Positions 1 through 64,000 of a stretch of DNA of 64,000 nucleotides are shown one piece after another. The DNA lies in IMG/VR virus record IMGVR_UViG_3300030103_002937, positions 1,505 through 65,504 of that record, one strand, 5' to 3'. The notes under the pieces were generated by a model that was given only the letters and a program-made list of their open reading frames with translations, had not been told where the DNA came from and did not search any database. Each line of letters begins with the position of its first letter. The first letter of the stretch is position 1. Origin of the DNA: a virus. A program made the position numbers and the translations under genes.

Positions 1-68
1 TGTCTATTGTTTGTTGTGTCTTCAATTCTAATTGTTGGCGTTGTGACGTCTGCAATATGAAGTTTTGT
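1..68. repeat. 68-bp exact repeat, edge copy
   Basis: Identical to 29292-29359 and ending at the first mismatch (G against A) at base 69. Both copies encode the same fibre segment (TKLHIADVTTPTIRIEDTT) in the same minus-strand frame. A repeat starting exactly at the first base of the sequence is typical of an assembly or circular-permutation join. Confidence 0.9.
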
Positions 69-671
69 GACCGGCGAAGTCGTGCCAATACCACAATTTC
101 CGTCCAAAATTAATATATCGTTATAAGTACCTTTTATTTTAGCACCGCCGCCGCCTTGGTCAATATCTCCAATTTCAAAAACAGTATTACTGTCTGGCGT
201 TATTACAAAAAAGGTGTCGCCAGAATTATCTGTACATCTAAGCGAAGGCGAGGAACTGTTTACGTGCCTTATGTCAAGTTTTGCGCTAGGGCCGGAAGTG
301 CCAATCCCGACGTTGCCGCTTGAATCGATACGCATTGCTTCAGAACCTTGCGGTTTAAATGTTATACCTTGGTCATCTTTTTGAATTGAAAAATAATCAT
401 TTGCACCGTCAATCAATAAAATTTGCGGCTCTGAACTTGAACTTGATGTTGAAATTCTTAATGTTGTGACCCCGGTGGAATTCACATGAAGGGGGGAAAC
501 CGGCGAAGTTGTGCCAATACCGACGTTGCCGCCCGTTCCTAAATAAACATTTGAAGAATTTCCAAGTCCGTCGGTAATTAATTTATAACTACCACCAAGC
601 GGGTCATTGTCGGTCGTTTTTAAAAGTCCGTCGTAAGTGTTTTTGATTCTTTTGTCAGTAAGTGAAGCCAT
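1..671 (-). CDS. Tail fibre protein, N-terminal part (cut by window edge)
   Basis: The reading frame opens with MASLTDKRIKNTYDGLL and stays open to the window edge, so only about 223 residues are visible. It contains three copies of the VGIGTTSP-type module (around residues 49, 120 and 192) that marks repetitive fibre shafts of marine flavophage tail proteins. It lies directly after holin and amidase genes. Its last visible 68 bp are identical to 29292-29359 inside the large fibre gene, so its true C-terminal half is probably the downstream part of that gene, including the chaperone domain. The fibre role is by family resemblance; the continuation is inference. Confidence 0.75.
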   Translation of the reverse strand, partial: MASLTDKRIKNTYDGLLKTTDNDPLGGSYKLITDGLGNSSNVYLGTGGNVGIGTTSPVSPLHVNSTGVTTLRISTSSSSSEPQILLIDGANDYFSIQKDDQGITFKPQGSEAMRIDSSGNVGIGTSGPSAKLDIRHVNSSSPSLRCTDNSGDTFFVITPDSNTVFEIGDIDQGGGGAKIKGTYNDILILDGNCGIGTTSPVTKLHIADVTTPTIRIEDTTNNR

Positions 672-715
672 GAAATCGAAATTTTTACAAATTTACGAAT
701 TTACAATTTGACTTT

Positions 716-1144
716 TTATTTGTGACGGTTGTTCCCCATGACTTTTTCAATGCCACGGCTTCCAAAGTAAGCGCCAACAATTAATGACAAAACACCTTGA
801 ATTGAATCAAGCGGGTATTCCAAAAACCAACCCGTCACGTATGAAAGCGAAAAAAACACAAGTGTCAAAGGGCGCACGTTTTTTGTCAGCCAAGTTCCCG
901 TTGCCGACATGTCGGATTGCCAACGCTTTGTGACTTCTTGCATTTCAACCAAATCCATTTCCAACATCTTCAGCGCGGTTTCTTTGTCCGGTTGGGGAAT
1001 CGTGTCATCTTTTTCAATTAAACGTTTGACAATCCCCAAAACGCCCGAATCTGGCAATACATCGTCAAGTCCCGAACCAATGGTTGAACCAATTTGATTC
1101 AAAAATTTTCCAACTTTCGTTTGTTTGAATTTTTTTTTAGACAT
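716..1144 (-). CDS. Holin, GTA/3TM type
   Basis: 142 residues beginning MSKKKFKQTKVGKF; the frame is open further upstream but this Met sits at the end of the amidase gene (8-nt overlap). A polar N-terminal half with a helical stretch (PQPDKETALKMLEMDLVEMQ) is followed by two or three hydrophobic segments in the C-terminal half, and it ends with GAYFGSRGIEKVMG, the signature end of GTA-type 3TM holins. The family inserts in the inner membrane and releases or activates the endolysin. The adjoining amidase makes a two-gene lysis unit within the structural operon. Confidence 0.75.
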   Translation of the reverse strand: MSKKKFKQTKVGKFLNQIGSTIGSGLDDVLPDSGVLGIVKRLIEKDDTIPQPDKETALKMLEMDLVEMQEVTKRWQSDMSATGTWLTKNVRPLTLVFFSLSYVTGWFLEYPLDSIQGVLSLIVGAYFGSRGIEKVMGNNRHK

Positions 1145-1574
1145 TATTTTCGTCGTTTTGTGTGATGATATGCTTGTATTCTTCAACGGCGTCAAAACTT
1201 GGACACGCCTTTGTTGAAAAATTATTGTGTCCATAAATTACCGCATTCGGAAATAATTCTTTTAGTTGCCAAAGCAGTTCTTCAAGTGCCAAACATTGTT
1301 CCGGCGTTCGGGTGTCAAGCCAATTTTTCATTTTCTTGTCCATTCCGCCAACGTAACAAACGCCAATTGAATGTCGATTTTTTCCTTTGCAATGCGCACC
1401 AATTTTTTCAATTGGTCTTCCGTCTTCAATGCACCCGTCAAGTCCAATGACAAAATGATAGCCAATATCAGAAAATCCGCGTTCTAAATGCCAACGTCGA
1501 ATTTCGTCAACACTTGTTTCACGTCCGGCGGGTGTTGCCGTACAATGAACAATGATTTGGTCAATTCTTCTCAT
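1137..1574 (-). CDS. N-acetylmuramoyl-L-alanine amidase (endolysin)
   Basis: 145-residue Amidase_2 / T7-lysozyme-like domain filling the whole protein. Zinc-site residues are visible: the N-terminal IIVHCTAT histidine, a central YHFVIG and GAHCKGKNRHSIGVCYVGG block, and a C-terminal GHNNFSTKACPSFD, corresponding to GHRD..KxCPG in relatives. It cleaves the amide bond between N-acetylmuramate and the stem peptide. No signal peptide is seen, so it depends on a holin, encoded immediately downstream. The start overlaps the upstream tail-completion stop by 4 nt. Confidence 0.88.
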   Translation of the reverse strand: MRRIDQIIVHCTATPAGRETSVDEIRRWHLERGFSDIGYHFVIGLDGCIEDGRPIEKIGAHCKGKNRHSIGVCYVGGMDKKMKNWLDTRTPEQCLALEELLWQLKELFPNAVIYGHNNFSTKACPSFDAVEEYKHIITQNDENNV

Positions 1575-2008
1575 ATTTGAAACACGCGGTTTGATAGTTC
1601 CATAATTGAACGGAAATAAGTTTTGTCAATCATGTCGTCTTCAACATACGATATTGATTCAATTTCTGAAGTGTATATTTTAAAACCATTTGAACCTAAA
1701 TCAACATAACCCCCTGAACGTGTGCGCACGATTTGCGCAATTTTGTCGGTGATTATATTGCAATCAAGTTCACCCCCGGTGTCGGAATCAAAACGCGTAT
1801 TTACTTCAATTCGTGTGATGACTTCGGTGTTGTATGAATCACGATTGTTGTCAATTTCGTTTGTTTCAAGTGAATAAACGCGAATGTAAGGAAACGACGC
1901 ATTTGAAGGGACGCGACCATAAACCGGGACGTCAACCGAATCCAATTGAACATTCCCGTCAAGGGCGTCAAGGATTCCTTTGCGTACAAAACGAATTGGG
2001 TCTTTCAT
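1571..2008 (-). CDS. Tail completion protein (DUF3168/gp17-like)
   Basis: 145 residues with the pattern of the DUF3168 tail-terminator family: an N-terminal helix (FVRKGILDAL), V-VYGRVP--ASFPYIRVYS, a central TRIEVNTRFDSDTGGELDCN and a C-terminal beta segment. Family members cap the tail tube where it meets the head. Its place directly after the HK97-gp10-like gene (4-nt overlap) and at the end of the connector block is the canonical siphovirus position. Confidence 0.7.
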   Translation of the reverse strand: MKDPIRFVRKGILDALDGNVQLDSVDVPVYGRVPSNASFPYIRVYSLETNEIDNNRDSYNTEVITRIEVNTRFDSDTGGELDCNIITDKIAQIVRTRSGGYVDLGSNGFKIYTSEIESISYVEDDMIDKTYFRSIMELSNRVFQI

Positions 2009-2460
2009 TTTACAATGTTTTTAATTTTACGATTCATGTTTGATAACATGTCGCGCAATGCTTCACGCGCTGAATTGTATAAATATGGACGTGCTGGCAA
2101 ATTAACTTCTTTGTTTCCTTTGCCTTTGAATTGCGCCGCATACGATTGCGGAATTTCAAGTTCGTCAAGTTCAGACAAATCAACACTTCGCCCCGTTCCA
2201 AATTCAACATAGGGCGCGTAATTCATGCCAGCTTCAACAACCGCTTCATCACCTTTGCGTTGTGCTTTGATTGACTTCATCAAATCACCCGTGTCACGCG
2301 GGACACGTTCTTTTGCAAGTCTTTGTGTTGTAAGTCCCCAACCGCCAACTTCATTTGACAATTCTTGTTTTGAAAGTTTGAACAAACGTTTCATTTTTGA
2401 TTCAAGTTCCTTCAAATCAACAGGGTCAACAAAAACGCGGGTGTATTGAAATTTTGCCAT
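2005..2460 (-). CDS. HK97 gp10-like head-tail joining/tail protein
   Basis: 151 residues. The central motif RVPRDTGDLMKSIKAQ, followed by AEAGMNYAPYVEFGTG and the C-terminal PARPYLYNSAREAL, is the hallmark of the HK97-gp10/neck family. It acts at the neck during virion assembly. It overlaps the upstream head-closure stop by one base and the downstream gene by 4 nt, indicating translational coupling through the connector block. Confidence 0.8.
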   Translation of the reverse strand: MAKFQYTRVFVDPVDLKELESKMKRLFKLSKQELSNEVGGWGLTTQRLAKERVPRDTGDLMKSIKAQRKGDEAVVEAGMNYAPYVEFGTGRSVDLSELDELEIPQSYAAQFKGKGNKEVNLPARPYLYNSAREALRDMLSNMNRKIKNIVK

Positions 2461-2783
2461 TATATTTCAGTCACTTTGATTGTTGTGAAAAAGTCTTCAA
2501 CCGAATCAATTCGGTCGTTGATTCTCATTTTTTCGCTTGCACCGTCAAATTGCAAAATGTCCGAATCTAAAATTTGGTCGGCGGTCTTTTTCCTGAATTT
2601 CAATTCAATTTCAAGTTTGCGTTGCCGCAATCCGCCTTCTTGTTCGATTTCCCCGCGTTTCTCGATTTGTTTACACCAAACCGTCGCAATTGTTGATTCG
2701 GCTGATGTAAACCCCCCAAAACCATCCGCGGTCTTTGTAAGGCGCAAAATCTTAATTCGCGAATTGAAATCACCGCTTTGCAT
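2460..2783 (-). CDS. Head closure protein (SPP1 gp16 / head-tail joining family)
   Basis: 107 residues, mostly beta, opening with MQSGDFNSRIKILRLTKTADGFGG and including TIATVWCKQIEKRGEIEQ; this is the standard pattern of phage head-tail joining proteins (PF05521 type). The family closes the portal channel after DNA packaging. It is coupled to the connector gene upstream (shared base) and the gp10-like gene downstream. Confidence 0.72.
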   Translation of the reverse strand: MQSGDFNSRIKILRLTKTADGFGGFTSAESTIATVWCKQIEKRGEIEQEGGLRQRKLEIELKFRKKTADQILDSDILQFDGASEKMRINDRIDSVEDFFTTIKVTEI

Positions 2784-3328
2784 TATACAAACATTTGTTT
2801 TTGTGATGCCAAAATTGACTTCACGTTTGTCGGAATTTCACTTAATATTCGACCGCCTTCAATAAAGTCAGCGCGGTTGTCATAATAAGTTGAAACCAAT
2901 TGAAGAAGTGCTTGTTTTATTAAATCGTCCGACAATCCCGCCGTTGTGTAGGTTATTAAAACTTCCTTTGCAAAGGGCGTATTTGAACCGGACAAAACCT
3001 CGTTGACACCACTTGTCAAAATGATTTGTTCTTTGTTCAATCCTTTTTCTTGATATTCCGCCGCTTGACCCTGAACAGTCACGCTTGTAATTGTCGCAAC
3101 TGGCGCAAAAGGAATCTGAATGAATCCTTGGGCTTTGTCCAAATAATATTTGCGTTGTTTTGCAACTATGTCGCGCGAAATATAGTTTTCACACCAAATT
3201 CGCGCTTGGACAATCATGCGGTCAATCAACGTGTCGTCAACGGTCGTGTCAATACGAACATAATCTTTGACGTCTGAAGTTGTAATCAATTCCGAACCCG
3301 TTGTCGATACGATTTCAATTTGTCGCAT
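2783..3328 (-). CDS. Head-tail connector protein (gp6/gp15-like)
   Basis: 181 residues. The helical opening DVKDYVRIDTTVDDTLIDR is typical of gp6-type connectors (DVKxxLRID-DDTLI). It continues with ARIWCENYISRDIV and a C-terminal helical region (LIKQALLQLVSTYYDNRADF). Family members form a ring beneath the portal. Position between capsid and head-closure genes agrees. Confidence 0.78.
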   Translation of the reverse strand: MRQIEIVSTTGSELITTSDVKDYVRIDTTVDDTLIDRMIVQARIWCENYISRDIVAKQRKYYLDKAQGFIQIPFAPVATITSVTVQGQAAEYQEKGLNKEQIILTSGVNEVLSGSNTPFAKEVLITYTTAGLSDDLIKQALLQLVSTYYDNRADFIEGGRILSEIPTNVKSILASQKQMFV

Positions 3329-3513
3329 TATTCTTCAATTTTGGGTTCTTCTTTTTTTGACTTTTTTGCTTTGGGTTTTGGTTCTTCTTTGTGTTCTTCG
3401 CAGTAACCTTTTGAAACCCATTCAGAACCCGTGATTGCGCCAACCGTGTAAACTTCACCAGCTTCAAACAAGTTTGAACCGTGCTTGATGCGCTTTGTCA
3501 TTTTTACTTTCAT
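3328..3513 (-). CDS. Small structural-region protein
   Basis: 61 residues with a short N-terminal beta region (RIKHGSNLFEAGEVYTVG) and a very charged Lys/Glu/Pro tail (EEPKPKAKKSKKEEPKIEE). Its stop overlaps the connector start by one base. Proteins like this often lie between capsid and connectors in siphoviruses and may be capsid-associated, but I do not recognise the family and its role is unknown. Confidence 0.6.
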   Translation of the reverse strand: MKVKMTKRIKHGSNLFEAGEVYTVGAITGSEWVSKGYCEEHKEEPKPKAKKSKKEEPKIEE

Positions 3514-3532
3514 GATTTGTGATTTTATTTAA

Positions 3533-3560
3533 CAAAAATACAAAAAAAAACGCCGAACAA
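3533..3560 (-). promoter_or_regulatory. Possible Bacteroidetes-type promoter
   Basis: On the minus strand a TATTTTTG (TAnnTTTG-like -7 element) lies about 17 nt downstream of a TTG element, just ahead of the 61-residue gene and connector operon. The spacing is slightly short and the upstream part overlaps the terminator hairpin, so this is tentative. Confidence 0.3.
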
Positions 3561-3571
3561 ATTCGACGCTT
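3540..3571 (-). terminator. Rho-independent terminator
   Basis: On the minus strand a 7-bp stem (CGTCGAA/TTCGGCG, one G-U pair, TTTG loop) is followed by nine T residues. It lies just after the PD-(D/E)XK-like gene and before the connector block. Confidence 0.7.
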
Positions 3572-3597
3572 TTTCCTAATGAAACAATGAAAAAATC

Positions 3598-3972
3598 CTA
3601 GTAATTGAAGAATGGTGCAAAGTTATTAAAAAAATTTGAATATTTACCGCCAGGAATAAACCTGAAGGCGCGTTGTTCTTTATTTGGAATAATGAAAAAA
3701 CCGTCAAAGACATAAATCGCAAAAACATCAACCAAATCTTTTGTGTAAAACATGCCGCTTTGCAACATTTTAACGTGAACCCCTTTTTTGAATTGAGATT
3801 CGTTGCGGTCATTTGCATTTTTAATTTGTACTTTTGAAAGAAGACCTTGATGTTCAACAATACAATCGTATCTTGATGAATCCAACAACGGCATTGAAAC
3901 ATTTAAACCGCATTCCATTGCGGCGGTCGCGAATTTATATTCCGCAAAACAACCCTTTTGATTGGTGTTCAT
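3598..3972 (-). CDS. PD-(D/E)XK endonuclease-like protein
   Basis: 124 residues. The order KGCFAEYKFATAAMECG, then SRYDCIVEH, then LSKVQIKNAND matches the core of PDDEXK_5-type nucleases: a helix with Glu, then Asp, then Q-x-K replacing (D/E)xK. Members are archaeal Holliday-junction-resolvase-like or restriction-like enzymes. It sits alone between two terminators, amid head genes, so it probably has its own transcription unit. The predicted fold is reasonable; substrate is unknown. Confidence 0.6.
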   Translation of the reverse strand: MNTNQKGCFAEYKFATAAMECGLNVSMPLLDSSRYDCIVEHQGLLSKVQIKNANDRNESQFKKGVHVKMLQSGMFYTKDLVDVFAIYVFDGFFIIPNKEQRAFRFIPGGKYSNFFNNFAPFFNY

Positions 3973-4002
3973 TTATTTTTGTTGGTTGTAACCAAATTAC
4001 AA

Positions 4003-4035
4003 AAAAAACCCGCTGAATGTTCAACGGGTTTTCAA
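4003..4035 (-). terminator. Rho-independent terminator
   Basis: On the minus strand AACCCG and CGGGTT form a stem around a 12-nt loop, followed by a run of T. It ends the transcript of the two small genes just upstream. Confidence 0.65.
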
Positions 4036-4066
4036 CAATTAAAACCAAATAGAAAAATAATGAAAA

Positions 4067-4216
4067 TTAAAAATCCGACTTTTGTCGAATGCGGTGTTCA
4101 AGGTCTTCAATTTTCTTTGAAACCCTTGACAAAAATATCTTATCATGAACGGTCATGAAATCCGATTTCGATTCCAATTCCTTCAATTGTTCTTTTATTT
4201 GCTGGATAAGTGTCAT
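4067..4216 (-). CDS. Small coiled-coil protein
   Basis: 49 residues, almost entirely helical with heptad character (LIQQIKEQLKELESK, then FLSRVSKKIEDLEHRI). Its ATG overlaps the stop of the upstream 36-residue membrane gene (ATGA), which supports it as a real coupled gene. A membrane protein followed by a coiled-coil protein is reminiscent of small accessory lysis pairs, but the function is unknown. Confidence 0.55.
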   Translation of the reverse strand: MTLIQQIKEQLKELESKSDFMTVHDKIFLSRVSKKIEDLEHRIRQKSDF

Positions 4217-4323
4217 AATACAATCGTATCAAACCAAGCGGCAAACGCAAGGAATCCAACAATCAACGCGCCAACACCAATTGAGTAAACGCCGACGTAA
4301 ATCATTTGTTCAAATTTATTCAT
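4213..4323 (-). CDS. Small single-pass membrane protein
   Basis: 36 residues. A charged N-terminus (MNKFEQM) is followed by one long hydrophobic segment (IYVGVYSIGVGALIVGFLAF). Coupled by a 4-nt overlap to the coiled-coil gene downstream. No family is recognised; it could be an accessory holin or pinholin-like peptide. Confidence 0.5.
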   Translation of the reverse strand: MNKFEQMIYVGVYSIGVGALIVGFLAFAAWFDTIVL

Positions 4324-4325
4324 AG

Positions 4326-4356
4326 TTAAAAATTTAAAGGCGGGGCGAACCCCGCC
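4326..4356 (-). terminator. GC-rich terminator hairpin
   Basis: A perfect 7-bp stem GGCGGGG/CCCCGCC with a tetraloop; on the minus strand it is followed by an A/T-rich stretch, and on the plus strand by six T. It separates the 68-residue gene from the small membrane gene. Confidence 0.65.
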
Positions 4357-4363
4357 GGGTTTT

Positions 4364-4570
4364 TTAAAGATTCCAAATATCAATCACAACTTTGCAATCG
4401 TTTGCAATTTGTGAAGGAATTTGATTCAATACGTTTTGCGCGTCGTCAATTGAATTAAATCTTTTTGCGTCTTGCGCTTCGCCAAATTGTGGAATAATAA
4501 AACCACCGATGTTGAAGTTTTTATTCCAAAGTTTTCCGTCGTTTAAAATTAAATGTTTCATTGTTTTCAT
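4364..4570 (-). CDS. Small hypothetical protein
   Basis: 68 residues (MKTMKHLILNDGKLW...). The segment FNSIDDAQNVLNQIPSQIA is helical and the flanks look beta-stranded, suggesting a compact alpha/beta domain. It is the first gene behind a well-formed TTG-N19-TATCTTTG promoter and is followed by a strong hairpin, so it looks like an independently transcribed single gene. Family not recognised. Confidence 0.55.
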   Translation of the reverse strand: MKTMKHLILNDGKLWNKNFNIGGFIIPQFGEAQDAKRFNSIDDAQNVLNQIPSQIANDCKVVIDIWNL

Positions 4571-4593
4571 AATTATTTCATTGTTTGATACCT

Positions 4594-4623
4594 CAAAGAT
4601 AAAACAATTTTTTTAAATACCAA
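4594..4623 (-). promoter_or_regulatory. Bacteroidetes-type promoter
   Basis: On the minus strand TTG, 19 nt, then TATCTTTG: the TTG/TAnnTTTG (-33/-7) arrangement used by the Bacteroidetes primary sigma factor. It drives the 68-residue gene and lies in the gap after the capsid terminator. Confidence 0.6.
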
Positions 4624-4674
4624 ATATTTTTTAAAAAAAAAGTAAAATTTTTTATTTCTACGAATATAGGACAC

Positions 4675-4704
4675 AAAAAAAAGGGACACAAATGCGCCCC
4701 TTTT
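4675..4704 (-). terminator. Rho-independent terminator after capsid gene
   Basis: On the minus strand AAGGG/CCCTT closes a 12-nt loop and is followed by eight T, 20 nt after the major capsid stop. Confidence 0.7.
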
Positions 4705-4724
4705 ATGGTCTATTTTCTTATTGA

Positions 4725-5882
4725 TTAAGAAGTTTCAAGCGCGGCTTTGTCAACGCTGAAATCACCGTTTACAAATGCGTTTGGTAAGTAGTTGGTAAGC
4801 GCAACGCGTTCCATGACGCGGCACGTTACGAATCCATCGCGGACATTGGTTCCGTCTTCTCTGAAGAATTCAACAGAAACATTGTCACGAACCCAAAGTT
4901 GTGTTCCAACGCTGAAGTTTCCGATTAAATACTTGTCGGAAGTGATTGCAGTTGAAAGAACTACGGGAACGCCGTTGATTCTTGGTTCCAAACCTTGATA
5001 CCATTGGTCTTTCAAATAGTTGTTGTTTGAATCTTTAAGCAACAATATCTTGTGGAAATCCGTCGGATTAATCATGATATAATTTGCTTGATAGTTTGAA
5101 AGTGACAATTGGTTCATTGCAACCGTAAGAACGTCAAATTCATTTGCGCTTTCGATAGCGTTGGCAAAACCACCCGCCGCAAAGTCAGTTGAATCGGTGA
5201 TGATACCACTTAATTGTGGGGCAACTCCGGTTCCGCTTAAAATTTGTGTGTCTTCAACTTCCAAAAGTTTTTCAGGCGCACGCGCAGACAAATAGCTTGT
5301 CAATTGTGGCGTATCGGCAAGCATTTCTTCTGAAATTCTGAAGTACGTTCCAATTTTCTGAACGTTTGCATCACTTGCAGTCATGTCGAAATCCGATTGA
5401 GTAAGGGTCGAACCTTCAGACGTTGCAGCTGCACCGTTTGAATATCCGCTTTCCTTTACGAAACGAACTACGTCAGACGCAGTTGAACCCGTTGGAATAA
5501 GTTGACGAACATGCGTTGAACGCGTTGGGTCAAACTTATATCCCGCAACTCTATCCGCTGGAATGACTTCGCCGGTAAAATCCGCACCAGTTGTCATGTC
5601 CGCTTTGATTTCGAATTTAGCTGAACGGGCATTTCCATTTTTAAGGGCGTCAATCGCACCTTCTGAAATTGCTTTTATTAGTGTATTCTTGAATGATTTT
5701 GGTTCACGACTTTCATTGAATTTTTTAGTCGCTACTTCTTGGGCGTCAATTCTTGAATTCAGTTCGTTGAATTTTTCAGTCAACGCGTTGAATTCGTCTT
5801 TGTTAGTTGACGCAACGTTTTCAAATTTGACTTCGATTTCTTTTGCAATCGCGTCAATTTGATTTTTTGTGTTTTCTTCCAT
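4725..5882 (-). CDS. Major capsid protein, HK97 fold
   Basis: 385 residues. The first about 95 form a helical, Lys/Glu-rich delta (scaffolding) domain (NQIDAIAKEIEVKFENV...). The HK97 core follows: GEVIPADRVAGYKFDPTRS, VVRFVKESGYSNGAAATSEG, QKIGTYFRISEEMLADTPQL, and the A-domain end with SVGTQLWVRDNVSVEFF and DGFVTCRVMERVALTNY. In the family the delta domain is removed by the prohead protease, encoded two bases upstream. Length is typical. The gene is followed by a terminator. Confidence 0.92.
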   Translation of the reverse strand: MEENTKNQIDAIAKEIEVKFENVASTNKDEFNALTEKFNELNSRIDAQEVATKKFNESREPKSFKNTLIKAISEGAIDALKNGNARSAKFEIKADMTTGADFTGEVIPADRVAGYKFDPTRSTHVRQLIPTGSTASDVVRFVKESGYSNGAAATSEGSTLTQSDFDMTASDANVQKIGTYFRISEEMLADTPQLTSYLSARAPEKLLEVEDTQILSGTGVAPQLSGIITDSTDFAAGGFANAIESANEFDVLTVAMNQLSLSNYQANYIMINPTDFHKILLLKDSNNNYLKDQWYQGLEPRINGVPVVLSTAITSDKYLIGNFSVGTQLWVRDNVSVEFFREDGTNVRDGFVTCRVMERVALTNYLPNAFVNGDFSVDKAALETS

Positions 5883-5884
5883 GA

Positions 5885-6568
5885 TTAAATTTTTTGGAAA
5901 AGGTTTAACATATAATTAAAAGGTTCGTCAGCATCAACCGCGTTTTTCGGCAACGTGGTTTCTTCAACCGGCGTTGTGAATTGTTCAAACAATGATTTTA
6001 GCTTTAATAGTTCGGCTTCAATGGATAATCCCATTTCGTCCGATATATTGCCTTTGCGTATTAGCTTGGCAAGTTTTTCAAAACGTTCACAATGTTGCTT
6101 TGTCAACGTTTCATTTTTTACATCAAGGATTTTCGCCTGGTCATTGGCGGCAATTGTGACCGCGCTTATTTCGTAAAGTTTAACCTCTGATATTTCGCGA
6201 ATGTCCCCTTTTTGTTGTTTTTGTATTGGCATGATTCCAACCGAATTTTCGGTGATGACGCCAGCTTTCATAAGTTCAATCGTGTCCATTCCAAGTTGCG
6301 TTTTGGCAACCTCGGCAACGAAAACAAGTCCCTTGTCGTCTTCATATAGTTCAACCATTTTTCCGATTGGTTTGAACATGTCGTGTTGATATATGTATTT
6401 GACACGTTCGCCGTTTTCTTCAATGGTTTTTTTATACGCGCCTTTGACAATCACGTCGTTGTCGGAATCTTTATTTCCAAAATATGAACCGTAACCCTTG
6501 ACAATGCCCGCCTTTTCATCGGCGTCAAGCAATTCCCCAACGGGTGCGGTCTTATATAAAATAGACAT
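5885..6568 (-). CDS. Prohead (HK97-family) protease
   Basis: I start at MSILYKTAPVGELL, giving 227 residues; the frame is open upstream but that region overlaps the MuF gene end. Core motifs: GIVKGYGSYFGNKDSDNDVIVKGAY, the catalytic-His region YIYQHDMFKPIGK and the nucleophile region VITENSVGIMP (Ser), then KLYEISAVTIAAN. The serine protease matures the capsid by removing the delta domain. The C-terminal about 70 residues are helical, as in proteases with a scaffold-like tail. Directly precedes the capsid gene. Confidence 0.88.
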   Translation of the reverse strand: MSILYKTAPVGELLDADEKAGIVKGYGSYFGNKDSDNDVIVKGAYKKTIEENGERVKYIYQHDMFKPIGKMVELYEDDKGLVFVAEVAKTQLGMDTIELMKAGVITENSVGIMPIQKQQKGDIREISEVKLYEISAVTIAANDQAKILDVKNETLTKQHCERFEKLAKLIRKGNISDEMGLSIEAELLKLKSLFEQFTTPVEETTLPKNAVDADEPFNYMLNLFQKI

Positions 6569-6602
6569 ATTTTTATTTTTTACAAATTTACAAATTTTTA
6601 AT

Positions 6603-7508
6603 TTAGACAATTGACGACGTTCCCGCACCGGACAAGCCAACACCAACACCCGTCAATCCTTCACGCGCTTGCGCACCTTCAACCGGAATTGGAATAATAC
6701 CGCAACGACAATTGATTCGATTTGCCGCCGAACCTGAAGGGTCACCGGGGCGTCGCATTTTATCACTTCCAAATTCACTTGGGACATTAAAAAACCCGTC
6801 AAAAGGAATGTCTGGGTGTGATTCCATTTGAACGTGGTCGGCTTTGTCGCCATTAAAAAAAGAACGAACACGACCGTCGCGCGCAGTTATCCAACGTTTG
6901 TTTAATTGGTCAGGCGGAAACAAAGTTGTTGCGCCTTTTTCAACGCCAAGGTTTGCCGCGTTTGTCGCTTCAGTACGAACCAAACGACGCGCTTGGAAAT
7001 CTGAATATCGTGTGAACTCTGAACGCAATATCCTAGCGCGTTCACGTTCACCAAGTGAATTGAATTCAGGGTCTTGCAATCGTCTTTGTAATATTTTTTT
7101 TAGTGTTTCAAGTGCCGTTCCCTTTACCAATTCAATTTGCGTTCCGGCATGTTCTAAGGCGTACAATTTAAACGCTTGTTGAAACACGTCTTCAAGTTTT
7201 TCCGAATCAAATGCTTTTGGAATATACCGCCGAAAGTTGTTTGCATACCATTTCGCAAAGTCCAAACCGATGTCAGTATAAATTGAAATATAAATGTTTG
7301 TCCAATCGTCGGTTTTGAAAATCCCTTCAGTTTGAATGTTGTTTGTTTGAATGAAGGTGTCAATCGCTTGAAAATAGTTTCGCTTGTAGAAACGCTTCAA
7401 ACGCGCGACAAGGCGGTTTTCAGCACGTCCAAGTCGCTTTGAAAACGCCGAACGCCAATCGTCAACGAAATCTTTTTTGACAATTTCTTTTTCCCTAAAT
7501 GCTGGCAT
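6603..7508 (-). CDS. MuF / SPP1 gp7-like head morphogenesis protein
   Basis: 301 residues. The N-terminal half is helical; the C-terminal domain shows the MuF pattern: FQARRLVRTEATNAANLGVEKGA, then NKRWITARDGRVRSF, HVQMESHPDIPFDG, and the terminal INCRCGIIPIPVE. Family members bind the portal and are packaged in the head in a few copies. It lies between the envelope cassette and the protease; phages normally place MuF next to the portal, so the cassette is an insertion in a conserved order. Confidence 0.85.
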   Translation of the reverse strand: MPAFREKEIVKKDFVDDWRSAFSKRLGRAENRLVARLKRFYKRNYFQAIDTFIQTNNIQTEGIFKTDDWTNIYISIYTDIGLDFAKWYANNFRRYIPKAFDSEKLEDVFQQAFKLYALEHAGTQIELVKGTALETLKKILQRRLQDPEFNSLGERERARILRSEFTRYSDFQARRLVRTEATNAANLGVEKGATTLFPPDQLNKRWITARDGRVRSFFNGDKADHVQMESHPDIPFDGFFNVPSEFGSDKMRRPGDPSGSAANRINCRCGIIPIPVEGAQAREGLTGVGVGLSGAGTSSIV

Positions 7509-7509
7509 C

Positions 7510-7875
7510 TTATTTTTTTATGTTTTTGAATTCAAAGTTCACGCCCGAAATGGAAAGTTTTTCAATCACTTCTGTTTGTAAGTCGCGCAAAGTTTTTTCA
7601 ATTTTGTCTTTTTCGTCAATGATTTGCGCAACTTGTTTTTCCAAACTTTCGTTTTTCGCTTTCATTTTAGAAACTTCTTCAGGGTCTTTGCCAACAAAAG
7701 TTGCAATCACCAAAGACAACGAACCGACAAGCATTCCAACAATCACTTTGAAAATGTCGTTGTTTGATTGTGGGACTTCGTAAAAACTAAGAAACAACAA
7801 AAGTCCGATGACAAGGAAAAAAATAATTCCCGCCCCAACATACCCTCGAAATTCTTTATCTTTTTGAATGTTCAT
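7510..7875 (-). CDS. Envelope cassette protein 3: membrane + coiled coil
   Basis: 121 residues: two hydrophobic segments (GAGIIFFLVIGLLLFLSFY and DIFKVIVGMLVGSLSLVIATFVG) followed by a coiled coil (MKAKNESLEKQVAQIIDEKDKIEK) and a short beta-like tail. It is clearly homologous to the protein at 52052-52438, sharing NNDIFKVIVGMLVGSLS, the coiled coil and LRD-QTEVI-KL--SG-NF-F. The topology resembles small holin-like or spanin-like membrane proteins, but I know no named family; function is inferred only from the cassette's location and from the second copy beside lysis genes. Confidence 0.7.
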   Translation of the reverse strand: MNIQKDKEFRGYVGAGIIFFLVIGLLLFLSFYEVPQSNNDIFKVIVGMLVGSLSLVIATFVGKDPEEVSKMKAKNESLEKQVAQIIDEKDKIEKTLRDLQTEVIEKLSISGVNFEFKNIKK

Positions 7876-7876
7876 T

Positions 7877-8206
7877 TTATCTTATTTTATCAATGAAATT
7901 TTGTATTTCGTTTACATCAATGTCAAGTGAAAATGACAAATCCGCCGCCCATTGTCGAACCGGTCTTGAATCTTTATAAACAACAATTGTTGGAACGGTT
8001 TGAATTTCCGATTTTATTTTGTCGCTTTGATTTTCCAACCACGCAAATTGAACTTCGCAACCAATCAATCCATTCAGGTTGATTGTTTTATTTTGATTCC
8101 AACGGGCGTTGATTTGTAAAACTGTTATGTCGTTGTATTCAATTGGCGCATGAACTGATTTGATAGGAAAAAACAAAGCCAATAATACAAGCAACAAAGT
8201 TTTCAT
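7877..8206 (-). CDS. Envelope cassette protein 2: exported thioredoxin-like protein
   Basis: 109 residues with a signal peptide (MKTLLLVLLALFFPIKSVHA). The mature part has the spacing of a small thioredoxin fold: VLQINARWNQN, VQFAWLENQSD, then the cis-Pro-like TVPTIVVYKDSRPVRQWAADL and a C-terminal helix. The CxxC active site is absent, so it is probably not a redox enzyme. The homologue at 52466-52876 shares architecture and the (M/T)VPT-(V/I) strand. It sits one base after cassette gene 1, indicating one operon. Confidence 0.62.
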   Translation of the reverse strand: MKTLLLVLLALFFPIKSVHAPIEYNDITVLQINARWNQNKTINLNGLIGCEVQFAWLENQSDKIKSEIQTVPTIVVYKDSRPVRQWAADLSFSLDIDVNEIQNFIDKIR

Positions 8207-8207
8207 T

Positions 8208-8486
8208 TTAGTTGGTTTTTAATTCATACAAACGTGCTTCAATGATTTCAAGTTTTTCAAAGTTTTTTTCAATCAATTCCCGGTTGCTCATGACTTCATT
8301 CCGAATCATGTTGTCTTTCATGTCGAATTCCTCACGCGATATTGTGGGAACGGGTTGCAACATTGCTTCATTTATTTGTGCTTTTAAATTCCAATAAAAA
8401 CCCGTTGCGATAATAAGTCCCCCCGCCAACGAAATCATTGTTTCGATTGACATATTGAATTTAGTTTGTTTTGATAGTTCTTTCAT
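8208..8486 (-). CDS. Envelope cassette protein 1: TM anchor plus coiled coil
   Basis: 92 residues: short charged N-terminus, one TM segment (SLAGGLIIATGFYWNLKA), then a periplasmic-type helix ending VMSNRELIEKNFEKLEIIEARLYELK. The homologue at 52873-53157 shares the TM position, (P/E)-P-(I/V)SR-E(F/Y)D-KD and I--RLYE(L/I)(K/R). This is the shape of an i-spanin. It lies directly downstream of the portal gene. Confidence 0.65.
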   Translation of the reverse strand: MKELSKQTKFNMSIETMISLAGGLIIATGFYWNLKAQINEAMLQPVPTISREEFDMKDNMIRNEVMSNRELIEKNFEKLEIIEARLYELKTN

Positions 8487-8487
8487 T

Positions 8488-10728
8488 TTAGTCGTTTTCT
8501 AATTTGGACAATGTTTCTTTGACCCAATTACGCATTGAAGTCCCGCCCCAAAGATTCCATGCAACAAAGCCGTTGTCCTTCCATGGTGTTTCTTTGTATT
8601 GTTCCGCGATTTTTTCGTTGCCTTCATGACGTGAAAAAAATGAATTGATTCTTTTAAGCATGTCAATTGTCAAGGGCGCACGGCTTGCAATCATTGATGC
8701 ACGTCGCCAGCCAGTTGGCGTTCCAGCGCGTACTTCGTCACCGTATTTTTCGCGCCACTCAATCATTCGTTTTGCGTTGTTGGTTGCGCTTTGTGGGTAA
8801 TTATCAAACGTGTCCCCGTTTTTTTCTTCTTCTTTTGACGACATTGGGTGTCCCTCTGGCAATAAATCCGTGTCGTGTTTTCCTGAACGAAACTTTCCGT
8901 TTCTAAGTGCAAACAAATAAGAATTTACACGCGCCATTGCCCATTGCTGGGGTGAAGAAACATTCGGTCGAACCGATTGCGGGTTGGTTCTGTACGCGCC
9001 AATTCCACGTTCATAAACTTCAAACAACGTGTCAACGTCAGTTGATTTGTCAGGGTTGTTGTCAACTTCGTCGTTGTGTTCTTCAACCTTCTTTTCAAGG
9101 GCAGCTTTCAATCGCGCTGAAATCTGCTTTTCTTCTTCTTCTTCTTCATATTTTTTTTGCGCTTGAATCGCGGCTTGATATTCTTCATGTGAATCAAAAG
9201 GCATGAACACAACTTCGCCGTCAAATGAATGTTCGTGCGAACCGCTTCCGCCAAGTTCAACCGCACGCGCTTCGGCTTCTTCAACCGTTGTGAATACGTC
9301 GGTCATTCCTGGAACAAGCGCCTTGAATAGCTTGACCATTTCGTCAATTGGCTTGTCGTCTTTCGGGTCTTCAATAGGGTCAGGGTCGGGCATATCAACA
9401 CCAACGTTTTGTGTTGGAATAAGGTTCGCCGGAATGTAGTAATCATCAAGCGCGGGCGTGTCTTCATCTTGACCGTAAGACATCGCAATTCGTTTTTCGT
9501 TTGGCGTCAACCACCATGCTTGTGTCAATTGTCCAACGACTTTTTCCGTTTCTTCTTGCAATTCAGGAATTGAAGTGAAATCAAAGTCAAGGAATAAATT
9601 GTCACCGAACTTTGGAACCAACCAACGGTTCAATTCGTCGCGTACTTTCACAAGTTCAGGAATCACGCAATTTTGATACAACGCCTTTTTTGCTTCACGC
9701 ATATTGTTGTAAGTGCTTGATTCGGTGTTGTTTAATAGCTGAACGGGGACATTGTAAACATTGCACAAATCTTTGATTGACGCGTTGTATTGTTCAATAA
9801 GCGACACGTCAGCGGCGTTCAATCCAAAGTTGACCCAAGATAATTTTTTTGGTGTTATAATAACATCACCGGCATTGTTTGAACCTTGAAATTGTTGACG
9901 GAATTTGTCTTTCAATTGTTGCGCTTGTACTTCATTGAGGTCGCCTTCTTCACTCATTAAGACACCACGCGCCGTTTGGTTTTGTAAGTATTTCACGCCC
10001 GTTGTGACGGCTTCATTGTTTGTTGTAAGCGAACGAAGTCCGGCACGCAAAGGCGATTGACCGTAGAGATGTGAACCCGTCCCGTCATAATATGGGTTGA
10101 AATCCTTGATGTGACAAATGTCGTCAGCTGGCAAATCAAATGTCCCGTTGTATTCAATGCGATAACCTTTGACCGGTTTCATAAAACCGCCTGAAACAAT
10201 TTCCATGACTTGCGACGGCATGACATAAAGTTCCGAATACTTTCCCTGATTCATTCCGGTTTCCGGTGCAATGCCGTAGATGTAACGGTTTCCCGTTAGT
10301 TTTCCGAATGCAATAATTTCAGTCAAAAAAGAATTGTAAGATTGTGAAGGATTTGGACGTTCCAATAATTCATGAATCGGCGTTCCTTCCAATTCGTTCA
10401 ACGCTTGCTTTCGTAGTATTTCGGCTTTGTAAAGTGCGCCGGAATCAATTGTTCCGCTTGTCAATGCCTTGTATCTTTTTAAGTCGTTTTCATTTGTTTT
10501 TTCGTACACTTGAAACGGAATGGTTGTTGCCGCTTTTGTAATGATATTGACAAGTGAATAGATTGTTGCGTTCTTTCGATACCCTTGTTGAATGTAGGAA
10601 TCATCATTTTCAGGATTCCAAATAATTGATTCACCCAAATATTGATAGATTGCCTTATTGTACGCTTCGGCAGTTTGTTGCGCGTTTTTTGTAATTAAAT
10701 TTGAAAGGCGTTGAAGTAGTGATGCCAT
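8488..10728 (-). CDS. Portal protein with long C-terminal fusion
   Basis: 746 residues; HK97-type portals are usually 400-500. Residues about 1-440 are the portal (ATIYSLVNIITKAATTIPFQVYE; PNPSQSYNSFLTEII; LYGQSPLRAGLRSL; NVPVQLLNNTESSTYNNMREA; TPNEKRIAMSYG). A linker with a Glu-rich stretch (YEEEEEEKQ) leads to a DUF5824-like segment (VYERGIGAYR...QQWAMARVNSYL...DLLPEGHP) and a last domain (NAKRMIEWREKYG...RAPLTIDMLKRINSFFSRHEG...WNLWGGTSMRNW) seen in marine phage virion proteins. The portal forms the dodecameric DNA channel. The extra domains' role is unknown. Confidence 0.88.
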   Translation of the reverse strand: MASLLQRLSNLITKNAQQTAEAYNKAIYQYLGESIIWNPENDDSYIQQGYRKNATIYSLVNIITKAATTIPFQVYEKTNENDLKRYKALTSGTIDSGALYKAEILRKQALNELEGTPIHELLERPNPSQSYNSFLTEIIAFGKLTGNRYIYGIAPETGMNQGKYSELYVMPSQVMEIVSGGFMKPVKGYRIEYNGTFDLPADDICHIKDFNPYYDGTGSHLYGQSPLRAGLRSLTTNNEAVTTGVKYLQNQTARGVLMSEEGDLNEVQAQQLKDKFRQQFQGSNNAGDVIITPKKLSWVNFGLNAADVSLIEQYNASIKDLCNVYNVPVQLLNNTESSTYNNMREAKKALYQNCVIPELVKVRDELNRWLVPKFGDNLFLDFDFTSIPELQEETEKVVGQLTQAWWLTPNEKRIAMSYGQDEDTPALDDYYIPANLIPTQNVGVDMPDPDPIEDPKDDKPIDEMVKLFKALVPGMTDVFTTVEEAEARAVELGGSGSHEHSFDGEVVFMPFDSHEEYQAAIQAQKKYEEEEEEKQISARLKAALEKKVEEHNDEVDNNPDKSTDVDTLFEVYERGIGAYRTNPQSVRPNVSSPQQWAMARVNSYLFALRNGKFRSGKHDTDLLPEGHPMSSKEEEKNGDTFDNYPQSATNNAKRMIEWREKYGDEVRAGTPTGWRRASMIASRAPLTIDMLKRINSFFSRHEGNEKIAEQYKETPWKDNGFVAWNLWGGTSMRNWVKETLSKLEND

Positions 10729-10759
10729 GAAAGAAAATTTTGTTCAAATTTACGAAATT

Positions 10760-11941
10760 TTAAATGACAAAGAATTCGTTTCGATTTTTGTATTTCGAAT
10801 AAAGTCCATATCGCAACGCGTCGGTTGCATGATTGTGTTTGTCCACGGGTTTGTTGATTATTGTACCGTCCTTTAATTCTTCCCAAACGTATTTCATTTG
10901 TTCGGATTTGACGTTGGTTGCTTTGTTGGAAACATAGAAATCAAATTCCTTCATAAGTGAAATCCCGGCATTGATTGAACCCGCGCCCTTGATTGCACCC
11001 TTTGCCAAGATTCCCATTTGACGAAGTTCTTCAATTGACTTTGGTTCGGCGGAATCGCAAAACATTAAAAGGGCATCAAGTCCCAACGACTTCAAATGAT
11101 TTGCAATGTCACGGTTTGTCATTCCGGTTTTATACAACACTTCTTTGACAAACACTTTGTCATTTTTCTTTGCAATCAAACAAATTGCCGTCGGGTCGTT
11201 TGTATAACCAAAGTCACAACCCATAAACCAATCTAGTTCGTCAGGCATTTCCGATTCGTCAATGTAATTCCAATCACGAAAGATTTGTCGTTGACTGAAC
11301 ACCGCGCGTTGTCCTTCACCATAGACACGCCAAAAGTCCGGGTCACGTTTCTTCAAACGTTCCAATTCCTTTTTGACTTCAGGCGCAATGAACTTGTTGT
11401 CACGATAGGTTGACACAAACAAGTCGGCGTCATCACGTTCACAAAGGTCATAAATGAAATGCACGGGGTCTGAAGGGTTGAAAGACATTAAGATTTCGCG
11501 CTTTGTACGCATTGACAATTGTCTGAAGTCTTCAATGTTTAGTTCGTTGCATTCTTCACACCAAAGAACGTCACGTGTTGAACCACGTATCTTTTGCGCG
11601 TCGTCAGCTGAAAAGAATTCAATCGTATGTCCATTGTAATTAAACACCAATTCGGTTTTGTTGAATTCACCCATGTAATAAACGCCAAGGGATTTTGCAA
11701 TGATATTGAAGTCCCTAAGAACTGAACGTTTTAACGCCGGCAATGTTTTACGGACAATTGAAATCGTGATTGGTTTTGATTCGGTTGTGATTAAGTAAAG
11801 ACAATATTGCATCAACGCCCATGATTTCCCAGAACGTGAACCGCCTTGAAATATCTTGATTCGTTGTTTTGAATTTACCGCTTCATAGAATTGGCGGTTG
11901 CAAAATTCCTTTACCCTTCGTTTTCCGTTGCCGGTGACCAT
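10760..11941 (-). CDS. Terminase large subunit
   Basis: 393 residues. The ATPase domain has Walker A GGSRSGKSWAL (about residue 35) and Walker B DVLWCEECNEL. The nuclease domain has GCDFGYTNDPTAI, then LLMFCDSAEPKSIEELRQ and a C-terminal HNHATDALRYGLY, supplying the acidic metal ligands of the RNase H-like fold. It pumps DNA through the portal and cuts the concatemer. It overlaps the small subunit gene by about 30 nt. Length is on the short side of PBSX-type large subunits but complete. Confidence 0.93.
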   Translation of the reverse strand: MVTGNGKRRVKEFCNRQFYEAVNSKQRIKIFQGGSRSGKSWALMQYCLYLITTESKPITISIVRKTLPALKRSVLRDFNIIAKSLGVYYMGEFNKTELVFNYNGHTIEFFSADDAQKIRGSTRDVLWCEECNELNIEDFRQLSMRTKREILMSFNPSDPVHFIYDLCERDDADLFVSTYRDNKFIAPEVKKELERLKKRDPDFWRVYGEGQRAVFSQRQIFRDWNYIDESEMPDELDWFMGCDFGYTNDPTAICLIAKKNDKVFVKEVLYKTGMTNRDIANHLKSLGLDALLMFCDSAEPKSIEELRQMGILAKGAIKGAGSINAGISLMKEFDFYVSNKATNVKSEQMKYVWEELKDGTIINKPVDKHNHATDALRYGLYSKYKNRNEFFVI

Positions 11942-12267
11942 TCAATAATTTTTGATTCGATAGTGCCGTCATGCTGGATTTCTTGGCGTTCAATGTACCC
12001 ACGTTTTTTTCCTTTTGTTTTAAGATAAAAGATTGTCGCGGTTGTATTGTCGTCTTTGATTTGTTCAAACAATTTTGATTCAACAAAGTCAAGTGCAATA
12101 TCTTGAATCGCATCAACTTGCGCTTTGAACTTTGGGTCTTTGTTGTAATAGTCATAAAACGTTGACCGATTGCATTTCACTTTTTTACATGCAGTTGTCA
12201 CAACGCCAAGTGATTGTTCCAACGCCTTAATCAAATTGTTTTTTAGTATGTTGGTTTTTGTAGCCAT
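11911..12267 (-). CDS. Terminase small subunit
   Basis: 118 residues from MATKTNILKNNLIKALEQSL; an upstream in-frame Met is unlikely because it would put a terminator hairpin inside the gene. The N-terminus has a helix-turn-helix (GVVTTACKKVKCNRSTFYDYYNKDPKFKAQ), as in Terminase_2-type DNA-recognition subunits. A helical oligomerisation region follows (VDAIQDIALDFVESKLFEQI). It recognises packaging sites and presents DNA to the large subunit, whose gene it overlaps. Confidence 0.8.
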   Translation of the reverse strand: MATKTNILKNNLIKALEQSLGVVTTACKKVKCNRSTFYDYYNKDPKFKAQVDAIQDIALDFVESKLFEQIKDDNTTATIFYLKTKGKKRGYIERQEIQHDGTIESKIIEWSPATENEG

Positions 12268-12271
12268 GTTG

Positions 12272-12279
12272 CAAAGATA
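12272..12279 (-). promoter_or_regulatory. -7 element of possible promoter for terminase operon
   Basis: TATCTTTG on the minus strand, five bases before the terminase small subunit ATG, fits the Bacteroidetes -7 consensus. No TTG lies at the usual upstream distance because the terminator hairpin occupies it, so this is weak. Confidence 0.3.
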
Positions 12280-12282
12280 AAA

Positions 12283-12305
12283 TAAAAAAACCGCCCGAAG
12301 GCGGT
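12283..12305 (-). terminator. Rho-independent terminator
   Basis: On the minus strand ACCGCC-TTCG-GGCGGT, a perfect 6-bp stem with a stable UUCG loop, followed by seven T. It separates the early/replication transcript from the packaging genes. Confidence 0.8.
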
Positions 12306-12359
12306 CTTCAAAATAACCCATTCAATTTGTGGAAAGTCCGGGTTGTTTTTATTCTATTA

Positions 12360-12539
12360 TTAATCTAATCTTTTTATGCTTGATGCATGTATTCCTTTGT
12401 CTGATAAAACTTCTTTAGCCGTTTTTACGCTATGAACGTTTTCAAGTACAATGTCTATTGTAATTCTACCGTATTTATGAGGTAAAAAACCCGCTTGAGG
12501 ATTAAATGTTACTGCAAATGTATTTTTAAATGTTTTCAT
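12360..12539 (-). CDS. Small hypothetical protein
   Basis: 59 residues from MKTFKNTFAVTFNPQAGF; upstream in-frame sequence is Asn/Pro-rich and overlaps a hairpin, so I reject the longer start. The pattern (AVTFNP, ITIDIVLENVHSVKTAKEVLSDKGI) suggests a beta-alpha-beta fold like the 68-residue protein near 4.4 kb. No family recognised. Confidence 0.5.
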   Translation of the reverse strand: MKTFKNTFAVTFNPQAGFLPHKYGRITIDIVLENVHSVKTAKEVLSDKGIHASSIKRLD

Positions 12540-12553
12540 TGTTTTTGATTTAT

Positions 12554-12571
12554 GACCCCCTTGCGGGGGTC
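12554..12571 (-). terminator. GC-rich hairpin between small genes
   Basis: Perfect 7-bp stem GACCCCC/GGGGGTC with a GCAA tetraloop on the minus strand but no T tract, lying between two small genes. It may be an RNA-stabilising or attenuating hairpin rather than a full terminator. Confidence 0.45.
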
Positions 12572-12579
12572 GGTTGTTT

Positions 12580-12825
12580 TTATTGTTGTTGAAGGAATGC
12601 GGCTTCAAGTGAAGTGGTTGCCATTAAATAAATTAGAAAGTTCTTTTTTTCTTCTTTATTTCTCATGATTTCAAAGAATTGTTTTCTTTCCTTTTTGTTC
12701 ATTTCAAAAGCAGCCATTGACAAAATGTTTTTCAATTCGTTCCAACCTTCTTTTGAAGATAGAAATTCAATGTTTTTGATTGCTTGATTTTTAATGTTTT
12801 CGGTTTTTGTATTTAGATTTTTCAT
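12580..12825 (-). CDS. Small helical hypothetical protein
   Basis: 81 residues from MKNLNTKTENIKNQAIK. Almost all helix, Lys/Asn/Glu rich (MAAFEMNKKERKQFFEIMRNKEEKKNF) with a slightly hydrophobic end. First gene behind a TTG-N18-TATATTTG promoter. Family and role unknown. Confidence 0.5.
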   Translation of the reverse strand: MKNLNTKTENIKNQAIKNIEFLSSKEGWNELKNILSMAAFEMNKKERKQFFEIMRNKEEKKNFLIYLMATTSLEAAFLQQQ

Positions 12826-12846
12826 TATTGTTTCATTTTTATAGTA

Positions 12847-12875
12847 CAAATATAAAACAATTTTTTTAATTACAA
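12847..12875 (-). promoter_or_regulatory. Bacteroidetes-type promoter
   Basis: On the minus strand TTG, 18 nt, TATATTTG, fitting the -33/-7 consensus of the Bacteroidetes primary sigma factor. It would start a transcript for the 81-residue gene and those after it. Confidence 0.6.
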
Positions 12876-12901
12876 AACTTTTTTTAAGTTTTTTTTATTT
12901 A

Positions 12902-13030
12902 TTAGCGTTTTTTTCCTTGTCCACGCCTTAATTGTTTGTAGCCAGTTTGACCTTTTGACGCATTCTTTGAATGAACGCCTTTGCGTTTTTTACGGGGTTT
13001 TTTTACGCTTTGTGTGAAGTTGTATTTCAT
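12902..13030 (-). CDS. Small basic protein, shared with second phage
   Basis: 42 residues, about a third Lys/Arg (VKKPRKKRKGVHSKNASKGQ, then LRRGQGKKR). It resembles the 44-residue protein at 48226-48360, sharing RKK-K-R-GVH(S/A)K---S--Q and a terminal GQG. Its ATG overlaps the stop of the membrane gene upstream (ATGA), supporting reality. The charge suggests nucleic-acid binding, but no function is known. Confidence 0.6.
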   Translation of the reverse strand: MKYNFTQSVKKPRKKRKGVHSKNASKGQTGYKQLRRGQGKKR

Positions 13031-13191
13031 TTCCAAACAATTGAAATTCCAAAAATTAAAATAAAAAACTGAAGTGAATGATGAGTTTGTTCAACTTCTT
13101 CTTGAAACAATTCAGGATAATTGTCTGAATTTATATAGTGAACACCAAAAACAATTCCCTCAATTGGAAAAAAGCTAAACGAAAATATCAT
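13027..13191 (-). CDS. Small two-segment membrane protein
   Basis: 54 residues: N-terminal hydrophobic stretch (MIFSFSFFPIEGIVFGVHYI), an acidic middle (NYPELFQEEVEQ), and a C-terminal TM segment (LQFFILIFGISIVW). ATGA overlaps at both ends couple it to the neighbours. Family not recognised. Confidence 0.5.
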   Translation of the reverse strand: MIFSFSFFPIEGIVFGVHYINSDNYPELFQEEVEQTHHSLQFFILIFGISIVWK

Positions 13192-13397
13192 GACTTATAT
13201 TTTTCACAAAGATACAAATACAATTCCCAAATCTTTTTGGACGCATCTTTGTTGTTTCGATATATGTTTGGCGAACGTGTGACTTTGCCATTGTCCCAAA
13301 TGTCAATGAACAATCCTTTTTTGGTTGCAACAATGTATATTTTGATGCCGTTTTTATTGCACCATGATTTTGCCCTAAATGCTTTTGTGTAATCCAA
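13188..13397 (-). CDS. Conserved small protein following primase-helicase
   Basis: 69 residues. It matches the C-terminal two thirds of the protein at 45639-45926: K-WC-KN-IKI near the start and (I/V)-- IWELYLYLCEKY against IFELYVFYYKKY at the end. In both phages it follows the primase-helicase gene, so it is probably a replication accessory protein. No named family. Confidence 0.6.
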   Translation of the reverse strand: MDYTKAFRAKSWCNKNGIKIYIVATKKGLFIDIWDNGKVTRSPNIYRNNKDASKKIWELYLYLCEKYKS

Positions 13398-13427
13398 ATT
13401 TTTATTTTTTAACTTTATACAAATTTT

Positions 13428-15110
13428 TTAAAATGGTATGTTCAAATTGTCCTTTATCACTTCAAACGCTTTGTCATTTTTGTCAATAGGTTTGTAAACC
13501 CCGCCGGAATGAAAATCAGGTGCAACGTCAAAATCACCAATTTGACCGTTTTCTTTGCGCTTTACTTTTTCAATGTATATTTTCACAAGGTCTGATTTGT
13601 ACCTTGTCTTTTGTCCGATGCAACGGTAAACAATTAGACCATTATATGCTTTATTAAAAAAGTCAGCGGAACCCGAAACGTCATACAACGTTGGTTTTTT
13701 ATACACCCCATTTTCCGATTCAATTTTTCTAGGGTGCGCAACCAAAAACAAGTGGGTGTTTGTTTGTTGAACAAATTGTGTGATTTCGGAAAGTATTTTT
13801 CCAATGTAACTGAAATCCCTTTGCGCCGAATGGTCAAGCATATTAAACGGGTCAATGCAAAAAACGTTGATTCCTTTTTGAAAGACAAGTTCCCGGAACT
13901 TATTCAATATGTTTTTAAGTGTCAAATTTTCAAGGTCAATCCGAATCCAATGAAAATGTTCTTCAATAAAATCCTTTGTGTTTTCAAGGTCGTCGTTGTT
14001 GCAAATTTTGTTGTTAAGTTTGTTTGCAATTCTTTTGATATGCCCTTCGTATGGAAATGATTCCGGTGCAAACATAGCACAACGGAATCCGTATTTTGTT
14101 GCAACGTTGCAAAAGATTTGGTCAACAATGTCGGACTTTCCCGAATTTGGAACGCCGGTGACAACCGTCCATTCACCCCAAGACATTTTGAAAAATGAAT
14201 CCGATTCCGAAAGTCCAATTGAATAGTTTTGAACGCCTTTTTCATTGTATGCTAAAACGTTTTCCCAAATATCATTGACATTCAAAACGCCTTCCAACGG
14301 AAAGTTTTTCGCGCTTTTTATCACGTTTCGTAACGTTTCAGAACCTTTTGTTGTCAACACCTCGTTGGCGTCTTTAAAGTTGCCAAAATCGACGTATTTG
14401 CATCGGTGTTGTCCAAACCTTCTTGCAAGTTCATTTCGTAATTGCAACCCAGCGTCGTCGTTGTCGGTGCAAAGAACGATTTTAGTTTTGTTTTTAAAGT
14501 ATTCAAAACAGTTGTCCAAATAATCAAGTCGGGCGTTTCCTTTTGACGCCCCGTTTGGAACTGAACAAACGGAATACAATCCGGATTCATGCAATGAAAG
14601 CGCGTCCATTTCACCTTCAACAATGTAGCATGTTTTTGAATCTTTAATGTTATCAATGCCGTAAAATATAAGTTCAGCACCCGAAGTCATTTTGAAATTC
14701 TTTTCGCCGTCACGAAACTTAACGTTCACAATCTTATTGTCACGGAAGTAGTTGAAATTTATACAACGACGCTTTGAACCCACTTGCGGCATGTATTCAA
14801 GTGATTCACCAATGCGCCAATGGACAAGGGTCGGTTCAGTGATACCGCGCCCGCTAAACCATTTCAATACACGTTCGGTCACGTCGGCGTTAACTTTTTC
14901 GGGAATTGTGTATTCCGATTTCTTTTGAAACATAACACCGCCCGACCAACCGCAGTTGTGGCAATTGTAAAGTCCGGTTGAAATGTTGACCGACAATGAT
15001 TCGTCGTGTTTGTTTTTTCTATTATGCGAACACTTCGGACATTTTGTTTTTAATTCCCCGTTTGTTCTGTTCTTCAAATTTATTCCAAGGTTTGCAAGTT
15101 TTTCAATCAT
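13428..15110 (-). CDS. Bifunctional DNA primase-helicase
   Basis: 560 residues, T7 gp4-like layout. An N-terminal zinc ribbon (C24-x2-C27 ... C50-x2-C53) is followed by a TOPRIM core (YIVEGEMDALSLHESG; VLCTDNDDAGLQ) and a DnaB/RecA-type helicase with Walker A TGVPNSGKSDIVDQ and Walker B VFCIDPFN, then FLVAHPRK. It primes and unwinds DNA at the fork. It is homologous along its whole length to the protein at 43930-45654, sharing SVPNGA----LDYLDNC--YF. Main evidence for a complete replication module in phage A. Confidence 0.93.
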   Translation of the reverse strand: MIEKLANLGINLKNRTNGELKTKCPKCSHNRKNKHDESLSVNISTGLYNCHNCGWSGGVMFQKKSEYTIPEKVNADVTERVLKWFSGRGITEPTLVHWRIGESLEYMPQVGSKRRCINFNYFRDNKIVNVKFRDGEKNFKMTSGAELIFYGIDNIKDSKTCYIVEGEMDALSLHESGLYSVCSVPNGASKGNARLDYLDNCFEYFKNKTKIVLCTDNDDAGLQLRNELARRFGQHRCKYVDFGNFKDANEVLTTKGSETLRNVIKSAKNFPLEGVLNVNDIWENVLAYNEKGVQNYSIGLSESDSFFKMSWGEWTVVTGVPNSGKSDIVDQIFCNVATKYGFRCAMFAPESFPYEGHIKRIANKLNNKICNNDDLENTKDFIEEHFHWIRIDLENLTLKNILNKFRELVFQKGINVFCIDPFNMLDHSAQRDFSYIGKILSEITQFVQQTNTHLFLVAHPRKIESENGVYKKPTLYDVSGSADFFNKAYNGLIVYRCIGQKTRYKSDLVKIYIEKVKRKENGQIGDFDVAPDFHSGGVYKPIDKNDKAFEVIKDNLNIPF

Positions 15111-15166
15111 TGTTTATTAAATTTTTTTTCATTGTTTGTTTAAATAAATAATTGTTTTGTTTTTTT

Positions 15167-15301
15167 TTAGTCCATTGAATAAAAATAGTCACGCGCATAA
15201 TAATTCAACGGGTGTTCTTTATTTAATAGTATTTCACGAAATTCGTAAGCGTTCAAAGTTTTAAAGTATTTAAACGCCTGAATAAAATCCCATTTTTTCA
15301 T
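15167..15301 (-). CDS. Small hypothetical protein
   Basis: 44 residues (MKKWDFIQAFKYFKTLNAYEF...), helical with many aromatics and no membrane segment. ATGA overlap with the upstream membrane gene supports it. Family unknown. Confidence 0.5.
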   Translation of the reverse strand: MKKWDFIQAFKYFKTLNAYEFREILLNKEHPLNYYARDYFYSMD

Positions 15302-15378
15302 TGTGCAAAAAATATTAAAATTAAACAAACTAAAATTCCAAAAAATCCAATTGCGGCAAAATCATATTTCGTTTTCAT
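15298..15378 (-). CDS. Very small membrane protein
   Basis: 26 residues: MKTKYDFAAIGFFGILVCLI and a short hydrophobic end, a single TM helix. ATGA overlaps on both sides place it in a chain of coupled tiny genes. Function unknown. Confidence 0.45.
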   Translation of the reverse strand: MKTKYDFAAIGFFGILVCLILIFFAQ

Positions 15379-15503
15379 GGTGTGCAAAATTTACTGCAAT
15401 CATGAAACGCCGTTGCAAGGTTAGCAAAAAACATCAACCAGGTAAAAACGCAAAACAGAACAAAGAATCCGAATTGCAAAATTTCATTTTTAAAAATGTT
15501 CAT
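15375..15503 (-). CDS. Small membrane protein with Cys-rich tail
   Basis: 42 residues: polar start, a long TM helix (FGFFVLFCVFTWLMFFANLA), then a short tail with two Cys (HDCSKFCTP). ATGA overlaps with genes on both sides. With the 26-residue gene it forms a membrane-protein pair next to a nuclease-like gene. Function unknown. Confidence 0.48.
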   Translation of the reverse strand: MNIFKNEILQFGFFVLFCVFTWLMFFANLATAFHDCSKFCTP

Positions 15504-15883
15504 ATATCATTGATTTTAATTAGACAACCAAAGGCATTTGATTTGCGACCGCCTTTGACTTTTTCATTGTGTTTCAACCATTCTCGACAAATGGTTTTTA
15601 ATCGCTTTGTCGATACAAACTTAATAATTTCTATTTCATCAAGTCCAAATTCGTTTTTTTTTGTTCCTTGTTTCATAATCAGGAAAACCCAAAAATCCGC
15701 TTTGGTTGTTGCAAGTCCGGTTCGTTTTCCCCAACATTCAAATTCAACATACAAGTTCCCCGTTCGTGATGCAATGAAGTCGGTTTTGACTTCGATTTTT
15801 TTTCCAGTCAATAAGTCTGCAAATATATTTTCGCCGTGTTGACCCACTTGCAAATCAAACTCAAAATTGTCATTTGTTTTCAT
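15500..15883 (-). CDS. PD-(D/E)XK nuclease-like protein
   Basis: 127 residues from MKTNDNFEFDLQVGQHGE; a start 24 nt earlier is possible but overlaps more of the replication gene. The core reads GENIFADLLTGKKIEVKTDF (E-x-K), then GNLYVEFECWGKRTGLATTKADFWVF, the layout of small restriction-like or resolvase-like nucleases. It may be a junction resolvase or a DNA-repair enzyme in the replication operon; substrate is not predictable. Confidence 0.62.
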   Translation of the reverse strand: MKTNDNFEFDLQVGQHGENIFADLLTGKKIEVKTDFIASRTGNLYVEFECWGKRTGLATTKADFWVFLIMKQGTKKNEFGLDEIEIIKFVSTKRLKTICREWLKHNEKVKGGRKSNAFGCLIKINDI

Positions 15884-16769
15884 TGTACATGTATTTAAAT
15901 ATTTCATTGTATTCAGTTTCGGAAAGTAGTTGTTTCAAGTTATAGTCATACAAGTTCCCGTTGTTTGTTTTCGCACCTATTTTTTTTCCTTTGTCTTCAT
16001 ACGTTACAAAGTTAATAAGACCGGAAACCCTCTGAAACGCATTTGGGCGCGTTTTAAGCGACGTTTGCGCCATGAACCGGTCAATGTACTTCACGCCGTT
16101 TTTGTCCACGTTACGCAGCTTTAAAATAGTCAAAAAGTTATGTTTCCAAAAATCGTCAATACGTAAACGCTGACAAACTTCATAAACTTCACGAAGGTTG
16201 TATTTGTCAATTCGTTCGATTTTATCAATGCAATCAATCCAATTGAATCTTTGTGGTTCGGTCTTGGGTTGATTTCGTTTTGGAAAAAGGTCAACAAAGT
16301 GCGGAAATGCTTTTTCAATATGGGGCGGAAATTCCTTTGTTTTTGGACTTCGTGGTTTCTTTATTTTATTTATGTTATTACCTATAATGTCATTATTATC
16401 ATTATAGATATTACTTTGTATCGGATTTCCCGTTGCGGTAAATCCAACACCCCCCGTCGGATTTTCCGACACGGTCGGGTCAATCAAGTGATAATTGTAC
16501 CCGCGGAAAACACCTTGATTTTTTACTGTTTCAAGGCGAACCAAACCAAATGTTTCCAGTTCCTTCAAACGGGCGCGAATCGCGTCTTTGCCGTTTTTAA
16601 AATGGTTTGCGCAAAATGTGATTGTGATTGTCATGTTTTCTTCATGTGAAAGCAAATAACAATACAAACCAACCGCGCCAAGAGATATTCCTTTGATTCT
16701 AAAAATTGAAGTCGGGACGGGTGTATATATTTCAAACCGTTTCGGCTTGAATATCAAATTGCATTTCAT
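15870..16769 (-). CDS. Replication initiation/helicase-loading-like protein with winged helix
   Basis: 299 residues from MKCNLIFKPKRFEIYTPVPT. The N-terminal about 100 residues form a winged helix (SLGAVGLYCYLLSHEENMTITITFCANHFKNGKDAIRARLKELETFGLV), typical of phage DnaD/replication-initiation proteins. A low-complexity Asn-rich linker follows, then a helical domain (FNWIDCIDKIERIDKY). Its position two genes before the primase-helicase suits an origin-binding or helicase-loader role, which is inference. Confidence 0.65.
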   Translation of the reverse strand: MKCNLIFKPKRFEIYTPVPTSIFRIKGISLGAVGLYCYLLSHEENMTITITFCANHFKNGKDAIRARLKELETFGLVRLETVKNQGVFRGYNYHLIDPTVSENPTGGVGFTATGNPIQSNIYNDNNDIIGNNINKIKKPRSPKTKEFPPHIEKAFPHFVDLFPKRNQPKTEPQRFNWIDCIDKIERIDKYNLREVYEVCQRLRIDDFWKHNFLTILKLRNVDKNGVKYIDRFMAQTSLKTRPNAFQRVSGLINFVTYEDKGKKIGAKTNNGNLYDYNLKQLLSETEYNEIFKYMYNENK

Positions 16770-16785
16770 TGTTTCTTTGTTTCTT

Positions 16786-17043
16786 TTATTCTTCCTGAAG
16801 GTCGTCAATAATTTCCTTCAACTTGTCGCAAAACGTTCTAATTTCATTAAATTTCAATAATATCATTTCAAAAGGAATGATGTCATTTTCGTATAAATCC
16901 CAAAGTATTTCAATCAACAAGTCAAATTCAACCCGGGTCATTTTACCGACATATTCATAACTAAACACAAAACCTTCGGGCGCGCTAGTTGTCCAACGTA
17001 TTTTTTGATTTGATTCGTCAAAGTAAACGTTTCGATATTTCAT
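16786..17043 (-). CDS. Hypothetical acidic protein
   Basis: 85 residues from MKYRNVYFDESNQKIRW; the longer frame overlaps the VRR-NUC gene. A beta start (WTTSAPEGFVFSYEYVG) is followed by helical acidic segments ending LKEIIDDLQEE. No family recognised. It lies in the replication operon. Confidence 0.5.
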   Translation of the reverse strand: MKYRNVYFDESNQKIRWTTSAPEGFVFSYEYVGKMTRVEFDLLIEILWDLYENDIIPFEMILLKFNEIRTFCDKLKEIIDDLQEE

Positions 17044-17044
17044 G

Positions 17045-17452
17045 TTAAATGTTTTTAACCTTGAAAAAATACAAATCCAAAACACTTTTTACGTCGTCAA
17101 AATTATACAAGACATGTGTTTCCCAGCCGCATTCATTAAGCCATTCCAACCATTGAATCTGAAATTCGGTCGGCTTGTTTTTTCCAACCTTTAATTCAAT
17201 AGCAAGTCCGTTGAAATCGCAATTTGTGTTGAATATCATCAAGTCAGGGACGCCGGCTTTTGAACCAAGGTGTTTGAATTTAAATCTTTCAAACGGTGTT
17301 CGGCGCCCCTCATTTGGTACATGAGTAAAGATTGATTCAGGATATTCCCATTTTAGATATTCGACAACACTTCTTTGAAGTTTGTCTTCTTCACCAAGAT
17401 ATTTTTTGAAACCTTTCAAGTTGTTTGTTTTACCAAAATTAAACAAAAACAT
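17045..17452 (-). CDS. VRR-NUC domain nuclease
   Basis: 135 residues. The pattern EDKLQRSVVEYLKWEYPES, FTHVPNEGRR, GSKAGVPDLMIFN, AIELKVGKNKPTEFQIQWLEWL is diagnostic for VRR-NUC enzymes (PD-(D/E)XK fold; catalytic D in GVPDL and E-L-K). Stand-alone phage members act on branched DNA, probably as junction resolvases before packaging. It overlaps nothing and sits one base from the DnaA-like gene. Confidence 0.85.
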   Translation of the reverse strand: MFLFNFGKTNNLKGFKKYLGEEDKLQRSVVEYLKWEYPESIFTHVPNEGRRTPFERFKFKHLGSKAGVPDLMIFNTNCDFNGLAIELKVGKNKPTEFQIQWLEWLNECGWETHVLYNFDDVKSVLDLYFFKVKNI

Positions 17453-17453
17453 T

Positions 17454-17840
17454 TTAATTTTGCAAATTTTTTATTGTTTCTTTTAATTTATCGTTCTCAA
17501 TCAAAAGTTGATTGTATCTAAACGTCAATTCCTGAAGGGTCATTTTTTCTGATTTTCTATTAATTTTGTCTTTTATAATCGAATAAACCCCAAGGAATTT
17601 TTCTTTGAATTCATTATCAGTTTCCATGAATACGGGAAAGTTTCGAATACCATGCAAAACGGTCGCATGATTTTTGTTGACTGTTCTAGCAATCTTTGAC
17701 AAATTCATGCTTGTAAAATAATAGCAAAGCCAATAATAAATCATTCTAGCTTCAACATATTTTTCAACCCTAGTTGGTTTGTTGATGTCAATTCCAAAGT
17801 ATTTATTTATTGTCTTTTTAATTTTTTTATGTGTTTGCAT
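17454..17840 (-). CDS. DnaA domain IV-like DNA-binding protein
   Basis: 128 residues. Residues about 25-75 match the DnaA C-terminal DNA-binding domain: EARMIYYWLCYYFTSMNLSKIARTVNKNHATVLHGIRNF, where NHATVLHGI parallels the DnaA signature (H-S-T-V-x-H-A). The AAA+ part is absent, and a C-terminal coiled coil (YNQLLIENDKLKETIKNL) replaces it. It probably binds DnaA-box-like sites at a phage origin or competes with host DnaA. Confidence 0.75.
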   Translation of the reverse strand: MQTHKKIKKTINKYFGIDINKPTRVEKYVEARMIYYWLCYYFTSMNLSKIARTVNKNHATVLHGIRNFPVFMETDNEFKEKFLGVYSIIKDKINRKSEKMTLQELTFRYNQLLIENDKLKETIKNLQN

Positions 17841-17842
17841 TT

Positions 17843-18604
17843 TTAAATTATTAAAGTTCCGTCTTCTTTAGCTTCGGGCGTTTGATGTCCAAGTGCTATT
17901 TTCGTTTCAATGAAAAACTTCCAATCGTGAAATGCTTGTTTCCAACCTTCACGACCGTATTCAATCATTTGGTCACTCATTGCGTAAACTTCAACCGAAA
18001 ACGGGTGCTTGGTTTGTACGGCAATGAATCGGAATTCTGACGGGTCAATCCCCAACATTTCTGAATAAAACACCGCCTGGATTGGATAGCCGTATTTGTA
18101 AACGTCACGACGAAACGCCTTTGGCGAATTGTCTTGACACGTTTTAACGTCTGAAATGAACCGTTCTTTGTAGTTGACAACGTCCGGACGAATACGAACG
18201 TCAACGCCTTCATGTTGCTTGTAATGCGACAATTCAATTTCGCCGGTGCAATACTTTCGCGCCAATTCGTGTTGATTGTAGTTGCTTGAAATGCTTGAAA
18301 CAATTTCGTTTTCGTCGGCGGTCAAAAGTATTTTTCCCTTTGACATTTCTTCATGTTTTGCCTTTTCTTCTTTGCCGGCTTTTGTACGCCCGTCAATCTT
18401 TGGCATGACATGAAAATCGTTGATGTATTCCGCCGGTTCTAACATTGCCGCATGTACCGCCGAACCAAGGTTCATTGCCTTTGACGAAAATGCTTGTCGT
18501 TGTAAGAATTTTTGAACCGAATTTTGATATATGTATTTCAGTCCCGACGCGCTGATTGCGTCGCTTGAATGATATTGTTCGTTTGTATCTTTTATTTTCT
18601 TCAT
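17843..18604 (-). CDS. RecB/RecE-like PD-(D/E)XK exonuclease
   Basis: 253 residues. Motifs of the DUF3799/RecE-C nuclease group: SASGLKYIYQN, MNLGSAVHAAMLEPAEY, the catalytic VRIRPDVVNYKERFISDVKTC (D...D-x-K) and YGYPIQAVFYSEMLGI. It would resect double-strand ends to feed the annealing protein encoded two genes upstream. Homologous in layout to 42692-43423 of phage B. It starts just after a strong terminator. Confidence 0.82.
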   Translation of the reverse strand: MKKIKDTNEQYHSSDAISASGLKYIYQNSVQKFLQRQAFSSKAMNLGSAVHAAMLEPAEYINDFHVMPKIDGRTKAGKEEKAKHEEMSKGKILLTADENEIVSSISSNYNQHELARKYCTGEIELSHYKQHEGVDVRIRPDVVNYKERFISDVKTCQDNSPKAFRRDVYKYGYPIQAVFYSEMLGIDPSEFRFIAVQTKHPFSVEVYAMSDQMIEYGREGWKQAFHDWKFFIETKIALGHQTPEAKEDGTLII

Positions 18605-18610
18605 TGTTAT

Positions 18611-18640
18611 AAATTTAAAACCCCCCGAATGACCGGGGGG
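18611..18640 (-). terminator. Rho-independent terminator
   Basis: On the minus strand CCCCCC-N8-GGGGGG followed by TTTT, between the SSB-like and exonuclease genes. Confidence 0.7.
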
Positions 18641-18660
18641 CGTTCCCTTTGATTGCTAAA

Positions 18661-18942
18661 TTAAAACGGCAAATCGTCGTTGTTTCCTTTTGTGACTTGG
18701 TCACTTGGAATCGTTTCAAAATTGTTTGCTTTTGAATCCGGTTCCCAAGTGTTCAAAGCGGCGTAAGGTTTGCCAGCTTTTGACATCAAAAGGTCAACGT
18801 TCAACCAACCGTTTTTGTTATGTTCCTTCACAAACTTTGCGAATTCTTCAATCTTAAATGAAAGCGAACCAATGACAAAGTCCGGTCGGCTTGGGTTTTG
18901 CTTGACGATTAAACCGTTAACAAGCGTTTTTGTGTTTTCCAT
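18661..18942 (-). CDS. Putative single-stranded DNA-binding protein (SSB-type acidic tail)
   Basis: 93 residues. The body is beta-rich (LIVKQNPSRPDFVIGSLSFKIEEFAKFV) with a short linker and ends NNDDLPF, the acidic, Phe-terminated tip by which SSBs recruit partners. The body is short for a normal OB fold and I cannot prove it. Genomic position between an annealing protein and exonuclease, and the parallel gene at 43602-43919 with DDDLPF, support an SSB role. Confidence 0.6.
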   Translation of the reverse strand: MENTKTLVNGLIVKQNPSRPDFVIGSLSFKIEEFAKFVKEHNKNGWLNVDLLMSKAGKPYAALNTWEPDSKANNFETIPSDQVTKGNNDDLPF

Positions 18943-18978
18943 GTTAAAAAATTAAAAATTAATGTTAAAAATAAATAT

Positions 18979-19476
18979 TTACGCGCTAAATTTTTGCACG
19001 ATTTTTTCGCGTTGTTGCGAGTTGACCTCAAATTTTTCAAACACCTTTTTCGCTTGATGCGGTGTTCCATTCAAAGTTTTTTCCAATTGTACATTTGTAA
19101 GTTTTGGTTTCGCTTGCGGTTTGGTTTGTTTGGATTGATTGTTGACCGCGTTTGCAACTTCTTCAGCCGACGCAATTGACGTGTCAATTCCGATTCCTAA
19201 ATAACCAAGCGCGCGTCCAAGTGCGGACGTAAAACCGTTTTCGACAAATGACGTTTTATTTATGTAAGAACTGTCGCGATATTCTTGCGAATGGGCGGAC
19301 GCTTTTTCAGCGCCGTTGTCATCAACAATTGTGACTTTGAAAATTCCTTCCTTGTCGTCTATTGAAACGACTGATTCAACAATTGACCAACCTTTGAATT
19401 GTGGTTGATTGCTAAAGTGAATCAATCGTTCATTGACTGGAATATATTCTTTCCCCTTGATGTTGATTTTCTTCAT
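18979..19476 (-). CDS. Single-strand annealing protein (ERF-like)
   Basis: 165 residues. KGWSIVESVVSIDDKEGIFKVTIVDDNG followed by SFVENGFTSALGRALGYLGIGIDTSIASAEEV is the typical core of ERF/Rad52-like phage recombinases (central S-A-x-x-R-A-L-G-Y-LG-G). A Lys/Gln linker leads to a small helical C-terminus. It would pair complementary strands made by the neighbouring exonuclease. The 47-nt overlap with the HTH gene is unusual; start assignment is by homology. Confidence 0.72.
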   Translation of the reverse strand: MKKINIKGKEYIPVNERLIHFSNQPQFKGWSIVESVVSIDDKEGIFKVTIVDDNGAEKASAHSQEYRDSSYINKTSFVENGFTSALGRALGYLGIGIDTSIASAEEVANAVNNQSKQTKPQAKPKLTNVQLEKTLNGTPHQAKKVFEKFEVNSQQREKIVQKFSA

Positions 19477-19825
19477 TGTTTAAAAAAATTAGACGGTCAA
19501 ATCCCGCATTGACCAATTTGTTCATTTCATTAATCGTAATCGAACCGGGATTTTCGACACGACTTTTAAGCGTTGGCATTGTACAATCAAGGATTTTGCA
19601 CACGTCAAAACGTTTCATTTTTAAGCGTTGCAATTCTTGTTTGAAATGCCATTCAAATATTCCATTCATACTTTCAAAATTTTGAATGATAGTGTTTAAT
19701 TTTTGAAAAACCAATTCTTGGCTTTCATGCCAATTTTCGGATTGCGTTTTTGCGTTCCTAATTGTTGACAACACTTCGGCAATTTCGTTTCGCGAAAGTG
19801 TGATTGTGATTTCTTTTTTGTTCAT
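19430..19825 (-). CDS. HTH protein, first gene of replication operon
   Basis: 131 residues from MNKKEITITLSRNEIAE. The N-terminal half is a long helical region; the C-terminal part has a Cro/XRE-like helix-turn-helix (MKRFDVCKILDCTMPTLKSRVENPGSITINEMNKLV). It may regulate the replication transcript that it heads. It overlaps the annealing-protein start. Confidence 0.55.
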   Translation of the reverse strand: MNKKEITITLSRNEIAEVLSTIRNAKTQSENWHESQELVFQKLNTIIQNFESMNGIFEWHFKQELQRLKMKRFDVCKILDCTMPTLKSRVENPGSITINEMNKLVNAGFDRLIFLNNEENQHQGERIYSSQ

Positions 19826-19871
19826 AATCATTGCGAATTTACAAAAATAATTTTAAATAAAAAAATATATT

Positions 19872-19908
19872 TTAAAAAAACCCCCGCATTCAAAATGAAA
19901 TTGGGGGT
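19872..19908 (-). terminator. Rho-independent terminator after tail operon
   Basis: On the minus strand ACCCCC and GGGGGT close a loop of about 17 nt and are followed by seven T. It ends the tail transcript just before the replication block. Confidence 0.7.
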
Positions 19909-19932
19909 CAGCAAACAAGGGAAGGGACGTTA

Positions 19933-22146
19933 TTATTTTTGAATATACGTTGAAGAAACGTCGTCATCTTGATTTGGAACGTGCATAATTACTGAAACGG
20001 TGTTTGCTTTGACGTTGTATTCCATTGAATCAATCATACATGAAACGGGTTCATGCGTTGGATATTGGTTTGACACCGGAAGTTTGATTGCGTTAAAAGA
20101 AGACAAAGCAAATTCGTCGCCACTTGAATATGAAATTGCGGTGTCAAGTGTATATGAATTTGAATTGACTAGAGTAATTTTAACGGGCGTCGTGATATTT
20201 CCGCCGGTTATATACCAACCAATTTGGTCAGTTGAGATGTTGACGTCATTTGTGTTTAATGTAGTTGTTGAAGAACCCGAAGAACTTGTTGTCACAAATT
20301 TTTCGCTAAAGTTCACCCAAATTTTGTTTTTTGGTGATACGGGCGTTTTGTTATTATTGTAAAACGTACCCTCGTATCTTGAAACGTGTGAACGAAAATC
20401 ATTGATTTTTTGTTGTGTGACTAATTGTTCAATTCTTTGGGTTGTTGAGGAATTAATGTCCCGCGCCCTAAAAGCGTTAATAAACCTTCTAAACGGCTTG
20501 TATTCTGATTCTATTTTATTTGAATTTTGACTTAAATTTTGAATTGCAATTTTTTTGTCTAGACGATTAATTTTTCTTGAAATTGTAATATCATCAAAAT
20601 ACAAATAATTCAAAGTTGAACCGGGGTGTCTATACGGTAAATAAAAAATCAATTTTACTTCACAATTCGTTCGGGCGGTTGTTGATTCTTTTGTTGTGAT
20701 TTTAAAAGATTCCCATTCATTTGCGCTTTTTATTGTTTTTTTATTTTTTTGTGAAATTCCCGACCATGAATTTGAATTTGCATTCCAAAACTCAATAGTT
20801 GGTGAATTTAAATTATATGTTCTTTGTATTGTGTAATTAATTGAAAACGGGGGGTCATTTGAAGACAATGAACCGTCAAGAAAATAGTTTGTTTTATATT
20901 CAACTTCTTCATTTGCTGAAAAATCAATTCCTTCCAAAATTGAACCCCCGCCGGGAATTGTAAGTGTTGTGACATTTGAATAACCTTCAAACATTTGTGT
21001 GTATGTTGATTGACTTGTCGTTGATTGATTTGTGCGAATTGATTTTTTACCACTCAATAAAATCGAATGATTTCCAATTGTTGCGCGACTTGAAAAAATT
21101 GTCCATTTGTTTGTTGGAAGTTCAAAAGTCGGGTCTGCGTTCAAATTGTTTTCAAATAAATTGTCAGCTGACAAATCAATCTTATCTTCAACAATTATAG
21201 CTGGCGGAATATATTCAACAACAAGGTCATTGTTTAATGGTGTTAAATCTGTTTTTGTTTCAATTAAAATATTTTCGGTAAAAGTTTGAACAAAAATTCC
21301 GGTTGAATCATATTCTTTGAATTCAGGTGATTCCGATTTGTCTTGTTGCAACTTTTTTGTTTCCGCATTTCTAATGTTTGACGAAATTGTCCCGTCAGCT
21401 TGGTCATCAAAAAAATTGTTGTCAATATATTCCGAATTTGAAACGATAAACAATTTTCCAAATGATTGAAAAATTCTACAATTTAATGTTTTCAAAGTGT
21501 TTTCAATAAACGTTTTACAATCAATTATTTGCAAATCACCATCATATTTTGCACCCCTATTTCCGCCCGCAAAATCTTGGGGTTGTGTTGTAGTATTTGA
21601 CAAAGTTATGTTTGTTGAAAAACAAACGTTAAAATCTAAATTAGTTTTTGAAATGGCTTCATTGACTAAATTTAAAATTAAATGTCTTGTTTGAATTGTT
21701 ACATATTTCAAAAAATCGTCGGTGTCCAAAATTTCCATGAACTTGGTTGATAAAAGTCCCAAACCGTCATGCGCTTGCAAACTTATTTGATAAGGTGTTG
21801 ACGCCAATGCTTGTTTGTAAGAATCTGTCACAATGAATCCCGTCCAATAAAGTTGATAATTGTTTGACGCGTCTTTGTAGTAAATTTTGACCTTAAATTC
21901 TTCTTCATCAAATGCGTAAAAATTATCGTATTGAACATCGTTGGTGACAAATAAATTCAACGTACAAGTCGAACCAATTATTGGCGAATAAAAGTCGTCA
22001 TCGCCTTCCCACTTAATTGAAACCGGGTCAGCCGTTCCAATTAGCGGCAACACCGCGCCCGAATAATTGTCTTTTAAAATTTCTATTTTTTTGCCGTTTT
22101 CTAAAACGTCAGAAAATTCAAGTCTATATTTAACCCCGTAAGCCAT
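19933..22146 (-). CDS. Tail hub/distal tail-like protein
   Basis: 737 residues. The first about 250 read YRLEFSDVLENGKKIEILKDNYSG... VSIKWEGDDDFYSPIIGSTCTLNLFVTND... YWTGFIVTDSYKQAL... ISLQAHDGLGLLSTKFM, a pattern I associate with Bacteroidetes siphovirus tail-tip proteins. Later residues look like a carbohydrate-binding-type beta sandwich (TIEFWNANSNSWSG; FKITTKESTTARTNCEVKLIFYLPY). It follows the tape measure, the standard place for a tail-tip protein. Confidence 0.68.
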   Translation of the reverse strand: MAYGVKYRLEFSDVLENGKKIEILKDNYSGAVLPLIGTADPVSIKWEGDDDFYSPIIGSTCTLNLFVTNDVQYDNFYAFDEEEFKVKIYYKDASNNYQLYWTGFIVTDSYKQALASTPYQISLQAHDGLGLLSTKFMEILDTDDFLKYVTIQTRHLILNLVNEAISKTNLDFNVCFSTNITLSNTTTQPQDFAGGNRGAKYDGDLQIIDCKTFIENTLKTLNCRIFQSFGKLFIVSNSEYIDNNFFDDQADGTISSNIRNAETKKLQQDKSESPEFKEYDSTGIFVQTFTENILIETKTDLTPLNNDLVVEYIPPAIIVEDKIDLSADNLFENNLNADPTFELPTNKWTIFSSRATIGNHSILLSGKKSIRTNQSTTSQSTYTQMFEGYSNVTTLTIPGGGSILEGIDFSANEEVEYKTNYFLDGSLSSNDPPFSINYTIQRTYNLNSPTIEFWNANSNSWSGISQKNKKTIKSANEWESFKITTKESTTARTNCEVKLIFYLPYRHPGSTLNYLYFDDITISRKINRLDKKIAIQNLSQNSNKIESEYKPFRRFINAFRARDINSSTTQRIEQLVTQQKINDFRSHVSRYEGTFYNNNKTPVSPKNKIWVNFSEKFVTTSSSGSSTTTLNTNDVNISTDQIGWYITGGNITTPVKITLVNSNSYTLDTAISYSSGDEFALSSFNAIKLPVSNQYPTHEPVSCMIDSMEYNVKANTVSVIMHVPNQDDDVSSTYIQK

Positions 22147-22150
22147 TTTT

Positions 22151-24631
22151 TTATTTTATACGTCCACGATTTGTTTCGGCGCGTTGTAATGCAACAACAA
22201 GGTCTTGACCCCTCAATTGGAATGAACCGCCAACGTCAACTTGTTGCGCGCCCCTTGGTTGAATCATTGAAGTCAATCGGTCAAGCGGTGCAACAACTTC
22301 AGGATTTTGACGTGCGCCAGCATATTCACCAAACATTCCAAGTGTTGGTGTTGAAACAATACCGCCGTTTGCAAACTTTGGGACTTTTTTAAATGCACCC
22401 GAAATCGCGGCGGTTGCCCCAGCAATAAGCGCTGGAAGTACGAACGCGGCAAAAGGTCCAGCGGCGGCGGCGGATTGTGCGGCACCCTGAACCGCAAGTC
22501 CCATGGATTGCGCTAATGACACCGCAATAAATTGCATCGCGTTTGTAATAAACGACGACAAGAATGAACCAAACGCATTGTCAGCAAGTCCAAGGGATTC
22601 AACAATTGATTGTCCCATTGCACCAAACGCGGCTTGCATTCCTTCACCCAATTGTTCGTTCACGGATTTTGTTTGTTTCATTTTCTGAATCAAACCGTCA
22701 AGGGCGGCTTCTTGTTCTTCAAAATCCACGTCAATAAATTCAACCGCATTCGGGTCAAACGCTTCGGCTTCAGGTGTTCCAAATACGCTTGAAAATGTTG
22801 GGTCACCTTCACCGCCCGTTGTTGCAGTCGTTCCGCCAGTTGCAGTTGCGCCAGCACCGCCAACTGTAAAGATACCGGCGACTTTGTTTTTAATTGTAGA
22901 AACAACATTATCAAGCCCTTGTTGCAACCCTTCTTCAGTCACGTTCGCAATTTTTTGCGGACGCATAGATTTTTCAAATGCTTCAGTAAAGTTTTCCGCC
23001 CCTGAAGTTCCAATGTCAGCAAACACGTCTTTGACATTTTGCGCCGTGTCGGTAACGCCTTCAACAAGTACATCTTTAATTCCTTCAAGTCCTTCTTTCA
23101 TCATGCTTGGACTTAATGAAAAAGCACCTTGCACAATTTTTCCAACATTTGAAAAAAGTCCCGAAATAAAATTTCCGGCTATTTTGAACTGATTAATCAA
23201 ACCGTTTACAAGCGCAACACCGGCGTCAAAAATTGTTTTAAATAGCGCAACAAACCCTTCAATGATTAAACGAAACGCCAATGATTCATTGTAAAGGTCA
23301 ATAAAATAGTTTGCAACGTCAACAAGCGTCTTTTTTACAACGCCCCAGTTTTGAACAACAATTGTTGCAACCGCAGCAAGCGCGGCAACAACAAGTCCAG
23401 CGGGGGAAAGTATTGCAGCAAGTGCCGTTGCCAATGCACCGGCAACACTTAAAATTGCCGGAAGTGCCGCGGCAATCGCAGTCAGTCCCAAAACCAAACT
23501 TTGCGTTTGTGGACTTAAATTCATAAAAGATTGAACCAATCCTTGAATGAAACTTGTGAATTTTTGAATATGTGGCAATACCGCTGACAATAAAGTTCCG
23601 CCGACTTCGGTCAATGAATTACGAACACCGGTCAATGCTTTTTGCAATTGGAATGATGCGGATTGTGAAGTTGCATCAAATGCGGTTGCCGTTGCGCCCT
23701 GAACCTTGTTCATTTCCGCAAAGATTTCACGGGTTGAATCAACCCCCGCACCTAATAAATCCATGACCCCGGACAATGCACGAACGTTTCCAAATACCTT
23801 TGCGGCGGCTTCGTCATTGCCTTCAAAGTTTGTTTTTAAAATTTCAAGGGTTGCCAATAAACCGTCCTCACGAATTGTTTGACGAAGGTCAGCCGACGAC
23901 AATCCCATTCCGGAAAGTGCGTCTTCAGCTTCTTTTGTTGGCTTCAATAAACCGTTCAAGATTCCACGCAATTGTGTTGATGCAACCGCGGCGTTCGTAC
24001 CCGTTCGGGACATTGCTGCAAATGCCGCACCCACTTCGTTGAATGAAACACCCATGTTTGACGCGATTGGCAAAACAGAACCCATTGCGCCAGCAAGTTC
24101 AGAGGATTCAAGTTTACCTTCACGAACGGCGGCAACCAAAACGTCGGTTGCGTCCGATGCCCCTAAAGTGTCTGCACCGTAGGCATTCATTGCGGACGTT
24201 GCAAGGTCGGCAACAGTTGCGGTGTCACCAAGTCCAACCGCGGCGGCTTGCAAAGATGCGTTCAAAACGTTCATTGCTTGTTCGCCTTCCAAACCGGCGG
24301 ACGTGATGAAGAACAATGCGTCAGCGGCTTCCGATGCTGAACGTCCCGTGTCGGTTGCCATTTTCTTGGCGGTTTCACCCATTTTAGCAACTTCATCACC
24401 CGCGATTCCAACAAGGGATTCAATCTTTGTCATTGACTTGTCAAAGTCAACCGCAAGTTTTACCGATGCCCCAGCAACCAATGTCAACGGCATTGTCAAT
24501 TTTCTTGAAATTTTTGAACCTATTGCTTGCGCCTTTGAACCAAAGTTTTTCAAACGTGCGCTTGTCTTATTAAGTGCTGAATTCAGTTGCGACGCGTCGC
24601 CAGTCAATACTACTTTCAAGGTGTTTGCCAT
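22151..24631 (-). CDS. Tail tape measure protein (TP901 family)
   Basis: 826 residues from MANTLKVVLTGDASQL; five residues longer is possible. The N-terminal TP901 domain is clear (ALNKTSARLKNFGSKAQAIGS; VDFDKSMTKIESLVGIAGDE; SEAADALFFITSAGL; NEVGAAFAAMSRTGTNAAVASTQLRGILNGLLKPT). Hydrophobic segments occupy the middle (LVLGLTAIAAALPAILSVAG), followed by a C-terminal Ala-rich region and NGGIVSTPTLGMFGE. It sets tail length. By the family's approximate 1.5 angstrom per residue rule the tail would be near 120 nm. Confidence 0.9.
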   Translation of the reverse strand: MANTLKVVLTGDASQLNSALNKTSARLKNFGSKAQAIGSKISRKLTMPLTLVAGASVKLAVDFDKSMTKIESLVGIAGDEVAKMGETAKKMATDTGRSASEAADALFFITSAGLEGEQAMNVLNASLQAAAVGLGDTATVADLATSAMNAYGADTLGASDATDVLVAAVREGKLESSELAGAMGSVLPIASNMGVSFNEVGAAFAAMSRTGTNAAVASTQLRGILNGLLKPTKEAEDALSGMGLSSADLRQTIREDGLLATLEILKTNFEGNDEAAAKVFGNVRALSGVMDLLGAGVDSTREIFAEMNKVQGATATAFDATSQSASFQLQKALTGVRNSLTEVGGTLLSAVLPHIQKFTSFIQGLVQSFMNLSPQTQSLVLGLTAIAAALPAILSVAGALATALAAILSPAGLVVAALAAVATIVVQNWGVVKKTLVDVANYFIDLYNESLAFRLIIEGFVALFKTIFDAGVALVNGLINQFKIAGNFISGLFSNVGKIVQGAFSLSPSMMKEGLEGIKDVLVEGVTDTAQNVKDVFADIGTSGAENFTEAFEKSMRPQKIANVTEEGLQQGLDNVVSTIKNKVAGIFTVGGAGATATGGTTATTGGEGDPTFSSVFGTPEAEAFDPNAVEFIDVDFEEQEAALDGLIQKMKQTKSVNEQLGEGMQAAFGAMGQSIVESLGLADNAFGSFLSSFITNAMQFIAVSLAQSMGLAVQGAAQSAAAAGPFAAFVLPALIAGATAAISGAFKKVPKFANGGIVSTPTLGMFGEYAGARQNPEVVAPLDRLTSMIQPRGAQQVDVGGSFQLRGQDLVVALQRAETNRGRIK

Positions 24632-24660
24632 GGATAAGTTTTCCACAAAAATACGAAATA

Positions 24661-24685
24661 AAAAAAGGACATCATTGCCCTTTTT
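24661..24685 (-). terminator. Possible terminator at chaperone gene end
   Basis: On the minus strand AAAGG/CCTTT around a 10-nt loop followed by a T tract, overlapping the last codons of the chaperone T-frame and preceding the tape measure start. It may reduce read-through into the tape measure gene. Confidence 0.4.
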
Positions 24686-25016
24686 GTTTCTTCATTTGTT
24701 CAACACGTTTCAAAAATTCCATTGCTTGTTTTGGTTCTGACTTTGGTTTTCCGCGTTCCAAGTAAACGTCTTGTGGCAATGGGAAAAGTTTGTCGGGCGT
24801 TATCATTTGCGCACGCTTTGAACAATTAATGTTGAACAACATTGTTGCAACATAGCGCGTTCGTTCCCACTCCAAGTTTTGTTTGATTGTATGCGCTTCG
24901 CCAAGCAATTGATTTTCCGCCCAAGTATATGACCAAAAATCTTTTGGTTGAACCCCGACTTGCCCGATGTAGTAGTCAAGCAAATGATTCCAAGTAAGCC
25001 GGGTTTTTACTTTCCC
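24672..25016 (-). CDS. Tail assembly chaperone, frameshift extension (T frame)
   Basis: This frame is open from the slippery site and runs KVKTRLTWNHLLDYYIGQVG... to MKKQKGQ; an internal Met (MLDYY is not used, the frame reads LLDYY there on the fused product) is unnecessary if it is expressed by -1 frameshifting from the gene upstream. About 113 residues are added to make the long GT-type chaperone. The segment DYYIGQVGVQPKDFWSYTWAE is typical of siphovirus chaperone extensions. GT proteins hold the tape measure before tube polymerisation; the tape measure gene follows. Confidence 0.75.
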   Translation of the reverse strand, partial: GKVKTRLTWNHLLDYYIGQVGVQPKDFWSYTWAENQLLGEAHTIKQNLEWERTRYVATMLFNINCSKRAQMITPDKLFPLPQDVYLERGKPKSEPKQAMEFLKRVEQMKKQKGQ

Positions 25017-25387
25017 GACGCTTTTGTGGATTTTGTGACGTTGCGTTTTATTCCCGCATTCAAGTCGTTTCCAAGAATTTTTGATTCGGTCATTGCTTCA
25101 ACAATACTTTCAAGTTCAGTTGCGTCAAGGTTTTCAAGCCAAGCGCCAACCGTGAAAATTGTGAAGTCGATTTCGTTTCCTTGTTCTTGTTCATTCGCTA
25201 ACAATGCGGAATAAACAAGGGCGCGAATCGCAGTTATTGAAACGCCCCCTTGAAAAACATTACCGATTTGGTCAATAGGCAAATTCAATTCGTCGGTGAA
25301 GTTTGCCCAAAAATTCATGCTAAAATGCAACGTGCGGTTTTTCCCACCAAGTTTCACGGTGTAAAACCCCCTTTTTCTGTTTGCCAT
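25007..25387 (-). CDS. Tail assembly chaperone (G-type)
   Basis: 126 residues: MANRKRGFYTVKLGGKNRTL, then a helical core (NFWANFTDELNLPIDQIGNV; ITAIRALVYSALLANEQEQG; LENLDATELESIVEAMTES). The order tail tube, G, GT, tape measure is the classical siphovirus arrangement. The last codons contain a GGGAAAG slippery heptamer so that a fraction of ribosomes continue into the next frame. Confidence 0.82.
   Translation of the reverse strand: MANRKRGFYTVKLGGKNRTLHFSMNFWANFTDELNLPIDQIGNVFQGGVSITAIRALVYSALLANEQEQGNEIDFTIFTVGAWLENLDATELESIVEAMTESKILGNDLNAGIKRNVTKSTKASGK
25010..25016 (-). other. Programmed -1 frameshift site
   Basis: On the minus strand the codons G-GGA-AAG immediately precede the TAA stop of the G-type chaperone, giving the heptamer GGGAAAG, the same one used by lambda G/GT. 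Slipping back one base gives an uninterrupted fusion into the downstream frame. Confidence 0.85.
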
Positions 25388-25410
25388 TATAATAACCTTT
25401 TTACGTTATT

Positions 25411-25848
25411 TTAGTTAGTAGATTTTGCAATCGTACCGGTCAATGTAATTGAACCCGAATAAGAAACGGGACTTTCCATTTCCGCCGAAATTTCAACACT
25501 TGATAAGAATCCGTCAGCGGAATAAACCGCGTCGCCAGTTTCTTCAGTTCCAAAAGAAACGTCAAGTTTGGTTCGTGCAATTAGAAAGTCAGCAAGGTCA
25601 ATTGCGTTCTTTGGTGTTGGTGAACCGCTTTCATCGTAAACAACCAAACCGTCAAAAGAAATTTCCCCGGAAATAACACCCGCAATATGTTCAGCGAATC
25701 CGCCTGAATCTTTGGTTGTGGCTTCCGGCAAATCATTTGAAAGTGAAATTGAACACGAAGTTGTGTGACCAACTTTCGCAAGTGTACCGCCGTTTGTATC
25801 AAGTTTTACAATTAAATCGGTTCCGTTAAAAACTCCAGATGTTGCCAT
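25411..25848 (-). CDS. Major tail tube protein, copy 1
   Basis: 145 residues, all beta (NGTDLIVKLDTNGGTLAKVGHTTSCSISLSNDL ending ITLTGTIAKSTN), with the TP901-1-type tail protein pattern GHTTS-S-S---- EATTKDSGGF-EHI-GV-SGEISFDGL and EISAEMESPVSYSG. It polymerises into the tail tube. It is a paralogue of the next upstream gene and lies directly before the chaperones. Confidence 0.85.
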   Translation of the reverse strand: MATSGVFNGTDLIVKLDTNGGTLAKVGHTTSCSISLSNDLPEATTKDSGGFAEHIAGVISGEISFDGLVVYDESGSPTPKNAIDLADFLIARTKLDVSFGTEETGDAVYSADGFLSSVEISAEMESPVSYSGSITLTGTIAKSTN

Positions 25849-25865
25849 GGTTTAAAAATTTTATA

Positions 25866-25873
25866 CAAATATA
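25866..25873 (-). promoter_or_regulatory. -7 element upstream of tail tube copy 1
   Basis: TATATTTG on the minus strand 18 nt before the tail tube ATG; a TTG lies 16 nt further upstream, slightly short of the usual spacing. Possible internal promoter for the abundant tube protein. Confidence 0.35.
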
Positions 25874-25888
25874 CGGATTTTAAAATTG

Positions 25889-26359
25889 TCAAATGTTGTT
25901 CCAATTTATGTCAACTTGATTCCAAATGTCATTTGCAGAGTTCCAAATTTCACCGTCGGTTTCGTCGATAATTGAATAAAGTCCGGTCACGGTGATTTCA
26001 AGGTCAAATGAAGTCACGGCTTCCATTTCCGCAACTTCTTCAACACTTGTGACAAATCCTTCGCCTTGAAAAACAAGTCCTTGTGCGCCCGTAGCTTGCG
26101 ACAAAAAGAATTCAGCGCGGGTGCGCGTCAATACCATGTCCGCAAGTTCTTCAAAGTTTACGGCGTCGTCATAATTAGTGAAACCCGTTGCAGTAAGTTG
26201 ACCCGAACGAACGCCAGGCAATAGTTCTTGAAACCCAAGTGAATCTTTGTTTGTGCTTTCAACAAGGTCAATGTCCAACGTCAAGGCAACACCCGTTGTG
26301 TGACCAACCGCGATGTCGCCTTTGTACAACAAAAAAGTTGTTCCGTTGATTGGGTTCAT
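25889..26359 (-). CDS. Tail tube protein paralogue, copy 2
   Basis: 156 residues aligning with copy 1 throughout: GHTTGVALTLDIDLVESTNKDSLGFQELLPGVRSGQLTATGF against the matching block, and VEEVAEMEAVTSFDLEITVTGL. It has an extra C-terminal tail (EIWNSANDIWNQVDINWNNI) made of W-N repeats. It could be a second tube subunit or decorate the tail. It lies 40 nt from copy 1. Confidence 0.75.
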   Translation of the reverse strand: MNPINGTTFLLYKGDIAVGHTTGVALTLDIDLVESTNKDSLGFQELLPGVRSGQLTATGFTNYDDAVNFEELADMVLTRTRAEFFLSQATGAQGLVFQGEGFVTSVEEVAEMEAVTSFDLEITVTGLYSIIDETDGEIWNSANDIWNQVDINWNNI

Positions 26360-26360
26360 A

Positions 26361-26555
26361 TTACAACAGTTCTTTCAAAGCAGTCACAAACGCTTGTTTG
26401 CCGAATTCAAGTTGTTCCAAATTAAACTTTGAATTTACAATTTTGCGGTCTAAATCCGCAATGTGATTGACGTGTGCTTTTTGTTCATCTGTCAAGTCTT
26501 CAAAAAAATATTCTTGTTCGTCAATCATAATTGGGGTCTTTTCTTTTTTTCCCAT
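26361..26555 (-). CDS. Small conserved tail-region protein (DUF6447-like)
   Basis: 64 residues: PIMIDEQEYFFEDLTDEQKAHVNHIADLDRKI then a coiled coil NSKFNLEQLEFGKQAFVTALKELL. This pattern recurs in many marine phages and I recall it as DUF6447. The stop is next to the tail tube copy 2 start. Function unknown. Confidence 0.62.
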   Translation of the reverse strand: MGKKEKTPIMIDEQEYFFEDLTDEQKAHVNHIADLDRKIVNSKFNLEQLEFGKQAFVTALKELL

Positions 26556-26580
26556 GATATAAAAATTTAAAAATTAATAA

Positions 26581-26895
26581 TTAAGATAATTGCAAATTGA
26601 CATGTGTCGGGTTTGCAATAAGTTCAAGCTGGGAATCAAGTCCCGCTTTTAATGAATCAACATCAAGATTTGCTTCAAGCCAACCTTCAACGTCAGATTT
26701 TGCTAATGAATCAAATTCAATGAATGATTCAGCTTCAGGCGCTTCAAGTCCAATTGAACCGTAAACGTCCGCAACATTATCATTTGCGTCGGTTGCTTGC
26801 AATCGCCAATGAACAGTTTCAATGACGTTTTGCATGCCGTCGCTTTCGATTTTTGCTTCGAGGTCACCAATGACCCATGAATAAGTATTTGCCAT
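26581..26895 (-). CDS. Conserved small structural-region protein (DUF7936-like)
   Basis: 104 residues: MANTYSWVIGDLEAKIESDGM, then VIETVHWRLQATDANDN with GSIGLEAPEAESFIEFDSLAKSDVEGWLEANLDVDSLKAGLDSQL. Seen near tail genes of marine phages. Four bases from the fibre stop. Its role in the virion is not known. Confidence 0.58.
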   Translation of the reverse strand: MANTYSWVIGDLEAKIESDGMQNVIETVHWRLQATDANDNVADVYGSIGLEAPEAESFIEFDSLAKSDVEGWLEANLDVDSLKAGLDSQLELIANPTHVNLQLS

Positions 26896-26899
26896 GTTT

Positions 26900-29800
26900 T
26901 TATGAATTTATTTGTGATTTTAAAGTTTGTATTTCTGTCTTCAATTCATTTATCATTTCTTGTTGTTCTTGTATTGCTTTCAATAAATATGTAGGCAAAT
27001 CACCGTATGAAACACCGTCAATTTGCGGTTCATCAAAACCTTCAACTTTATTTTTAAATGTTAGTTCAGGAATCACTTCAACAACTTCTTCAGCAATCAA
27101 ACCGGTTGTGTATTGTTGTGATTCTTTTACTTTAAATTTTACCGGGCGCAGTTTATTGATTTTGTCAATTGTGCTTTCAATATCGGTGACGTCTTCTTTG
27201 TACCTTATTGATGATGAATTGTAATACAATTCACCCGTTGTTGTGTTATATCTTACAAGCGGATTTGAATCCGAACTTCCAAGCAATGAAGGAACAAACA
27301 ACCCGCCGTCTTGTTCAATTTTAAATCTTTGGGCGTTTGAACTACCGTATGTTATTTCGAAATTAGTTGAATTTACTTTAAGTTTATATTGGACGTCTGT
27401 TCGTGCATTTCCGCTTCCGTCGCTGCAAGTTAATATAATACCTGACGCTTGCGAACTAAAACTTGTCGTTGAATCTTGCAACAATAAAGTCGCATCATTA
27501 GCTTTTGCATGCAATACTTGGGAAGGCGAACTTGTGCCAATTCCAACATTTCCAGTCCCGTCGTCAAATCGTATTCTTTCGGTTCCTGAATCCGTGAAAA
27601 TCAAATCACCGTCAACATTCACACCAAGTCCCCATTGTTCAGCGCCCGACGCTTCTTGAATTACAATTGCGGTGTTGTTTGATTTTGTTTTTACCGCAAT
27701 GTTACCGTCGGCAATGTTTCCGCTTGATTCACAATCACCAACTTCAAGTTTTGTGTTTGGCGCAGTTGTTCCGATGCCTAAATTACCTGTATTTCTTAAA
27801 GTCATTTTAGTGGCACCATTATGATTACTTCCTATTCCCCAATAAATTGTTCCGTTTGAAGAACCGTTTGTGATATAAAATGACCCCCTATTTCCAATCA
27901 TACCGTACCCGCTTATTCTTGTTTGGTTGGTGGGTGGGATTGGGTTGCCAGTATCAAGACCGTCAACAACAACTGCATTGTTAAAACTTGCGGAACCGTT
28001 GACATCAAGTTTAGTTGAAGGCAAAGCCGCCCCGATGCCAACGTTACCATTCTGTCTAATTACAAATAAATTACCGGTCCCATTTAAATCAGAAGTTGTT
28101 CCAACTGCAAATTCTTCTCCGCCTCCTAGCCCGAAAAACATACTGCCTTGAGAATTTTTTAATTCTATTGCTAGGTCTGAAGTTAGTGAAGTCTCAAATT
28201 TGCCAACTGTATTGCTTGATGTGAATACATGCAGCTTTTCACCCGGCGAAGTCGTTCCGATTCCTACATTGCCGTTGTCTTTATCAATTAAAAAATAAGT
28301 GTCGCCGCTATCTTCTGTAATTTCAAAATGTCCAGTTGAAGTTGACCTTCCTAATTCCCAATAAGTCGTTGTGCCAGTTGACAATCTTAATTGTTTATCG
28401 ACGCCGCCCATTACTTCCAATTTAGCATTTGGTGAAGTCGTACCAATTCCAACATTACCTCCTCCATTAACTAAAAATAAAGCTGGGTCTGAACCTTTTC
28501 TTATAATAAAGTCAGGTTCATTTGTTCCAGAATCCATTCTGAAATCAAAACCGCCGAAGCCATCAGAAGGTTCGTCTTGTATGCTTTCAAACCTAACATT
28601 TTGGTCAGTAACTTTAATCGACAATGCTTCTCCGGTTGTGCCTTGCCTTGTGACATAAAAAGGTGTTGTACCGGTATTTGTATTAAATATTGCTTCACCA
28701 TTTACCTCTAATTTTGCGCTTGGCGAACTTGTTCCTATCCCGACGTTACCTCCGCTATGTTGTAGAGTTAAATTGCCACCAGTATTATGAAATACTTCAA
28801 AATTACTTCTTCTTGAAACAGTTGCAAATGTTGACCCTATATTTTGTATTGTCCCTTGAGGCGTGCCTCCTTCAGAGAATTTAATACCACTAAAACTTGT
28901 AGATGTTGGATGAGTAATTTCGATATAAGACGCATCACCTTTTACTGCAAATTTTTCTCCAGGACTTGTCGTGCCGATACCAACATTAGTGCCATTGTCG
29001 AATATTTGAGAATCAGTTAATGTATTTGCATCTGACCATTTAGAAACATAATTAGTAGTTCCGCTACCGTCTAATATACTGCCGTCTGTTTCAATTACAT
29101 TGCCAGATGAATCAACCGCTAAGTTTTTAGTTGCGGTACCTGTAAATGTGCCGGAGCCATAGTTATTAAATTGTAGTTGGCCGGAAGTAGTAATCACCAC
29201 TCTGTCGTTTCCGCCGTTTGTTTGAAATCTTAATTGACTGCCGGTACTTGACCTTATGTAACTATTATTGTTGTCGTGAAATAATTGTAAATGTCTATTG
29301 TTTGTTGTGTCTTCAATTCTAATTGTTGGCGTTGTGACGTCTGCAATATGAAGTTTTGTAGCCGGGGAAGCGGTTCCAATCCCGACGTTGCCGCTTGTGT
29401 TTAAAGTCATGACAGTACTTGCGCCATTGACCTGAAGTTTTATGCCATTTCCTGATTGACCTCTGTATAATGCGTAACCACTATTCCAACTCAATTCGCC
29501 ATGACCAGCTGACGACCCCCATTTCATTACGCCGTCACCAATTATTTTTAATCTACCATTTGCGTTTATAGCAACATCACTAGTAGAAGACGTGTTTACC
29601 TGAAGTTTAGAATCAGGCGAAGTCGTTCCGATACCAACGTTGCCGGAAGAATCGATTCGCATTTTTTCACTTGCGCTTACATTAAAAGCTAAAGAATTTC
29701 CGTCATGCCTATAAATAATTTTTCCAACGTCTGAATCAATAGGGTCGCCAAATATAATTTCTCCAGTGCTTAAATTTCCACCTATTAATTCAATTTTACT

Positions 29801-31969
29801 TGAATCATAAGCGTTTGCAGTATTCGATTCAATTTTTAAAGTCGCCCCGCCTGAAGAATCATAAATATGCAAATTTCTTGCCGGCGAAGTCGTTCCGATT
29901 CCGACATATCCATTGCTTTTTTGAATTGTCATTACATCGGTTGAAGTACCGTAAGAAAAGAACCCCAATTTGTCGGTTCCCGCGCGGTATCTAATTTGCA
30001 TGTCATTGGTGTCACTTGTTTGAAAATCAATTCCCGGGTGTTCACCTGAAATACCGTTTAATCTTATAATACCTTGACCGCGCAATTCTAATTGACGACC
30101 CGGATTTGTCGTTCCGATACCAACGTTACCGCTTGAATTTATTCTTAACCGTTCCGAATAATTAGTTGACAATATTAAGTTTCCACTAGTTGAACCAATT
30201 CTCACTTGGTCAGCAGTTGAAGCGGTATTTGAAAAACAAATAAAAGAATTTGCTCCTGAAGCGCTTTCAAAACTTGCAACCATGCTAGACGAGCTTTGCT
30301 TTACATGAAATAAGCGCGCTGGTGAAGTTGTTCCGATGCCGACGTTACCGTTTAAATCTAAAGCAAACGCATCAGCGTCGGTTGACGGTCCCATTAAAAA
30401 AGTGCCACTAGCGTTTTTGAACATTCTATGCGAAATAGCATTTGAACTTGTTAAAGCTATACCGTCACTCAAAGTGTCACCGTCTTGTCGCACTATTAAA
30501 GTCCCCCCTGATGTAGCTACACCGGTTCCCCCGTTTACTTCCAATTTACCAGCCGGCGAAGTGGTACCGATTCCTACGTTGTTTGTGTCTTTTTGCAAAA
30601 ACAACCCGGTTGTCCCGTCAGCCCTTAAATGTAATGAATTCCAACCGTTGCCAGAAACATCATGCGCATCTATTCCAAATTCGTCAGCCCCTCGAATATA
30701 AAATCGAACACCAGTAGAGGTATTGCCAATTCTTACATTGTCATTGACCTGCAATTTAGCATTTGGCGAAATTGTTCCGATGCCGACGTTTCCTGCGTTT
30801 GTTAATGTAAGTACATCACCCCCACTAAAAGTACTAAACCTAAAACCATTTCCGTTTTTGCCTTTAATATAATTCCAAGTGCCGTCAGCACCCATTGTCA
30901 TTCTATCGCTTTCAGAAAGTTGAAGACCGAATGATTCTGTTCCGCCATTTATAGTAAGCTCTTGGTCAGGCGAATTCGTTCCTACACCTAGCCGTGTATT
31001 TGCTTCGTCTACAAATAATGTAGCTGATTCAATTGTATTACCTGTGGAACCTATAAGAACTTTTCCCGGCGTTACGTTTGGTAAATCATTTGTTTCTGAC
31101 TTAACCGAAAATACTAAACTACCTGATGAGTTTACAAAGCCAACCTCCCCTAAATTTTGTATAAGATTCCCTTGTATGGGTTTGGTAGTTGTAATTGCTG
31201 CACCAGTCGATCCGCTTGGTTTTACATATATAGGTTGCCCTGCGCTTGGGGTAACACTATCTATAGATGATGTATTTAACCCTGTTAGATTTCCTACAAC
31301 GATTGCATGACCAGTAGCATTATTAGCTAAATTTGTTTCTAGTATTCCAACCGCTGGCATTTTTGCAGCATTAGACGCGTCAGCTAATTGCACCTCTACT
31401 GGTTCAGCGGCCGTTGCTCCTGATATAAACACAGGGTCTCCTTTTGTAAGACTTGAGCCTTGTTTATTTGTAACTTGTATTTTTGTAATTCCAGCACTTC
31501 CAATATGCAGAGAACTTAAGTTTGCAAAAGTAAGCTCGCCATTTGCTCCTGAAAGCAGTAATTGATTTGCTGCACCTAAGGTATTAGTTGTATCTTTTAC
31601 AGGCCCGTTTAAATATAATGTACCTGTTTGCGTTATTAAGTCAGTGCTTGCGTCACCTAATGTAACATTCCCATTTAACGTGCTAACACCCGTAACCGTA
31701 AGACTTGTATCAAAAGTTGCAGCTGCATCTACATTTAATTGGCCTGCTACTGTTAATATTGTAGCTCCGGCGTTTTGCGAAACTATAGAATTAACAACGT
31801 TATCACCACCGGCCCCAAACATTGCAATGGTATTTTCTGTACCATTTATAAAGTCATTAAATAGGTTATCGACTGTTATGTGTATATTTTGGTTACCGTC
31901 GTACCCAACTAAATACATGCCTGACGTGTGGTCGGTTCTTAGATTAAACTGTGAAAACTTTATTGCCAT
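26900..31969 (-). CDS. Giant tail fibre with C-terminal S74 chaperone (probable A/B hybrid)
   Basis: 1689 residues. Residues about 1-330 are an N-terminal anchor region with Ala/Thr/Leu-rich modules (DNVVNSIVSQNAGATILTVAG). About 15 NVGIGTTSP-type modules then repeat every 50-100 residues. The C-terminus (SIRYKEDVTDIESTIDKINKLRPVKFKVK ... TGLIAEEVVEVIPEL, ending in a coiled coil) is a peptidase-S74 intramolecular chaperone that trimerises the fibre and cuts itself off before the Ser-Ile junction. The start and upstream genes belong to phage B, the end and downstream genes to phage A; base usage shifts inside. Confidence 0.8.
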   Translation of the reverse strand: MAIKFSQFNLRTDHTSGMYLVGYDGNQNIHITVDNLFNDFINGTENTIAMFGAGGDNVVNSIVSQNAGATILTVAGQLNVDAAATFDTSLTVTGVSTLNGNVTLGDASTDLITQTGTLYLNGPVKDTTNTLGAANQLLLSGANGELTFANLSSLHIGSAGITKIQVTNKQGSSLTKGDPVFISGATAAEPVEVQLADASNAAKMPAVGILETNLANNATGHAIVVGNLTGLNTSSIDSVTPSAGQPIYVKPSGSTGAAITTTKPIQGNLIQNLGEVGFVNSSGSLVFSVKSETNDLPNVTPGKVLIGSTGNTIESATLFVDEANTRLGVGTNSPDQELTINGGTESFGLQLSESDRMTMGADGTWNYIKGKNGNGFRFSTFSGGDVLTLTNAGNVGIGTISPNAKLQVNDNVRIGNTSTGVRFYIRGADEFGIDAHDVSGNGWNSLHLRADGTTGLFLQKDTNNVGIGTTSPAGKLEVNGGTGVATSGGTLIVRQDGDTLSDGIALTSSNAISHRMFKNASGTFLMGPSTDADAFALDLNGNVGIGTTSPARLFHVKQSSSSMVASFESASGANSFICFSNTASTADQVRIGSTSGNLILSTNYSERLRINSSGNVGIGTTNPGRQLELRGQGIIRLNGISGEHPGIDFQTSDTNDMQIRYRAGTDKLGFFSYGTSTDVMTIQKSNGYVGIGTTSPARNLHIYDSSGGATLKIESNTANAYDSSKIELIGGNLSTGEIIFGDPIDSDVGKIIYRHDGNSLAFNVSASEKMRIDSSGNVGIGTTSPDSKLQVNTSSTSDVAINANGRLKIIGDGVMKWGSSAGHGELSWNSGYALYRGQSGNGIKLQVNGASTVMTLNTSGNVGIGTASPATKLHIADVTTPTIRIEDTTNNRHLQLFHDNNNSYIRSSTGSQLRFQTNGGNDRVVITTSGQLQFNNYGSGTFTGTATKNLAVDSSGNVIETDGSILDGSGTTNYVSKWSDANTLTDSQIFDNGTNVGIGTTSPGEKFAVKGDASYIEITHPTSTSFSGIKFSEGGTPQGTIQNIGSTFATVSRRSNFEVFHNTGGNLTLQHSGGNVGIGTSSPSAKLEVNGEAIFNTNTGTTPFYVTRQGTTGEALSIKVTDQNVRFESIQDEPSDGFGGFDFRMDSGTNEPDFIIRKGSDPALFLVNGGGNVGIGTTSPNAKLEVMGGVDKQLRLSTGTTTYWELGRSTSTGHFEITEDSGDTYFLIDKDNGNVGIGTTSPGEKLHVFTSSNTVGKFETSLTSDLAIELKNSQGSMFFGLGGGEEFAVGTTSDLNGTGNLFVIRQNGNVGIGAALPSTKLDVNGSASFNNAVVVDGLDTGNPIPPTNQTRISGYGMIGNRGSFYITNGSSNGTIYWGIGSNHNGATKMTLRNTGNLGIGTTAPNTKLEVGDCESSGNIADGNIAVKTKSNNTAIVIQEASGAEQWGLGVNVDGDLIFTDSGTERIRFDDGTGNVGIGTSSPSQVLHAKANDATLLLQDSTTSFSSQASGIILTCSDGSGNARTDVQYKLKVNSTNFEITYGSSNAQRFKIEQDGGLFVPSLLGSSDSNPLVRYNTTTGELYYNSSSIRYKEDVTDIESTIDKINKLRPVKFKVKESQQYTTGLIAEEVVEVIPELTFKNKVEGFDEPQIDGVSYGDLPTYLLKAIQEQQEMINELKTEIQTLKSQINS
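29292..29359. repeat. 68-bp exact repeat, internal copy
   Basis: Exact match to the first 68 bases of the window, within one VGIGTASP module of the fibre gene. Candidate join point between the two phage genomes. Confidence 0.9.
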
Positions 31970-32181
31970 TATTGTCTATTTGTATAATGTGAAGCGTCAT
32001 TGTAGCCTTCTGTTATCATTGTAGGATAGCGGTCACCAGGAGGCCAAGAACCTTCTTCTGCTATAATTTCAATTGGCGGGTCAGCTGTGCCAATCTCAGT
32101 AATCATTTCAAGTGAGTTTAAGCTGCCGTGATCATAAAGGTCTTGATCAATAATAATACCTAATTGATTGCGAATAGCCAT
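31969..32181 (-). CDS. Small structural-region protein of phage B
   Basis: 70 residues (MAIRNQLGIIIDQDLYDHGS..., ending YPTMITEGYNDASHYTNRQ). Pro/Gly/acidic rich with no clear domain. Its stop shares a base with the fibre start, so it is coupled to the fibre. Family not recognised. Confidence 0.5.
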   Translation of the reverse strand: MAIRNQLGIIIDQDLYDHGSLNSLEMITEIGTADPPIEIIAEEGSWPPGDRYPTMITEGYNDASHYTNRQ

Positions 32182-32182
32182 A

Positions 32183-32437
32183 TTATCTTGAATATGCGTT
32201 TATAGGCATTGATACTAAATTTGTAGCGGTGGTACCTGTTGCATAAACACGCTTAACCTGGACTGGAACAAATTGCCCGTTGTTCATATTGTAAAATATA
32301 ACGTCATTGCCTTGACGCGTTTTAACTTTTACGTGCCCTCCGACGCCTACATACAACACGCTTATTATATCTAAATCTGCCGTATCACTAGGCGTGACTG
32401 CCGCTGCATCAATTGCTTGTATCAGTGCTTGACTCAT
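32183..32437 (-). CDS. Small beta-rich structural-region protein
   Basis: 84 residues. A helical start (ALIQAIDAAAVTPSDTADL) then beta strands (IISVLYVGVGGHVKVKTRQGNDVIFYNMNNGQFVPVQVKRVYATGT). This looks like the small marine phage virion proteins of the SPASI/VRVGxxGDVxV type. It overlaps the 287-residue gene upstream by 29 nt. Probably a head or fibre accessory protein. Confidence 0.55.
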   Translation of the reverse strand: MSQALIQAIDAAAVTPSDTADLDIISVLYVGVGGHVKVKTRQGNDVIFYNMNNGQFVPVQVKRVYATGTTATNLVSMPINAYSR

Positions 32438-33272
32438 CTTTTTCTTTTATTTGTAATTCTAACGTTTTAACTCTTGAAATTAAATCGTCAATTATATTTT
32501 GTTTGTCTTCTATTTTAACGACTCTGCCTAGCTGATCAACAGTTACACTGGCAAATTCATATGTACCTGCTTTTAAAAACGGTATTTTTCCTGGACGAAT
32601 AGTTACTTCGCTTCCGTCTTCCGACATACTAGTCAATATAGCTGTTTCGTCTAGTGATATAATTTTATTGACCGTTCCGCCGACTTTTCCGAGATACTCA
32701 ACTGTTAAGTCGGATCCAACCATTTTGGTTGTAATACCGTTGCCACCTTTAATATTTATCGTGCCTTTAGAGGTAATTACGGATGATGCTCCTAAATCGT
32801 CTGCGATAGCCACACTAGTAACCGTGCCTTTGTTATTGGTATACGGAAGCCTTTCAATACCTAGCTTGTTTACTTTAGTATTTAGCTTATCATGCACCAA
32901 AAATTCTACGTTATCCAATAATCCTTTATACTTACCCGCTCCTTCGACTATATTACCCACGCCTTCGTACTGAAGACCAACTGTAGTTTTTCTGTCTTTA
33001 GTAATGCCGTTTATACCGGCGCTACCTGAAACGCTAAGTATTGCATTTTCAATACTAGGCCCATCTATAGATAATTTATTTTTTTCCCAGCTAAGCGTAT
33101 ACCCGTTGTTGGTGTTGTCAACAGCAAAATTATCTAGCGTATTGATCGCGCTTTCAGTAAAAGCAACGACACTAGACATAGTTATTTTTTTGGTTGTTCC
33201 TGTTTGAGTAGCACCAATAAAATAATCTCCTGATCCAACAGAACCGGAGGGATAACTATTTAGTTTTGCCAT
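32409..33272 (-). CDS. Putative fibre/structural protein
   Basis: 287 residues opening MAKLNSYPSGSVGSGDYFIGATQTGTTKKITMSSV, a common beginning of marine phage fibre proteins. The body is glycine- and beta-rich (GGNGITTKMVGSDLTVEYLGKVGG) and the C-terminus is a coiled coil (IIDDLISRVKTLELQIKEK). It is followed by the fibre operon on the minus strand, and its start is one base after the basic 80-residue gene. Confidence 0.6.
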   Translation of the reverse strand: MAKLNSYPSGSVGSGDYFIGATQTGTTKKITMSSVVAFTESAINTLDNFAVDNTNNGYTLSWEKNKLSIDGPSIENAILSVSGSAGINGITKDRKTTVGLQYEGVGNIVEGAGKYKGLLDNVEFLVHDKLNTKVNKLGIERLPYTNNKGTVTSVAIADDLGASSVITSKGTINIKGGNGITTKMVGSDLTVEYLGKVGGTVNKIISLDETAILTSMSEDGSEVTIRPGKIPFLKAGTYEFASVTVDQLGRVVKIEDKQNIIDDLISRVKTLELQIKEKDESSTDTSN

Positions 33273-33515
33273 TTATTCGTTTTTTGTACCGTTTTTACGA
33301 GGGTTCATACCCCCTCTATTCCTATGCGCTGTTACAAAAGTCCCCGTATAGTGATCATAGTCCTTGCCTTTTAAGCTTTTGCCGGCTTTTTTAGCTGCAC
33401 GGCGCTTTTTTTGGCTATCTGCTCGCTTTTCTTTGCGGTCATCACTGTTAGCATACCTTAAATCACGCTCTTTTTTAGCTTTTGCGGCTGCTGGAGATAA
33501 CTTTTGCTTACCCAT
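33273..33515 (-). CDS. Small basic conserved phage protein
   Basis: 80 residues, strongly basic (SPAAAKAKKERDLRYANSDDR, KEKRADSQKKRRAAKKAGKSL) with a conserved-looking tail (GKDYDHYTGTFVTAHRNRGGMNPRKNGTKNE). Similar proteins occur in marine phages next to structural genes. It heads the minus-strand structural operon and faces the plus-strand early block. Possibly a DNA-associated virion protein. Confidence 0.6.
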   Translation of the reverse strand: MGKQKLSPAAAKAKKERDLRYANSDDRKEKRADSQKKRRAAKKAGKSLKGKDYDHYTGTFVTAHRNRGGMNPRKNGTKNE

Positions 33516-33849
33516 TTAATTCTTTTTACGTATATAATAGTAATTTACACACTTTTTACCGTTTTTACAAACATCGAGGTGACAATTGCTACCTATTATA
33601 TATACCTTAATAGGCTACCGTCACATATTTTGTATACCTAGATAATTTAGGAGGTGCTTTTGTAAGAAAAGTATCAGATATTTAGGGTTTTGGTGTTATA
33701 TACTATTTTTTAACTACATACAACAATACGGAAACCATTTTATTTACGCCACCTCCCCTGCTTTTTTCTGAATATTCCGGGATTTTTTGGCTTTTCCCAG
33801 GGTTTTCCTGCAGATTTCGGGAACTTTCTGGGATAGCTGCTAGCGCAGC

Positions 33850-33860
33850 GTGTATAGCAA
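33850..33860 (+). repeat. GTGTATAGCA element, copy 1
   Basis: GTGTATAGCAA directly after the hairpin GCTGC-TAGC-GCAGC and 23 nt before promoter motif copy 1. Same element occurs at 34103, 34115 (GCGTATAGCAT), 34663 and 34674 (ATGTATAGCAA). Operator or iteron candidate. Confidence 0.5.
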
Positions 33861-33882
33861 AGAGCCGCTCGCCGTTTCGCAG

Positions 33883-33911
33883 ACTAACCACGATCCTGCA
33901 CCGATAATATA
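33883..33911 (+). promoter_or_regulatory. Phage B promoter motif, copy 1
   Basis: ACTAACCACGA, 9 nt, GATAATATA. Lies 21 nt before the 50-residue gene. The downstream bases make TATATTTG, the host-like -7 element. Confidence 0.75.
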
Positions 33912-33932
33912 TTTGAATCTAAATTATACGAT

Positions 33933-34085
33933 ATGAGAGTACGAATTGACACGAAGAATTGGATGGGCAACTATAGCAGCCGGGTCCAAACATTCAACGG
34001 GGAATCCCATCTGAACAACTACATCCGGTTCATGGGCCACCATGAGATCTATTCCAAGATCATTGGGGTTGAGGTTCTGGATTAA
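33933..34085 (+). CDS. Tiny early-region protein
   Basis: 50 residues (MRVRIDTKNWMGNYSSRVQT..., ending IIGVEVLD), probably a small beta-alpha fold. Base composition is richer in G+C than the next genes. It has its own promoter motif upstream and a CACCGC-CT-GCGGTG hairpin directly after the stop. Family not recognised; small early phage genes like this often target host functions. Confidence 0.5.
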   Translation: MRVRIDTKNWMGNYSSRVQTFNGESHLNNYIRFMGHHEIYSKIIGVEVLD

Positions 34086-34102
34086 CCAGGGCACCGCCTG
34101 CG

Positions 34103-34125
34103 GTGTATAGCAACGCGTATAGCAT
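34103..34125 (+). repeat. GTGTATAGCA elements, copies 2 and 3
   Basis: GTGTATAGCAA and GCGTATAGCAT, start to start 12 nt, roughly one helical turn. The first overlaps the 3' arm of the hairpin CACCGC-CT-GCGGTG and the pair ends 6 nt before promoter motif copy 2. Confidence 0.5.
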
Positions 34126-34131
34126 TTACAG

Positions 34132-34160
34132 ACTAACCACGATACTACTTCGATAATATA
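34132..34160 (+). promoter_or_regulatory. Phage B promoter motif, copy 2
   Basis: ACTAACCACGA, 9 nt, GATAATATA, 25 nt before the 46-residue gene. The first 11 bases are identical to copy 1. Confidence 0.75.
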
Positions 34161-34185
34161 TATGTAATGAATTAAAATGTAAATT

Positions 34186-34326
34186 ATGAGTATAAACGAT
34201 AAACTAAAACAACTGTACCAAAGATACGACTTTCTAATTGACTGTGACAGATGGGTACAAGCTAAGACAGTTCAAAAAGAAATAAGAGAATTAGAACTAT
34301 TACGTGAAGAAAGTTATACAAACTAA
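34186..34326 (+). CDS. Tiny helical early-region protein
   Basis: 46 residues, all helix with coiled-coil character (DKLKQLYQRYDFLIDCDRW, VQKEIRELELLREESYTN). Its final codons (ACAAACTAA) form the beginning of promoter motif copy 3, so stop codon and promoter are fused. Function unknown. Confidence 0.5.
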   Translation: MSINDKLKQLYQRYDFLIDCDRWVQAKTVQKEIRELELLREESYTN

Positions 34327-34350
34327 ACACGAAGTAAAGTAGATAATATA
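34322..34350 (+). promoter_or_regulatory. Phage B promoter motif, copy 3
   Basis: ACTAAACACGA, 9 nt, GATAATATA, 27 nt before the next ATG and overlapping the stop codon of the preceding gene. Confidence 0.75.
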
Positions 34351-34377
34351 AATGTAAACAATTAAAATTAAATAATT

Positions 34378-34629
34378 ATGAGTAAAGTAAATAACACACT
34401 AGTAAGTAAAAGATTTATCATTCGCAAATCTTTAATCGGTAAAAATGTCAATGTCTCATTCACAGACTATGACGGTAAAACACACAAGTACTCACATGAC
34501 AAAGTATACGAGTTATGTAAAGAAAGATTCGACAACATGAAATGTTTCCAAAAGTACAAGTATTACTCTCAAACATTCGCACTACCGAAGTTTGTACGCG
34601 AGTTAGGTGATGAGGTTCTAGTCAAATAG
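34378..34629 (+). CDS. Small early-region protein
   Basis: 83 residues, basic and beta-rich at the start (RFIIRKSLIGKNVNVSFTDYDGKTHKYSHDKVYELCKE) then helical (CFQKYKYYSQTFALPKFVREL). Preceded by promoter motif copy 3 and followed by a CCCC-TAG-CGGGG hairpin. Similar small proteins with a KxHxYxHDxVYxLxxExF pattern occur in marine phages; role unknown. Confidence 0.55.
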   Translation: MSKVNNTLVSKRFIIRKSLIGKNVNVSFTDYDGKTHKYSHDKVYELCKERFDNMKCFQKYKYYSQTFALPKFVRELGDEVLVK

Positions 34630-34662
34630 AACTTCACCCCTAGCGGGGGCTTCACCGCCCTC

Positions 34663-34684
34663 GTGTATAGCATATGTATAGCAA
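34663..34684 (+). repeat. GTGTATAGCA elements, copies 4 and 5
   Basis: GTGTATAGCAT and ATGTATAGCAA in tandem, start to start 11 nt, again closely following a GC-rich hairpin. No promoter motif follows closely; copy 4 of that motif is about 200 bp further on. Confidence 0.5.
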
Positions 34685-34887
34685 AAGTGAGGTGGAGTGA
34701 TGAAGTGTAAAGTCAGGTAAACAAATGATCGGTAGCGAAAAGTGCGACACTAGCCTGTTATTAAAGATACTTAACTAGCTAATGTCACATTTTATTGCTT
34801 CACCATTCTATTAGATGACTAGAGAGGTGTTGTTATATATGTAACATACTTTTATATTCCATACTAACTATATATTTTTTTTTACAG

Positions 34888-34916
34888 TTTGAACACGAAT
34901 CGGTGACGATAATATA
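34888..34916 (+). promoter_or_regulatory. Phage B promoter motif, copy 4
   Basis: TTTGAACACGA, 9 nt, GATAATATA; the left block departs from ACTAA in its first bases but keeps AACACGA and the exact spacing. 24 nt before the next ATG. Confidence 0.7.
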
Positions 34917-34940
34917 TATGAAACTTTAAAACACATTACT

Positions 34941-35144
34941 ATGGCTTATGAACTAATCCTTACCGATGTTCAAATGAAAAATTTAATCGGTAATCTAGAA
35001 ATGCAAATGCACCAGAACGGTACAGATTTTACAGACACTACCGACCCACTGGCAAGTATTTTCTGCGCCGCAATGTTCGGAAACGAGTATATGAACAGTG
35101 ACGAGAAAGGCGAACTCGAAGAGTATTACGAAACACATTACTAA
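34941..35144 (+). CDS. Small acidic early-region protein
   Basis: 67 residues: MAYELILTDVQMKNLIGNLEMQMHQNG, then a hydrophobic stretch SIFCAAMFGNEYM and an acidic end (DEKGELEEYYETHY). Helical. No family recognised. Confidence 0.5.
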   Translation: MAYELILTDVQMKNLIGNLEMQMHQNGTDFTDTTDPLASIFCAAMFGNEYMNSDEKGELEEYYETHY

Positions 35145-35154
35145 AATAATAATT

Positions 35155-35289
35155 ATGAGAAGTATAAACCTTACTGAAAACGATTGTACTTTCGTACACT
35201 ATGTATTACGTCAATATGCTAAGACTACACCGAGCTTAGACAGTGAAGACAGAGAAGCAATATATGCGGTAGCAAATAAATTCAAGTAA
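35155..35289 (+). CDS. Tiny early-region protein
   Basis: 44 residues (MRSINLTENDCTFVHYVLRQ..., DREAIYAVANKF), helical. I choose the ATG after AATT rather than an earlier in-frame ATG inside the upstream gene, because A/T-rich AATTATG starts recur through this array. Function unknown. Confidence 0.48.
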   Translation: MRSINLTENDCTFVHYVLRQYAKTTPSLDSEDREAIYAVANKFK

Positions 35290-35293
35290 AGTT

Positions 35294-35431
35294 ATGGATA
35301 TAGATATAGACAAGTATATAGACTGGTACAGTATTACTGACGACTATGAGTTGGCCAGTGGCGACATTTCACCTGAAGATTACTTTAAACTTCAAGAAAT
35401 ATTAGAACGGTATATTAAAACAAATAAATAA
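35294..35431 (+). CDS. Tiny acidic early-region protein
   Basis: 45 residues (MDIDIDKYIDWYSITDDYELASGDISPEDYFKLQEILER...). Strongly acidic, possibly a DNA-mimic-like or adaptor peptide, though this is only a charge argument. Fits exactly between its neighbours with gaps of a few bases. Confidence 0.48.
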   Translation: MDIDIDKYIDWYSITDDYELASGDISPEDYFKLQEILERYIKTNK

Positions 35432-35433
35432 TT

Positions 35434-35631
35434 ATGAACAGTATAAAATTTTTAAAGGAGAATAAAATACGATTGAACGGTGTGGTTTATAAACCTTACC
35501 TGATCGGTAACCTACCACCGAGCTTTGCATTCAAAGAGGAGTGGAAGACAGAAACTGACGGTACAGAATATGTAGTCGAAGGTATTAACGAGTGGTTTAA
35601 CTTTAAAGGATTTACCTATGTCAGTGAGTAA
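35434..35631 (+). CDS. Small early-region protein
   Basis: 65 residues (MNSIKFLKENKIRLNGVVYKPYLIG..., ending FNFKGFTYVSE), beta-rich with many aromatics. Directly follows the 45-residue gene by 2 nt. Family unknown. Confidence 0.5.
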   Translation: MNSIKFLKENKIRLNGVVYKPYLIGNLPPSFAFKEEWKTETDGTEYVVEGINEWFNFKGFTYVSE

Positions 35632-35632
35632 T

Positions 35633-35827
35633 ATGAGAGAGCTACTAGCCTACAGTGCGGCGAAAAAAACCGAACGTGCTGAAGAGTGGAATGCGGAACG
35701 GTTAGCACACGGATATTGCAGAGGTCTGAATCACCGCGAATATATGCGGTATAGAGTAAACGGTAAGTCGGTATTCCGCAAAGGTAAAGACTTCTCACAC
35801 CGCGAAAGGTGGAAATATACAAACTAA
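35633..35827 (+). CDS. Small basic early-region protein
   Basis: 64 residues from MRELLAYSAAKKTERAEEW; a start five codons earlier would overlap the preceding gene. Arg/Tyr-rich (NHREYMRYRVNGKSVFRKGKDF). The last codons (AAACTAA) run into promoter motif copy 5. Possibly nucleic-acid binding by charge. Confidence 0.48.
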   Translation: MRELLAYSAAKKTERAEEWNAERLAHGYCRGLNHREYMRYRVNGKSVFRKGKDFSHRERWKYTN

Positions 35828-35851
35828 ATACGAACACCTAACGATAATATA
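35823..35851 (+). promoter_or_regulatory. Phage B promoter motif, copy 5
   Basis: ACTAAATACGA, 9 nt, GATAATATA, beginning within the stop codon region of the preceding gene and 19 nt before the next ATG. Confidence 0.75.
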
Positions 35852-35870
35852 AATATAAAATACAAAAGTT

Positions 35871-36071
35871 ATGCCAAATATGAGTTATTGCAGGTACGAA
35901 AATACCTCGCTAGATATGCAAGATGTAGTAGATACATTATACGACAGTGATGTCACCGAAGACTTAAGTACACACGAGACACGTGGCTTAAGAACCATAC
36001 TCGAACTAGCTAAAGATATTGTAGATATGGAAGATAAGATAAATAACATACTTGAAAATCAAGAGCAATGA
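35871..36071 (+). CDS. Small acidic early-region protein
   Basis: 66 residues: MPNMSYCRYENTSLDMQDVVDTL, then acidic helices (RTILELAKDIVDMEDKI). MPNMSYCRxxNTxxD is a beginning I recognise from marine phage small proteins of unknown function. The stop overlaps the next ATG by 4 nt. Confidence 0.55.
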   Translation: MPNMSYCRYENTSLDMQDVVDTLYDSDVTEDLSTHETRGLRTILELAKDIVDMEDKINNILENQEQ

Positions 36072-36304
36072 GCAGTATTAATACAACCCCACTTACAGTG
36101 CGCGACGTATCACTAACGGTAAGTTACTATCACCATGCCGGTGAACCAGCAGTTATGTATTACAAAGACGGGTCAGGCCACCCAGGTGAACCACCTTCAA
36201 TTGAAGTGCAAGCGGTATACGCAGGTGAGATAGATATTTATGAACTGTTAGACGCAGATATGTTAGATTATATAGAGGGTAAATTAATAGAAATACACTA
36301 CTAA
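36068..36304 (+). CDS. Small beta-rich early-region protein
   Basis: 78 residues: LTVRDVSLTVSYYHHAGEPAVMYYKDGSGHPGEPPSIEVQAVYAGEIDIYELL. The central PGEPPSIE motif is common in phage small proteins near replication genes. Coupled to neighbours by overlaps of 4 and 1 nt. Function unknown. Confidence 0.55.
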   Translation: MSSINTTPLTVRDVSLTVSYYHHAGEPAVMYYKDGSGHPGEPPSIEVQAVYAGEIDIYELLDADMLDYIEGKLIEIHY

Positions 36305-36480
36305 TGAAACAACATTATATAACAGTATTAGATTTTACCGATGGCAGAATATATCAGTATGATGCTTGGGAAGGAGCTCTTTCACACGACGACTATGAAG
36401 CATTACTAGATTTAAAAGGGCATAAGCTAAACAGTATTGAATGGATGGTTCATGAGAACAGTGAAATAATTACAAGCTAA
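36304..36480 (+). CDS. Small early-region protein
   Basis: 58 residues (MKQHYITVLDFTDGRIYQYD..., HKLNSIEWMVHENSEIITS). Beta-alpha-beta pattern with acidic middle. Stop codon lies inside promoter motif copy 6. Function unknown. Confidence 0.5.
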   Translation: MKQHYITVLDFTDGRIYQYDAWEGALSHDDYEALLDLKGHKLNSIEWMVHENSEIITS

Positions 36481-36504
36481 ACACGAACCACATACGATAA
36501 TATA
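36476..36504 (+). promoter_or_regulatory. Phage B promoter motif, copy 6
   Basis: GCTAAACACGA, 9 nt, GATAATATA, ending only 3 nt before the next ATG. Transcription from this element would give a nearly leaderless mRNA. Confidence 0.75.
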
Positions 36505-36507
36505 AGT

Positions 36508-36699
36508 ATGAAAAAATGTAAATGTAACAATATAATACCGGCGGGGCGAGTAAACCTCGGGTATAACACATGCACAACTTGTTCAAACGTTGAACAGTAT
36601 AGCTACGTACCCATTATCGCACATAAGACCGGTAATACTATTCAAATCGTCAGTCAGGCAACAAGTGCCGCAGTGCACAGGTCATGGCGACGTAAATAG
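36508..36699 (+). CDS. Small Cys-motif protein
   Basis: 63 residues. An N-terminal CxC (KKCKCNNIIPAGRVNLGYNTC) with TTC gives four or five cysteines in 22 residues, likely a small zinc ribbon, followed by VPIIAHKTGNTIQIV and a basic end (HRSWRRK). This resembles small marine phage zinc-ribbon proteins. Its stop borders the structured RNA region. Confidence 0.55.
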   Translation: MKKCKCNNIIPAGRVNLGYNTCTTCSNVEQYSYVPIIAHKTGNTIQIVSQATSAAVHRSWRRK

Positions 36700-36893
36700 T
36701 TGTGTGATTAAAGGCGTAATTCCTTAGCGGGATGCGAGAAACGGCTCGATGAACACAACAGAGGGGCAAGAGATGCGGGTTACACACCGGTAAATGGCGC
36801 GCGGCCCCTCACTGGGCGTGAAATGGGTAGACAAGAAATAGGAGGCGAAAGCCACACTAACTTGTAACGCAGGTTCGATTCCTGCCACGTCCA
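36699..36893 (+). ncRNA. Candidate structured RNA with tRNA-like 3' domain
   Basis: Three successive closed domains fill the gap. Domain 1: 7-bp GTTGTGT/ACACAAC (36699-36705, 36753-36759) enclosing two hairpins (AAGG/CCTT with 7-nt loop; CGAG/CTCG). Domain 2: 7-bp GAGGGGC/GCCCCTC (36761-36767, 36804-36810). Domain 3: a 7-bp GGGCGTG/CACGTCC acceptor-like stem (36814-36820, 36886-36892), a stemless AAATGGGTAG segment, 5-bp ACAAG/CTTGT with a 25-nt loop holding GGC-GAAA-GCC, and a canonical T arm GCAGG-TTCGATT-CCTGC. G+C is above the flanks. A standard tRNA is excluded by the loop and missing D stem. Confidence 0.6.
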
Positions 36894-36908
36894 CTAAAAT
36901 TATAAATT

Positions 36909-37178
36909 ATGAGTGAAATAACTAACCGGCCCTATAATGGGTGGAATAATTACGCAACCTTTCGTGTTCACAACGATATACTAAACGGATATCAGTGGGA
37001 TGAAGACGAGGAAATAAACGTAGACTTACTAGAAGCAATAGTAGAAAATGCGGTATTTGAAAACAGCGGAGCAGTTGGTTTAATTGTAGACTACGCCAAC
37101 TTGTTCTTAAATAATGTAGATTGGGAAGAACTAGTAGAAGTATATAACTATGACAGAGAAGCAGAACAATCAAGCTAA
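36909..37178 (+). CDS. Conserved small phage protein (DUF7249-like)
   Basis: 89 residues: RPYNGWNNYATFRVHNDIL at the start matches the GWxNYxTWxV motif of a family frequent in marine and other phages, followed by acidic helices (DEDEEINVDLLEAIVENAVF; WEELVEVYNYDRE). Role unknown. Starts 16 nt after the structured RNA, with a 29-nt overlap into the next gene. Confidence 0.6.
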   Translation: MSEITNRPYNGWNNYATFRVHNDILNGYQWDEDEEINVDLLEAIVENAVFENSGAVGLIVDYANLFLNNVDWEELVEVYNYDREAEQSS

Positions 37179-37410
37179 GAGGTTAGCAGAGCTTAAAGAT
37201 AAGCACGGTATTGTCTTACACGGCAACTCCGATGCTATACATCTCCTCGACCGTATCGAAACGGTAATACGCGACCAAATACTTGAAACGATTACCGAAG
37301 AAATGTTTGAAGACGGTATAGTTGAAGAGACCGACGATAAGTATAGTTTACTATTATCTGTACTATACTACGAGCTAATTTACAAACTAAACACGGATGC
37401 TAAACGATAA
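37150..37410 (+). CDS. Small helical early-region protein
   Basis: 86 residues, helical, ending in KLNTDAKR; its last codons lie within promoter motif copy 7. NNQAKRLAELKDKHGIVLHGNSDAIHLLDRIETVI. Function unknown. Confidence 0.5.
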   Translation: MTEKQNNQAKRLAELKDKHGIVLHGNSDAIHLLDRIETVIRDQILETITEEMFEDGIVEETDDKYSLLLSVLYYELIYKLNTDAKR

Positions 37411-37414
37411 TATA
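37386..37414 (+). promoter_or_regulatory. Phage B promoter motif, copy 7
   Basis: ACTAAACACGG, 9 nt, GATAATATA, entirely inside the 3' end of the preceding gene and 3 nt before the next ATG. Confidence 0.75.
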
Positions 37415-37417
37415 AGT

Positions 37418-37636
37418 ATGAAAGAAAAAGCAACACTATATAACAGACTCAAACCCAACTACTTAGGTAAGTTAGTTGAGCAGCGTGAAAAGTTACCAAA
37501 TATGGTAGCCGCAGCTGAACGAGCAATGAATGAAAACGTGTGGGTAATTAGCCTTACCGTTGGCGAGATGTGCACAATATGTGACGTACTCGAAATAGAC
37601 TGGAACAAGTTATTTTTAATTTTTGAATATGAGTAA
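37418..37636 (+). CDS. Small early-region protein
   Basis: 72 residues from MKEKATLYNRLKPNYLGKL. I prefer this ATG to one 21 nt upstream because the latter lies inside the promoter motif. Helical; the end GEMCTICDVLEIDWNKLFLIF contains two Cys. Function unknown. Confidence 0.52.
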   Translation: MKEKATLYNRLKPNYLGKLVEQREKLPNMVAAAERAMNENVWVISLTVGEMCTICDVLEIDWNKLFLIFEYE

Positions 37637-38099
37637 AAAGAAGTACATTACAGACGAGTTAATCGAAGAGCGATTAAAAAAGCGAGGCCTGTCTTCATAC
37701 GACGGTTATGGAGCAGAAGACGAAGATGCAGACTATAAAAAGCTATGTAAACACTATGACCTTGAAATAATAGATCGGTGGCATCAAAGAGCGGATTATT
37801 TTATGTACACTGAAACAACTGCAGACGGTTACGAAGTATGGGTTGCAACAGAACACCCAAACGGTGATGTTAGCATAAATGAAGATGTTCACTACTATGA
37901 CAGTGACCTTGCTGAAGTTCTTATGGAATGGATTAGGTACGGCGGAGCCACTATATACGTAGACGATATAGAAGCGTATTATGTAACCGAAGCACTTGAA
38001 ACTATGTGGGAAAACATGATTGACAGTATTAAAGACGAAATAATTATTGAATTACAAGATGAAGGATATGAATACGAAGACGCAGAAGCCACTGCCTAA
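37629..38099 (+). CDS. Acidic hypothetical protein
   Basis: 156 residues from MSKKKYITDELIEERLKKRG. Extremely acidic after the first 20 residues, with strand-rich middle (TTADGYEVWVATEHPNGDVSI) and acidic C-terminal helices (DSIKDEIIIELQDEGYEYEDAEATA). Acidic early phage proteins can mimic DNA, but no family is recognised. Confidence 0.55.
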   Translation: MSKKKYITDELIEERLKKRGLSSYDGYGAEDEDADYKKLCKHYDLEIIDRWHQRADYFMYTETTADGYEVWVATEHPNGDVSINEDVHYYDSDLAEVLMEWIRYGGATIYVDDIEAYYVTEALETMWENMIDSIKDEIIIELQDEGYEYEDAEATA

Positions 38100-38304
38100 A
38101 TGGTTTGACGGAACAGTATATGAAAAGGGTGATACAGTATCAAACCCTTACACCGGCGACAAAGCCGAACTATCAGCAGAAGAGTTATCAATGTATGACG
38201 TAATCAAAGGTGCTGAATTTACACGAAGCTATAAACTTTTGCAGAAAGGTTTGGATTGGTTTAGACAAGCAAACCCCTCTGCATATATGACATTATTAGA
38301 TTAA
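38068..38304 (+). CDS. Conserved small phage protein
   Basis: 78 residues from MNTKTQKPLPKWFDGTVYEKGD. PKWFDGxVYxxGDxVxNPYTGxxAELxxEELSMYDxIKGAE is a pattern I recognise across marine phages; the function is unknown. It overlaps the acidic protein gene by 32 nt. Confidence 0.6.
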   Translation: MNTKTQKPLPKWFDGTVYEKGDTVSNPYTGDKAELSAEELSMYDVIKGAEFTRSYKLLQKGLDWFRQANPSAYMTLLD

Positions 38305-38306
38305 TT

Positions 38307-38462
38307 ATGAAATATCCAGATGCAGATAAACACTTTTGGGCTAGTATGACAAAGAGTGTTATAAGAGTAGGAGGCTATTGTCTCATTTTTATTGACATTG
38401 AAGTAGCAGCGGGTATACTTATCGCTAGCGAAGTAATCGGAGTAATAGAAGAATTAGTATGA
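38307..38462 (+). CDS. Small hydrophobic protein
   Basis: 51 residues with a hydrophobic central stretch (VGGYCLIFIDIEVAAGILIA), possibly one membrane helix interrupted by acidic residues. Its stop overlaps the next start by 4 nt. Family unknown. Confidence 0.45.
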   Translation: MKYPDADKHFWASMTKSVIRVGGYCLIFIDIEVAAGILIASEVIGVIEELV

Positions 38463-39064
38463 ATTTATTAACACAGAACGGGAAACTCAAGAAGACAAGC
38501 AAACAATTGGGAGTACGTGTATTCAATTTCGGAATACCAGCTTACAAGTCTGCGTCCGGCAAACTTACTTGCCCTATGGCTGACTCCTGCGTAAAATTTT
38601 GTTACGCTAAAAAGGGAGCATACATATGGAGCAACGTGCAGCCGGCGTTTGAAAAGCGCTACCAGCTCACCAAAACGGATGAGTTTGTAGAGGCAATGAA
38701 CGTAGAGATTAAACGCAAGCGACCAGACTATGTGCGGGTCCATGATAGCGGAGACTACTACAGTCCCAAATATCTAAAGAAGTGGATCGAGATTGCTATA
38801 CACAACCCGTCTGTTAATTTTTACAGTTATACTAATATGGTAGATATGTTTCATAAAACCGATCTGCCACCTAACTTCGATATTATATTCAGTGATGCCG
38901 GTAAACAGGTGCATATGATTGATTATGAGCAAGATAGGTACACAAAGATATTCAAATCCGATCAAGAGTTAGATCGTGCCGGGTTTGTAAATGCAAGCAA
39001 GGTAGATTTGTTTGCAACGAAATGGTTCAGTAAGAACAAAAAAATTGGACTAGTATATCACTAA
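38459..39064 (+). CDS. Gene product 88-like Cys-cluster protein
   Basis: 201 residues. LGVRVFNFGIPAYKSASGKLTCPMADSCVKFCYAKKGAYIW with its C-x5-C-x3-C cluster, then RVHDSGDYYSPKYLKKW and YSYTNMVDMF, matches the GP88 family of phages. Cysteines suggest a metal or Fe-S site reminiscent of radical-SAM proteins, but the reaction is not established. Largest protein in the early array. Confidence 0.75.
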   Translation: MNLLTQNGKLKKTSKQLGVRVFNFGIPAYKSASGKLTCPMADSCVKFCYAKKGAYIWSNVQPAFEKRYQLTKTDEFVEAMNVEIKRKRPDYVRVHDSGDYYSPKYLKKWIEIAIHNPSVNFYSYTNMVDMFHKTDLPPNFDIIFSDAGKQVHMIDYEQDRYTKIFKSDQELDRAGFVNASKVDLFATKWFSKNKKIGLVYH

Positions 39065-39333
39065 TGAGTAAAACAATATCACAAAAGTATATAAGAGATT
39101 ATATAACAGAACATTACGGTGAGTTACGCCATGATGTAAAGCGTATGGCTAAAGCATGCAGAATTGTAGCTAAACAGTATGGTTATACACCTAAACAAAT
39201 CTTTCATTTTATGATTGAACAAGAAAGCTTAGGTACTACTCATAGTTATGGTTTCAATACTGCTTATGGGCGTGAAATACGCGAGGAGTTTGAAGTACAA
39301 TATCATGAAATGTATAAAGAAATTACAAACTAA
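39064..39333 (+). CDS. Small early-region protein
   Basis: 89 residues (SQKYIRDYITEHYGELRHDV, KRMAKACRIVAKQYGYTPKQ), helical and basic. Shares a base with the GP88-like stop; its last codons begin promoter motif copy 8. Function unknown. Confidence 0.52.
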   Translation: MSKTISQKYIRDYITEHYGELRHDVKRMAKACRIVAKQYGYTPKQIFHFMIEQESLGTTHSYGFNTAYGREIREEFEVQYHEMYKEITN

Positions 39334-39357
39334 ACACGGATGGACACTGATAATATA
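39329..39357 (+). promoter_or_regulatory. Phage B promoter motif, copy 8
   Basis: ACTAAACACGG, 9 nt, GATAATATA, overlapping the preceding stop codon. The nominal ATG of the next gene lies inside the motif, so a later in-frame ATG may be used. Confidence 0.72.
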
Positions 39358-39573
39358 AAAGATGAAGCACATACAATGATATGGGCACGATTGTCTACTG
39401 CTGAGCTAGATTTGCAACGAGCAAAAGACTGGGACGGCAGAGGTCATTTAGATACAGACGAAAGCTTTGAGGAGACAAAAGAAGCACATATTGAAATGGC
39501 AAGAAGACGAGTAAATATTTATCATTACTTGCTAACACAAGTAGAAAAAGATATGGCAGAAGATGACGAATAA
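39340..39573 (+). CDS. Small helical early-region protein
   Basis: 77 residues (MDTDNIKDEAHTMIWARLST...). If the overlapping promoter motif drives it, translation more likely begins at the 13th codon (MIWARLSTAELDLQRAKDW; base 39376). Helical, charged (EETKEAHIEMARRRVNIYHYL). It overlaps the next gene by 11 nt. Confidence 0.5.
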   Translation: MDTDNIKDEAHTMIWARLSTAELDLQRAKDWDGRGHLDTDESFEETKEAHIEMARRRVNIYHYLLTQVEKDMAEDDE

Positions 39574-39838
39574 AGAAATGGAACGTTTAGCTGATCTTAT
39601 AGTTACAAAAATAATAGAAAAGCAAAACGAAATTGATGCAGCCTTCTTTGAAGGTATGAATGAAGCTATTGATAAAGGCGCGGAATTTTCAATTGAAAGT
39701 CAGGAAGATATATTGTTAGGTGAGCTTGCAAGACTGCAAACTATTTTAGCAAAGTATGAACACGAAGAACATTATGAAAAGGCAGCAATAATAGCGAATA
39801 AAATTAAATGGTTAGAAAATAAAATAAGTAAATTATGA
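39563..39838 (+). CDS. Coiled-coil early-region protein
   Basis: 91 residues, helical throughout with heptads (MERLADLIVTKIIEKQNEI; LGELARLQTILAKYEHEEHYEKA; NKIKWLENKI). The pattern ExLxxLxxxLxxYExxExYEKAAxI is common in phage small proteins. Coupled by a 4-nt overlap to the next gene. Function unknown. Confidence 0.55.
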   Translation: MTNKEMERLADLIVTKIIEKQNEIDAAFFEGMNEAIDKGAEFSIESQEDILLGELARLQTILAKYEHEEHYEKAAIIANKIKWLENKISKL

Positions 39839-40059
39839 GCAAAGTAGGAATTGAAACAGTAACAGTAGACTCTAGCTTAGTATCAGTAATGACCTATGCT
39901 AGAAAAGCAAAAATGTTGTATGTAACATTTAAAAACGGTACAATATATTTGTACAACAATGTAGATCATGCAACCTATGAAGACGTACGTAATTCAGAAT
40001 CTATAGGTAAAGCATTACATAAAGAAGTGTTTGGTGTATTCAAATATGAAAAACTGTAA
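39835..40059 (+). CDS. KTSC domain protein
   Basis: 74 residues making up one KTSC domain: VDSSLVSVMTYARKAKMLYVTFKNGTIYLYNNV, then YEDVRNSESIGKALHKEVFGVFKYEKL. KTSC domains are small and probably RNA- or nucleic-acid-linked (some are fused to lysyl-tRNA synthetase). Its stop shares a base with the next ATG. Confidence 0.75.
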   Translation: MSKVGIETVTVDSSLVSVMTYARKAKMLYVTFKNGTIYLYNNVDHATYEDVRNSESIGKALHKEVFGVFKYEKL

Positions 40060-40562
40060 TGAATTTATTTTATCTTGATAGAGACCCTGTTGTTGCCGCG
40101 TCTTATCATTACGATAAGCATAAGGTCAAGATGGTCTTAGAAGCAGCGCAAATGCTTTGTACAGCTCATCACGCCTTAGGCGAACAGTATGAGTATGACA
40201 CAAGTTATGTACCCTATCGTAAAGCACATTTGAATCACCCATCAACTATATGGGTACGATCAAGTGCTGAGCAATATGTGTGGGCATATAATTATATGAT
40301 GGCTTTAGGTAAAGAATACAATAAACGTTACAACAAAACGCATTTGACTATTGACAAGTGCCGTGACGTGCTATACACTTTGCCAAAATACATTTCAATG
40401 AAACCATTCGAGGAGCCACCTCAGTGTATGCCTGACGAGTACAAAGTACCAGGTGATAGTATTATGGCTTACTGGAATTATTATGAACAGGACAAATATA
40501 AAATAGCAAATAAAGATGAGCAAGTCATTGTACGACCACTTTATGTCAACGAATGTATTTAA
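40059..40562 (+). CDS. Conserved viral protein of unknown function
   Basis: 167 residues. The combination FYLDRDPVVAASYHYDKHKVKMVLEAAQMLCTAH, NHPSTIWVRSSAEQYVWAYNYM and FEEPPQCMPDEYKVPGDSIMAYWNYY is a family I know from many marine phages and some large viruses, without a settled function. Conserved His, Asp and Lys at the N-terminus suggest an enzyme. Not a shadow: strong conservation of motifs. Confidence 0.72.
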   Translation: MNLFYLDRDPVVAASYHYDKHKVKMVLEAAQMLCTAHHALGEQYEYDTSYVPYRKAHLNHPSTIWVRSSAEQYVWAYNYMMALGKEYNKRYNKTHLTIDKCRDVLYTLPKYISMKPFEEPPQCMPDEYKVPGDSIMAYWNYYEQDKYKIANKDEQVIVRPLYVNECI

Positions 40563-40597
40563 CATTGCAAATAAAGTAAAACAACAACAAAAAAAGA

Positions 40598-40726
40598 ATG
40601 GGCAAAGTAAAAGAGCTGTTTCAGCAAATGAGAGAACAAGAACTAGATGATCAGTTCATAAATGAACATTTTTTTCTTTGCACTCTTCGCGACGAAGGCA
40701 GCGACGATAGCAAGATAAATAAATAG
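40598..40726 (+). CDS. Tiny protein upstream of regulator
   Basis: 42 residues (MGKVKELFQQMREQELDDQF..., LCTLRDEGSDDSKINK), a common small phage protein shape (helix with MxxxQE and a short acidic tail). Family unknown. Confidence 0.5.
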   Translation: MGKVKELFQQMREQELDDQFINEHFFLCTLRDEGSDDSKINK

Positions 40727-40738
40727 AATAATAGGCTA

Positions 40739-41353
40739 ATGTCACGTAACATGAGGTACTTACATAGTAACAAAATTATATACAGGAGAGGTCCAATAAG
40801 TGACCAACCTAGCGAAACCTTCGAGTGGGGTGCGTTCTATGAAACAGGTACACATGAGTGTTACGAATTGTTTAGGAGTAAGGCTAAGATAACAAGTTAT
40901 AAATCACTGAAGTGGCATTTACTTGTACTCTGGTACCTTAACCCACAACTCGACCAAGATAAGTTTGAACAGCTTGCATACTATATAGCGGAAAAGGATA
41001 ATGGTTTTATAACCTTTTCAATACCTGAAATGTTACTCAAAAAGATTATTTATGATGTGAGCATGGAAGATCTTGAATATCCGCCAAAAAATAGGATTAG
41101 AAAAGTTATATTTAAAGACAGTACTAATCTTACTAAATCTCAAAAGCTATCGATAGTAGGCAAGCTGATTGGTCGTAATAGTAAAGCGCAGCCAGAGGAT
41201 ATATACGAAACAATGTTACTTATCCATGATAAAAGCGAAAAGATTACAATAACAAAGATTGCGCGGATATTAAATGTGTCAACCCGTACTATCTACAGAA
41301 ACATGACACATGAACTCACGAAAGAAAAAGAACTTTTGAATGAAGAAATATAA
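40739..41353 (+). CDS. HTH protein overlapping the sigma factor gene
   Basis: 204 residues. The C-terminus carries a helix-turn-helix (KITITKIARILNVSTRTIYRNMTHELTKEKE). The N-terminal part (FEWGAFYETGTHECYELFR; LVLWYLNPQLDQDKFEQLAYYIAE) is unfamiliar. It overlaps the sigma factor start by 14 nt, so the two are co-translated. Likely a transcription co-regulator, perhaps working with the sigma factor; this is inferred from context and the HTH. Confidence 0.6.
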   Translation: MSRNMRYLHSNKIIYRRGPISDQPSETFEWGAFYETGTHECYELFRSKAKITSYKSLKWHLLVLWYLNPQLDQDKFEQLAYYIAEKDNGFITFSIPEMLLKKIIYDVSMEDLEYPPKNRIRKVIFKDSTNLTKSQKLSIVGKLIGRNSKAQPEDIYETMLLIHDKSEKITITKIARILNVSTRTIYRNMTHELTKEKELLNEEI

Positions 41354-42101
41354 TGTACAAAACTATATTCGGTATAAAGAAGATTTAGAGGTAACAATAA
41401 AATTAATACCTAAAAAAGAATTTCACGAATATACGAGAACAGAACTTACAACGGTATTTTTACCGCTTGTAGAAAACATAGCGAGAAAGTTTTCAACTAC
41501 GCAGCAAGCATCAGGTGTAATGACTATTAATGACCTTATACAGGAAGGGGCTATAGGCTTGCAAGCAGCAGTTGATAGAATTGAATGGCAAACAATACAC
41601 GAATCGGAAGACAAAGAAAAAACACTTAAGTCTTTCTTTGCAAAGCGTATTCGCGGTGCTATTCGTAGAGCTATTGATATAAACAGAGGCGACATGCGCA
41701 TACCAGAATATAAATTAAATGACATACGCAAAAACTTTGGTAAAGACCGCAAAATAGTGCAGACATTTTTTAATCAGGTGTTTATGTCTATTGACGAAAA
41801 CTTTAACGACGAGGGTGATAATCCTTTGTTTCAAGTGCCAGATAAATCAGAGCCATATAATATTGCATTACTAAATGCTTACCTGTTAGGCATAATGAAA
41901 GAGTACTTAACAGATAAAGAATATGAAGTGCTCCGTATGAGCTATGGTTTAGATTGTGATAAATATCCGGCAAAGAACATTGCTAAAGAGTTAGGCATAG
42001 ATGGCGTAAGTAATTATGTACGTGTATCTGAGCTTAAAAAGTCAGCAATTGAAAAGCTTATAGATAATGTTTCACCTGACCAAGTTATTGATTATCTTTA
42101 A
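41340..42101 (+). CDS. Phage-encoded sigma-70 family factor
   Basis: 253 residues. Region 2: FLPLVENIARKFSTT, TINDLIQEGAIGLQAAVDRIEW, KSFFAKRIRGAIRRAIDIN (2.1-2.4). Region 4: MKEYLTDKEYEVLRMSYGL, KNIAKELGIDGVSNYVRVSELKKSAIEKL, the HTH that binds the upstream promoter element. No anti-sigma or region 1.1. It would reprogram host RNA polymerase to phage promoters; eight copies of a uniform 29-nt motif lie upstream in the same genome. Confidence 0.83.
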   Translation: MKKYNVQNYIRYKEDLEVTIKLIPKKEFHEYTRTELTTVFLPLVENIARKFSTTQQASGVMTINDLIQEGAIGLQAAVDRIEWQTIHESEDKEKTLKSFFAKRIRGAIRRAIDINRGDMRIPEYKLNDIRKNFGKDRKIVQTFFNQVFMSIDENFNDEGDNPLFQVPDKSEPYNIALLNAYLLGIMKEYLTDKEYEVLRMSYGLDCDKYPAKNIAKELGIDGVSNYVRVSELKKSAIEKLIDNVSPDQVIDYL

Positions 42102-42143
42102 GTTAAGACGTAAAACAAATTGTAAACACGTAATTATATATAT

Positions 42144-42695
42144 ATGACTATCCACGAAAAATTAAGTAAAATTCAAAAAGAATTCAAAGCGAAGAAGTCA
42201 CGCTTTAATTCATTCGGCAAGTATAACTTCAGATCTGCCGAGGACATTCTCGAAGCACTAAAACCATTCAATGAGAGGTACAATGTATACTTCAAAGTTG
42301 ATGAGAACTATTTAGGTGATGCTATTATAGAGTCAACAGCTACTATTGTAGATGCTGATGGCGCTATGGAAATTACTGCGTCAGCTATAGTTGGAGTAGA
42401 CTTAAATCAAAAAGGTATGCAAGTGCCTCAGCAGTTTGGTTCTGCTTCGAGTTATGGTAAGAAGTACGCATTAGGAAACTTACTATTAATTGACGACACT
42501 GCAGATGCAGATGCTACAAATACTCACGGTAAAGAGGCTAAAGCAAAAGCAACCCTCGATATAAACACCGACGCTTTTACAAAAGCAAAACAATATATAG
42601 AATCCGGTGGTACATTAAAAGCCATCAACCAAAAGTACAAGCTAACACAGACAGCGCTAGCTGAACTGAAAAAGCTTGAGACAGTAGAGGTATGA
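42144..42695 (+). CDS. ERF-family single-strand annealing protein
   Basis: 183 residues. MTIHEKLSKIQKEFKAKKSRFNSFGKYNFRSAEDILEALKP, ESTATIVDADGAMEITASAIVG and PQQFGSASSYGKKYALGNLLLIDDTADADA are textbook ERF motifs. A linker and small C-terminal helical domain follow (KAINQKYKLTQTALAELKKL). It anneals ssDNA in phage recombination. The TATATATATATG upstream and TAAACACG nearby form a degenerate relative of the promoter motif. Overlaps the nuclease gene by 4 nt. Confidence 0.85.
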   Translation: MTIHEKLSKIQKEFKAKKSRFNSFGKYNFRSAEDILEALKPFNERYNVYFKVDENYLGDAIIESTATIVDADGAMEITASAIVGVDLNQKGMQVPQQFGSASSYGKKYALGNLLLIDDTADADATNTHGKEAKAKATLDINTDAFTKAKQYIESGGTLKAINQKYKLTQTALAELKKLETVEV

Positions 42696-43423
42696 CAAAA
42701 GCAGAAATTATCGAGAACCTTAGAAACGATGAACTATACTACGGTAAGTTTGGTAAACAGTATCTAAGTAATTCTGATATAAGTACCTTACTGGATGATC
42801 CTTTAAAGTATGGCACTCCATTGAAAGCATCACCTAATTTAGTTATAGGCAGTTACTTTCATACAGCTATACTAGAGCCGGGAAAGTTGGAGCGTTTTAA
42901 AATTATAGACGCTTCAACCCGAGCGGTTAAAAAGTATAAAGAATTATCAGGCGGAGAAATGTGTATGCTTCAGCATGAAGTAGACAATATAAATTTCATG
43001 CGCGATAAACTTATGGAGAATGATGTATGCAGAGGATTAATCCAAGGAGTGAATGTTGAATACGAAGTGCCAGGTATCGGCGAGCTAGCAAACAATATGT
43101 GGAAAGGCAAAGCTGATATAATTAATCACGACGAAGAGTTAGTAATTGACTTGAAGACTACAAGTTCAATTAAATCGTTTAGGCAAAGCGCAAGACGGTT
43201 TAATTACGATAGCCAAGCTTATATATACAGTAAGCTATTTGGTTATGAAATGGTCTTTATAGTTATTGACAAATCTTCACACGTGATTGGTGTCTACGAT
43301 TGTTCGCCAGACTTTTACGAAAGAGGTGAGCGTAAAGTAGAAGAGGCAAGTCACGTATACGACCTTTTCTTTAACACAGAAGGCTTCGACCCTTCAAATT
43401 ATTTAATTAATGAAACCCTTTAA
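42692..43423 (+). CDS. RecB/RecE-like PD-(D/E)XK exonuclease
   Basis: 243 residues. Motifs: LSNSDISTLLDDPLKY, LVIGSYFHTAILEPGKL, WKGKADIINHDEELVIDLKTTSSIKSF (catalytic D and D-x-K), FNYDSQAYIYSKLFGY. Same family as the phage A enzyme at 17843-18604. It partners the ERF protein with which it is translationally coupled. Confidence 0.82.
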   Translation: MTKAEIIENLRNDELYYGKFGKQYLSNSDISTLLDDPLKYGTPLKASPNLVIGSYFHTAILEPGKLERFKIIDASTRAVKKYKELSGGEMCMLQHEVDNINFMRDKLMENDVCRGLIQGVNVEYEVPGIGELANNMWKGKADIINHDEELVIDLKTTSSIKSFRQSARRFNYDSQAYIYSKLFGYEMVFIVIDKSSHVIGVYDCSPDFYERGERKVEEASHVYDLFFNTEGFDPSNYLINETL

Positions 43424-43434
43424 ACCTTAATAAT

Positions 43435-43602
43435 ATGCCACGTAGAAAAATGAAAGTATGTACAGTTACAGGAATTGAAACAAGCGAAAAAAACTTTTAT
43501 GCTAATCAAAACCATGTAAAGGCAGTCGACAATTTACGTCGATCTACTAATGCAACAAAAGATCAGTTGCAAAGAATGTTTAATACAGTAAATAGTTATT
43601 AA
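43435..43602 (+). CDS. Small basic Cys-containing protein
   Basis: 55 residues: MPRRKMKVCTVTGIETSEKNF, then YANQNHVKAVDNLRRSTNATK. One Cys-x4-G-x-E resembles a partial zinc-ribbon (CxxxG), common in phage small replication proteins. It shares one base pair of start/stop with the SSB-like gene. Function unknown. Confidence 0.52.
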   Translation: MPRRKMKVCTVTGIETSEKNFYANQNHVKAVDNLRRSTNATKDQLQRMFNTVNSY

Positions 43603-43919
43603 TGGCTAGTATAATTAAAACAAGTATTGACCTTACTAAAATACCGAAAGATAAGATTATTGACGGTAAGAAAGGTAAGTATTTACCAATTACTATTACA
43701 TTAAACGATGAGCTCGATCAATTCGGAAATCAAGGCCCAGTGATTGTATCACAATCTAAAGAGGAGCGAGAAGGAAAAGTTGATAAAGTTTATTTAGGTA
43801 ATGTTCAAGTAGTATGGTCAAACGGAGAGAATGTGCCGGCTGCGCCTCGCGATGGTTCGCCTGCACCTGTGCAACAAGCTGCAACACCAGTAGCAGCAGA
43901 TGATGATTTGCCATTTTAA
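43602..43919 (+). CDS. Putative single-stranded DNA-binding protein
   Basis: 105 residues. Beta-rich body (IIKTSIDLTKIPKDKIIDGKKGKYLPITITLNDELDQFGNQG, KVYLGNVQVVWSNG), a Pro/Ala linker (PAAPRDGSPAPVQQAATPVA) and the SSB-type tip DDDLPF. Its layout parallels 18661-18942 of phage A, and both lie between recombination genes and primase-helicase. OB fold likely but unproven. Confidence 0.65.
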   Translation: MASIIKTSIDLTKIPKDKIIDGKKGKYLPITITLNDELDQFGNQGPVIVSQSKEEREGKVDKVYLGNVQVVWSNGENVPAAPRDGSPAPVQQAATPVAADDDLPF

Positions 43920-43929
43920 AAACAATTAG

Positions 43930-45654
43930 ATGCAAGTAAACAATTCGGAGATCAATGGATTTTTGATTGACCAGTTTAATCAACATGACCTAGATGTGGG
44001 TAAGACGCAGGGGATTTGTCCTCTGTGCTCTCACACAAGGAAACCTGAGAATAAGAAACAAAAGTGCGCTTCTTACGATTGGGAACGGGGTCTCGGAACT
44101 TGCCATAATTGTGATCGCACATTTCAAATGCACACGTATCAGCGTAAAGGGGCGAGCGAAAAAGTATATGTTCGCCCTGAAACGCCTGATGCTATACACA
44201 ATGTTTCGACTAATGTTGAAACGTGGTTTGAATCGCGAGGCATATCAAAGCATACACTTAAAGCGCTCAAAGTAACCGAGGGTCAAGAGTTTATGCCACA
44301 AACCGGTAAGACCGAGAATACCATACAGTTTAATTACTATATGGGCGATCAACTCATAAATGTAAAATACAGAGACGGTCGTAAGAACTTTAAGTTATAT
44401 AAGGGTGCCGAAAAGGTTTTCTATAATATAAACAGTATCGTAGGATATGAGTATTGTATTATTGTAGAAGGTGAAATGGACGCCCTTTCTTTATATGAAG
44501 CAGGTATTGAAAACGTAATATCAGTTCCTAACGGTGCAACACTAAATAATAACAATCTTGATTACTTAGATAACTGTATTGATTACTTTACAGACAAAGA
44601 AAAGATTATTATAGCTGTTGACTCAGACGAGGCTGGACAAGCATTGCAAACAGAGCTTGTTCGTCGTTTAGGTGCTGAAGTATGTTACCTTGCTGATTTT
44701 AATGGTTGCAAAGACGCAAATGAATATTTATTAGAATATGGAAAAGAAGAGCTTGCAAAGCGTATTACAAAAGCAAGACCGGTACCCCTTGAAAACGTCA
44801 CAACTTTCAAAGACATTGAGAATGAAGTTACTGACTTCGTTACTAATGGGTTCAAGCCCGGTTATCAAGTCGGGTTGGAAAATTTTGATGATATCTTTTC
44901 AACTTACACTGGTCAATTTATTACTGTTACTGGTATACCTTCTTCCGGTAAGAGTGACTTCGTCGATCAAATGGTCGTTGGATATAACTCGAACTATGGT
45001 TGGAAGACAGCGTTTGCTAGTCCAGAAAATGCGCCAACTTATTTACATGCCCATAAACTAATGCGTAAGACGTGGCAAGATATGCCACGTAAATCAGATA
45101 TCGGTACAGATAAATGGAATCAGGTAGCTGAACATGTAAATGATAATTACTTCTTTATTGATATGGAGCGTTACACTCTTGAAGCCGTACTTCGTAAAGG
45201 AGCAGAGCTTGTTAAGCGTAAAGGTATCAAATGTTTAGTAATAGACCCATTTAATAAGATACGTGATGTTGATGCGGTTTCTGATGATGTAAATAGATAT
45301 ACAATGGACTATTTACAAAAGATTGAAATCTTTGCTAAGAAATATGATGTATTAGTTTTTATTGTCGCTCACCCTACAAAAATGTATAAAGGTTCTGACG
45401 GACAAATAGAAGAACCTACAATGTACAATATAAAAGGCGGCGGCGAATGGTATGATGCTTCCTATCACGGTATATTAGTTCATAGAAATTATGAAGCTAA
45501 AACTGTCAAAGCTAAGGTGTTGAAAGTAAAGTTTCAAAACTTAGGTGAAAATGGTGCTGAAGCACATTTTAAATGGGAACCAAAGTCAGGTTGTTTTATA
45601 CCTCACAGAGATATGGTCGTTAATGATGACCCGTTACCATGGGAAGCGGGCTAA
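43930..45654 (+). CDS. Bifunctional DNA primase-helicase
   Basis: 574 residues. Zinc ribbon (CPLCSHTRKP...; GTCHNCDRTF), TOPRIM (CIIVEGEMDALSLYEAG; IIAVDSDEAGQ) and helicase with Walker A TGIPSSGKSDFVDQM, Walker B CLVIDPFNKI and the ALVFIVAHPTKM-type sensor. Homologous to phage A's enzyme over its full length (SVPNGAT-N--LDYLDNC). It drives replication-fork progression in phage B. Confidence 0.93.
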   Translation: MQVNNSEINGFLIDQFNQHDLDVGKTQGICPLCSHTRKPENKKQKCASYDWERGLGTCHNCDRTFQMHTYQRKGASEKVYVRPETPDAIHNVSTNVETWFESRGISKHTLKALKVTEGQEFMPQTGKTENTIQFNYYMGDQLINVKYRDGRKNFKLYKGAEKVFYNINSIVGYEYCIIVEGEMDALSLYEAGIENVISVPNGATLNNNNLDYLDNCIDYFTDKEKIIIAVDSDEAGQALQTELVRRLGAEVCYLADFNGCKDANEYLLEYGKEELAKRITKARPVPLENVTTFKDIENEVTDFVTNGFKPGYQVGLENFDDIFSTYTGQFITVTGIPSSGKSDFVDQMVVGYNSNYGWKTAFASPENAPTYLHAHKLMRKTWQDMPRKSDIGTDKWNQVAEHVNDNYFFIDMERYTLEAVLRKGAELVKRKGIKCLVIDPFNKIRDVDAVSDDVNRYTMDYLQKIEIFAKKYDVLVFIVAHPTKMYKGSDGQIEEPTMYNIKGGGEWYDASYHGILVHRNYEAKTVKAKVLKVKFQNLGENGAEAHFKWEPKSGCFIPHRDMVVNDDPLPWEAG

Positions 45655-45926
45655 GTAAAAAGAAACAATGGTGGACTCCAATGCCTTCATATGCAAGATC
45701 ACCTGAAGAAGAAGCTGCATACCAATGGTGTGTAAAGAATAATATAAAAATATCACCGTTTGCAGCATCAAGTGATAAAGTTAACAATGAATGGTGGATT
45801 GATATTGAAACAAACAATCTAAACAAAAGAAGTCCTTATAAGTATAACAGAGACCAAATATGGTCTAAAATATTTGAATTATATGTTTTCTACTATAAGA
45901 AATACGGATTACGAAATACAGTATAG
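45639..45926 (+). CDS. Conserved small protein following primase-helicase
   Basis: 95 residues. MGSGLSKKKQWWTPMPSYARSPEEEAAYQWCVKNNIKISPFAA then the C-terminal core shared with 13188-13397 (Q-WCVKNNIKI...; IWSKIFELYVFYYKKY). The phage B version has an extra N-terminal region. It overlaps the helicase end by 16 nt and the next gene's start by about 50 nt. Confidence 0.6.
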   Translation: MGSGLSKKKQWWTPMPSYARSPEEEAAYQWCVKNNIKISPFAASSDKVNNEWWIDIETNNLNKRSPYKYNRDQIWSKIFELYVFYYKKYGLRNTV

Positions 45927-46674
45927 AGATATTATACAAAGTTGCTTAAGCAATGAAGCTGTATATAGAGAAGACCGAACAGGTATTGGTTGCTATTCAG
46001 TATTTAATAAACAAATAGATATTGAAGTTGGTAACAAGTTTCCTGTAATTACCGGTCGTAAAATGTTTCCTAAAGTATTCAATACTGAAATGCTTTGGTT
46101 TTTAAATGGTGAAACAAATATAAAAAGATTCAAAGATGCAGGCGTAAAGATATGGGACGCTTGGGCTGACGAAGATGGCGAACTGGGGCCTGTTTATGGT
46201 CATCAGCTTAGAAACTTCAGCGGTCGAGGTTATGATCAGCTAGAAAGCGTTATAGATAGCTTAAAAAGCGACCCAGACAGTCGTCGCCATGTAATATCGC
46301 TATGGAATCCGGTGCAACTTGAATATATGGCTTTGCCACCTTGCTATTTATATTTTCAGTTCTTTGTTGAAAACGGCAAACTTAATATGTTTGTTGTACA
46401 AAGATCAGGTGATATGTATTTAGGTGTGCCATACGACATTGCACTATTTACACTAATTATGAATTATGTAGGTGAAAAAACAGGATTGTTACCAAACAGA
46501 TTATCAGTTAATATAGTTGACGCTCATGTATACAAAAATCAATTAGAAGCAGTTAATAAGTATTTAGACACAAATATTTTATCAACACCTTCATATAGAT
46601 TTTGTACAGAACGAGGCGCCCGACTAATTGATTATCAGTCTGGTCCGCATATTCCAGCACCTGTAGCAGTATAA
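45886..46674 (+). CDS. Thymidylate synthase family enzyme, dCMP-type Asp
   Basis: 262 residues from MFSTIRNTDYEIQYRDII; four residues longer is possible. Fold motifs: YREDRTGIGCYSVF, ELLWFL-type EMLWFLNGETN, GPVYGHQLRNF, the nucleophile MALPPCYLYFQFFV, the phosphate-binding QRSGDMYLGVPYDIA and VDAHVYKNQ. In ThyA the residue after PF is Asn (E. coli N177), which reads the uracil base; here it is Asp (PYDIA). The same switch marks dCMP hydroxymethylase and an engineered N177D ThyA prefers dCMP. So the product is probably 5-hydroxymethyl-dCMP or another 5-substituted dCMP. Confidence 0.8.
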   Translation, partial: FSTIRNTDYEIQYRDIIQSCLSNEAVYREDRTGIGCYSVFNKQIDIEVGNKFPVITGRKMFPKVFNTEMLWFLNGETNIKRFKDAGVKIWDAWADEDGELGPVYGHQLRNFSGRGYDQLESVIDSLKSDPDSRRHVISLWNPVQLEYMALPPCYLYFQFFVENGKLNMFVVQRSGDMYLGVPYDIALFTLIMNYVGEKTGLLPNRLSVNIVDAHVYKNQLEAVNKYLDTNILSTPSYRFCTERGARLIDYQSGPHIPAPVAV

Positions 46675-46677
46675 ACT

Positions 46678-47433
46678 ATGTATTATTTATATCACATTCC
46701 GGGTAAAAAGATCGGAGTTACACGTAATCTTAATAAACGCGTAACGGAAACCCAGGGCTATAAGCCTACCGAATATGAAGTTCTTGATCAGAGTGAAGAT
46801 ATTAGTTATATATCATACCGTGAAATAGAACTTCAAAAGTCTTATGGCTACAGAGTAGATCGGAAACTTTATAAAACTTTATTTAATAAAATGAAAATAA
46901 ACCCTACAGACCAAACAAGTACATTTCCTGTGCCAGTCAATAAGCTAAAAGGTAGACTTATGGATTGTCTTGGATTAAAATGGAAAACACCACAAGGTTA
47001 CGAATTTGAAATAACAACAAAAGCTATCCCGTGGATTGTACGAAACGCTAAGACTTCAATGTATAACGAGGATAGAAGCTATATTTATAATAAAGCGTTT
47101 TACGAGGCTTTTCAAGCCGAACCCGCTATTCCAGTCAACAACGTATTCGAGCATATACGTGAGTGGGCACGCGACAGAGGTATATATGATTCTGGCGATG
47201 TGAAGACACAACTAATCAAACTATATGAAGAGACGGGAGAACTCGCTCAGGCGGTCCTTAAGAAAGACGATGACAGTATTATCGACGCTATCGGTGATAG
47301 TGTTGTGGTACTCACCAATCTTGCCACACTGGCAGGTTATGATATTGAGCATTGCATTAATACCGCCTATGGTGAAATTAGGAGCCGAACTGGATCCATG
47401 GTAAACGGAACCTTTGTAAAAGAGCAATTATGA
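46678..47433 (+). CDS. GIY-YIG-like + MazG-like fusion protein
   Basis: 251 residues. Residues 1-60 resemble a degenerate GIY-YIG nuclease (YYLYHIPGKKIGVTRNLNKRV, with a downstream YREIELQKSYGY). The middle is basic. Residues about 155-250 are an all-alpha NTP pyrophosphatase (KTQLIKLYEETGELAQAVLKKDDDSIIDAIGDSVVVLTNLA, E-x2-E-L and D-x3-D-x-V). MazG/dCTPase-like enzymes hydrolyse dNTPs; the partner of a dCMP-modifying enzyme would be a dCTPase. Coupled by a 4-nt overlap to a second MazG-like gene. Confidence 0.72.
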   Translation: MYYLYHIPGKKIGVTRNLNKRVTETQGYKPTEYEVLDQSEDISYISYREIELQKSYGYRVDRKLYKTLFNKMKINPTDQTSTFPVPVNKLKGRLMDCLGLKWKTPQGYEFEITTKAIPWIVRNAKTSMYNEDRSYIYNKAFYEAFQAEPAIPVNNVFEHIREWARDRGIYDSGDVKTQLIKLYEETGELAQAVLKKDDDSIIDAIGDSVVVLTNLATLAGYDIEHCINTAYGEIRSRTGSMVNGTFVKEQL

Positions 47434-47669
47434 ATCCAAGAGAAGACAAAATAATTAAAAGAGTTGTCGAAAAGATTCTACAACGCTCAGAAGCTGGCTA
47501 CAAAAAATATGGAGTTGGCTTAGACAAAGATGACCAAACATTGGACACATGGCTAAATCACTTGCAAGAAGAATTAATGGATGCCGTTAATTATATTGAA
47601 AAAGCAAGAATGGTCCTACGCAGTGAAATTGAAGAATGTTATTTAAGAGATGCGAAGGAAACCATATAA
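47430..47669 (+). CDS. Small MazG-like nucleotide hydrolase
   Basis: 79 residues: KRVVEKILQRSEAGYKKYGVGLDKDD, then TWLNHLQEELMDAVNYIEKARMVL. The RSExGYxKYGVGL and LQEELMDAxNYIEKA motifs match phage MazG-like/dATP-dGTP diphosphohydrolase-like proteins (acidic metal cluster E-x2-E...D). A second pyrophosphatase-type enzyme in the nucleotide-metabolism cluster. Confidence 0.7.
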   Translation: MNPREDKIIKRVVEKILQRSEAGYKKYGVGLDKDDQTLDTWLNHLQEELMDAVNYIEKARMVLRSEIEECYLRDAKETI

Positions 47670-48105
47670 AAGACGAAAGCGCGGGCCGGTGCAAGCAAAG
47701 AAGATATCATATGATGGTATCAACTTTGCTTCCGGTTTAGAGCGATATATGTATATGGCTTTGAAAAAAGCAAAGATCAAAGCTAAATACGAAGGCGAAA
47801 CGTTTGTATTGCTGAATGGATTTCATTTCCCAAACAAATGCTATGCACGTCAAGCTAATGGCAAAGGTGATTTTAAAGATAGAGGTAGCAAACGTATACT
47901 TCCTATAAAATATACACCAGACTTCATTGGTGATGACTTTATTATAGAAACAAAAGGTAGAGCTAATGAATCGTTTCCAATGCGCTGGAAGCTATTTAAA
48001 AAGCTCGTAACCCAACAGTTTCCGCAATATACATTGTATAAACCACAAAATCAAGCAGAATGCGACAGAACAATAGAGCTAATCCTCAACTTGCAAAAAA
48101 AGTAG
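47650..48105 (+). CDS. PD-(D/E)XK phage endonuclease
   Basis: 151 residues. Basic N-terminus (MRRKPYKRRKRGPVQAKKI), then SGLERYMYMALKKAKIKAKYEG, IKYTPDFIGDDFIIETKGRANESFPMRWKLFKKL: the D and E-x-K of a PD-(D/E)XK nuclease as in DUF1064/T7 endonuclease I-like proteins. It likely resolves branched phage DNA before packaging. It overlaps both neighbours. Confidence 0.7.
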   Translation: MRRKPYKRRKRGPVQAKKISYDGINFASGLERYMYMALKKAKIKAKYEGETFVLLNGFHFPNKCYARQANGKGDFKDRGSKRILPIKYTPDFIGDDFIIETKGRANESFPMRWKLFKKLVTQQFPQYTLYKPQNQAECDRTIELILNLQKK

Positions 48106-48233
48106 CGAGACAAAAATACAAGGAGCGCCAAATTGATAAGTTTGTTAAGTGGGCTGCCGAGCAAAAAGGATATATAAAGTATAAGGAAATTGTTGAATTA
48201 CACGAAAAATATAATATAAAAGTGTATGGCTAA
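48060..48233 (+). CDS. Small basic coiled-coil protein
   Basis: 57 residues (MRQNNRANPQLAKKVARQKY; FVKWAAEQKGYIKYKEIVEL). Read in a frame different from the nuclease end it overlaps. Lys/Arg-rich, helical, perhaps nucleic-acid binding. Family unknown. Confidence 0.5.
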   Translation: MRQNNRANPQLAKKVARQKYKERQIDKFVKWAAEQKGYIKYKEIVELHEKYNIKVYG

Positions 48234-48360
48234 ATTAAATTTATTTACTTACAGAAAAAAAGCAAAAGTGCGTAGACCAGGCGTTCATGCTAAAACAAAA
48301 CATAGTAATAATAAACAAAGTAAAAATTATGTTAAAAAATACAAAGGGCAGGGCCACTAA
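48226..48360 (+). CDS. Small basic protein, counterpart of phage A gene
   Basis: 44 residues, strongly basic: MAKLNLFTYRKKAKVRRPGVHAKTKHS, ending YVKKYKGQGH. It parallels 12902-13030 (RKK-K-R-GVH-K, C-terminal GQG). It overlaps the preceding gene by 8 nt and the following frame by about 32 nt. A conserved RxGVHxK basic peptide in both phages; function unknown. Confidence 0.6.
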   Translation: MAKLNLFTYRKKAKVRRPGVHAKTKHSNNKQSKNYVKKYKGQGH

Positions 48361-48490
48361 AGATTGGTCATTAAGTTTAGGAACATATCCAGGAATATTA
48401 TTTGGTATGCGTACGTATCATGGTGACACGCATTCTCAAACTGTGTTTTACTTACCGTTTATTGATGTTGCTTACGAAGTTGAAAAATAA
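48329..48490 (+). CDS. Small hypothetical protein before NrdB
   Basis: 53 residues from MLKNTKGRATKDWSLSLGTY; an ATG 14 codons earlier is also in frame but lies inside the basic gene. Beta-rich (YPGILFGMRTYHGDTHSQTVFYLPFIDVAYEVEK). Its stop shares a base with the NrdB start, suggesting coupling. Role unknown. Confidence 0.5.
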   Translation: MLKNTKGRATKDWSLSLGTYPGILFGMRTYHGDTHSQTVFYLPFIDVAYEVEK

Positions 48491-49449
48491 TGGGATTGTT
48501 TGATGAGCGCGTAGCGTACAAACCGTTTGAGTATCCTGATTATTATACAGAGGGCTGGTTAAAACAGGCTCAGGCATTTTGGTTGCATACTGAAATACCA
48601 ATGCAAAGTGACATAAAAGATTGGAAAGAAAAATTAACACCTGAAGAAAAAAACTTAGTAGGCAATATATTATTAGGTTTTGCTCAGACAGAATGTGCAG
48701 TATCAGATTACTGGACACAAAAAGTCGTATCATGGTTTCCTAAACATGAAATACAGCAAATGGCTATGATGTTTGGTTCACAAGAAACAATACATGCTGT
48801 AGCTTACAGTTATTTAAATGAAACATTAGGACTTGAAGATTATGAAGCTTTTTTACACGAGCCGGCGACTGCTGGAAGGTTTGACAATCTGGTTAGTTAT
48901 AGTGGTACCAATCCTGTCGGGATTGGCCGCTCTCTTGCTATCTTTAGTGCTTTTGCTGAAGGGGTTAGCTTATATTCTGCATTTGCTGTTCTTTATAGTT
49001 TCCAGTTAAGAAATTTACTGAAAGGTATAGGTCAACAAATGAAATGGAGTGTACGAGATGAATCACTTCACAGTAAAATGGGTTGTAAGCTTTTCCGCGA
49101 TATGTGCAAAGAAACACCTGGTTTACTAGAAGATTGTCAAAAAGATATAGCTGAAGCTGCTAAAACAATGGTAGACTTAGAAGAAAAGTATATTGACAAA
49201 ATGTTTGAAATGGGTGATATTGAAAACCTAAAAGCATCTGATCTTAAACAATTTATTAGAAAAAGAGCAAATGAAAAATTACAAGAGCTTGGATATTCAG
49301 CCTTCTTCGATGTCGATACTGAAGCGGCTGATAACCTTGATTGGTTTTATCATCTTACCGGTGGTCATACTCATACAGATTTCTTCGCTATTCGTCCAAC
49401 TGATTACTCAAAGGCTAACGAAGGAGAAGACTTTGAAGACATTTGGTGA
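48490..49449 (+). CDS. nrdB: Ribonucleotide reductase class I small subunit (NrdB)
   Basis: 319 residues. The di-iron/radical site is intact: TECAVSDYW, QETIHAVAYSYLNE (E-T-I-H then Y, aligned to the tyrosyl radical Tyr of NrdB), EGVSLYSAF, RDESLHSKMGC and the C-terminal region ending EGEDFEDIW. It makes the radical used by NrdA to reduce ribonucleotides to deoxyribonucleotides. Shares the operon with NrdA, separated by two small genes. Confidence 0.92.
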   Translation: MGLFDERVAYKPFEYPDYYTEGWLKQAQAFWLHTEIPMQSDIKDWKEKLTPEEKNLVGNILLGFAQTECAVSDYWTQKVVSWFPKHEIQQMAMMFGSQETIHAVAYSYLNETLGLEDYEAFLHEPATAGRFDNLVSYSGTNPVGIGRSLAIFSAFAEGVSLYSAFAVLYSFQLRNLLKGIGQQMKWSVRDESLHSKMGCKLFRDMCKETPGLLEDCQKDIAEAAKTMVDLEEKYIDKMFEMGDIENLKASDLKQFIRKRANEKLQELGYSAFFDVDTEAADNLDWFYHLTGGHTHTDFFAIRPTDYSKANEGEDFEDIW

Positions 49450-49481
49450 AATAATAAATCAAGAAGATATAGACGAATTAT

Positions 49482-49721
49482 ATGAAAGGACAAAAACAGA
49501 GTAGAATTGATAATGTTGAAAAGCGCTTAGCTGCAATGACAAGAGTATTACAAGAACTTATTAATGAAGTTCAAAATACTAAAACAATTGCACTAGGTGT
49601 ACATCAAACAATAAAAGAAATGCCTAACTATGAAGAAGCGATCGAAAAGCTTAAAGAGAAAGCTGCTGGAGAGCATGGTGAAGGAGAGGAAATTATCTCC
49701 GACGGAAAGATTAGCGAATAG
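49482..49721 (+). CDS. Small coiled-coil protein between NrdB and NrdA
   Basis: 79 residues: MKGQKQSRIDNVEKRLAAMTRVLQELINEV, then HQTIKEMPNYEEAIEKLKEKAAGE. Heptad pattern and acidic tail (GEEIISDGKISE). Overlaps the membrane gene by 47 nt. Function unknown. Confidence 0.55.
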   Translation: MKGQKQSRIDNVEKRLAAMTRVLQELINEVQNTKTIALGVHQTIKEMPNYEEAIEKLKEKAAGEHGEGEEIISDGKISE

Positions 49722-49908
49722 GCTGGGTTACATGGGGACTGGTTTTTTTGTAACTGCTCCCCATATGCTACCTGACACACCAGGTGTAGTAATATATTTT
49801 TTAGCTGGTTTGTTTTGTACACCGCAAGTGTGGGTTGCAAAGCAATGGAACTTAGTAATAGTAAACTTAAATGTAATGATAGCCTACGCGCTACTATTTT
49901 TTAAATGA
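49675..49908 (+). CDS. Small membrane protein
   Basis: 77 residues from MVKERKLSPTERLANRLGYM. Two or three hydrophobic segments (GTGFFVTAPHMLPDTPGVVI; YFLAGLFCTPQVW; NLVIVNLNVMIAYALLFF). Similar proteins occur near nucleotide-metabolism genes in marine phages; no function is known. 4-nt overlap with nrdA. Confidence 0.58.
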   Translation: MVKERKLSPTERLANRLGYMGTGFFVTAPHMLPDTPGVVIYFLAGLFCTPQVWVAKQWNLVIVNLNVMIAYALLFFK

Positions 49909-51674
49909 TGTGGAATAATGAATGGAAAAAAGGTGTCGACTACCCATCTTGGGGAGACACGGAAGTATACAAGAAGACTATATCCGGGGGATATCTACAT
50001 ATGGGAGAGTCTCCAAGAGACGCATACAAAAGAGTCGCAACAACAGTTGCAAGACGATTGTACAAACCAGAGCTAGCAGATACATTTTTTGATTACATTT
50101 GGAAAGGGTGGTTGTGTTTAGCGTCTCCGGTTTTATCTAATACAGGTACCGATCGTGGTTTACCTATATCATGCTTTGGGATTGACGTAGGAGACAGCAT
50201 ACACGATATTGGTACAAAGAATTTAGAAATGATGATGCTTGCCAAACACGGTGGGGGTGTTGGTATCGGAGTTAACATGATTCGTCCCGCCGGAGCTAAA
50301 ATCACAGGAAATGGAACATCAGATGGAGTCGTACCCTTCTGCAAAATCTACGATAGCACAATTCTTGCAACCAATCAAGGATCAGTTAGACGCGGAGCTG
50401 CAAGCGTTAATATCAACATTGACCACGGAGATTTTGAAGAGTGGCTTGAAATACGAGAGCCTAAAGGAGATGTCAACAGACAATCGCTTAACTTACATCA
50501 GTGCGCAGTGGTTGGCGATAAGTTTATGCGAAAGCTTGAACGAGGAGATGCAGAAGCTAGATCTAAATGGAGTAAACTTCTTAGAAAAAGGAAAAGCACC
50601 GGAGAACCGTATATCCTTTTTAAAGGAAACACTAATAAAGCAAATCCAGCAGCGTACAAAGACAACGCTTTAAAAGTGCATATGACTAATATCTGTAGCG
50701 AAATAGTATTGCACACAGATGAGTCGCATAGCTTTGTTTGCTGTTTAAGCAGTTTAAATGTCACTAAGTATGAAGAATGGAAGAATACAAACCTTATCTA
50801 CGATGCTATCTGGTTTCTTGATGGAGTCTTGGAAGAGTTTATTCAGAAGGCTAAAGGGCTTACAGGTTTTGGAAACTCTGTTAGATCTGCTGAGAAGGGC
50901 AGAGCACTTGGCTTGGGAGTCTTGGGTTGGCATACGTACCTGCAACAAAACGGTGTACCCTTTGAAGGATTACAAGCACAGTTCCAGACAAGACGTATAT
51001 TTAGCCAAATTAAGATTGAATCTGAACGAGCATCAAGAGCGCTTGCTGAGGTTTATGGTGAACCTCTTTGGTGTCGTGGCACTGGCTTTCGCAACACTCA
51101 TCTTAGGGCTGTTGCTCCTACTGTGTCTAATAGTAAGCTTGCCGGTAATGTTAGTCCTGGTGTTGAGCCTTGGGCCGCTAATGTTTTCACTGAACAAAGC
51201 GCGAAGGGTACGTTCATTAGGAAAAACAGAGAACTAGAAAAAGTACTTCGTAAAGTTGGAATCAACGTCAAAGAAACGTGGGATAAAATTATGGCCGACG
51301 GCGGGAGTATACAAGATATCGAAGAGTTAGATAACTGGGGATATGTTAATGGTAAGCTTACGCTTATTGAGGACTCAAAATCGTACGATCTAACGGGCTT
51401 TGATAAAGTTAAAGATGTATTTAAAACCTTTAAAGAAATAAATCAATTAGAGCTAGTTAATCAAGCCGGCATACGTCAGCAGTATATTGACCAATCTGTC
51501 AGTTTGAATTTAGCTTTTCCTTCTGAAGCGTCGCCTAAGTGGATTAATCAAGTTCATATGGACGCCTGGAAAAAAGGTATTAAAACATTATATTACATGC
51601 GGACAGAGTCTGTACTGAGAGGCGATATAGCTGCAAGTGCTATGGACCCAGACTGTGTTGCTTGTGATGGGTAA
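49905..51674 (+). CDS. nrdA: Ribonucleotide reductase class I large subunit (NrdA)
   Basis: 589 residues, shorter than typical NrdA (about 750), lacking the N-terminal ATP cone; phage enzymes often lose it. Active-site motifs: LPISCFGID, HGGGVGIGVNMIRPAGA, GSVRRGAASVNI, MTNICSEI (Asn, Cys, Glu) and FVCCLSSLNV, with the C-terminal CVACDG swinging-arm cysteines. Works with the NrdB encoded upstream. A convergent terminator follows. Confidence 0.92.
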   Translation: MMWNNEWKKGVDYPSWGDTEVYKKTISGGYLHMGESPRDAYKRVATTVARRLYKPELADTFFDYIWKGWLCLASPVLSNTGTDRGLPISCFGIDVGDSIHDIGTKNLEMMMLAKHGGGVGIGVNMIRPAGAKITGNGTSDGVVPFCKIYDSTILATNQGSVRRGAASVNINIDHGDFEEWLEIREPKGDVNRQSLNLHQCAVVGDKFMRKLERGDAEARSKWSKLLRKRKSTGEPYILFKGNTNKANPAAYKDNALKVHMTNICSEIVLHTDESHSFVCCLSSLNVTKYEEWKNTNLIYDAIWFLDGVLEEFIQKAKGLTGFGNSVRSAEKGRALGLGVLGWHTYLQQNGVPFEGLQAQFQTRRIFSQIKIESERASRALAEVYGEPLWCRGTGFRNTHLRAVAPTVSNSKLAGNVSPGVEPWAANVFTEQSAKGTFIRKNRELEKVLRKVGINVKETWDKIMADGGSIQDIEELDNWGYVNGKLTLIEDSKSYDLTGFDKVKDVFKTFKEINQLELVNQAGIRQQYIDQSVSLNLAFPSEASPKWINQVHMDAWKKGIKTLYYMRTESVLRGDIAASAMDPDCVACDG

Positions 51675-51710
51675 TAAAAAAAGGGGAAGCTTAACGGCCT
51701 CCCCTTCTTT
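51675..51710. terminator. Bidirectional terminator between convergent operons
   Basis: AAGGGGA/TCCCCTT stem with a 12-nt interior; on the minus strand a T7 run follows, on the plus strand CTTTG. It lies between the RNR operon and the leftward-running B structural operon. Confidence 0.7.
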
Positions 51711-51755
51711 GTTACAGGATTTTTGGGTATGGTGCCCATTTTTTTTATTCCTGTT

Positions 51756-52052
51756 TTATTTGAATCTTTTTTCAATTCTATTCATTTTCTTTTCTTTTCT
51801 TTTAGCAAGTCTTTCGCTAGCTTTGCCTTTCTTTATAACTTCTCTGTTATTTTTTTGATACGAAACACTACCATCATTAAGTGCAAATAAAGATATAACT
51901 TTCTTACCAGTATCTAAACTTCTAAAGTATTGAGCACTACCGTCTTCAGAAGTTATTACACCCTTATTTGTGTATAATGCTCTATAACCTTTTCCGTTAT
52001 CTACTTCTTTATTCGTAGAGGTTGATTGTATATTAAATTTACCGTTTCTCAT
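51756..52052 (-). CDS. Hypothetical basic protein
   Basis: 98 residues. Beta-type middle (YRALYTNKGVITSEDGSAQYFRSLDTGKKV...SVSYQKNNRE) and a Lys/Arg helical tail (SERLAKRKEKKMNRIEKRFK). Last gene of the B minus-strand operon, sharing one base with the next gene upstream. Family unknown. Confidence 0.5.
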   Translation of the reverse strand: MRNGKFNIQSTSTNKEVDNGKGYRALYTNKGVITSEDGSAQYFRSLDTGKKVISLFALNDGSVSYQKNNREVIKKGKASERLAKRKEKKMNRIEKRFK

Positions 52053-52438
52053 TATTTCTTTACTTCAAATTTAAAATTCTTACCTGACACAGCAAGCTTA
52101 TCAATTACTTCAGTTTGCGTATCGCGCAGTAGTCTTTCAAGTTTATCTTTTTCTATAACCATACCGGCTACTTTATCTTCTAGCGCTTCGTTTTTTGCTT
52201 TTAGTGATTCTAACTCTTCAGGATTCTTACCTATAAAAGTATATATCACCACACTTAAAGAACCAACAAGCATACCGACAATAACTTTAAATATATCATT
52301 ATTTGTTTCCGGTATTTCTTTAAAGGCTAAAAATAATAATAAACCCATAACCATTGCAAATACTGTTGCAGCGCCTATGTAACCCCTCATTTCTTTGTTT
52401 CTAAACATTTGTTTTATTTTAGCATAAGCCGCAGCCAA
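52052..52438 (-). CDS. Envelope cassette protein 3, phage B copy
   Basis: 128 residues (a start at the 11th codon, MFRNKEMRGYIG, would align with the phage A copy). TM segments YIGAATVFAMVMGLLLFLAF and DIFKVIVGMLVGSLSVVIYT, then coiled coil (AKNEALEDKVAGMVIEKDKL). About half of the residues match 7510-7875, including NNDIFKVIVGMLVGSLS and SGKNFKF. In phage B it closes a cassette next to an outer membrane protein and an endolysin. Confidence 0.7.
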   Translation of the reverse strand: MAAAYAKIKQMFRNKEMRGYIGAATVFAMVMGLLLFLAFKEIPETNNDIFKVIVGMLVGSLSVVIYTFIGKNPEELESLKAKNEALEDKVAGMVIEKDKLERLLRDTQTEVIDKLAVSGKNFKFEVKK

Positions 52439-52465
52439 TGCAGATTGGACATATATTTTCCATAA

Positions 52466-52876
52466 TTAAAAATTTGATGCTAAGTTAATTTCATTTATTG
52501 CTTCTTGTATTTCAGCCAACCCCACAGGAAGCGTAAGGTCAAGACCTGCTTTAAATATTTTTTCCATACTACCAGACTTAAAAATAAGCACAGTAGGTAC
52601 CATTCGAACCCTATACTTTTTTTTAGCTTGTGGTGCCGTAGATATATCAACTCTATAATATGATGCATTTTCTATTTTATCCCATTCGTTAAAACAATTT
52701 GCTTCATTAAATTTAGCCCAGAATTCAACAACTATTGTGCCATCATTATCATCACCAAAAGCATTATCGTTACTTATTGTTTGGTCAAAGTTGCTATCAT
52801 CAATCCAGTATTTTGCCGGCACGTCGGATTGTGCGTGTGCTAAAGCACTTATAAGCAGTAGTATTAAAGTTCTCAT
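52466..52876 (-). CDS. Envelope cassette protein 2, phage B copy (thioredoxin-like)
   Basis: 136 residues with a short signal peptide (MRTLILLLISALAHA) and a thioredoxin-like arrangement: GTIVVEFWAKFNEANCFNEWDKI, YRVDISTAPQ, RVRMVPTVLIFKSGSMEKIFKAGLD. The single Cys and lack of CxxC argue against redox activity. It corresponds to 7877-8206 in position, export signal and VPT strand. One copy lies in each phage. Confidence 0.6.
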   Translation of the reverse strand: MRTLILLLISALAHAQSDVPAKYWIDDSNFDQTISNDNAFGDDNDGTIVVEFWAKFNEANCFNEWDKIENASYYRVDISTAPQAKKKYRVRMVPTVLIFKSGSMEKIFKAGLDLTLPVGLAEIQEAINEINLASNF

Positions 52877-53157
52877 TGATTTTTTCTTATTTCGTATAAA
52901 CGCCCGTCTATTTTTTCTAACTCTTCTAGTATTTTGTCAACATCTTCTTGTGTGTCCATGATTGTTTGACGAACTAATTCGTCTTTTAAATCATATTCCG
53001 TTCTTGAGATAACCGGCTCTGGAAGTTCTTTAGCGAGAGCTATATCGGATTTTAAAGTAAAATACATAGTAGCTAAAGATACTGCGCCACCTATAATTAT
53101 ACCTATTGTCTTCAGATCAAGAGTTACTTTTGTGTTTTCCCCTATTTGCTGTGCCAT
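52873..53157 (-). CDS. Envelope cassette protein 1, phage B copy
   Basis: 94 residues: polar start, TM segment (LKTIGIIIGGAVSLATMYFT), then helix ending EEDVDKI-type coiled coil and RLYEIRKN. Matches 8208-8486 at ISRTEYDLKDELVR and the C-terminal RLYE. Coupled by 4-nt overlap to cassette gene 2. Shape fits an inner-membrane spanin subunit. Confidence 0.65.
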   Translation of the reverse strand: MAQQIGENTKVTLDLKTIGIIIGGAVSLATMYFTLKSDIALAKELPEPVISRTEYDLKDELVRQTIMDTQEDVDKILEELEKIDGRLYEIRKNQ

Positions 53158-54350
53158 TATCTAAATGTTATATTGATTCCAAAATTAGAATTAAATATTT
53201 CTGAGTCCCAAAATTTAGTATATTCACCTTCTACAAATATACCTATTGACTTAGTTACTTTCCAACCAAACATTAAGCCAGCCTGGTAGTCGTCCCATTG
53301 TTCACCACTTATCAAATCATTGTGACCCCCTTTGCCCCAACTGTTACGATGCAAATAGCTAAAGTCCTCGTTGCCCTCCACATAACTGTGATGAGGCATA
53401 ATCCAGTTGCCATAAGCATGCAGCCAAAAATTATTTTTGTAATGATAAAAATCAAATCCAACAATCGGCGCGATCTCAGCAAACGAGTCTAGCTCAGCCC
53501 ATGCTTCCTGGTTAAACCTATTCATTAAGCCACCAAATATACGATCTCTAAAATCTTCATCTGTATACGCAACTATATCACCTCTATCGTTTGTCCATAA
53601 ATAATTATATATTTGTGATGTGCTACCATCAGGATTATAAACTTCTGAAGAATAAAATGCGTCTTGAAACCCATATTCATAGCCTAAAGAATACCAAGGG
53701 TTAACAGGTATTTCTTGACCGGAGTACTCGTCTACCATTGTTTCATTAAGCCATATTTCAATAGGGTTATAACCGTATGCTTTTTGATGTGTACGATATA
53801 TAATACCCGCAGATATGCTTAGTTTGTTACCTATAGGCAATCTAGCTCTTACTTCGCCAGACATATATTCAAATCCAACATTACCTGATTCTCTAGATTC
53901 AAACTTACCTATATGGTATTTACCTGTGTGTCTTACAAATAAACGTCTGTTATCAAACTCGTTGCCGTCTACTCTTTGTTTTTCCAAGTGCAATAAATAT
54001 TCTAAACCTTTTACTGCAGCGGTTGGTGCAGATAAACCTACGTTGTTTTCTGTACCATTGTAAAAATTTGGTTTACTTTCATAACCAAACCTTGCTAGCT
54101 TACGAAGTCCAACGCCAATACGATAGTTATTCGGATGGTAAGTAGTTTGATCTACAACACGAGGTATACCATATAAATCGTTAGGATCTGTTCTAACAAA
54201 ATACTTTGTTTGCTCTAATTTAGCATTACCCACATTTCCTGCAGCATATACGGTACCATATTTTAAAAAGTCATCGTATAAACCTTTAAGAAACTGCGAT
54301 TGCACATTAAAGGACAGTAGCACTACTATAAGCAGAATTAATTTTTTCAT
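53157..54350 (-). CDS. Phage-encoded outer membrane beta-barrel protein
   Basis: 397 residues. A signal peptide typical of Flavobacteriia (MKKLILLIVVLLSFNVQSQF) is followed by alternating beta-strand patterns with many aromatics (YRIGVGLRKLARFGYES; GFEYMSGEVRARLPIGNKLSISAGIIYRT; WHLHAYGN-type strands) and a terminal strand ending NSNFGINITFR, which resembles OMP C-termini. No virion motifs. It may block or replace a receptor, or assist lysis. Adjacent to the M15 peptidase and the envelope cassette. Confidence 0.72.
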   Translation of the reverse strand: MKKLILLIVVLLSFNVQSQFLKGLYDDFLKYGTVYAAGNVGNAKLEQTKYFVRTDPNDLYGIPRVVDQTTYHPNNYRIGVGLRKLARFGYESKPNFYNGTENNVGLSAPTAAVKGLEYLLHLEKQRVDGNEFDNRRLFVRHTGKYHIGKFESRESGNVGFEYMSGEVRARLPIGNKLSISAGIIYRTHQKAYGYNPIEIWLNETMVDEYSGQEIPVNPWYSLGYEYGFQDAFYSSEVYNPDGSTSQIYNYLWTNDRGDIVAYTDEDFRDRIFGGLMNRFNQEAWAELDSFAEIAPIVGFDFYHYKNNFWLHAYGNWIMPHHSYVEGNEDFSYLHRNSWGKGGHNDLISGEQWDDYQAGLMFGWKVTKSIGIFVEGEYTKFWDSEIFNSNFGINITFR

Positions 54351-54805
54351 ATTACTTCGTATTTTGTTTTATTGTTGGAATCTCTATAAGCTTTTAAGCA
54401 TCTGTTTCTATTAGAGTCAGGAGATACATAACTAACATGTACCCAATCAGGGTTGTTATCTGTTCCAAACTCCCATATGAGCTGATCAAAATCAAGATTG
54501 TTTTTTATGTAGTTATACATTTCCGCGTTTGTTTTGTGACCATATGTGTCATCAATATCAATTGCACGGCCTTCACAATGTTGTGATTTTGAACTACCTC
54601 CGATTGCTTTATTAAGCTCAATCGAACGAAAAAATGAATTAATTTTTATGGGGCCACCTACCCATTTGCGTAGCGGTTCAAATATATTTTCTGCAATAAC
54701 CTGCATATTAGTCTTTTCATATTCGTTAGGTATATTGTTTATACCTTTTCTTTTTGCAGTGTATGAAAGTGTTCCTTCTTTATAGCTAATATGGTTACTT
54801 ATCAT
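54347..54805 (-). CDS. M15-family peptidoglycan peptidase (endolysin)
   Basis: 152 residues. The zinc-site motifs of peptidase M15A/PF08291 are visible: SQHCEGRAIDIDDTYGHKTN (H-x-x-G-x-A-x-D-I) and DWVHVSYVSPDSN (H). This enzyme cuts cross-links in the murein stem peptide. No signal peptide, so it needs a holin; the cassette membrane proteins or the small membrane gene could serve. Overlaps the OMP gene by 4 nt. Confidence 0.85.
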   Translation of the reverse strand: MISNHISYKEGTLSYTAKRKGINNIPNEYEKTNMQVIAENIFEPLRKWVGGPIKINSFFRSIELNKAIGGSSKSQHCEGRAIDIDDTYGHKTNAEMYNYIKNNLDFDQLIWEFGTDNNPDWVHVSYVSPDSNRNRCLKAYRDSNNKTKYEVI

Positions 54806-55173
54806 GTTCTTCTTTTTACAGACTTAACACGGCGAGGTTTGCCCGCTGGTTGTCCAAGCCTTTTCTTTTCTGATATTTTCTTTTTCTTTTCAGCTGAAGA
54901 CATTTCTGATGCTGTCTTAGGGGTTTTGCTTGATATACGTTTTTTAGGTCTGCAATATGGCACTCCTCTTCCGTCGCCTTTGGTGCGGCCGCATGGTTTA
55001 CCTGTGCGCACATCAATCCATTCCTCTTTAAACCAGCGTTTAAGTGAAGCGCCTTTTTCTGTCTTACGTACTTTTTTTAAAGGAGACATCATCATTTTTA
55101 CTGCAGATCCTTCTCCGCGTTCATTTTTACTAGCCCATACAGCTTTTCTTTGGGCGTCACTTACATATGGCAT
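54802..55173 (-). CDS. DUF5872-like basic protein
   Basis: 123 residues, very basic. Core KRWFKEEWIDVRTGKPCGRTKGDGRGVPYCRPKKRISSKTPKTASEMSSAEK is the DUF5872 pattern found in phages and large viruses, with two cysteines. N-terminus MPYVSDAQRKAVWASKNE. Perhaps a DNA- or virion-associated protein. Overlaps the peptidase by 4 nt. Confidence 0.75.
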   Translation of the reverse strand: MPYVSDAQRKAVWASKNERGEGSAVKMMMSPLKKVRKTEKGASLKRWFKEEWIDVRTGKPCGRTKGDGRGVPYCRPKKRISSKTPKTASEMSSAEKKKKISEKKRLGQPAGKPRRVKSVKRRT

Positions 55174-55175
55174 AG

Positions 55176-55694
55176 TTATTTATTATTTATAAAATTATAC
55201 ATTGCTAAGCCTAATTCTTTTCCAAAATCAGAATCTGACTTATAATGAGCTCTAGCTACATTTCTACTATAAGATATATCTTCTGCTTTTTTATTTAATT
55301 CTTTAGATTTTTCAGGATATTTATTTTTTAAATACTCTGATATTAAATACGCTTGAGCTGAATGCCCAGAGGGGTAAGAAGGAGTTTTCATTGAATTTAA
55401 TTCAACATTTTTTAAATTTAACCCAAAATTTTTAGCCGCTTCTTTTGGTCGGGGTCTATTAAAATATTTTTTTAAATTTAATATTAAATCATGAGAGCTT
55501 CTTACTAACTCATTTATTCCTTCGTCTTTTACTATAGAATTAAACTCTTTAACTATATTATCATTTTTTTTAATAAAACTTTTATTAATAGGTATTTTGT
55601 CTAACTCTTGTATTTCTGAAAAAGTTTTTAAAGAATTATCAGCAGGAGGCTTTTTATTTTTAAAAGAATTTATATTAAATTCACTTAAATTCAT
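55176..55694 (-). CDS. PAP2-family acid phosphatase-like protein
   Basis: 172 residues with all three PAP2 signature motifs: K-x6-RP (KKYFNRPRPKEAAK), PSGH (YPSGHSAQAYLISEYL) and SR-x5-H-x3-D (SRNVARAHYKSD), containing the phosphoryl-transfer His and charge-relay Asp. No transmembrane segments, so it resembles soluble class A acid phosphatases. Substrate could be a phosphoester of nucleotide, lipid or lipopolysaccharide. It lies among virion and lysis genes, unusual for a phage phosphatase. Confidence 0.82.
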   Translation of the reverse strand: MNLSEFNINSFKNKKPPADNSLKTFSEIQELDKIPINKSFIKKNDNIVKEFNSIVKDEGINELVRSSHDLILNLKKYFNRPRPKEAAKNFGLNLKNVELNSMKTPSYPSGHSAQAYLISEYLKNKYPEKSKELNKKAEDISYSRNVARAHYKSDSDFGKELGLAMYNFINNK

Positions 55695-55846
55695 TACTTT
55701 TTACTTTTAGTACCCCAATTAGCAGCACCAACTTTACGGCATTTAGCTATCGCTCCGCTTGCATAAGCAGACGGAAACACTTTATATCTTGCTTTTACTT
55801 TACGATAGCAAGCATCTTTTTTTTCAAATGGTGAGTTTGATTTCAT
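55694..55846 (-). CDS. Small basic conserved viral protein
   Basis: 50 residues (MKSNSPFEKKDACYRKVKAR, YKVFPSAYASGAIAKCRKVG). The KVFPSAYASGAxAKCRK motif recurs in marine phages and algal viruses, generally next to DUF5872-type genes, as here. Two conserved Cys and high positive charge. Function unknown. Its ATG overlaps the 2248-residue gene's stop (ATGA). Confidence 0.68.
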   Translation of the reverse strand: MKSNSPFEKKDACYRKVKARYKVFPSAYASGAIAKCRKVGAANWGTKSKK

Positions 55847-58800
55847 AATTCTCTTTTTTTAAATCTTTTACTTCTTTGACCTTTTTTAAATCCATCAGCA
55901 GGCGTTAATGGTTTTGGCGGTTTGGGTTTTTTAGCACTTTTTTCAATAAGCCCTACATCCCATTTACTATAACCTAACGCAAGTGATATTGCTTGCCAGG
56001 TTTCAACATCTTGCCTTACAGGTGTTGTAAGGTTGTCAAGCTTCCTAACAACTCTATCTGCTGGTAAGTTTGTAGTTGCTGCTATAATTTGGCCAACTGC
56101 TTCGAAAGCGGGGTTGTCTAAACTTATACCTTCAGTTCTCATTTTTTCGCGAGGCTGTCGATATGTAAATGATCTACCAGCTGAAGCTAGCTTGCTTATT
56201 TTAGAATCAATTGGAGGTGATAGACTTAAAGCTTCTAAAGCAACCTTTTCATAATTTGGTCTACCACTTTTGTATTGCCTTATTACTTCAAGAACCATAT
56301 TCTTGCCTGCAGCCACGGACGCACCTGCAAATCCAATACCACGGAGTATAGAATCAACGGTACTATTAGCAATTCTATAATATCTTTTTTCAGTTTCTTC
56401 GTCTTCTTCATCGGTAAACATTAAAGCAAACATTGCGGATTGCAAACTAGAAAATATAATGTTTTGTACGACACTATAATACATTAATTTGCTAAGGTTT
56501 GTTTTCCAATCGCCTCTACGATTAGCTAAATCTAAGACAGCTTTTTTGCTTAAGCGAGCGTATTGCATAGGTGTGTTAGCAAAAGCCAATATAACGCGCC
56601 CTAAACCGCTTGCTTGTTGCATTGAAATACGGTCTGGCCTTGACGATTGCTGCGTTTCTTCAGCAACTTCTTGAAAATCTAAAAACGCTTTATCGGCTGC
56701 CTCTTGTTCTGTCATACCTTCTTTTATATACCGCTTTAATCTGTTGCGATAAAACGAAGCGCCACCCATAGCGATTGCATGCGAGTCCGCAAGCTGTGTT
56801 GGTAAAAATCCTTTTTTAAGTATTGATGCTATCACAGATCTTACAGGGTTTGTGCCTGACTCCGCTGCTTTAGCAATTTCATCTGCATTTACATCTGTTT
56901 TTAATCCTGACCGTCTTTGTTTAAGAAAGTCAGAGTTGAATAAGAATGTGTAATCTTTCCAAAACTGCGGTTGGTTTGCAAATGCAGCCCCAGCAGACAG
57001 CGGATTATTATCGCTAAAGTTTATAAAGTTGACCATTGATAACTGCTGCAACAATGCTGATCTAGAGTTAAAGAACATAATAGCACCAACAGAATCATTA
57101 ACCCAGTTTATTACAGAATTAGTAAGTTTATTCGCTCCAGCTGGTCTTCTTCTGCCAGTTTCCATTCTATAAAGAATATCTTCTAATGCTTCAGTATAAC
57201 TTTCCCCAAATGCAGCCTTTAGCTTATTCATTGTTTTGTCAGTAAAGAAAGCGTCTTTAGCTGCCTGCCACGGTTTTAAGTATTCAGATCTTTCGGTTTT
57301 GTTTACGTATGTTAAAAGATCGGTAGTCATTGAGCCGGCATCCCAACCATTATCAGGTTCAGGATAGCCCATAATAGATATACCTTGTACATTTTGAGCA
57401 AATGCTAATAAATCTTCATTACCTTTAACAAGTTTTACATGAGATGCAATATCTTTCTTTTGCAATCCAGGAATAGTATAGCCTAAGCTATTCCATATGT
57501 ATATTCTTACCGAATCCTCGTTCGTAAATCCTGTTTCGTTTTTCTTTGAAAGACGGCTAGGTGTTCTACGTATTAACTTTTTAAGTTCTCTAAAGTCCGC
57601 TAAGCGTTTTTGTTTTGCTGCGTCAAACTTTCTTATTGCTTTACCAAATGGATCAAATAAGTTTTCTTTTAAAAACTTTAAATCATTATTACCCTGCTTG
57701 CCTTTTCCAATCATATAGTACATAAGACCCGCAAAGTCATCGGCTGAAGGTGGTATAAAAAATCTAAATCGCCCTTTGTTTTTACCAAGCATTGTGGCAA
57801 CCTTGTCGGATATTTGTTCGCGTGTACCAAATCCAGTTGCCCGTGCAATCATTTTATTGAACTCAGGGGCTGCGCTTTTACTAAGCTTTTGAGTTATTTC
57901 TTTTGGCTCTAATGGTGTTAACCTTTCTTTTATACCTGTCTTATCATATCGAGTTGATTCCTCACCAACTTCTTTATAGCCTAAATCGGTTAGCTCATTA
58001 TCTGTTTGCTTTGAAACTAATGCTACCTTGCTGTTCTCTAGCTTTTCAAAAAGTAAGTCTCTGCTTATTAGTTTATCACTAATTAAATATGACATGGCCA
58101 TACGAGCAAGCAAAGAAGATGGGGTCATGTGCTCGTATACTAAATTATCAAAATTACCTTTTTCAATATAAGAAACAGTACCCAGTAATTTTAAAGCTGT
58201 TCGCATATCGCCGGTTTCTAGCTGTAGATATGTTCTCGCCATATCAATATCACCTATGCTTTTAAGATAATCAATTCTAGATTTAAAATACTCTAATGCT
58301 TTTTTAGATTGAATATCAAACTCTGGTTTGAACTCTTCAACACCCATTCTAAATGCTTTATTAGTAGGGTCTTTTATAGCTGTTATTTGACCTTCACCTA
58401 TATATATTCTGCCGTTTTCTATTTTAAATATGCCTTCAAATTCAGGTGTTTTTTCAATTACTTTGCTATACACATTATCCCAAGCCTGTTGGTTTGTTGT
58501 AAAATACATAGAGCCTTGACGTATATTTCTACCCTCAAATGTTATAAAATCTACAAATCTTTGGAATTGTTCACCTTCTGGGGCGTTTTGTATATAATTT
58601 AACGCAAAATCAACTTGTTGATCAACATATTTTTGACCGTTTGGTGTTAAGCCGCCGTTTTTATCTATTAAGTTTAATGTTAACCCACCAGAAACTGTAG
58701 CAATACCGTTTATTACAGAAATTAAATTAAACTGATTATCGTTTATATATTCTATTTGATCTTGACCATATTGTTTATTACCATTTGCAGGAAACTTACT

Positions 58801-61800
58801 TTTTAACCTGTCAACCATTGCTTCAACATAGCTTTCAGGTACTGCTAACTTCGATGCAATTTCAGAATTAGGAAGCCCATCTTTTATATATCCAACAAGT
58901 TCAGCGCTATCTATTGCTCTTACATTTTTTCCTGATAAAGAAAACTTTTGTCGTAAATCTCTATTTACTTTTAAAGCTATTTTAGCAACCTCTTGTTCTG
59001 TATAAGGTTTTGTTTGAATTACACCAGGTGTTGCGTCCGACGCTGTTTGTAATCCTATATTAGCACCCAACTCTGACTTTCTAGCAGCAAGTGTAGAAGG
59101 TGAAACAGTGTAGCCAAGGATGTCTGACATTGACTGATCACCCACCGGCCCAGTAAAAAACGCTTGTATCTGTGCATCAGTAGGATTTAATAACTGATAA
59201 AGCTCAGGCCCATCAGCATCATTTTCTGTATATACTCTGCCAAGAGCGGTATATTTATCTATTTCTGCTTGCGTAGTTAGCCTTTTAACATACTTAGTAA
59301 AAATTTTTTGTGTATCAGGTAATAATCTTTCAATCTGCACCCAATAAGAAATAGGTAAGCCTTCTAATAAGTCCTGTTTATTTTCTAGAACAAAATCCGC
59401 TAACTTCTTTTTATTACCTAATGCCTTTTTAATTATAGGCATAAGTTTTTTCTTGTATGAATCAGTAACAAACTTTCTAAAGTCACGACTGTCTATAGGT
59501 GGTAAATTGCCTTCAAAAGTTTCATAAGCCGCTGTTCTAATTTCTTGCGCAAGCTCAGATGTAATAAATGGTTGACCGCCAACAGTAAGCGTAGACTTTA
59601 GCTGTGATTCAAAAGTTTGCTGCTCTTCTGTTAAGCTTCTGTCTACAATTTCTTCTATTTGCGCAGACTCTGTGTCTACTGCTTCAAACCCTCTGCCTTC
59701 CGTTTCAACATCTGTAGATACAGTTTTAACTTGTTTAGCATATTTCTTTTTAACATCACGAAGCGCAAAATCAACTATAGGTTTTGCCCCAAACAAATAA
59801 CCAAATAAACTTTCGTTTTTAGCTGGATCAAAGTTCTTTAAAAATCTTTCAGTTATAACTTCTCTAATGTTACTTATAACTTCACTTTTTATATTTTCGT
59901 CAAGCGAACCAAGATTTTTGTCAGCATTAACAAGGCCTCTTACATATTTACCTATAGCGTCGCCTTCCGCAACTTCATTATATGCATCAAAATAATCTTC
60001 AGATTTTTTAAAAGAATCTAAGGTTTTATATTTTGTTTTGCCTTCTGGAGTTTGTACAAACTTATCAAATATACCTTTAAGATCTTTTTTATCAGGGGAT
60101 ATACTTCTACTAAACTTAGGTTTTAATCCGCCTTTATCAAGCAAGTCTTCAATTAACTCTAGCTTTTGATCTGCCGACAATGCTTCGTATGTACTAAATT
60201 GCCCGGACTTTACATTATCTTGTGCCGCGACATCTGGAAACATTGCGTTAGCTGCGACTTGTACAAAATCATATTGATCAAATGGTGATAGGTCACTTGC
60301 AAATATAGGCTTTGCACTTTTAAGTATTTTTTGAGCTTCTTTGCTAAATTTAGAAACTTGAGCAGGGTCTGCATCTTTTAATACTTTACTTTTTAAATTA
60401 ACAAGTAAACCTCTTCTTTGTAATATTTTATTTTTAGAATTTATATTTTTATTATAATTTCTAATAAAATTAAATACATCTTCACCTGTATTTAGTTCAA
60501 TGTTGCCAAAGCCCAAACCATTGTAAAATCTTTTAAGTGAATTTTTTGCTTTAGTAATTAAGCTTTCATTTACAGATATTTTCTTTTTATCAATCAAATC
60601 TGAAAAAACATTTATATACTCTTCCAGAGCGCCTTCTTTTATTCTACCGGTTTTTTTGTCAGAATAAACTTTATCAATTCTAGTCTGAACAGACTTATAT
60701 ATTTCAGGATGGCTTTCTTGTAAATATTTTTTGAAATCTTCAACAAGAGGTTTCATTGAGGCATTATCTGTTTTAAAAGCTCTAGACATTAAATAGTGCA
60801 ATATTTCATGTCCTATAACATTCGTTTGCCCTGCAGCAGCGGCAACTTCTGTATTAATATAAATTATATCTTTACCATCTGCACCACCTTCTTTTAAAAA
60901 TACCGCGTCAGCTTCAGGGTCCATACCCTCAATTTCTTGCGCTTGTTTAGTTGTTATTTTTTGAATATCAACGTCGTCTGGCAAAATACCTTTAGCTCTT
61001 TCAAATCTTTCTTCAATTAAAGAGCTAGCGTCTAAAACTTCTTTAATAGCATTTTCAACAGTAGGATCGTAAAAATCTGTATCACCTATTGTGTCATCAT
61101 TTGCTTTAAAAGCATTTAATACTTTTTCTTTTGCGCTTTGTTGTTGTTCTTCGCTGTATCTGCCATCGTTTACAATACTAATATTATTATCAATAGTATT
61201 TAGATTGTCAGCATAATTGCGAAGTTCTTGCTTGCTTAAAGAATCAAATTTTTCGTTTATAGCTTTCTTTTTGTTTGAAACATCCTGCTGTAGATTATCT
61301 ACTAGTACCTGCTGAGCTTCTTTTTTAGGCCCGTCTGGTAAGTTTTCAAGCGTTTGCTTAGCGTTAGCAAGATTTATATTAAGATTTGCTATTTCTTGCT
61401 TAGCTTTATTAGGAGCTATATATTGATATATTGCATCTTTTTCTTGTTTTGTTTTAGCCATTTGAGCAGTACCTGTAGCTCCGGATACACCTCCACCTAA
61501 TAAACCGCCTACAACAAAACTATTTATAAACCCTCTAAAAAAATCAGTTTGATCTTTTTCGTCTCCGTATACTAGCTGATCAGTTTTTTGTTGCAAAAAA
61601 TCAGTTGCTCCTTCTGTAAAACCCTCGCCCATAAACCCAAGCCCGGCTTTTGTTAAAAATTCTTTTACATAATTACCTGTAAATTTTTTAACAGCTTTTT
61701 TACCAACACCTGTTTTATCTAAGCCATTTAAAACTCTAAAAAGTTTAGCTCCAGCCCATTCAGTTCCAAATTCAGCAAAGCCTTTGGAGGTTGCAGCTTT

Positions 61801-62589
61801 ATATATATCGCTAAGCGTTGCGTCAGGTCTTTCTTTTAATGCTGTTTCAAATTCATTTCCAGCAGTTGACATACCTAAAGCGGCACTGCCTATTAGTGGA
61901 AAAGCATATGTTATTGCAAGAGATGGAGCTGACCCAACGGCTTGATCCACTGCAAGTTTAGCAGCATCACTATATCTACCTTTAGAAAAAAGCTGGTCAA
62001 ACTCTAATTGCTGACCGTCATCATCGTAGTACTTTAGCTGAAGTTCACTAAGTTTATCGCTTAGCTCGTACATTGGAGTAAAGTCTATTCCTTCGCCTGC
62101 TTTACTAAATTGCTCTTGAAACTCAATTAATTTTTTAGGATCTTTTTGAGCCAACCCGCCAATAAGACGAGCAGCATTAGGTAAATCTAGCCCAGCGGTA
62201 TATCTTTCAAGACCATCTATAAGACCAGGCACGTTTTCTGTAAAAAACTTTGTAATACCAGCAAGTTTTGAAACTCCTGATTCACCTATAGGTAACAATC
62301 CCCCGGTTAAGCCTGTTAATACTTTACCCGTTGCTTGTCTTTTAACTAAGTCTTGTTGTGCTAATTGTTTACCCGGCGTTAAATCCAATGAAGTATTTTC
62401 CGAATCTAAGTCCGTATTCACGGGTTCGGGTGCTGCAGTTTCCTCCACAACCGCACCCGGCGCTGTGGGAGTTGTCTTTCCCGGCTCAATTTCCTTTAGC
62501 TGAGCATTAGGATATTTTGCAAGAAATTGATCTTTTCTAGACGAGTGGACTTTAAATTCTCTACCGTCTACAATATATATTTCAATCAT
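55843..62589 (-). CDS. Giant polyvalent virion protein with metallopeptidase motif
   Basis: 2248 residues. Begins with MIEIYIVDGREFKVHSSRKDQFL, a small N-terminal motif of phage virion proteins, then a Pro/Thr linker, an Ala/Gly-rich hydrophobic region (GSAPSLAITYAFPLIGSAALGM), a zinc-peptidase site VIGHEILHYLMS (H-E-x-x-H; about residue 600), long helical domains, and near the end TQLADSHAIAMGGASFYRNRL plus KLMYYSVVQNIIFSSLQSAMF. Such large polyvalent proteins are virion proteins injected or used for entry in many marine phages. No recognisable RNA polymerase or transglycosylase motif is visible. Confidence 0.75.
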   Translation of the reverse strand: MIEIYIVDGREFKVHSSRKDQFLAKYPNAQLKEIEPGKTTPTAPGAVVEETAAPEPVNTDLDSENTSLDLTPGKQLAQQDLVKRQATGKVLTGLTGGLLPIGESGVSKLAGITKFFTENVPGLIDGLERYTAGLDLPNAARLIGGLAQKDPKKLIEFQEQFSKAGEGIDFTPMYELSDKLSELQLKYYDDDGQQLEFDQLFSKGRYSDAAKLAVDQAVGSAPSLAITYAFPLIGSAALGMSTAGNEFETALKERPDATLSDIYKAATSKGFAEFGTEWAGAKLFRVLNGLDKTGVGKKAVKKFTGNYVKEFLTKAGLGFMGEGFTEGATDFLQQKTDQLVYGDEKDQTDFFRGFINSFVVGGLLGGGVSGATGTAQMAKTKQEKDAIYQYIAPNKAKQEIANLNINLANAKQTLENLPDGPKKEAQQVLVDNLQQDVSNKKKAINEKFDSLSKQELRNYADNLNTIDNNISIVNDGRYSEEQQQSAKEKVLNAFKANDDTIGDTDFYDPTVENAIKEVLDASSLIEERFERAKGILPDDVDIQKITTKQAQEIEGMDPEADAVFLKEGGADGKDIIYINTEVAAAAGQTNVIGHEILHYLMSRAFKTDNASMKPLVEDFKKYLQESHPEIYKSVQTRIDKVYSDKKTGRIKEGALEEYINVFSDLIDKKKISVNESLITKAKNSLKRFYNGLGFGNIELNTGEDVFNFIRNYNKNINSKNKILQRRGLLVNLKSKVLKDADPAQVSKFSKEAQKILKSAKPIFASDLSPFDQYDFVQVAANAMFPDVAAQDNVKSGQFSTYEALSADQKLELIEDLLDKGGLKPKFSRSISPDKKDLKGIFDKFVQTPEGKTKYKTLDSFKKSEDYFDAYNEVAEGDAIGKYVRGLVNADKNLGSLDENIKSEVISNIREVITERFLKNFDPAKNESLFGYLFGAKPIVDFALRDVKKKYAKQVKTVSTDVETEGRGFEAVDTESAQIEEIVDRSLTEEQQTFESQLKSTLTVGGQPFITSELAQEIRTAAYETFEGNLPPIDSRDFRKFVTDSYKKKLMPIIKKALGNKKKLADFVLENKQDLLEGLPISYWVQIERLLPDTQKIFTKYVKRLTTQAEIDKYTALGRVYTENDADGPELYQLLNPTDAQIQAFFTGPVGDQSMSDILGYTVSPSTLAARKSELGANIGLQTASDATPGVIQTKPYTEQEVAKIALKVNRDLRQKFSLSGKNVRAIDSAELVGYIKDGLPNSEIASKLAVPESYVEAMVDRLKSKFPANGNKQYGQDQIEYINDNQFNLISVINGIATVSGGLTLNLIDKNGGLTPNGQKYVDQQVDFALNYIQNAPEGEQFQRFVDFITFEGRNIRQGSMYFTTNQQAWDNVYSKVIEKTPEFEGIFKIENGRIYIGEGQITAIKDPTNKAFRMGVEEFKPEFDIQSKKALEYFKSRIDYLKSIGDIDMARTYLQLETGDMRTALKLLGTVSYIEKGNFDNLVYEHMTPSSLLARMAMSYLISDKLISRDLLFEKLENSKVALVSKQTDNELTDLGYKEVGEESTRYDKTGIKERLTPLEPKEITQKLSKSAAPEFNKMIARATGFGTREQISDKVATMLGKNKGRFRFFIPPSADDFAGLMYYMIGKGKQGNNDLKFLKENLFDPFGKAIRKFDAAKQKRLADFRELKKLIRRTPSRLSKKNETGFTNEDSVRIYIWNSLGYTIPGLQKKDIASHVKLVKGNEDLLAFAQNVQGISIMGYPEPDNGWDAGSMTTDLLTYVNKTERSEYLKPWQAAKDAFFTDKTMNKLKAAFGESYTEALEDILYRMETGRRRPAGANKLTNSVINWVNDSVGAIMFFNSRSALLQQLSMVNFINFSDNNPLSAGAAFANQPQFWKDYTFLFNSDFLKQRRSGLKTDVNADEIAKAAESGTNPVRSVIASILKKGFLPTQLADSHAIAMGGASFYRNRLKRYIKEGMTEQEAADKAFLDFQEVAEETQQSSRPDRISMQQASGLGRVILAFANTPMQYARLSKKAVLDLANRRGDWKTNLSKLMYYSVVQNIIFSSLQSAMFALMFTDEEDEETEKRYYRIANSTVDSILRGIGFAGASVAAGKNMVLEVIRQYKSGRPNYEKVALEALSLSPPIDSKISKLASAGRSFTYRQPREKMRTEGISLDNPAFEAVGQIIAATTNLPADRVVRKLDNLTTPVRQDVETWQAISLALGYSKWDVGLIEKSAKKPKPPKPLTPADGFKKGQRSKRFKKREL

Positions 62590-62603
62590 TATTAAATATT
62601 TGT

Positions 62604-64000
62604 TTATCTTTTTGGTGGCGTAATAAGATTTCTATATTCTCCTGGTACAGTTGCTGTACCATCATTAAATGAAAATGCTGGTTGTGCTGGAGTGGCAAAT
62701 TCATTTTCCTCCTGCCTTTCTTTTAAAAACTTTTCAACAAGCTTTTTCATTTCTTGTGATTGTCTAGCTCCTGATTGTCCGCCTAAATAACCCGGATTTG
62801 CCTCTAGTATTGAATTATACAAAAACTCAACCATACCCGGATTGTTCAAATCATATACAACCGGCACTGGTATATTTGTATTTGTATCTTTATCGTATTC
62901 GTATTTTATTGTTGTTAGCTTATCAGAAGCTGGGTCATACGATGCGTCTTTGCCTGTTACGGCAGTGTAGGCTGTAGCGGGATCTTCTTGTATATCTGCA
63001 AAAATTTCACCAGCAAATGTATCTGGAGCTTTAACCTCTGACTCTTTAGGCGCTTCAGTCATAACTCTTTTATAACTATCTTTTGTTGCGGCTTCAACTT
63101 TCATTCGAGCCATATCACCAAGATAGGAGCCTACACCGGCGTTAAATATGGCTGCTTGCTCTTTTGTAAATTCACCTGTTTCAGAATCATACGCTAAATC
63201 TTCAGGTTCGTAATCTTTTAATGCTGGAGCGATAGTATTTTTCCATATAGATACTTTTTGAGCATGTGTCATATCTTGCATGGCATTCATCCCGGCATCC
63301 GTATATTGTTGTATTATGCCTTCTGTATTTACAACCTGGTTTTGAGTAGTTATTTTTTTACCATCAACTATTTCAGTTGTTATTTCTAGTTTAGGCTGAT
63401 TATTGTCATCTAATGGCGCATATGAAGGATTTATTGATCCGTCTTCATTAAATATACCTGTATTTGCTATAGTACCATCAACCTTACTATTGTAGTCGGG
63501 TACCTGAAGTACATTGTCTAAATCCAGCTCTGCTGTGTTTAAATCAAAAGTTTCTGACTTACCAGCATCATTTACAAATGTATAACGCATTACAGAATCG
63601 CCTTTATCATTTATAATAACTTCTCTGCTTTCGCCTTCTGTAATTCCGCCGGTTTCAATATTAGCAGCTTTCATTAAATTATTATTACCCGCATAATACA
63701 AATCTACCGTATTTGGAACGCCTGGTCCGTCTGTCTGAATTTGATCAATAAATGTAGCCATTTTAATTGAGTAATCATTAGCGTTTTGTATTTGATCACC
63801 GCTTACAGCTTTAAAATGATTAAATCTTTTTAGCTGCGGCTGTAAACTTTCTATTTCGTTTAAATCAGTAGATGTTTGAGCTCTTGTGTAAACTTGCCAA
63901 CCTTGATTAAATTCTTTTATATATGCTTGCTTAAACTCTTCGTCTAATCCTTTCATTTTTTCAAGATTAGCCTTGAGTTTTTCTGCGCCCTGAGCAGTAA
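62604..64000 (-). CDS. Virion-type protein, start beyond window
   Basis: At least 465 residues: the frame stays open to the right edge (upstream residues read TAQGAEKLKANLEK before the first visible Met), so the true start is outside. Sequence is acidic, with mixed helices and strands (GGITEGESREVIINDKGDSVMRYTF; QPKLEITTEIVDGKKITT). It ends GTATVPGEYRNLITPPKR, 15 nt from the giant protein start. It resembles N-terminal virion proteins of podo- or myo-type marine phages. Confidence 0.6.
   Translation of the reverse strand, partial: TAQGAEKLKANLEKMKGLDEEFKQAYIKEFNQGWQVYTRAQTSTDLNEIESLQPQLKRFNHFKAVSGDQIQNANDYSIKMATFIDQIQTDGPGVPNTVDLYYAGNNNLMKAANIETGGITEGESREVIINDKGDSVMRYTFVNDAGKSETFDLNTAELDLDNVLQVPDYNSKVDGTIANTGIFNEDGSINPSYAPLDDNNQPKLEITTEIVDGKKITTQNQVVNTEGIIQQYTDAGMNAMQDMTHAQKVSIWKNTIAPALKDYEPEDLAYDSETGEFTKEQAAIFNAGVGSYLGDMARMKVEAATKDSYKRVMTEAPKESEVKAPDTFAGEIFADIQEDPATAYTAVTGKDASYDPASDKLTTIKYEYDKDTNTNIPVPVVYDLNNPGMVEFLYNSILEANPGYLGGQSGARQSQEMKKLVEKFLKERQEENEFATPAQPAFSFNDGTATVPGEYRNLITPPKR

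Follow-up and report, generated by a model that had tools for sequence, protein, structure and literature searches.

Two loci in one viral record carry the same three envelope genes in otherwise unrelated layouts, which raises the question of how the set came to be there twice and what it does. The window analysed here is the whole stretch of 64 kb, which lies inside a 92,966-bp IMG/VR record. An initial sequence-only reading had listed, at both loci, a transmembrane (TM) coiled-coil protein (TMcc), an exported thioredoxin-like protein without CxxC (Trx) and a two-TM coiled-coil protein (TM2), and had suggested that the three were transferred together and form one complex of the inner membrane and periplasm, such as a spanin, a holin or an exclusion system.

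Two copies of the cassette in a record that joins two phages

The open reading frames and their homology confirmed the same three minus-strand genes at both loci, TMcc being followed by Trx and then by TM2 (Table 1). Copy A interrupts the portal-MuF order, as had been proposed, with gaps of 1 nt between its three genes and to the flanking portal and MuF genes; its relatives keep the order portal-TMcc-Trx-TM2-MuF, with 75-98% identity in TMcc. Copy B had been described as adjoining an outer-membrane protein (OMP) and an endolysin. Both are present, but "adjoining" is too weak, as they form with the cassette a coupled unit, M15-OMP-TMcc-Trx, with overlaps of 4, 1 and 4 nt.

Table 1. Cassette genes and lysis-related genes of phages A and B, with positions in the window
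Feature	Position	Strand	Description
3TM holin (phage A)	716-1234	-	phrog_3427 holin, 4.2e-9 (profile)
Amidase endolysin (phage A)	1137-1574	-	Assigned from its translation by reading; 6 kb from the cassette, same strand
TM2 copy A	7510-7875	-	121 aa; two-TM hairpin, C-terminal cytoplasmic coiled coil; candidate holin-/antiholin-like accessory
Trx copy A	7877-8206	-	109 aa; predicted exported, thioredoxin-like, no CxxC, non-aromatic C terminus DKIR
TMcc copy A	8208-8486	-	92 aa; one N-terminal TM, predicted periplasmic coiled coil, i-spanin-like topology
TM2 copy B	52052-52438	-	128-aa ORF with TTG start; internal ATG gives ~118 aa; real start likely near 52408
Trx copy B	52466-52876	-	136 aa; predicted exported thioredoxin fold, no CxxC, C-terminal ASNF
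TMcc copy B	52873-53157	-	94 aa
OMP (phage B)	53157-54350	-	Outer-membrane beta-barrel with signal peptide, linked to TMcc-Trx
M15 peptidase endolysin (phage B)	54347-54805	-	Heads the coupled B operon; Peptidase_M15_3 1.2e-15; phrog_894 endolysin 1.2e-27

Between the two loci, TM2 is 65% identical (E 2e-56), TMcc 35% (E 3e-22) and Trx approximately 22%, which is weak as a pair (E 6e-6); comparison of the two Trx sub-families by hhalign gave a probability of 93.9% and an E-value of 1.6e-7. By these sequence comparisons all three pairs are confirmed as homologous beyond chance, Trx clearly so by profile comparison alone. The unequal identities argue against a recent joint transfer of the three genes, and this part of the earlier proposal did not hold.

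The two layouts proved to be those of two phages, A and B. By protein matching, window positions ~1571-26359 are colinear with an A-like record (G024) and the proteins from 47650 onward match a B-like record (G001), the two sides going to their respective records nearly without exception; a shorter A-like record of 29.1 kb (G030) is a circular permutation of A alone. A 2.17-kb tail-fibre segment, 99% alike, is common to both phages and joins them, the regions concerned being window 26900-31969 and the record ends (L003 and L005). At the fibre join the present record runs from the start of the B fibre through the 2.17-kb repeat to the end of the A fibre, and another record (G027) shows the reciprocal join, from the start of the A fibre through the same repeat to the end of the B fibre. 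A run of 10 Ns near the left end, together with the tail-fibre repeats, had also pointed to an A/B junction. The presence of A and B in one record is more simply explained by a chimeric assembly; alternatively, they may be a true cointegrate, since both this record and G027 show cross-joins only. As the record joins two phages via the fibre repeat, duplication or co-transfer inside one phage was ruled out as the origin of the cassette pair. None of the related records searched has more than one full-length TMcc or TM2.

The host of phage B is probably a flavobacterium or other member of the Bacteroidota, because its terminase is related to those of Flavobacterium 'elemo' and Cellulophaga podophages. 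Phage B also encodes a GroEL-like chaperonin (L005:8396-9946, contig 87395-88945), as do its annotated relatives. Primase-helicase-like genes are present in both phages (window 13428-15110 and 43930-45654), and the B copy shares 39% identity with a protein encoded by G024. A tmRNA-like match on the plus strand at 36814-36896 scored 34.7 bits against an Rfam cut-off of 47 (E 2e-11) and has a tRNA-like T arm at its end; ARAGORN gave no prediction there.

A fixed TMcc-Trx core among lysis genes

Locus-derived profiles found TMcc and Trx side by side 115 times, in 107 cases no more than 4 nt apart, with a median gap of -1 nt. The pair is held by 243 locus entries (90 once near-copies were removed) and was recovered from TMcc, OMP and Trx_A seeds, and from TM2 seeds in about half of the loci. 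TMcc-Trx is therefore a fixed core, a near-obligate pair. TM2 is a swappable accessory and not core: it often occurred without either partner, approximately half of the TM2-seeded loci having no detected TMcc or Trx, and it can occupy the position between Trx and the endolysin that the OMP has elsewhere (L304 versus L285). The sequence-only reading had named families that always occur singly as the observation that would count against a complex; TMcc and Trx do not occur in this way, and TM2 does so in part. With TM2 facultative, the three genes as one fixed unit were ruled out.

Endolysins close to the core belong to four families, M15 (M15_3), Amidase_2, Amidase_2 with PG_binding_1, and DUF5675, the last being a putative lysis enzyme only, and the nearby holin is either the 3TM protein (phrog_3427, 5e-20) or Phage_holin_4_1. 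The layouts seen include OMP-TMcc-Trx-M15, TMcc-Trx-OMP-M15/amidase-3TM holin and TMcc-Trx-TM2-amidase-3TM holin, as well as OMP-less TMcc-Trx-M15-3TM loci, and one locus (L276) is a complete overlapping lysis operon, TMcc-Trx-OMP-M15-3TM. An endolysin is located within 2.5 kb of the core in 41 of the 54 non-redundant full-length loci with enough flank, and the core directly abuts it in 14 of the 54, where 7.4 would be expected by chance among the 41; closeness to endolysins is therefore clear and strict adjacency modest, with counts that are not fully independent because related phages share synteny. In phage A there is no OMP, and the cassette is located between portal and MuF, ~6 kb from the amidase; the amidases that adjoin TM2 in relatives score as Amidase_2. 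Searches of Pfam, PHROGs, NCBIfam and PADLOC gave no confident functional name except for the Trx fold and the lysis neighbours. That the cassette belongs to the lysis module is well supported, and we regard it as very probable. The proposal of a spanin or holin complex across the inner membrane and periplasm was thus right in direction, given the four endolysin families, the holins and the predicted topologies, but the unit is not the three genes first proposed, and nothing observed spoke for the exclusion system.

The OMP beta-barrel is the usual third partner of TMcc-Trx. Of 79 OMP-seeded loci, 77 hold both TMcc and Trx and the remaining two are cut by contig ends; 69 of 81 OMP-TMcc pairs are no more than 4 nt apart. 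The AlphaFold2 model of the OMP is rich in long strands at moderate confidence (mean pLDDT 77, pTM 0.66), and its Foldseek matches are outer-membrane barrels with low TM-scores. Its best structural match in BFVD is a phage-encoded outer-membrane barrel (A0A516LKJ4, E 4.8e-27), which shares the beta-barrel fold, and there were no sequence relatives of the OMP among 50,697 phage records. In many loci an 82-aa two-TM protein without a family match stands beside the OMP cassette (L131:8029-8277, cluster c9) and is a possible holin candidate.

Trx is predicted to be exported from its hydrophobic N terminus, and neither a CxxC motif nor a lipobox was found in any of 117 relatives, in line with the original description of an exported thioredoxin-like protein without CxxC. 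For copy B a thioredoxin fold is supported by Pfam Thioredoxin (1.6e-6), a PDB profile match and an AlphaFold2 model (pLDDT 86.5) with Foldseek support; copy A, whose own comparison is weak, is assigned this fold mainly by homology to copy B. The protein resembles the thioredoxin family (Pfam PF00085) in its fold and cis-proline loop, and differs from it in being phage-borne, exported by prediction and devoid of CxxC.

The C-terminal residue of Trx follows the presence of the OMP. It is aromatic in 124 of the 126 distinct Trx proteins with an OMP within 2.5 kb and non-aromatic in 28 of the 30 without a detected OMP; the two aromatic proteins of the latter group are at cut contig ends, where an OMP is possibly missing. 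The two non-aromatic OMP-linked proteins are second copies, of the OMP-less class, in two loci that each also have an aromatic copy (L281 and L284). In these (L281:3357-6286 and L284:1-2978) one OMP is flanked by two TMcc-Trx pairs; a terminal Phe is present in the first Trx, located upstream of the OMP, and not in the second. The correlation maps to a single change on a tree built from the first 90 Trx sequences and is therefore not statistically independent. This pattern of tails suggests a contact between Trx and the OMP. The aromatic end resembles the C-terminal signal of outer-membrane proteins.

Comparison with known spanins and holins

TMcc has one TM segment in 135 of 143 relatives and a more positive N-side in 128, which, by hydropathy and charge only, predicts an N-in/C-out topology; copy A falls slightly below the TM threshold applied. 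By this prediction, TMcc is an inner-membrane protein of type II with a periplasmic coiled coil, like an i-spanin, the coiled coil being short at ~40 residues. At least 528 stretches in IMG/VR encode TMcc. Six matches were found in GTDB genomes, all on MAG contigs (L379-L384) labelled Bacteroidetes, Woesearchaeota, Alpha- and Gammaproteobacteria, which are probably phage contigs binned into MAGs.

The resemblance to lambda Rz/Rz1 extends to the genes: the partner gene overlaps by a few nucleotides with endolysin and holin close by, so that TMcc-Trx has the overlapping or adjacent arrangement of a spanin pair. It differs in that there is no outer-membrane lipoprotein, the partner being a thioredoxin-fold protein that is exported and usually accompanied by a beta-barrel OMP. 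Trx does not have the lipobox of a two-component o-spanin, and no cassette protein combines an N-terminal lipobox with a C-terminal TM as in unimolecular spanins such as T1 gp11, with which the cassette, made of separate proteins, shares its proposed role in outer-membrane disruption. The cassette is outside the known spanin classes because their defining lipoprotein feature was looked for and is absent.

When phages A and B and records G001, G012, G019 and G024 were scanned for lipoboxes with our own regular expression, rather than a trained predictor, no credible lipoprotein emerged; a few matches in B were set aside on visual inspection because they were out of frame or had several TMs. Lipoproteins are encoded in several other records that carry the cassette, and in approximately 16-20 loci a small lipoprotein-like gene near the cassette (L164:4003-4440, cluster c20) could substitute for an o-spanin in those phages. 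A scan for signal and TM segments on the coding strand of phage A and its relative G030 returned TMcc, Trx, TM2 and one short, likely spurious ORF; the 3TM holin of phage A was absent from this output and came from the profile search.

TM2 has two TM segments in all 91 relatives, with positive charge on the N and C sides and not in the loop, a topology that hydropathy and charge only predict to be that of class II holins (N-in/C-in). It is next to an endolysin in 25 of 80 loci (5.1 expected), though not in phage A. Unlike class II holins it has a long cytoplasmic coiled coil, unusually high conservation and frequent company of a 3TM holin, and it gave no confident family match. No TM2 was found in GTDB genomes.

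In one survey, unimolecular spanins are the sole class reported for Bacteroidetes phages (PMC12596118). Annotations of isolated flavophages include endolysins, holins and some spanins, and the main text of that study uses neither the word thioredoxin nor the term outer membrane (PMC8776804). The cassette was absent from the cultured relatives examined by profile search (five related phage regions), of which phi46:3 has instead an overlapping i-spanin-like/lipoprotein-like pair after its endolysin. Tblastn searches of INPHARED with TM2 or OMP as the query revealed no cultured phage or prophage with the cassette, one run giving chance matches only.

Outer-membrane disruption as the probable role

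We propose, with a probability of about 0.55, that TMcc-Trx, in most cases together with the OMP, forms the part of the lysis module that disrupts the outer membrane, spanin-like and free of lipoprotein, in lytic phages whose hosts are probably Bacteroidota. TMcc would be an inner-membrane protein of N-in/C-out orientation with a periplasmic coiled coil, and the exported Trx, which has lost its redox motif, would act as a binding adaptor. The OMP would insert into the outer membrane, where Trx could touch it, or its assembly machinery, via the C-terminal aromatic residue that correlates with it. When the holin (the 3TM protein, Phage_holin_4_1 or possibly TM2) lets the cytoplasmic endolysin out and the peptidoglycan is cut, the TMcc-Trx-OMP bridge would, by analogy with lambda Rz/Rz1, collapse and fuse or tear the outer membrane. 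In A-type phages, which have no OMP, TMcc-Trx might recruit an outer-membrane partner from the host or act on the membrane itself, the weakest step of the scheme. The stronger claim, that a three-layer bridge of an inner-membrane coiled coil, a redox-dead periplasmic thioredoxin and a phage beta-barrel replacing the o-spanin lipoprotein gives tailed phages a third way to breach the outer membrane, is tentative and somewhat doubtful; these phages may also carry outer-membrane-disruption genes of another type.

The same position in lysis cassettes would suit a regulator of lysis timing, in which Trx and TMcc act on the holin as a periplasmic sensor or antiholin, in the manner of T4 RI and its target, holin T, while signals from outside the cell are passed on by the OMP. 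TM2 adjoins the endolysin and 3TM holin in many phages, and an outer-membrane partner could sense an infecting phage; however, the cassette accompanies different holin families (3TM and Phage_holin_4_1), which argues against one specific holin target and makes this role unlikely. Slightly less likely again is superinfection exclusion or envelope remodelling, with OMP, TMcc and Trx masking or replacing surface receptors late in infection. A phage-made surface barrel with an envelope-spanning partner could serve this, but the cassette is near an endolysin in many phages and is linked to endolysin or holin genes through overlapping codons, and PADLOC returned weak matches to TM2 alone, the best to a 4TM effector, with no model matching the rest of the cassette.

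If TMcc and Trx were instead dedicated chaperones that fold or deliver an OMP of lysis-unrelated function, the nearly invariable aromatic end of OMP-linked Trx, like an outer-membrane-protein signal, would be accounted for; this is improbable, as A-type phages and TMcc-Trx-M15-3TM loci have the TMcc-Trx pair but no OMP. That the proteins are virion components, as the location between portal and MuF in phage A might indicate, is very improbable given the predicted Sec-type signals that would direct Trx and OMP to the periplasm and the placement of the genes in lysis cassettes in other phages.

In the survey by Kongari et al., no spanin could be recognised in approximately 13% of the phages, and these authors raised the idea, giving no example, that an OMP might serve as o-spanin in such phages (PMC6139136). 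The cassette, previously undescribed and present in many uncultured viruses that are mostly marine and have Bacteroidota as their probable hosts, is a concrete and widespread candidate for this idea. If outer-membrane disruption is its role, escape through the outer membrane would be explained for many of these uncultured phages, and the question of whether an OMP can serve as o-spanin would become directly testable.

Follow-up and report, generated by a model that had tools for sequence, protein, structure and literature searches.

A putative early promoter with rigid spacing and its candidate sigma factor in a lineage of uncultured marine podoviruses

Known promoter systems and a repeated element in the window

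The middle promoters of SPO1 and the late promoters of T4 are served by sigma70-family proteins of the phages themselves, respectively gp28 and gp55, and have phage-specific consensus sequences that depart from that of the host. Among ocean bacteria the marine Bacteroidetes form a major group, and their sigma-A is atypical. The flavobacterial version of this factor reads TAnnTTTG at -12 to -5, and the sigma set of F. psychrophilum is limited to sigma-A, a single sigma54 and seven ECF sigmas; the median leader in this organism is 24 nt and 5.5% of its mRNAs are leaderless (PMC9723704). A further point of comparison is provided by the middle promoters of T4, in which the MotA box has its centre at -30 and lies 12+/-1 bp away from the -10 (PMC2988021). 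No promoter class for phages of marine Bacteroidetes is described in the literature that we searched.

The DNA analyzed here, hereafter the window, is a stretch of 64,000 nucleotides comprising positions 1505-65504 of the 92,966-base virus record IMGVR_UViG_3300030103_002937. A sequence-only reading had reported in it eight plus-strand copies of a 29-nt motif, and all eight are present at the coordinates claimed, with 0-3 mismatches to the 29-mer. It had called their uniformity far beyond chance; eight copies were seen against zero expected (none in 100 dinucleotide-preserving shuffles), and a check for random genome-wide occurrence recovered no extra copy in the remaining 29 kb of the record. 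Between 33.5 and 52 kb GATAATATA, the downstream part of the motif, occurs eight times on the plus strand and not once on the minus strand, and the eight copies have PWM scores of 26-45, the next best position in the window scoring 10. As had been supposed, no phage promoter with this sequence has been described in the literature searched, which held nothing relevant to the motif sequence or to such promoters.

The full consensus, derived from 342 and then from 689 distinct sites, is TTACAAACTAAAYACGA-N9-GATAATATA-wwT-R. Conservation extends beyond the block first claimed in both directions (TTACA upstream, wwTR downstream), while the R proposed for motif position 11 narrows to A in 95% of the relatives. 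The spacing of 9 nt, for which a search of related phages had been suggested, is almost absolute: among 368 unique sites with both half-elements, collected with any spacing from 3 to 19 allowed, the gap is exactly 9 in 364. Counting 7 nt from the last T of GATAAT, one arrives at a purine (position 33) at 686 of the 689 sites (G at 422, A at 264), including all eight in the window; this position played no part in site selection, the search matrix having ended four bases short of it. The near-invariant purine is likely to be the transcription start site. If it is taken as +1, GATAAT comes to lie at -12 to -7, the classical position of a sigma70 -10, with an invariant G at -12, and TTACAAACTAAAYACGA falls at -38 to -22 as a contiguous, non-palindromic element of 17 bp centred at -30. 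The starts of the downstream ORFs then form a main peak 18-24 nt after +1 and a lesser one at +9 to +11, alongside a leaderless class in which the ATG begins at +1; among the 611 sites with an ORF start nearby, 20 are without any start at or after +1.

In the window the cluster opens with copy 1 at 33883-33911 (predicted +1 at 33915, a G; PWM 30.9), which is followed by the gene start ATG 33933. Behind it stand copy 2 at 34132-34160 (predicted +1 at 34164, G; PWM 34.6), copy 3 at 34322-34350 (34354, G; PWM 43.2), copy 4 at 34888-34916, whose upstream half is degenerate (34920, G; PWM 26.2), and copy 5 at 35823-35851 (35855, A; PWM 45.4), all on the plus strand, as are the remaining three. Copies 6 (36476-36504) and 7 (37386-37414) are of the leaderless type, with predicted +1 positions, 36508 and 37418, that coincide with the A of an ATG; these are the two correctly described as ending 3 nt before an ATG, and the MKKCKC start at copy 6 is common to relatives with leaders of 0-2 nt. 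Copy 8 (39329-39357; predicted +1 at 39361, G) has an ATG 4 nt downstream, yet the start conserved in the orthologue of the relative L034 is ATG 39376, 15 nt past the predicted +1. The suggestion of near-leaderless messages applies to two of the eight copies, most of the promoters implying leaders of about 20 nt. Of the five copies said to begin inside the preceding stop codon, four (34322, 35823, 36476 and 39329) have the TAA of the preceding gene at motif positions 3-5, whereas at the fifth (37386) the preceding ORF (37150-37410) ends in the TAA of GATAAT instead.

The copies keep one orientation, sit at gene starts, have the GATAAT -10 and the near-invariant purine at +1, and imply leaders that are either absent or close to 20 nt long. 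No reading other than a promoter accounts for these sequence features, which support the original interpretation: the motif is almost certainly a promoter, with an activity that we predict from them. The presence of several copies within one region and next to start codons could also be expected of an iteron, a packaging site or an RNA-level translation signal. Such a role is scarcely credible for copies that keep a single orientation at gene starts across 5-8 kb, lie at varying distances from the ATG, and combine a sigma70-like -10 with a purine at +1. The genes behind this probable promoter are presumably early, a label taken only from gene order.

Likeness to phage and host promoters

The T4 middle promoters resemble the motif in having a phage-specific element at -30 in place of a -35 box, together with a sigma70-type -10. 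They differ from it in the sequence and length of the box (9-10 bp, as against 17 bp in the motif) and in its distance from the -10 (12+/-1 as against exactly 9); further, the motif is rigid across its lineage and linked to a phage sigma, with no MotA or AsiA recognised. With the promoters of SPO1 gp28 and T4 gp55 the motif shares a sigma70-family gene in the phage and a departure from the host consensus, but it serves the first genes, possesses an extra 17-bp upstream element and belongs to phages of Bacteroidetes hosts. As the tests for MotA spacing and for the corresponding genes failed, we file the motif as neither of the T4-middle nor of the SPO1/T4-late type. The sigma-A promoters of Flavobacterium are comparable to the motif in median leader length (24 nt in the host, 19 for the motif) and in a leaderless minority, but the motif departs from them in its GATAAT -10, in the lack of both TAnnTTTG and a TTG at -33, and in its rigid spacer.

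A candidate sigma factor and competing readers

Some 2 kb past the last motif copy, on the same strand, the window encodes a 253-aa protein (41340-42101, plus strand) with sigma regions 2 and 4, which is recovered as a sigma70-family member both by profile and by fold (AlphaFold model, Foldseek), and whose gene is paired with one for an HTH protein. Homologues of this sigma with 56-78% identity are encoded in 37 of 50 motif records; the other 13 all end within about 2 kb after the last motif, and every one of the 37 records that continue far enough carries the gene. Starting from the sigma, the motif is present in 52 of 53 loci with at least 5 kb of upstream sequence, the exception being L134, which has also lost the small early genes as an entire block. 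Of the motif sites at these 53 loci, 346 lie ahead of the sigma gene on its own strand, 7 lie downstream of it and 2 are on the opposite strand, and the reversed sequences of the loci contain no site above threshold. This co-occurrence is confounded by descent, since all motif phages form one lineage. No relative of either the sigma or the HTH protein was found in 50,697 phage records.

On balance we favor the view that a phage sigma on the host core probably reads the motif as an early promoter of marine Bacteroidetes podoviruses, with the product of 41340-42101 as the candidate reader in the window. The host RNA polymerase core would take up this factor, whose region 2 would melt GATAAT at -12 to -7, while region 4, alone or with another protein, would read the 17-bp TTACAAACTAAAYACGA at -38 to -22; the upstream element and the -10 would be kept in register by the invariant 9-bp gap. 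Transcription would then begin 7 nt past the -10, at the conserved purine, and yield messages with leaders of about 20 nt or none. In E. coli sigma70, residues 437 and 440 set specificity at -12. Their equivalents in a by-eye alignment are Gly106 and Arg109, which are invariant in 30 homologues; the coincidence of these residues with the invariant G at -12 is suggestive, as a fit and not a test.

Because the sigma gene lies downstream of the motif cluster, the first round of transcription must depend on something besides newly made phage sigma. A leaky start, sigma carried in the virion, or recognition of the motif by the host could fill this gap, and host recognition is the main rival among these options. 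In such a scheme the copies would be immediate-early promoters that, like the early promoters of T4, are used by host polymerase together with a host sigma, and the phage sigma would serve the later structural genes. This would accord with a motif cluster that leads the early arm with the sigma gene downstream of it, and with the fact that we found no host-type promoter ahead of the sigma gene. Nevertheless, TTTG stands at the place needed for a TAnnTTTG -7 box at just 18 of the 689 motif sites, and there is no TTG at -33. A sigma-A box also misfits the leaderless genes, as a start 5 nt past it would remove their ATG. Moreover, a scan of 257 Gb of prokaryotic sequence revealed no comparable host promoters, and our searches turned up no clear class of late promoters on which the sigma might act. 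We consider host reading unlikely on this evidence.

Searches for additional promoters gave the following. Host sigma-A boxes (TTTG-N-TAnnTTTG) are not enriched in the early arm over the control, and TAnnTTTG is present ahead of the HTH-sigma pair in only 14 of 75 cases, which does not make for a conserved host promoter. Copy 1 of the window holds TATATTTG, as might be expected of a dual host/phage promoter, but only two of 33 first copies do, and that reading was rejected. A de novo EM search for a late promoter class returned no clear motif, and TTATATTATATYATG precedes only one or two late genes per genome.

A single-subunit or virion-borne RNA polymerase of the phage, of the kind known from T7, N4 and crAss-like phages, would also be expected to use rigid, uniform and phage-specific promoters, and the late arm does encode an unassigned protein of 2,248 aa. 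However, this protein is without a Pfam or PHROG match and without DxDGD, and has a HEILH motif; lacking an RNA polymerase hallmark, it was rejected as a crAss-like virion polymerase. No RNA polymerase family match was obtained in six records, though the controls gave no match either, and the -10 of the motif is sigma70-like. We regard a dedicated phage polymerase as very improbable.

Within the favored reading by a phage sigma, a bolder form may be proposed, which we offer tentatively and think rather unlikely: the sigma alone would read the long rigid promoter, its gene would be transcribed from its own promoters, a few molecules brought in by the virion or leaked would start a self-amplifying early switch, and the HTH protein would damp it via its palindromic operators. 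If true, reading by the sigma alone would bring a sigma70-type -10 into Bacteroidetes, the sigma-A of which uses TAnnTTTG.

HTH protein, variable base and phage lineage

The partner of the sigma gene (40739-41353, plus strand) encodes a 204-aa HTH protein (Pfam HTH_7) and accompanies the sigma gene at 81 of the 82 loci that have 1 kb of upstream sequence; the structure model of the protein is confident and has no match in the PDB. Nearly all relatives have a 44-46-bp inverted repeat, its arms near GTGACATTAGCCTGTTACT, that overlaps this gene's start codon, and one or two further copies close to the early cluster, as against one match in the reversed controls. The window has a 46-bp version with GTGACANTAGC arms at the divergent late/early junction (33579-33624), a 45-bp version some 140 nt ahead of promoter copy 4 (34744-34788), and another of 45 bp over the HTH start codon (40701-40745). 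Most simply, the repeat would be a putative operator of the HTH protein, which thereby becomes a candidate regulator.

The same gene has to be considered in a MotA-like arrangement, in which a phage activator such as the HTH protein binds the 17-bp element and a host or phage sigma reads only the -10. The size of this element, which at 17 bp centred at -30 exceeds a normal -35 box, and the near-constant pairing of the HTH and sigma genes are in favor of such an arrangement. Yet the palindrome over its own start codon is a better candidate target for the HTH protein than the non-palindromic promoter element, making it less likely as the reader of the latter; in addition, the PDB yielded no match to its model, and no MotA or AsiA family match emerged among the proteins scanned. 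We rate this arrangement as unlikely, slightly more so than host reading.

Returning to the phage sigma as the preferred reader, the position immediately ahead of GATAAT (-13) holds one and the same base throughout most phages and varies between them: across 50 phages it is G in 25, C in 7, A in 7, T in 1 and mixed in 10. Such a phage-specific base might be the mark of a co-evolving reader, with each phage's reader expected to have its own preference. When covariation with this base was examined at the level of residues and of distances, sigma residues did no better than HTH residues, and other neighboring genes predicted it as well as either. The motif allows base-level predictions of the start site, the -10, the upstream box and the -13 base of each phage, and the gene pair supplies named candidates for the sigma and for a regulator. 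Phage sigma and motif might perhaps furnish an orthogonal sigma-promoter pair for Bacteroidetes genetics.

In IMG/VR, 84 stretches match AMTAAACACG-N10-GATAATATA exactly. The 50 whole motif records examined have 2-12 copies each on a single strand, with one extra copy on the opposite strand in one record, as against about 0 copies of the reversed control pattern. These hundreds of copies belong to a single lineage of podoviruses of about 60-69 kb that is represented only in metagenomes, and in 31 of 33 records examined the terminase (TerL) is 69-78% identical to that of the window phage (phage B). The motif phages are a large group of uncultured marine Bacteroidetes viruses, and the hosts of their named relatives point to Flavobacteriia. 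By terminase, the relatives of the window phage include Podoviridae sp. ctfjg026 (MW202828.1; 63% identity), the Flavobacterium elemo phages (45%) and Cellulophaga phi19:3 (38%) and phi38:1 (37%), with Maribacter Panino and Tenacibaculum Gundel_1 as further named relatives. Ctfjg026, the elemo phages, phi19:3 and phi38:1 lack the motif in the stretches scanned, as well as a sigma or HTH homologue; the motif was found in none of the scanned stretches of the named relatives, where, with phi10:1 included, the best PWM score was 4.3 as against 26-45 in the window. The motif can serve to detect members of this uncultured lineage in metagenomes, to annotate them and to call their gene starts. Across 85,000 bacterial and archaeal genomes (257 Gb) the exact motif occurs in only seven stretches, several of which are plainly phage contigs binned with Bacteroidetes.

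Inverted repeat, noncoding block and tRNA-like RNA of the early region

An inverted repeat of 44-46 bp, conserved among the relatives of podovirus B, occurs at three positions in the window (33579-33624, 34744-34788 and 40701-40745). In nearly all these relatives one copy lies over the start codon of the gene for the helix-turn-helix (HTH) protein (window 40739-41353, plus strand), with one or two further copies near the early cluster; the repeat is likely to be the operator of this HTH protein. The inverted repeat is also the first element of a conserved noncoding block between the late and early arms (33579-33770), where it is followed by a GGTGTTAC-like stretch and then by AAAACGnTTTTnTTTCACCnnGCCCCC. 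Equivalents of this block were recovered in four further stretches (L139, L147, L150 and L151), and it might represent a replication origin or a structured RNA.

Within the early region we also found a tRNA-like RNA (36814-36896), similar to the tRNA domain of tmRNA and lacking the mRNA part. It matches the Rfam tmRNA model with an E-value of 3e-11, yet falls under the gathering score; its fold has a z-score of -3.9, and ARAGORN made no call for it. Many relatives have, in the same region, either elements of this kind (GGGCGTGAAATGG...GGTTCGATTCCTGCCACGTCCACTA) or different unusual tRNA-like sequences.

Components of the late arm, and a chaperonin-like gene

The late arm encodes a protein of 2,248 amino acids (55843-62589, minus strand) with a metallopeptidase-like HEILH motif and hydrophobic stretches, which had no match in Pfam or PHROG and is perhaps an injected polyvalent virion protein. 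In each of five genomes (L094, L223, L230, L234 and L238), one or two late genes have a copy of TTAATTATATTATATYATG, always on the late strand, that runs up to their start codon; this element is possibly a late promoter. GroEL and Cpn10 genes are annotated in named relatives, and a gene at 8396-9946 of L095 (minus strand) looks like a phage GroEL-type chaperonin.

A composite record, a record without the early-gene block, and a promoter copy on a bacterial contig

The record joins two phages, possibly as an assembly chimera. One is a tailed phage (window 1 to about 32400) that has a portal, major head protein, tape measure and primase-helicase of its own, encoded at 4.7-24.6 kb; the other, in the remainder, is podovirus B. 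In L134, which has the closest relative of the sigma factor (79%), the early-gene block is missing together with every promoter copy, and Erf is truncated; either deletion or misassembly could account for this.

One near-perfect copy of the phage promoter is present on a 1.39 Mb contig of a Flavobacteriales MAG (L216, 322-371). It precedes, by about 100 bp, a chromosomal gene that appears TerB-like by eye, with parA/parB close by. No homologue of the sigma factor was found in this MAG, and the copy is possibly a captured phage promoter that would fire on infection.
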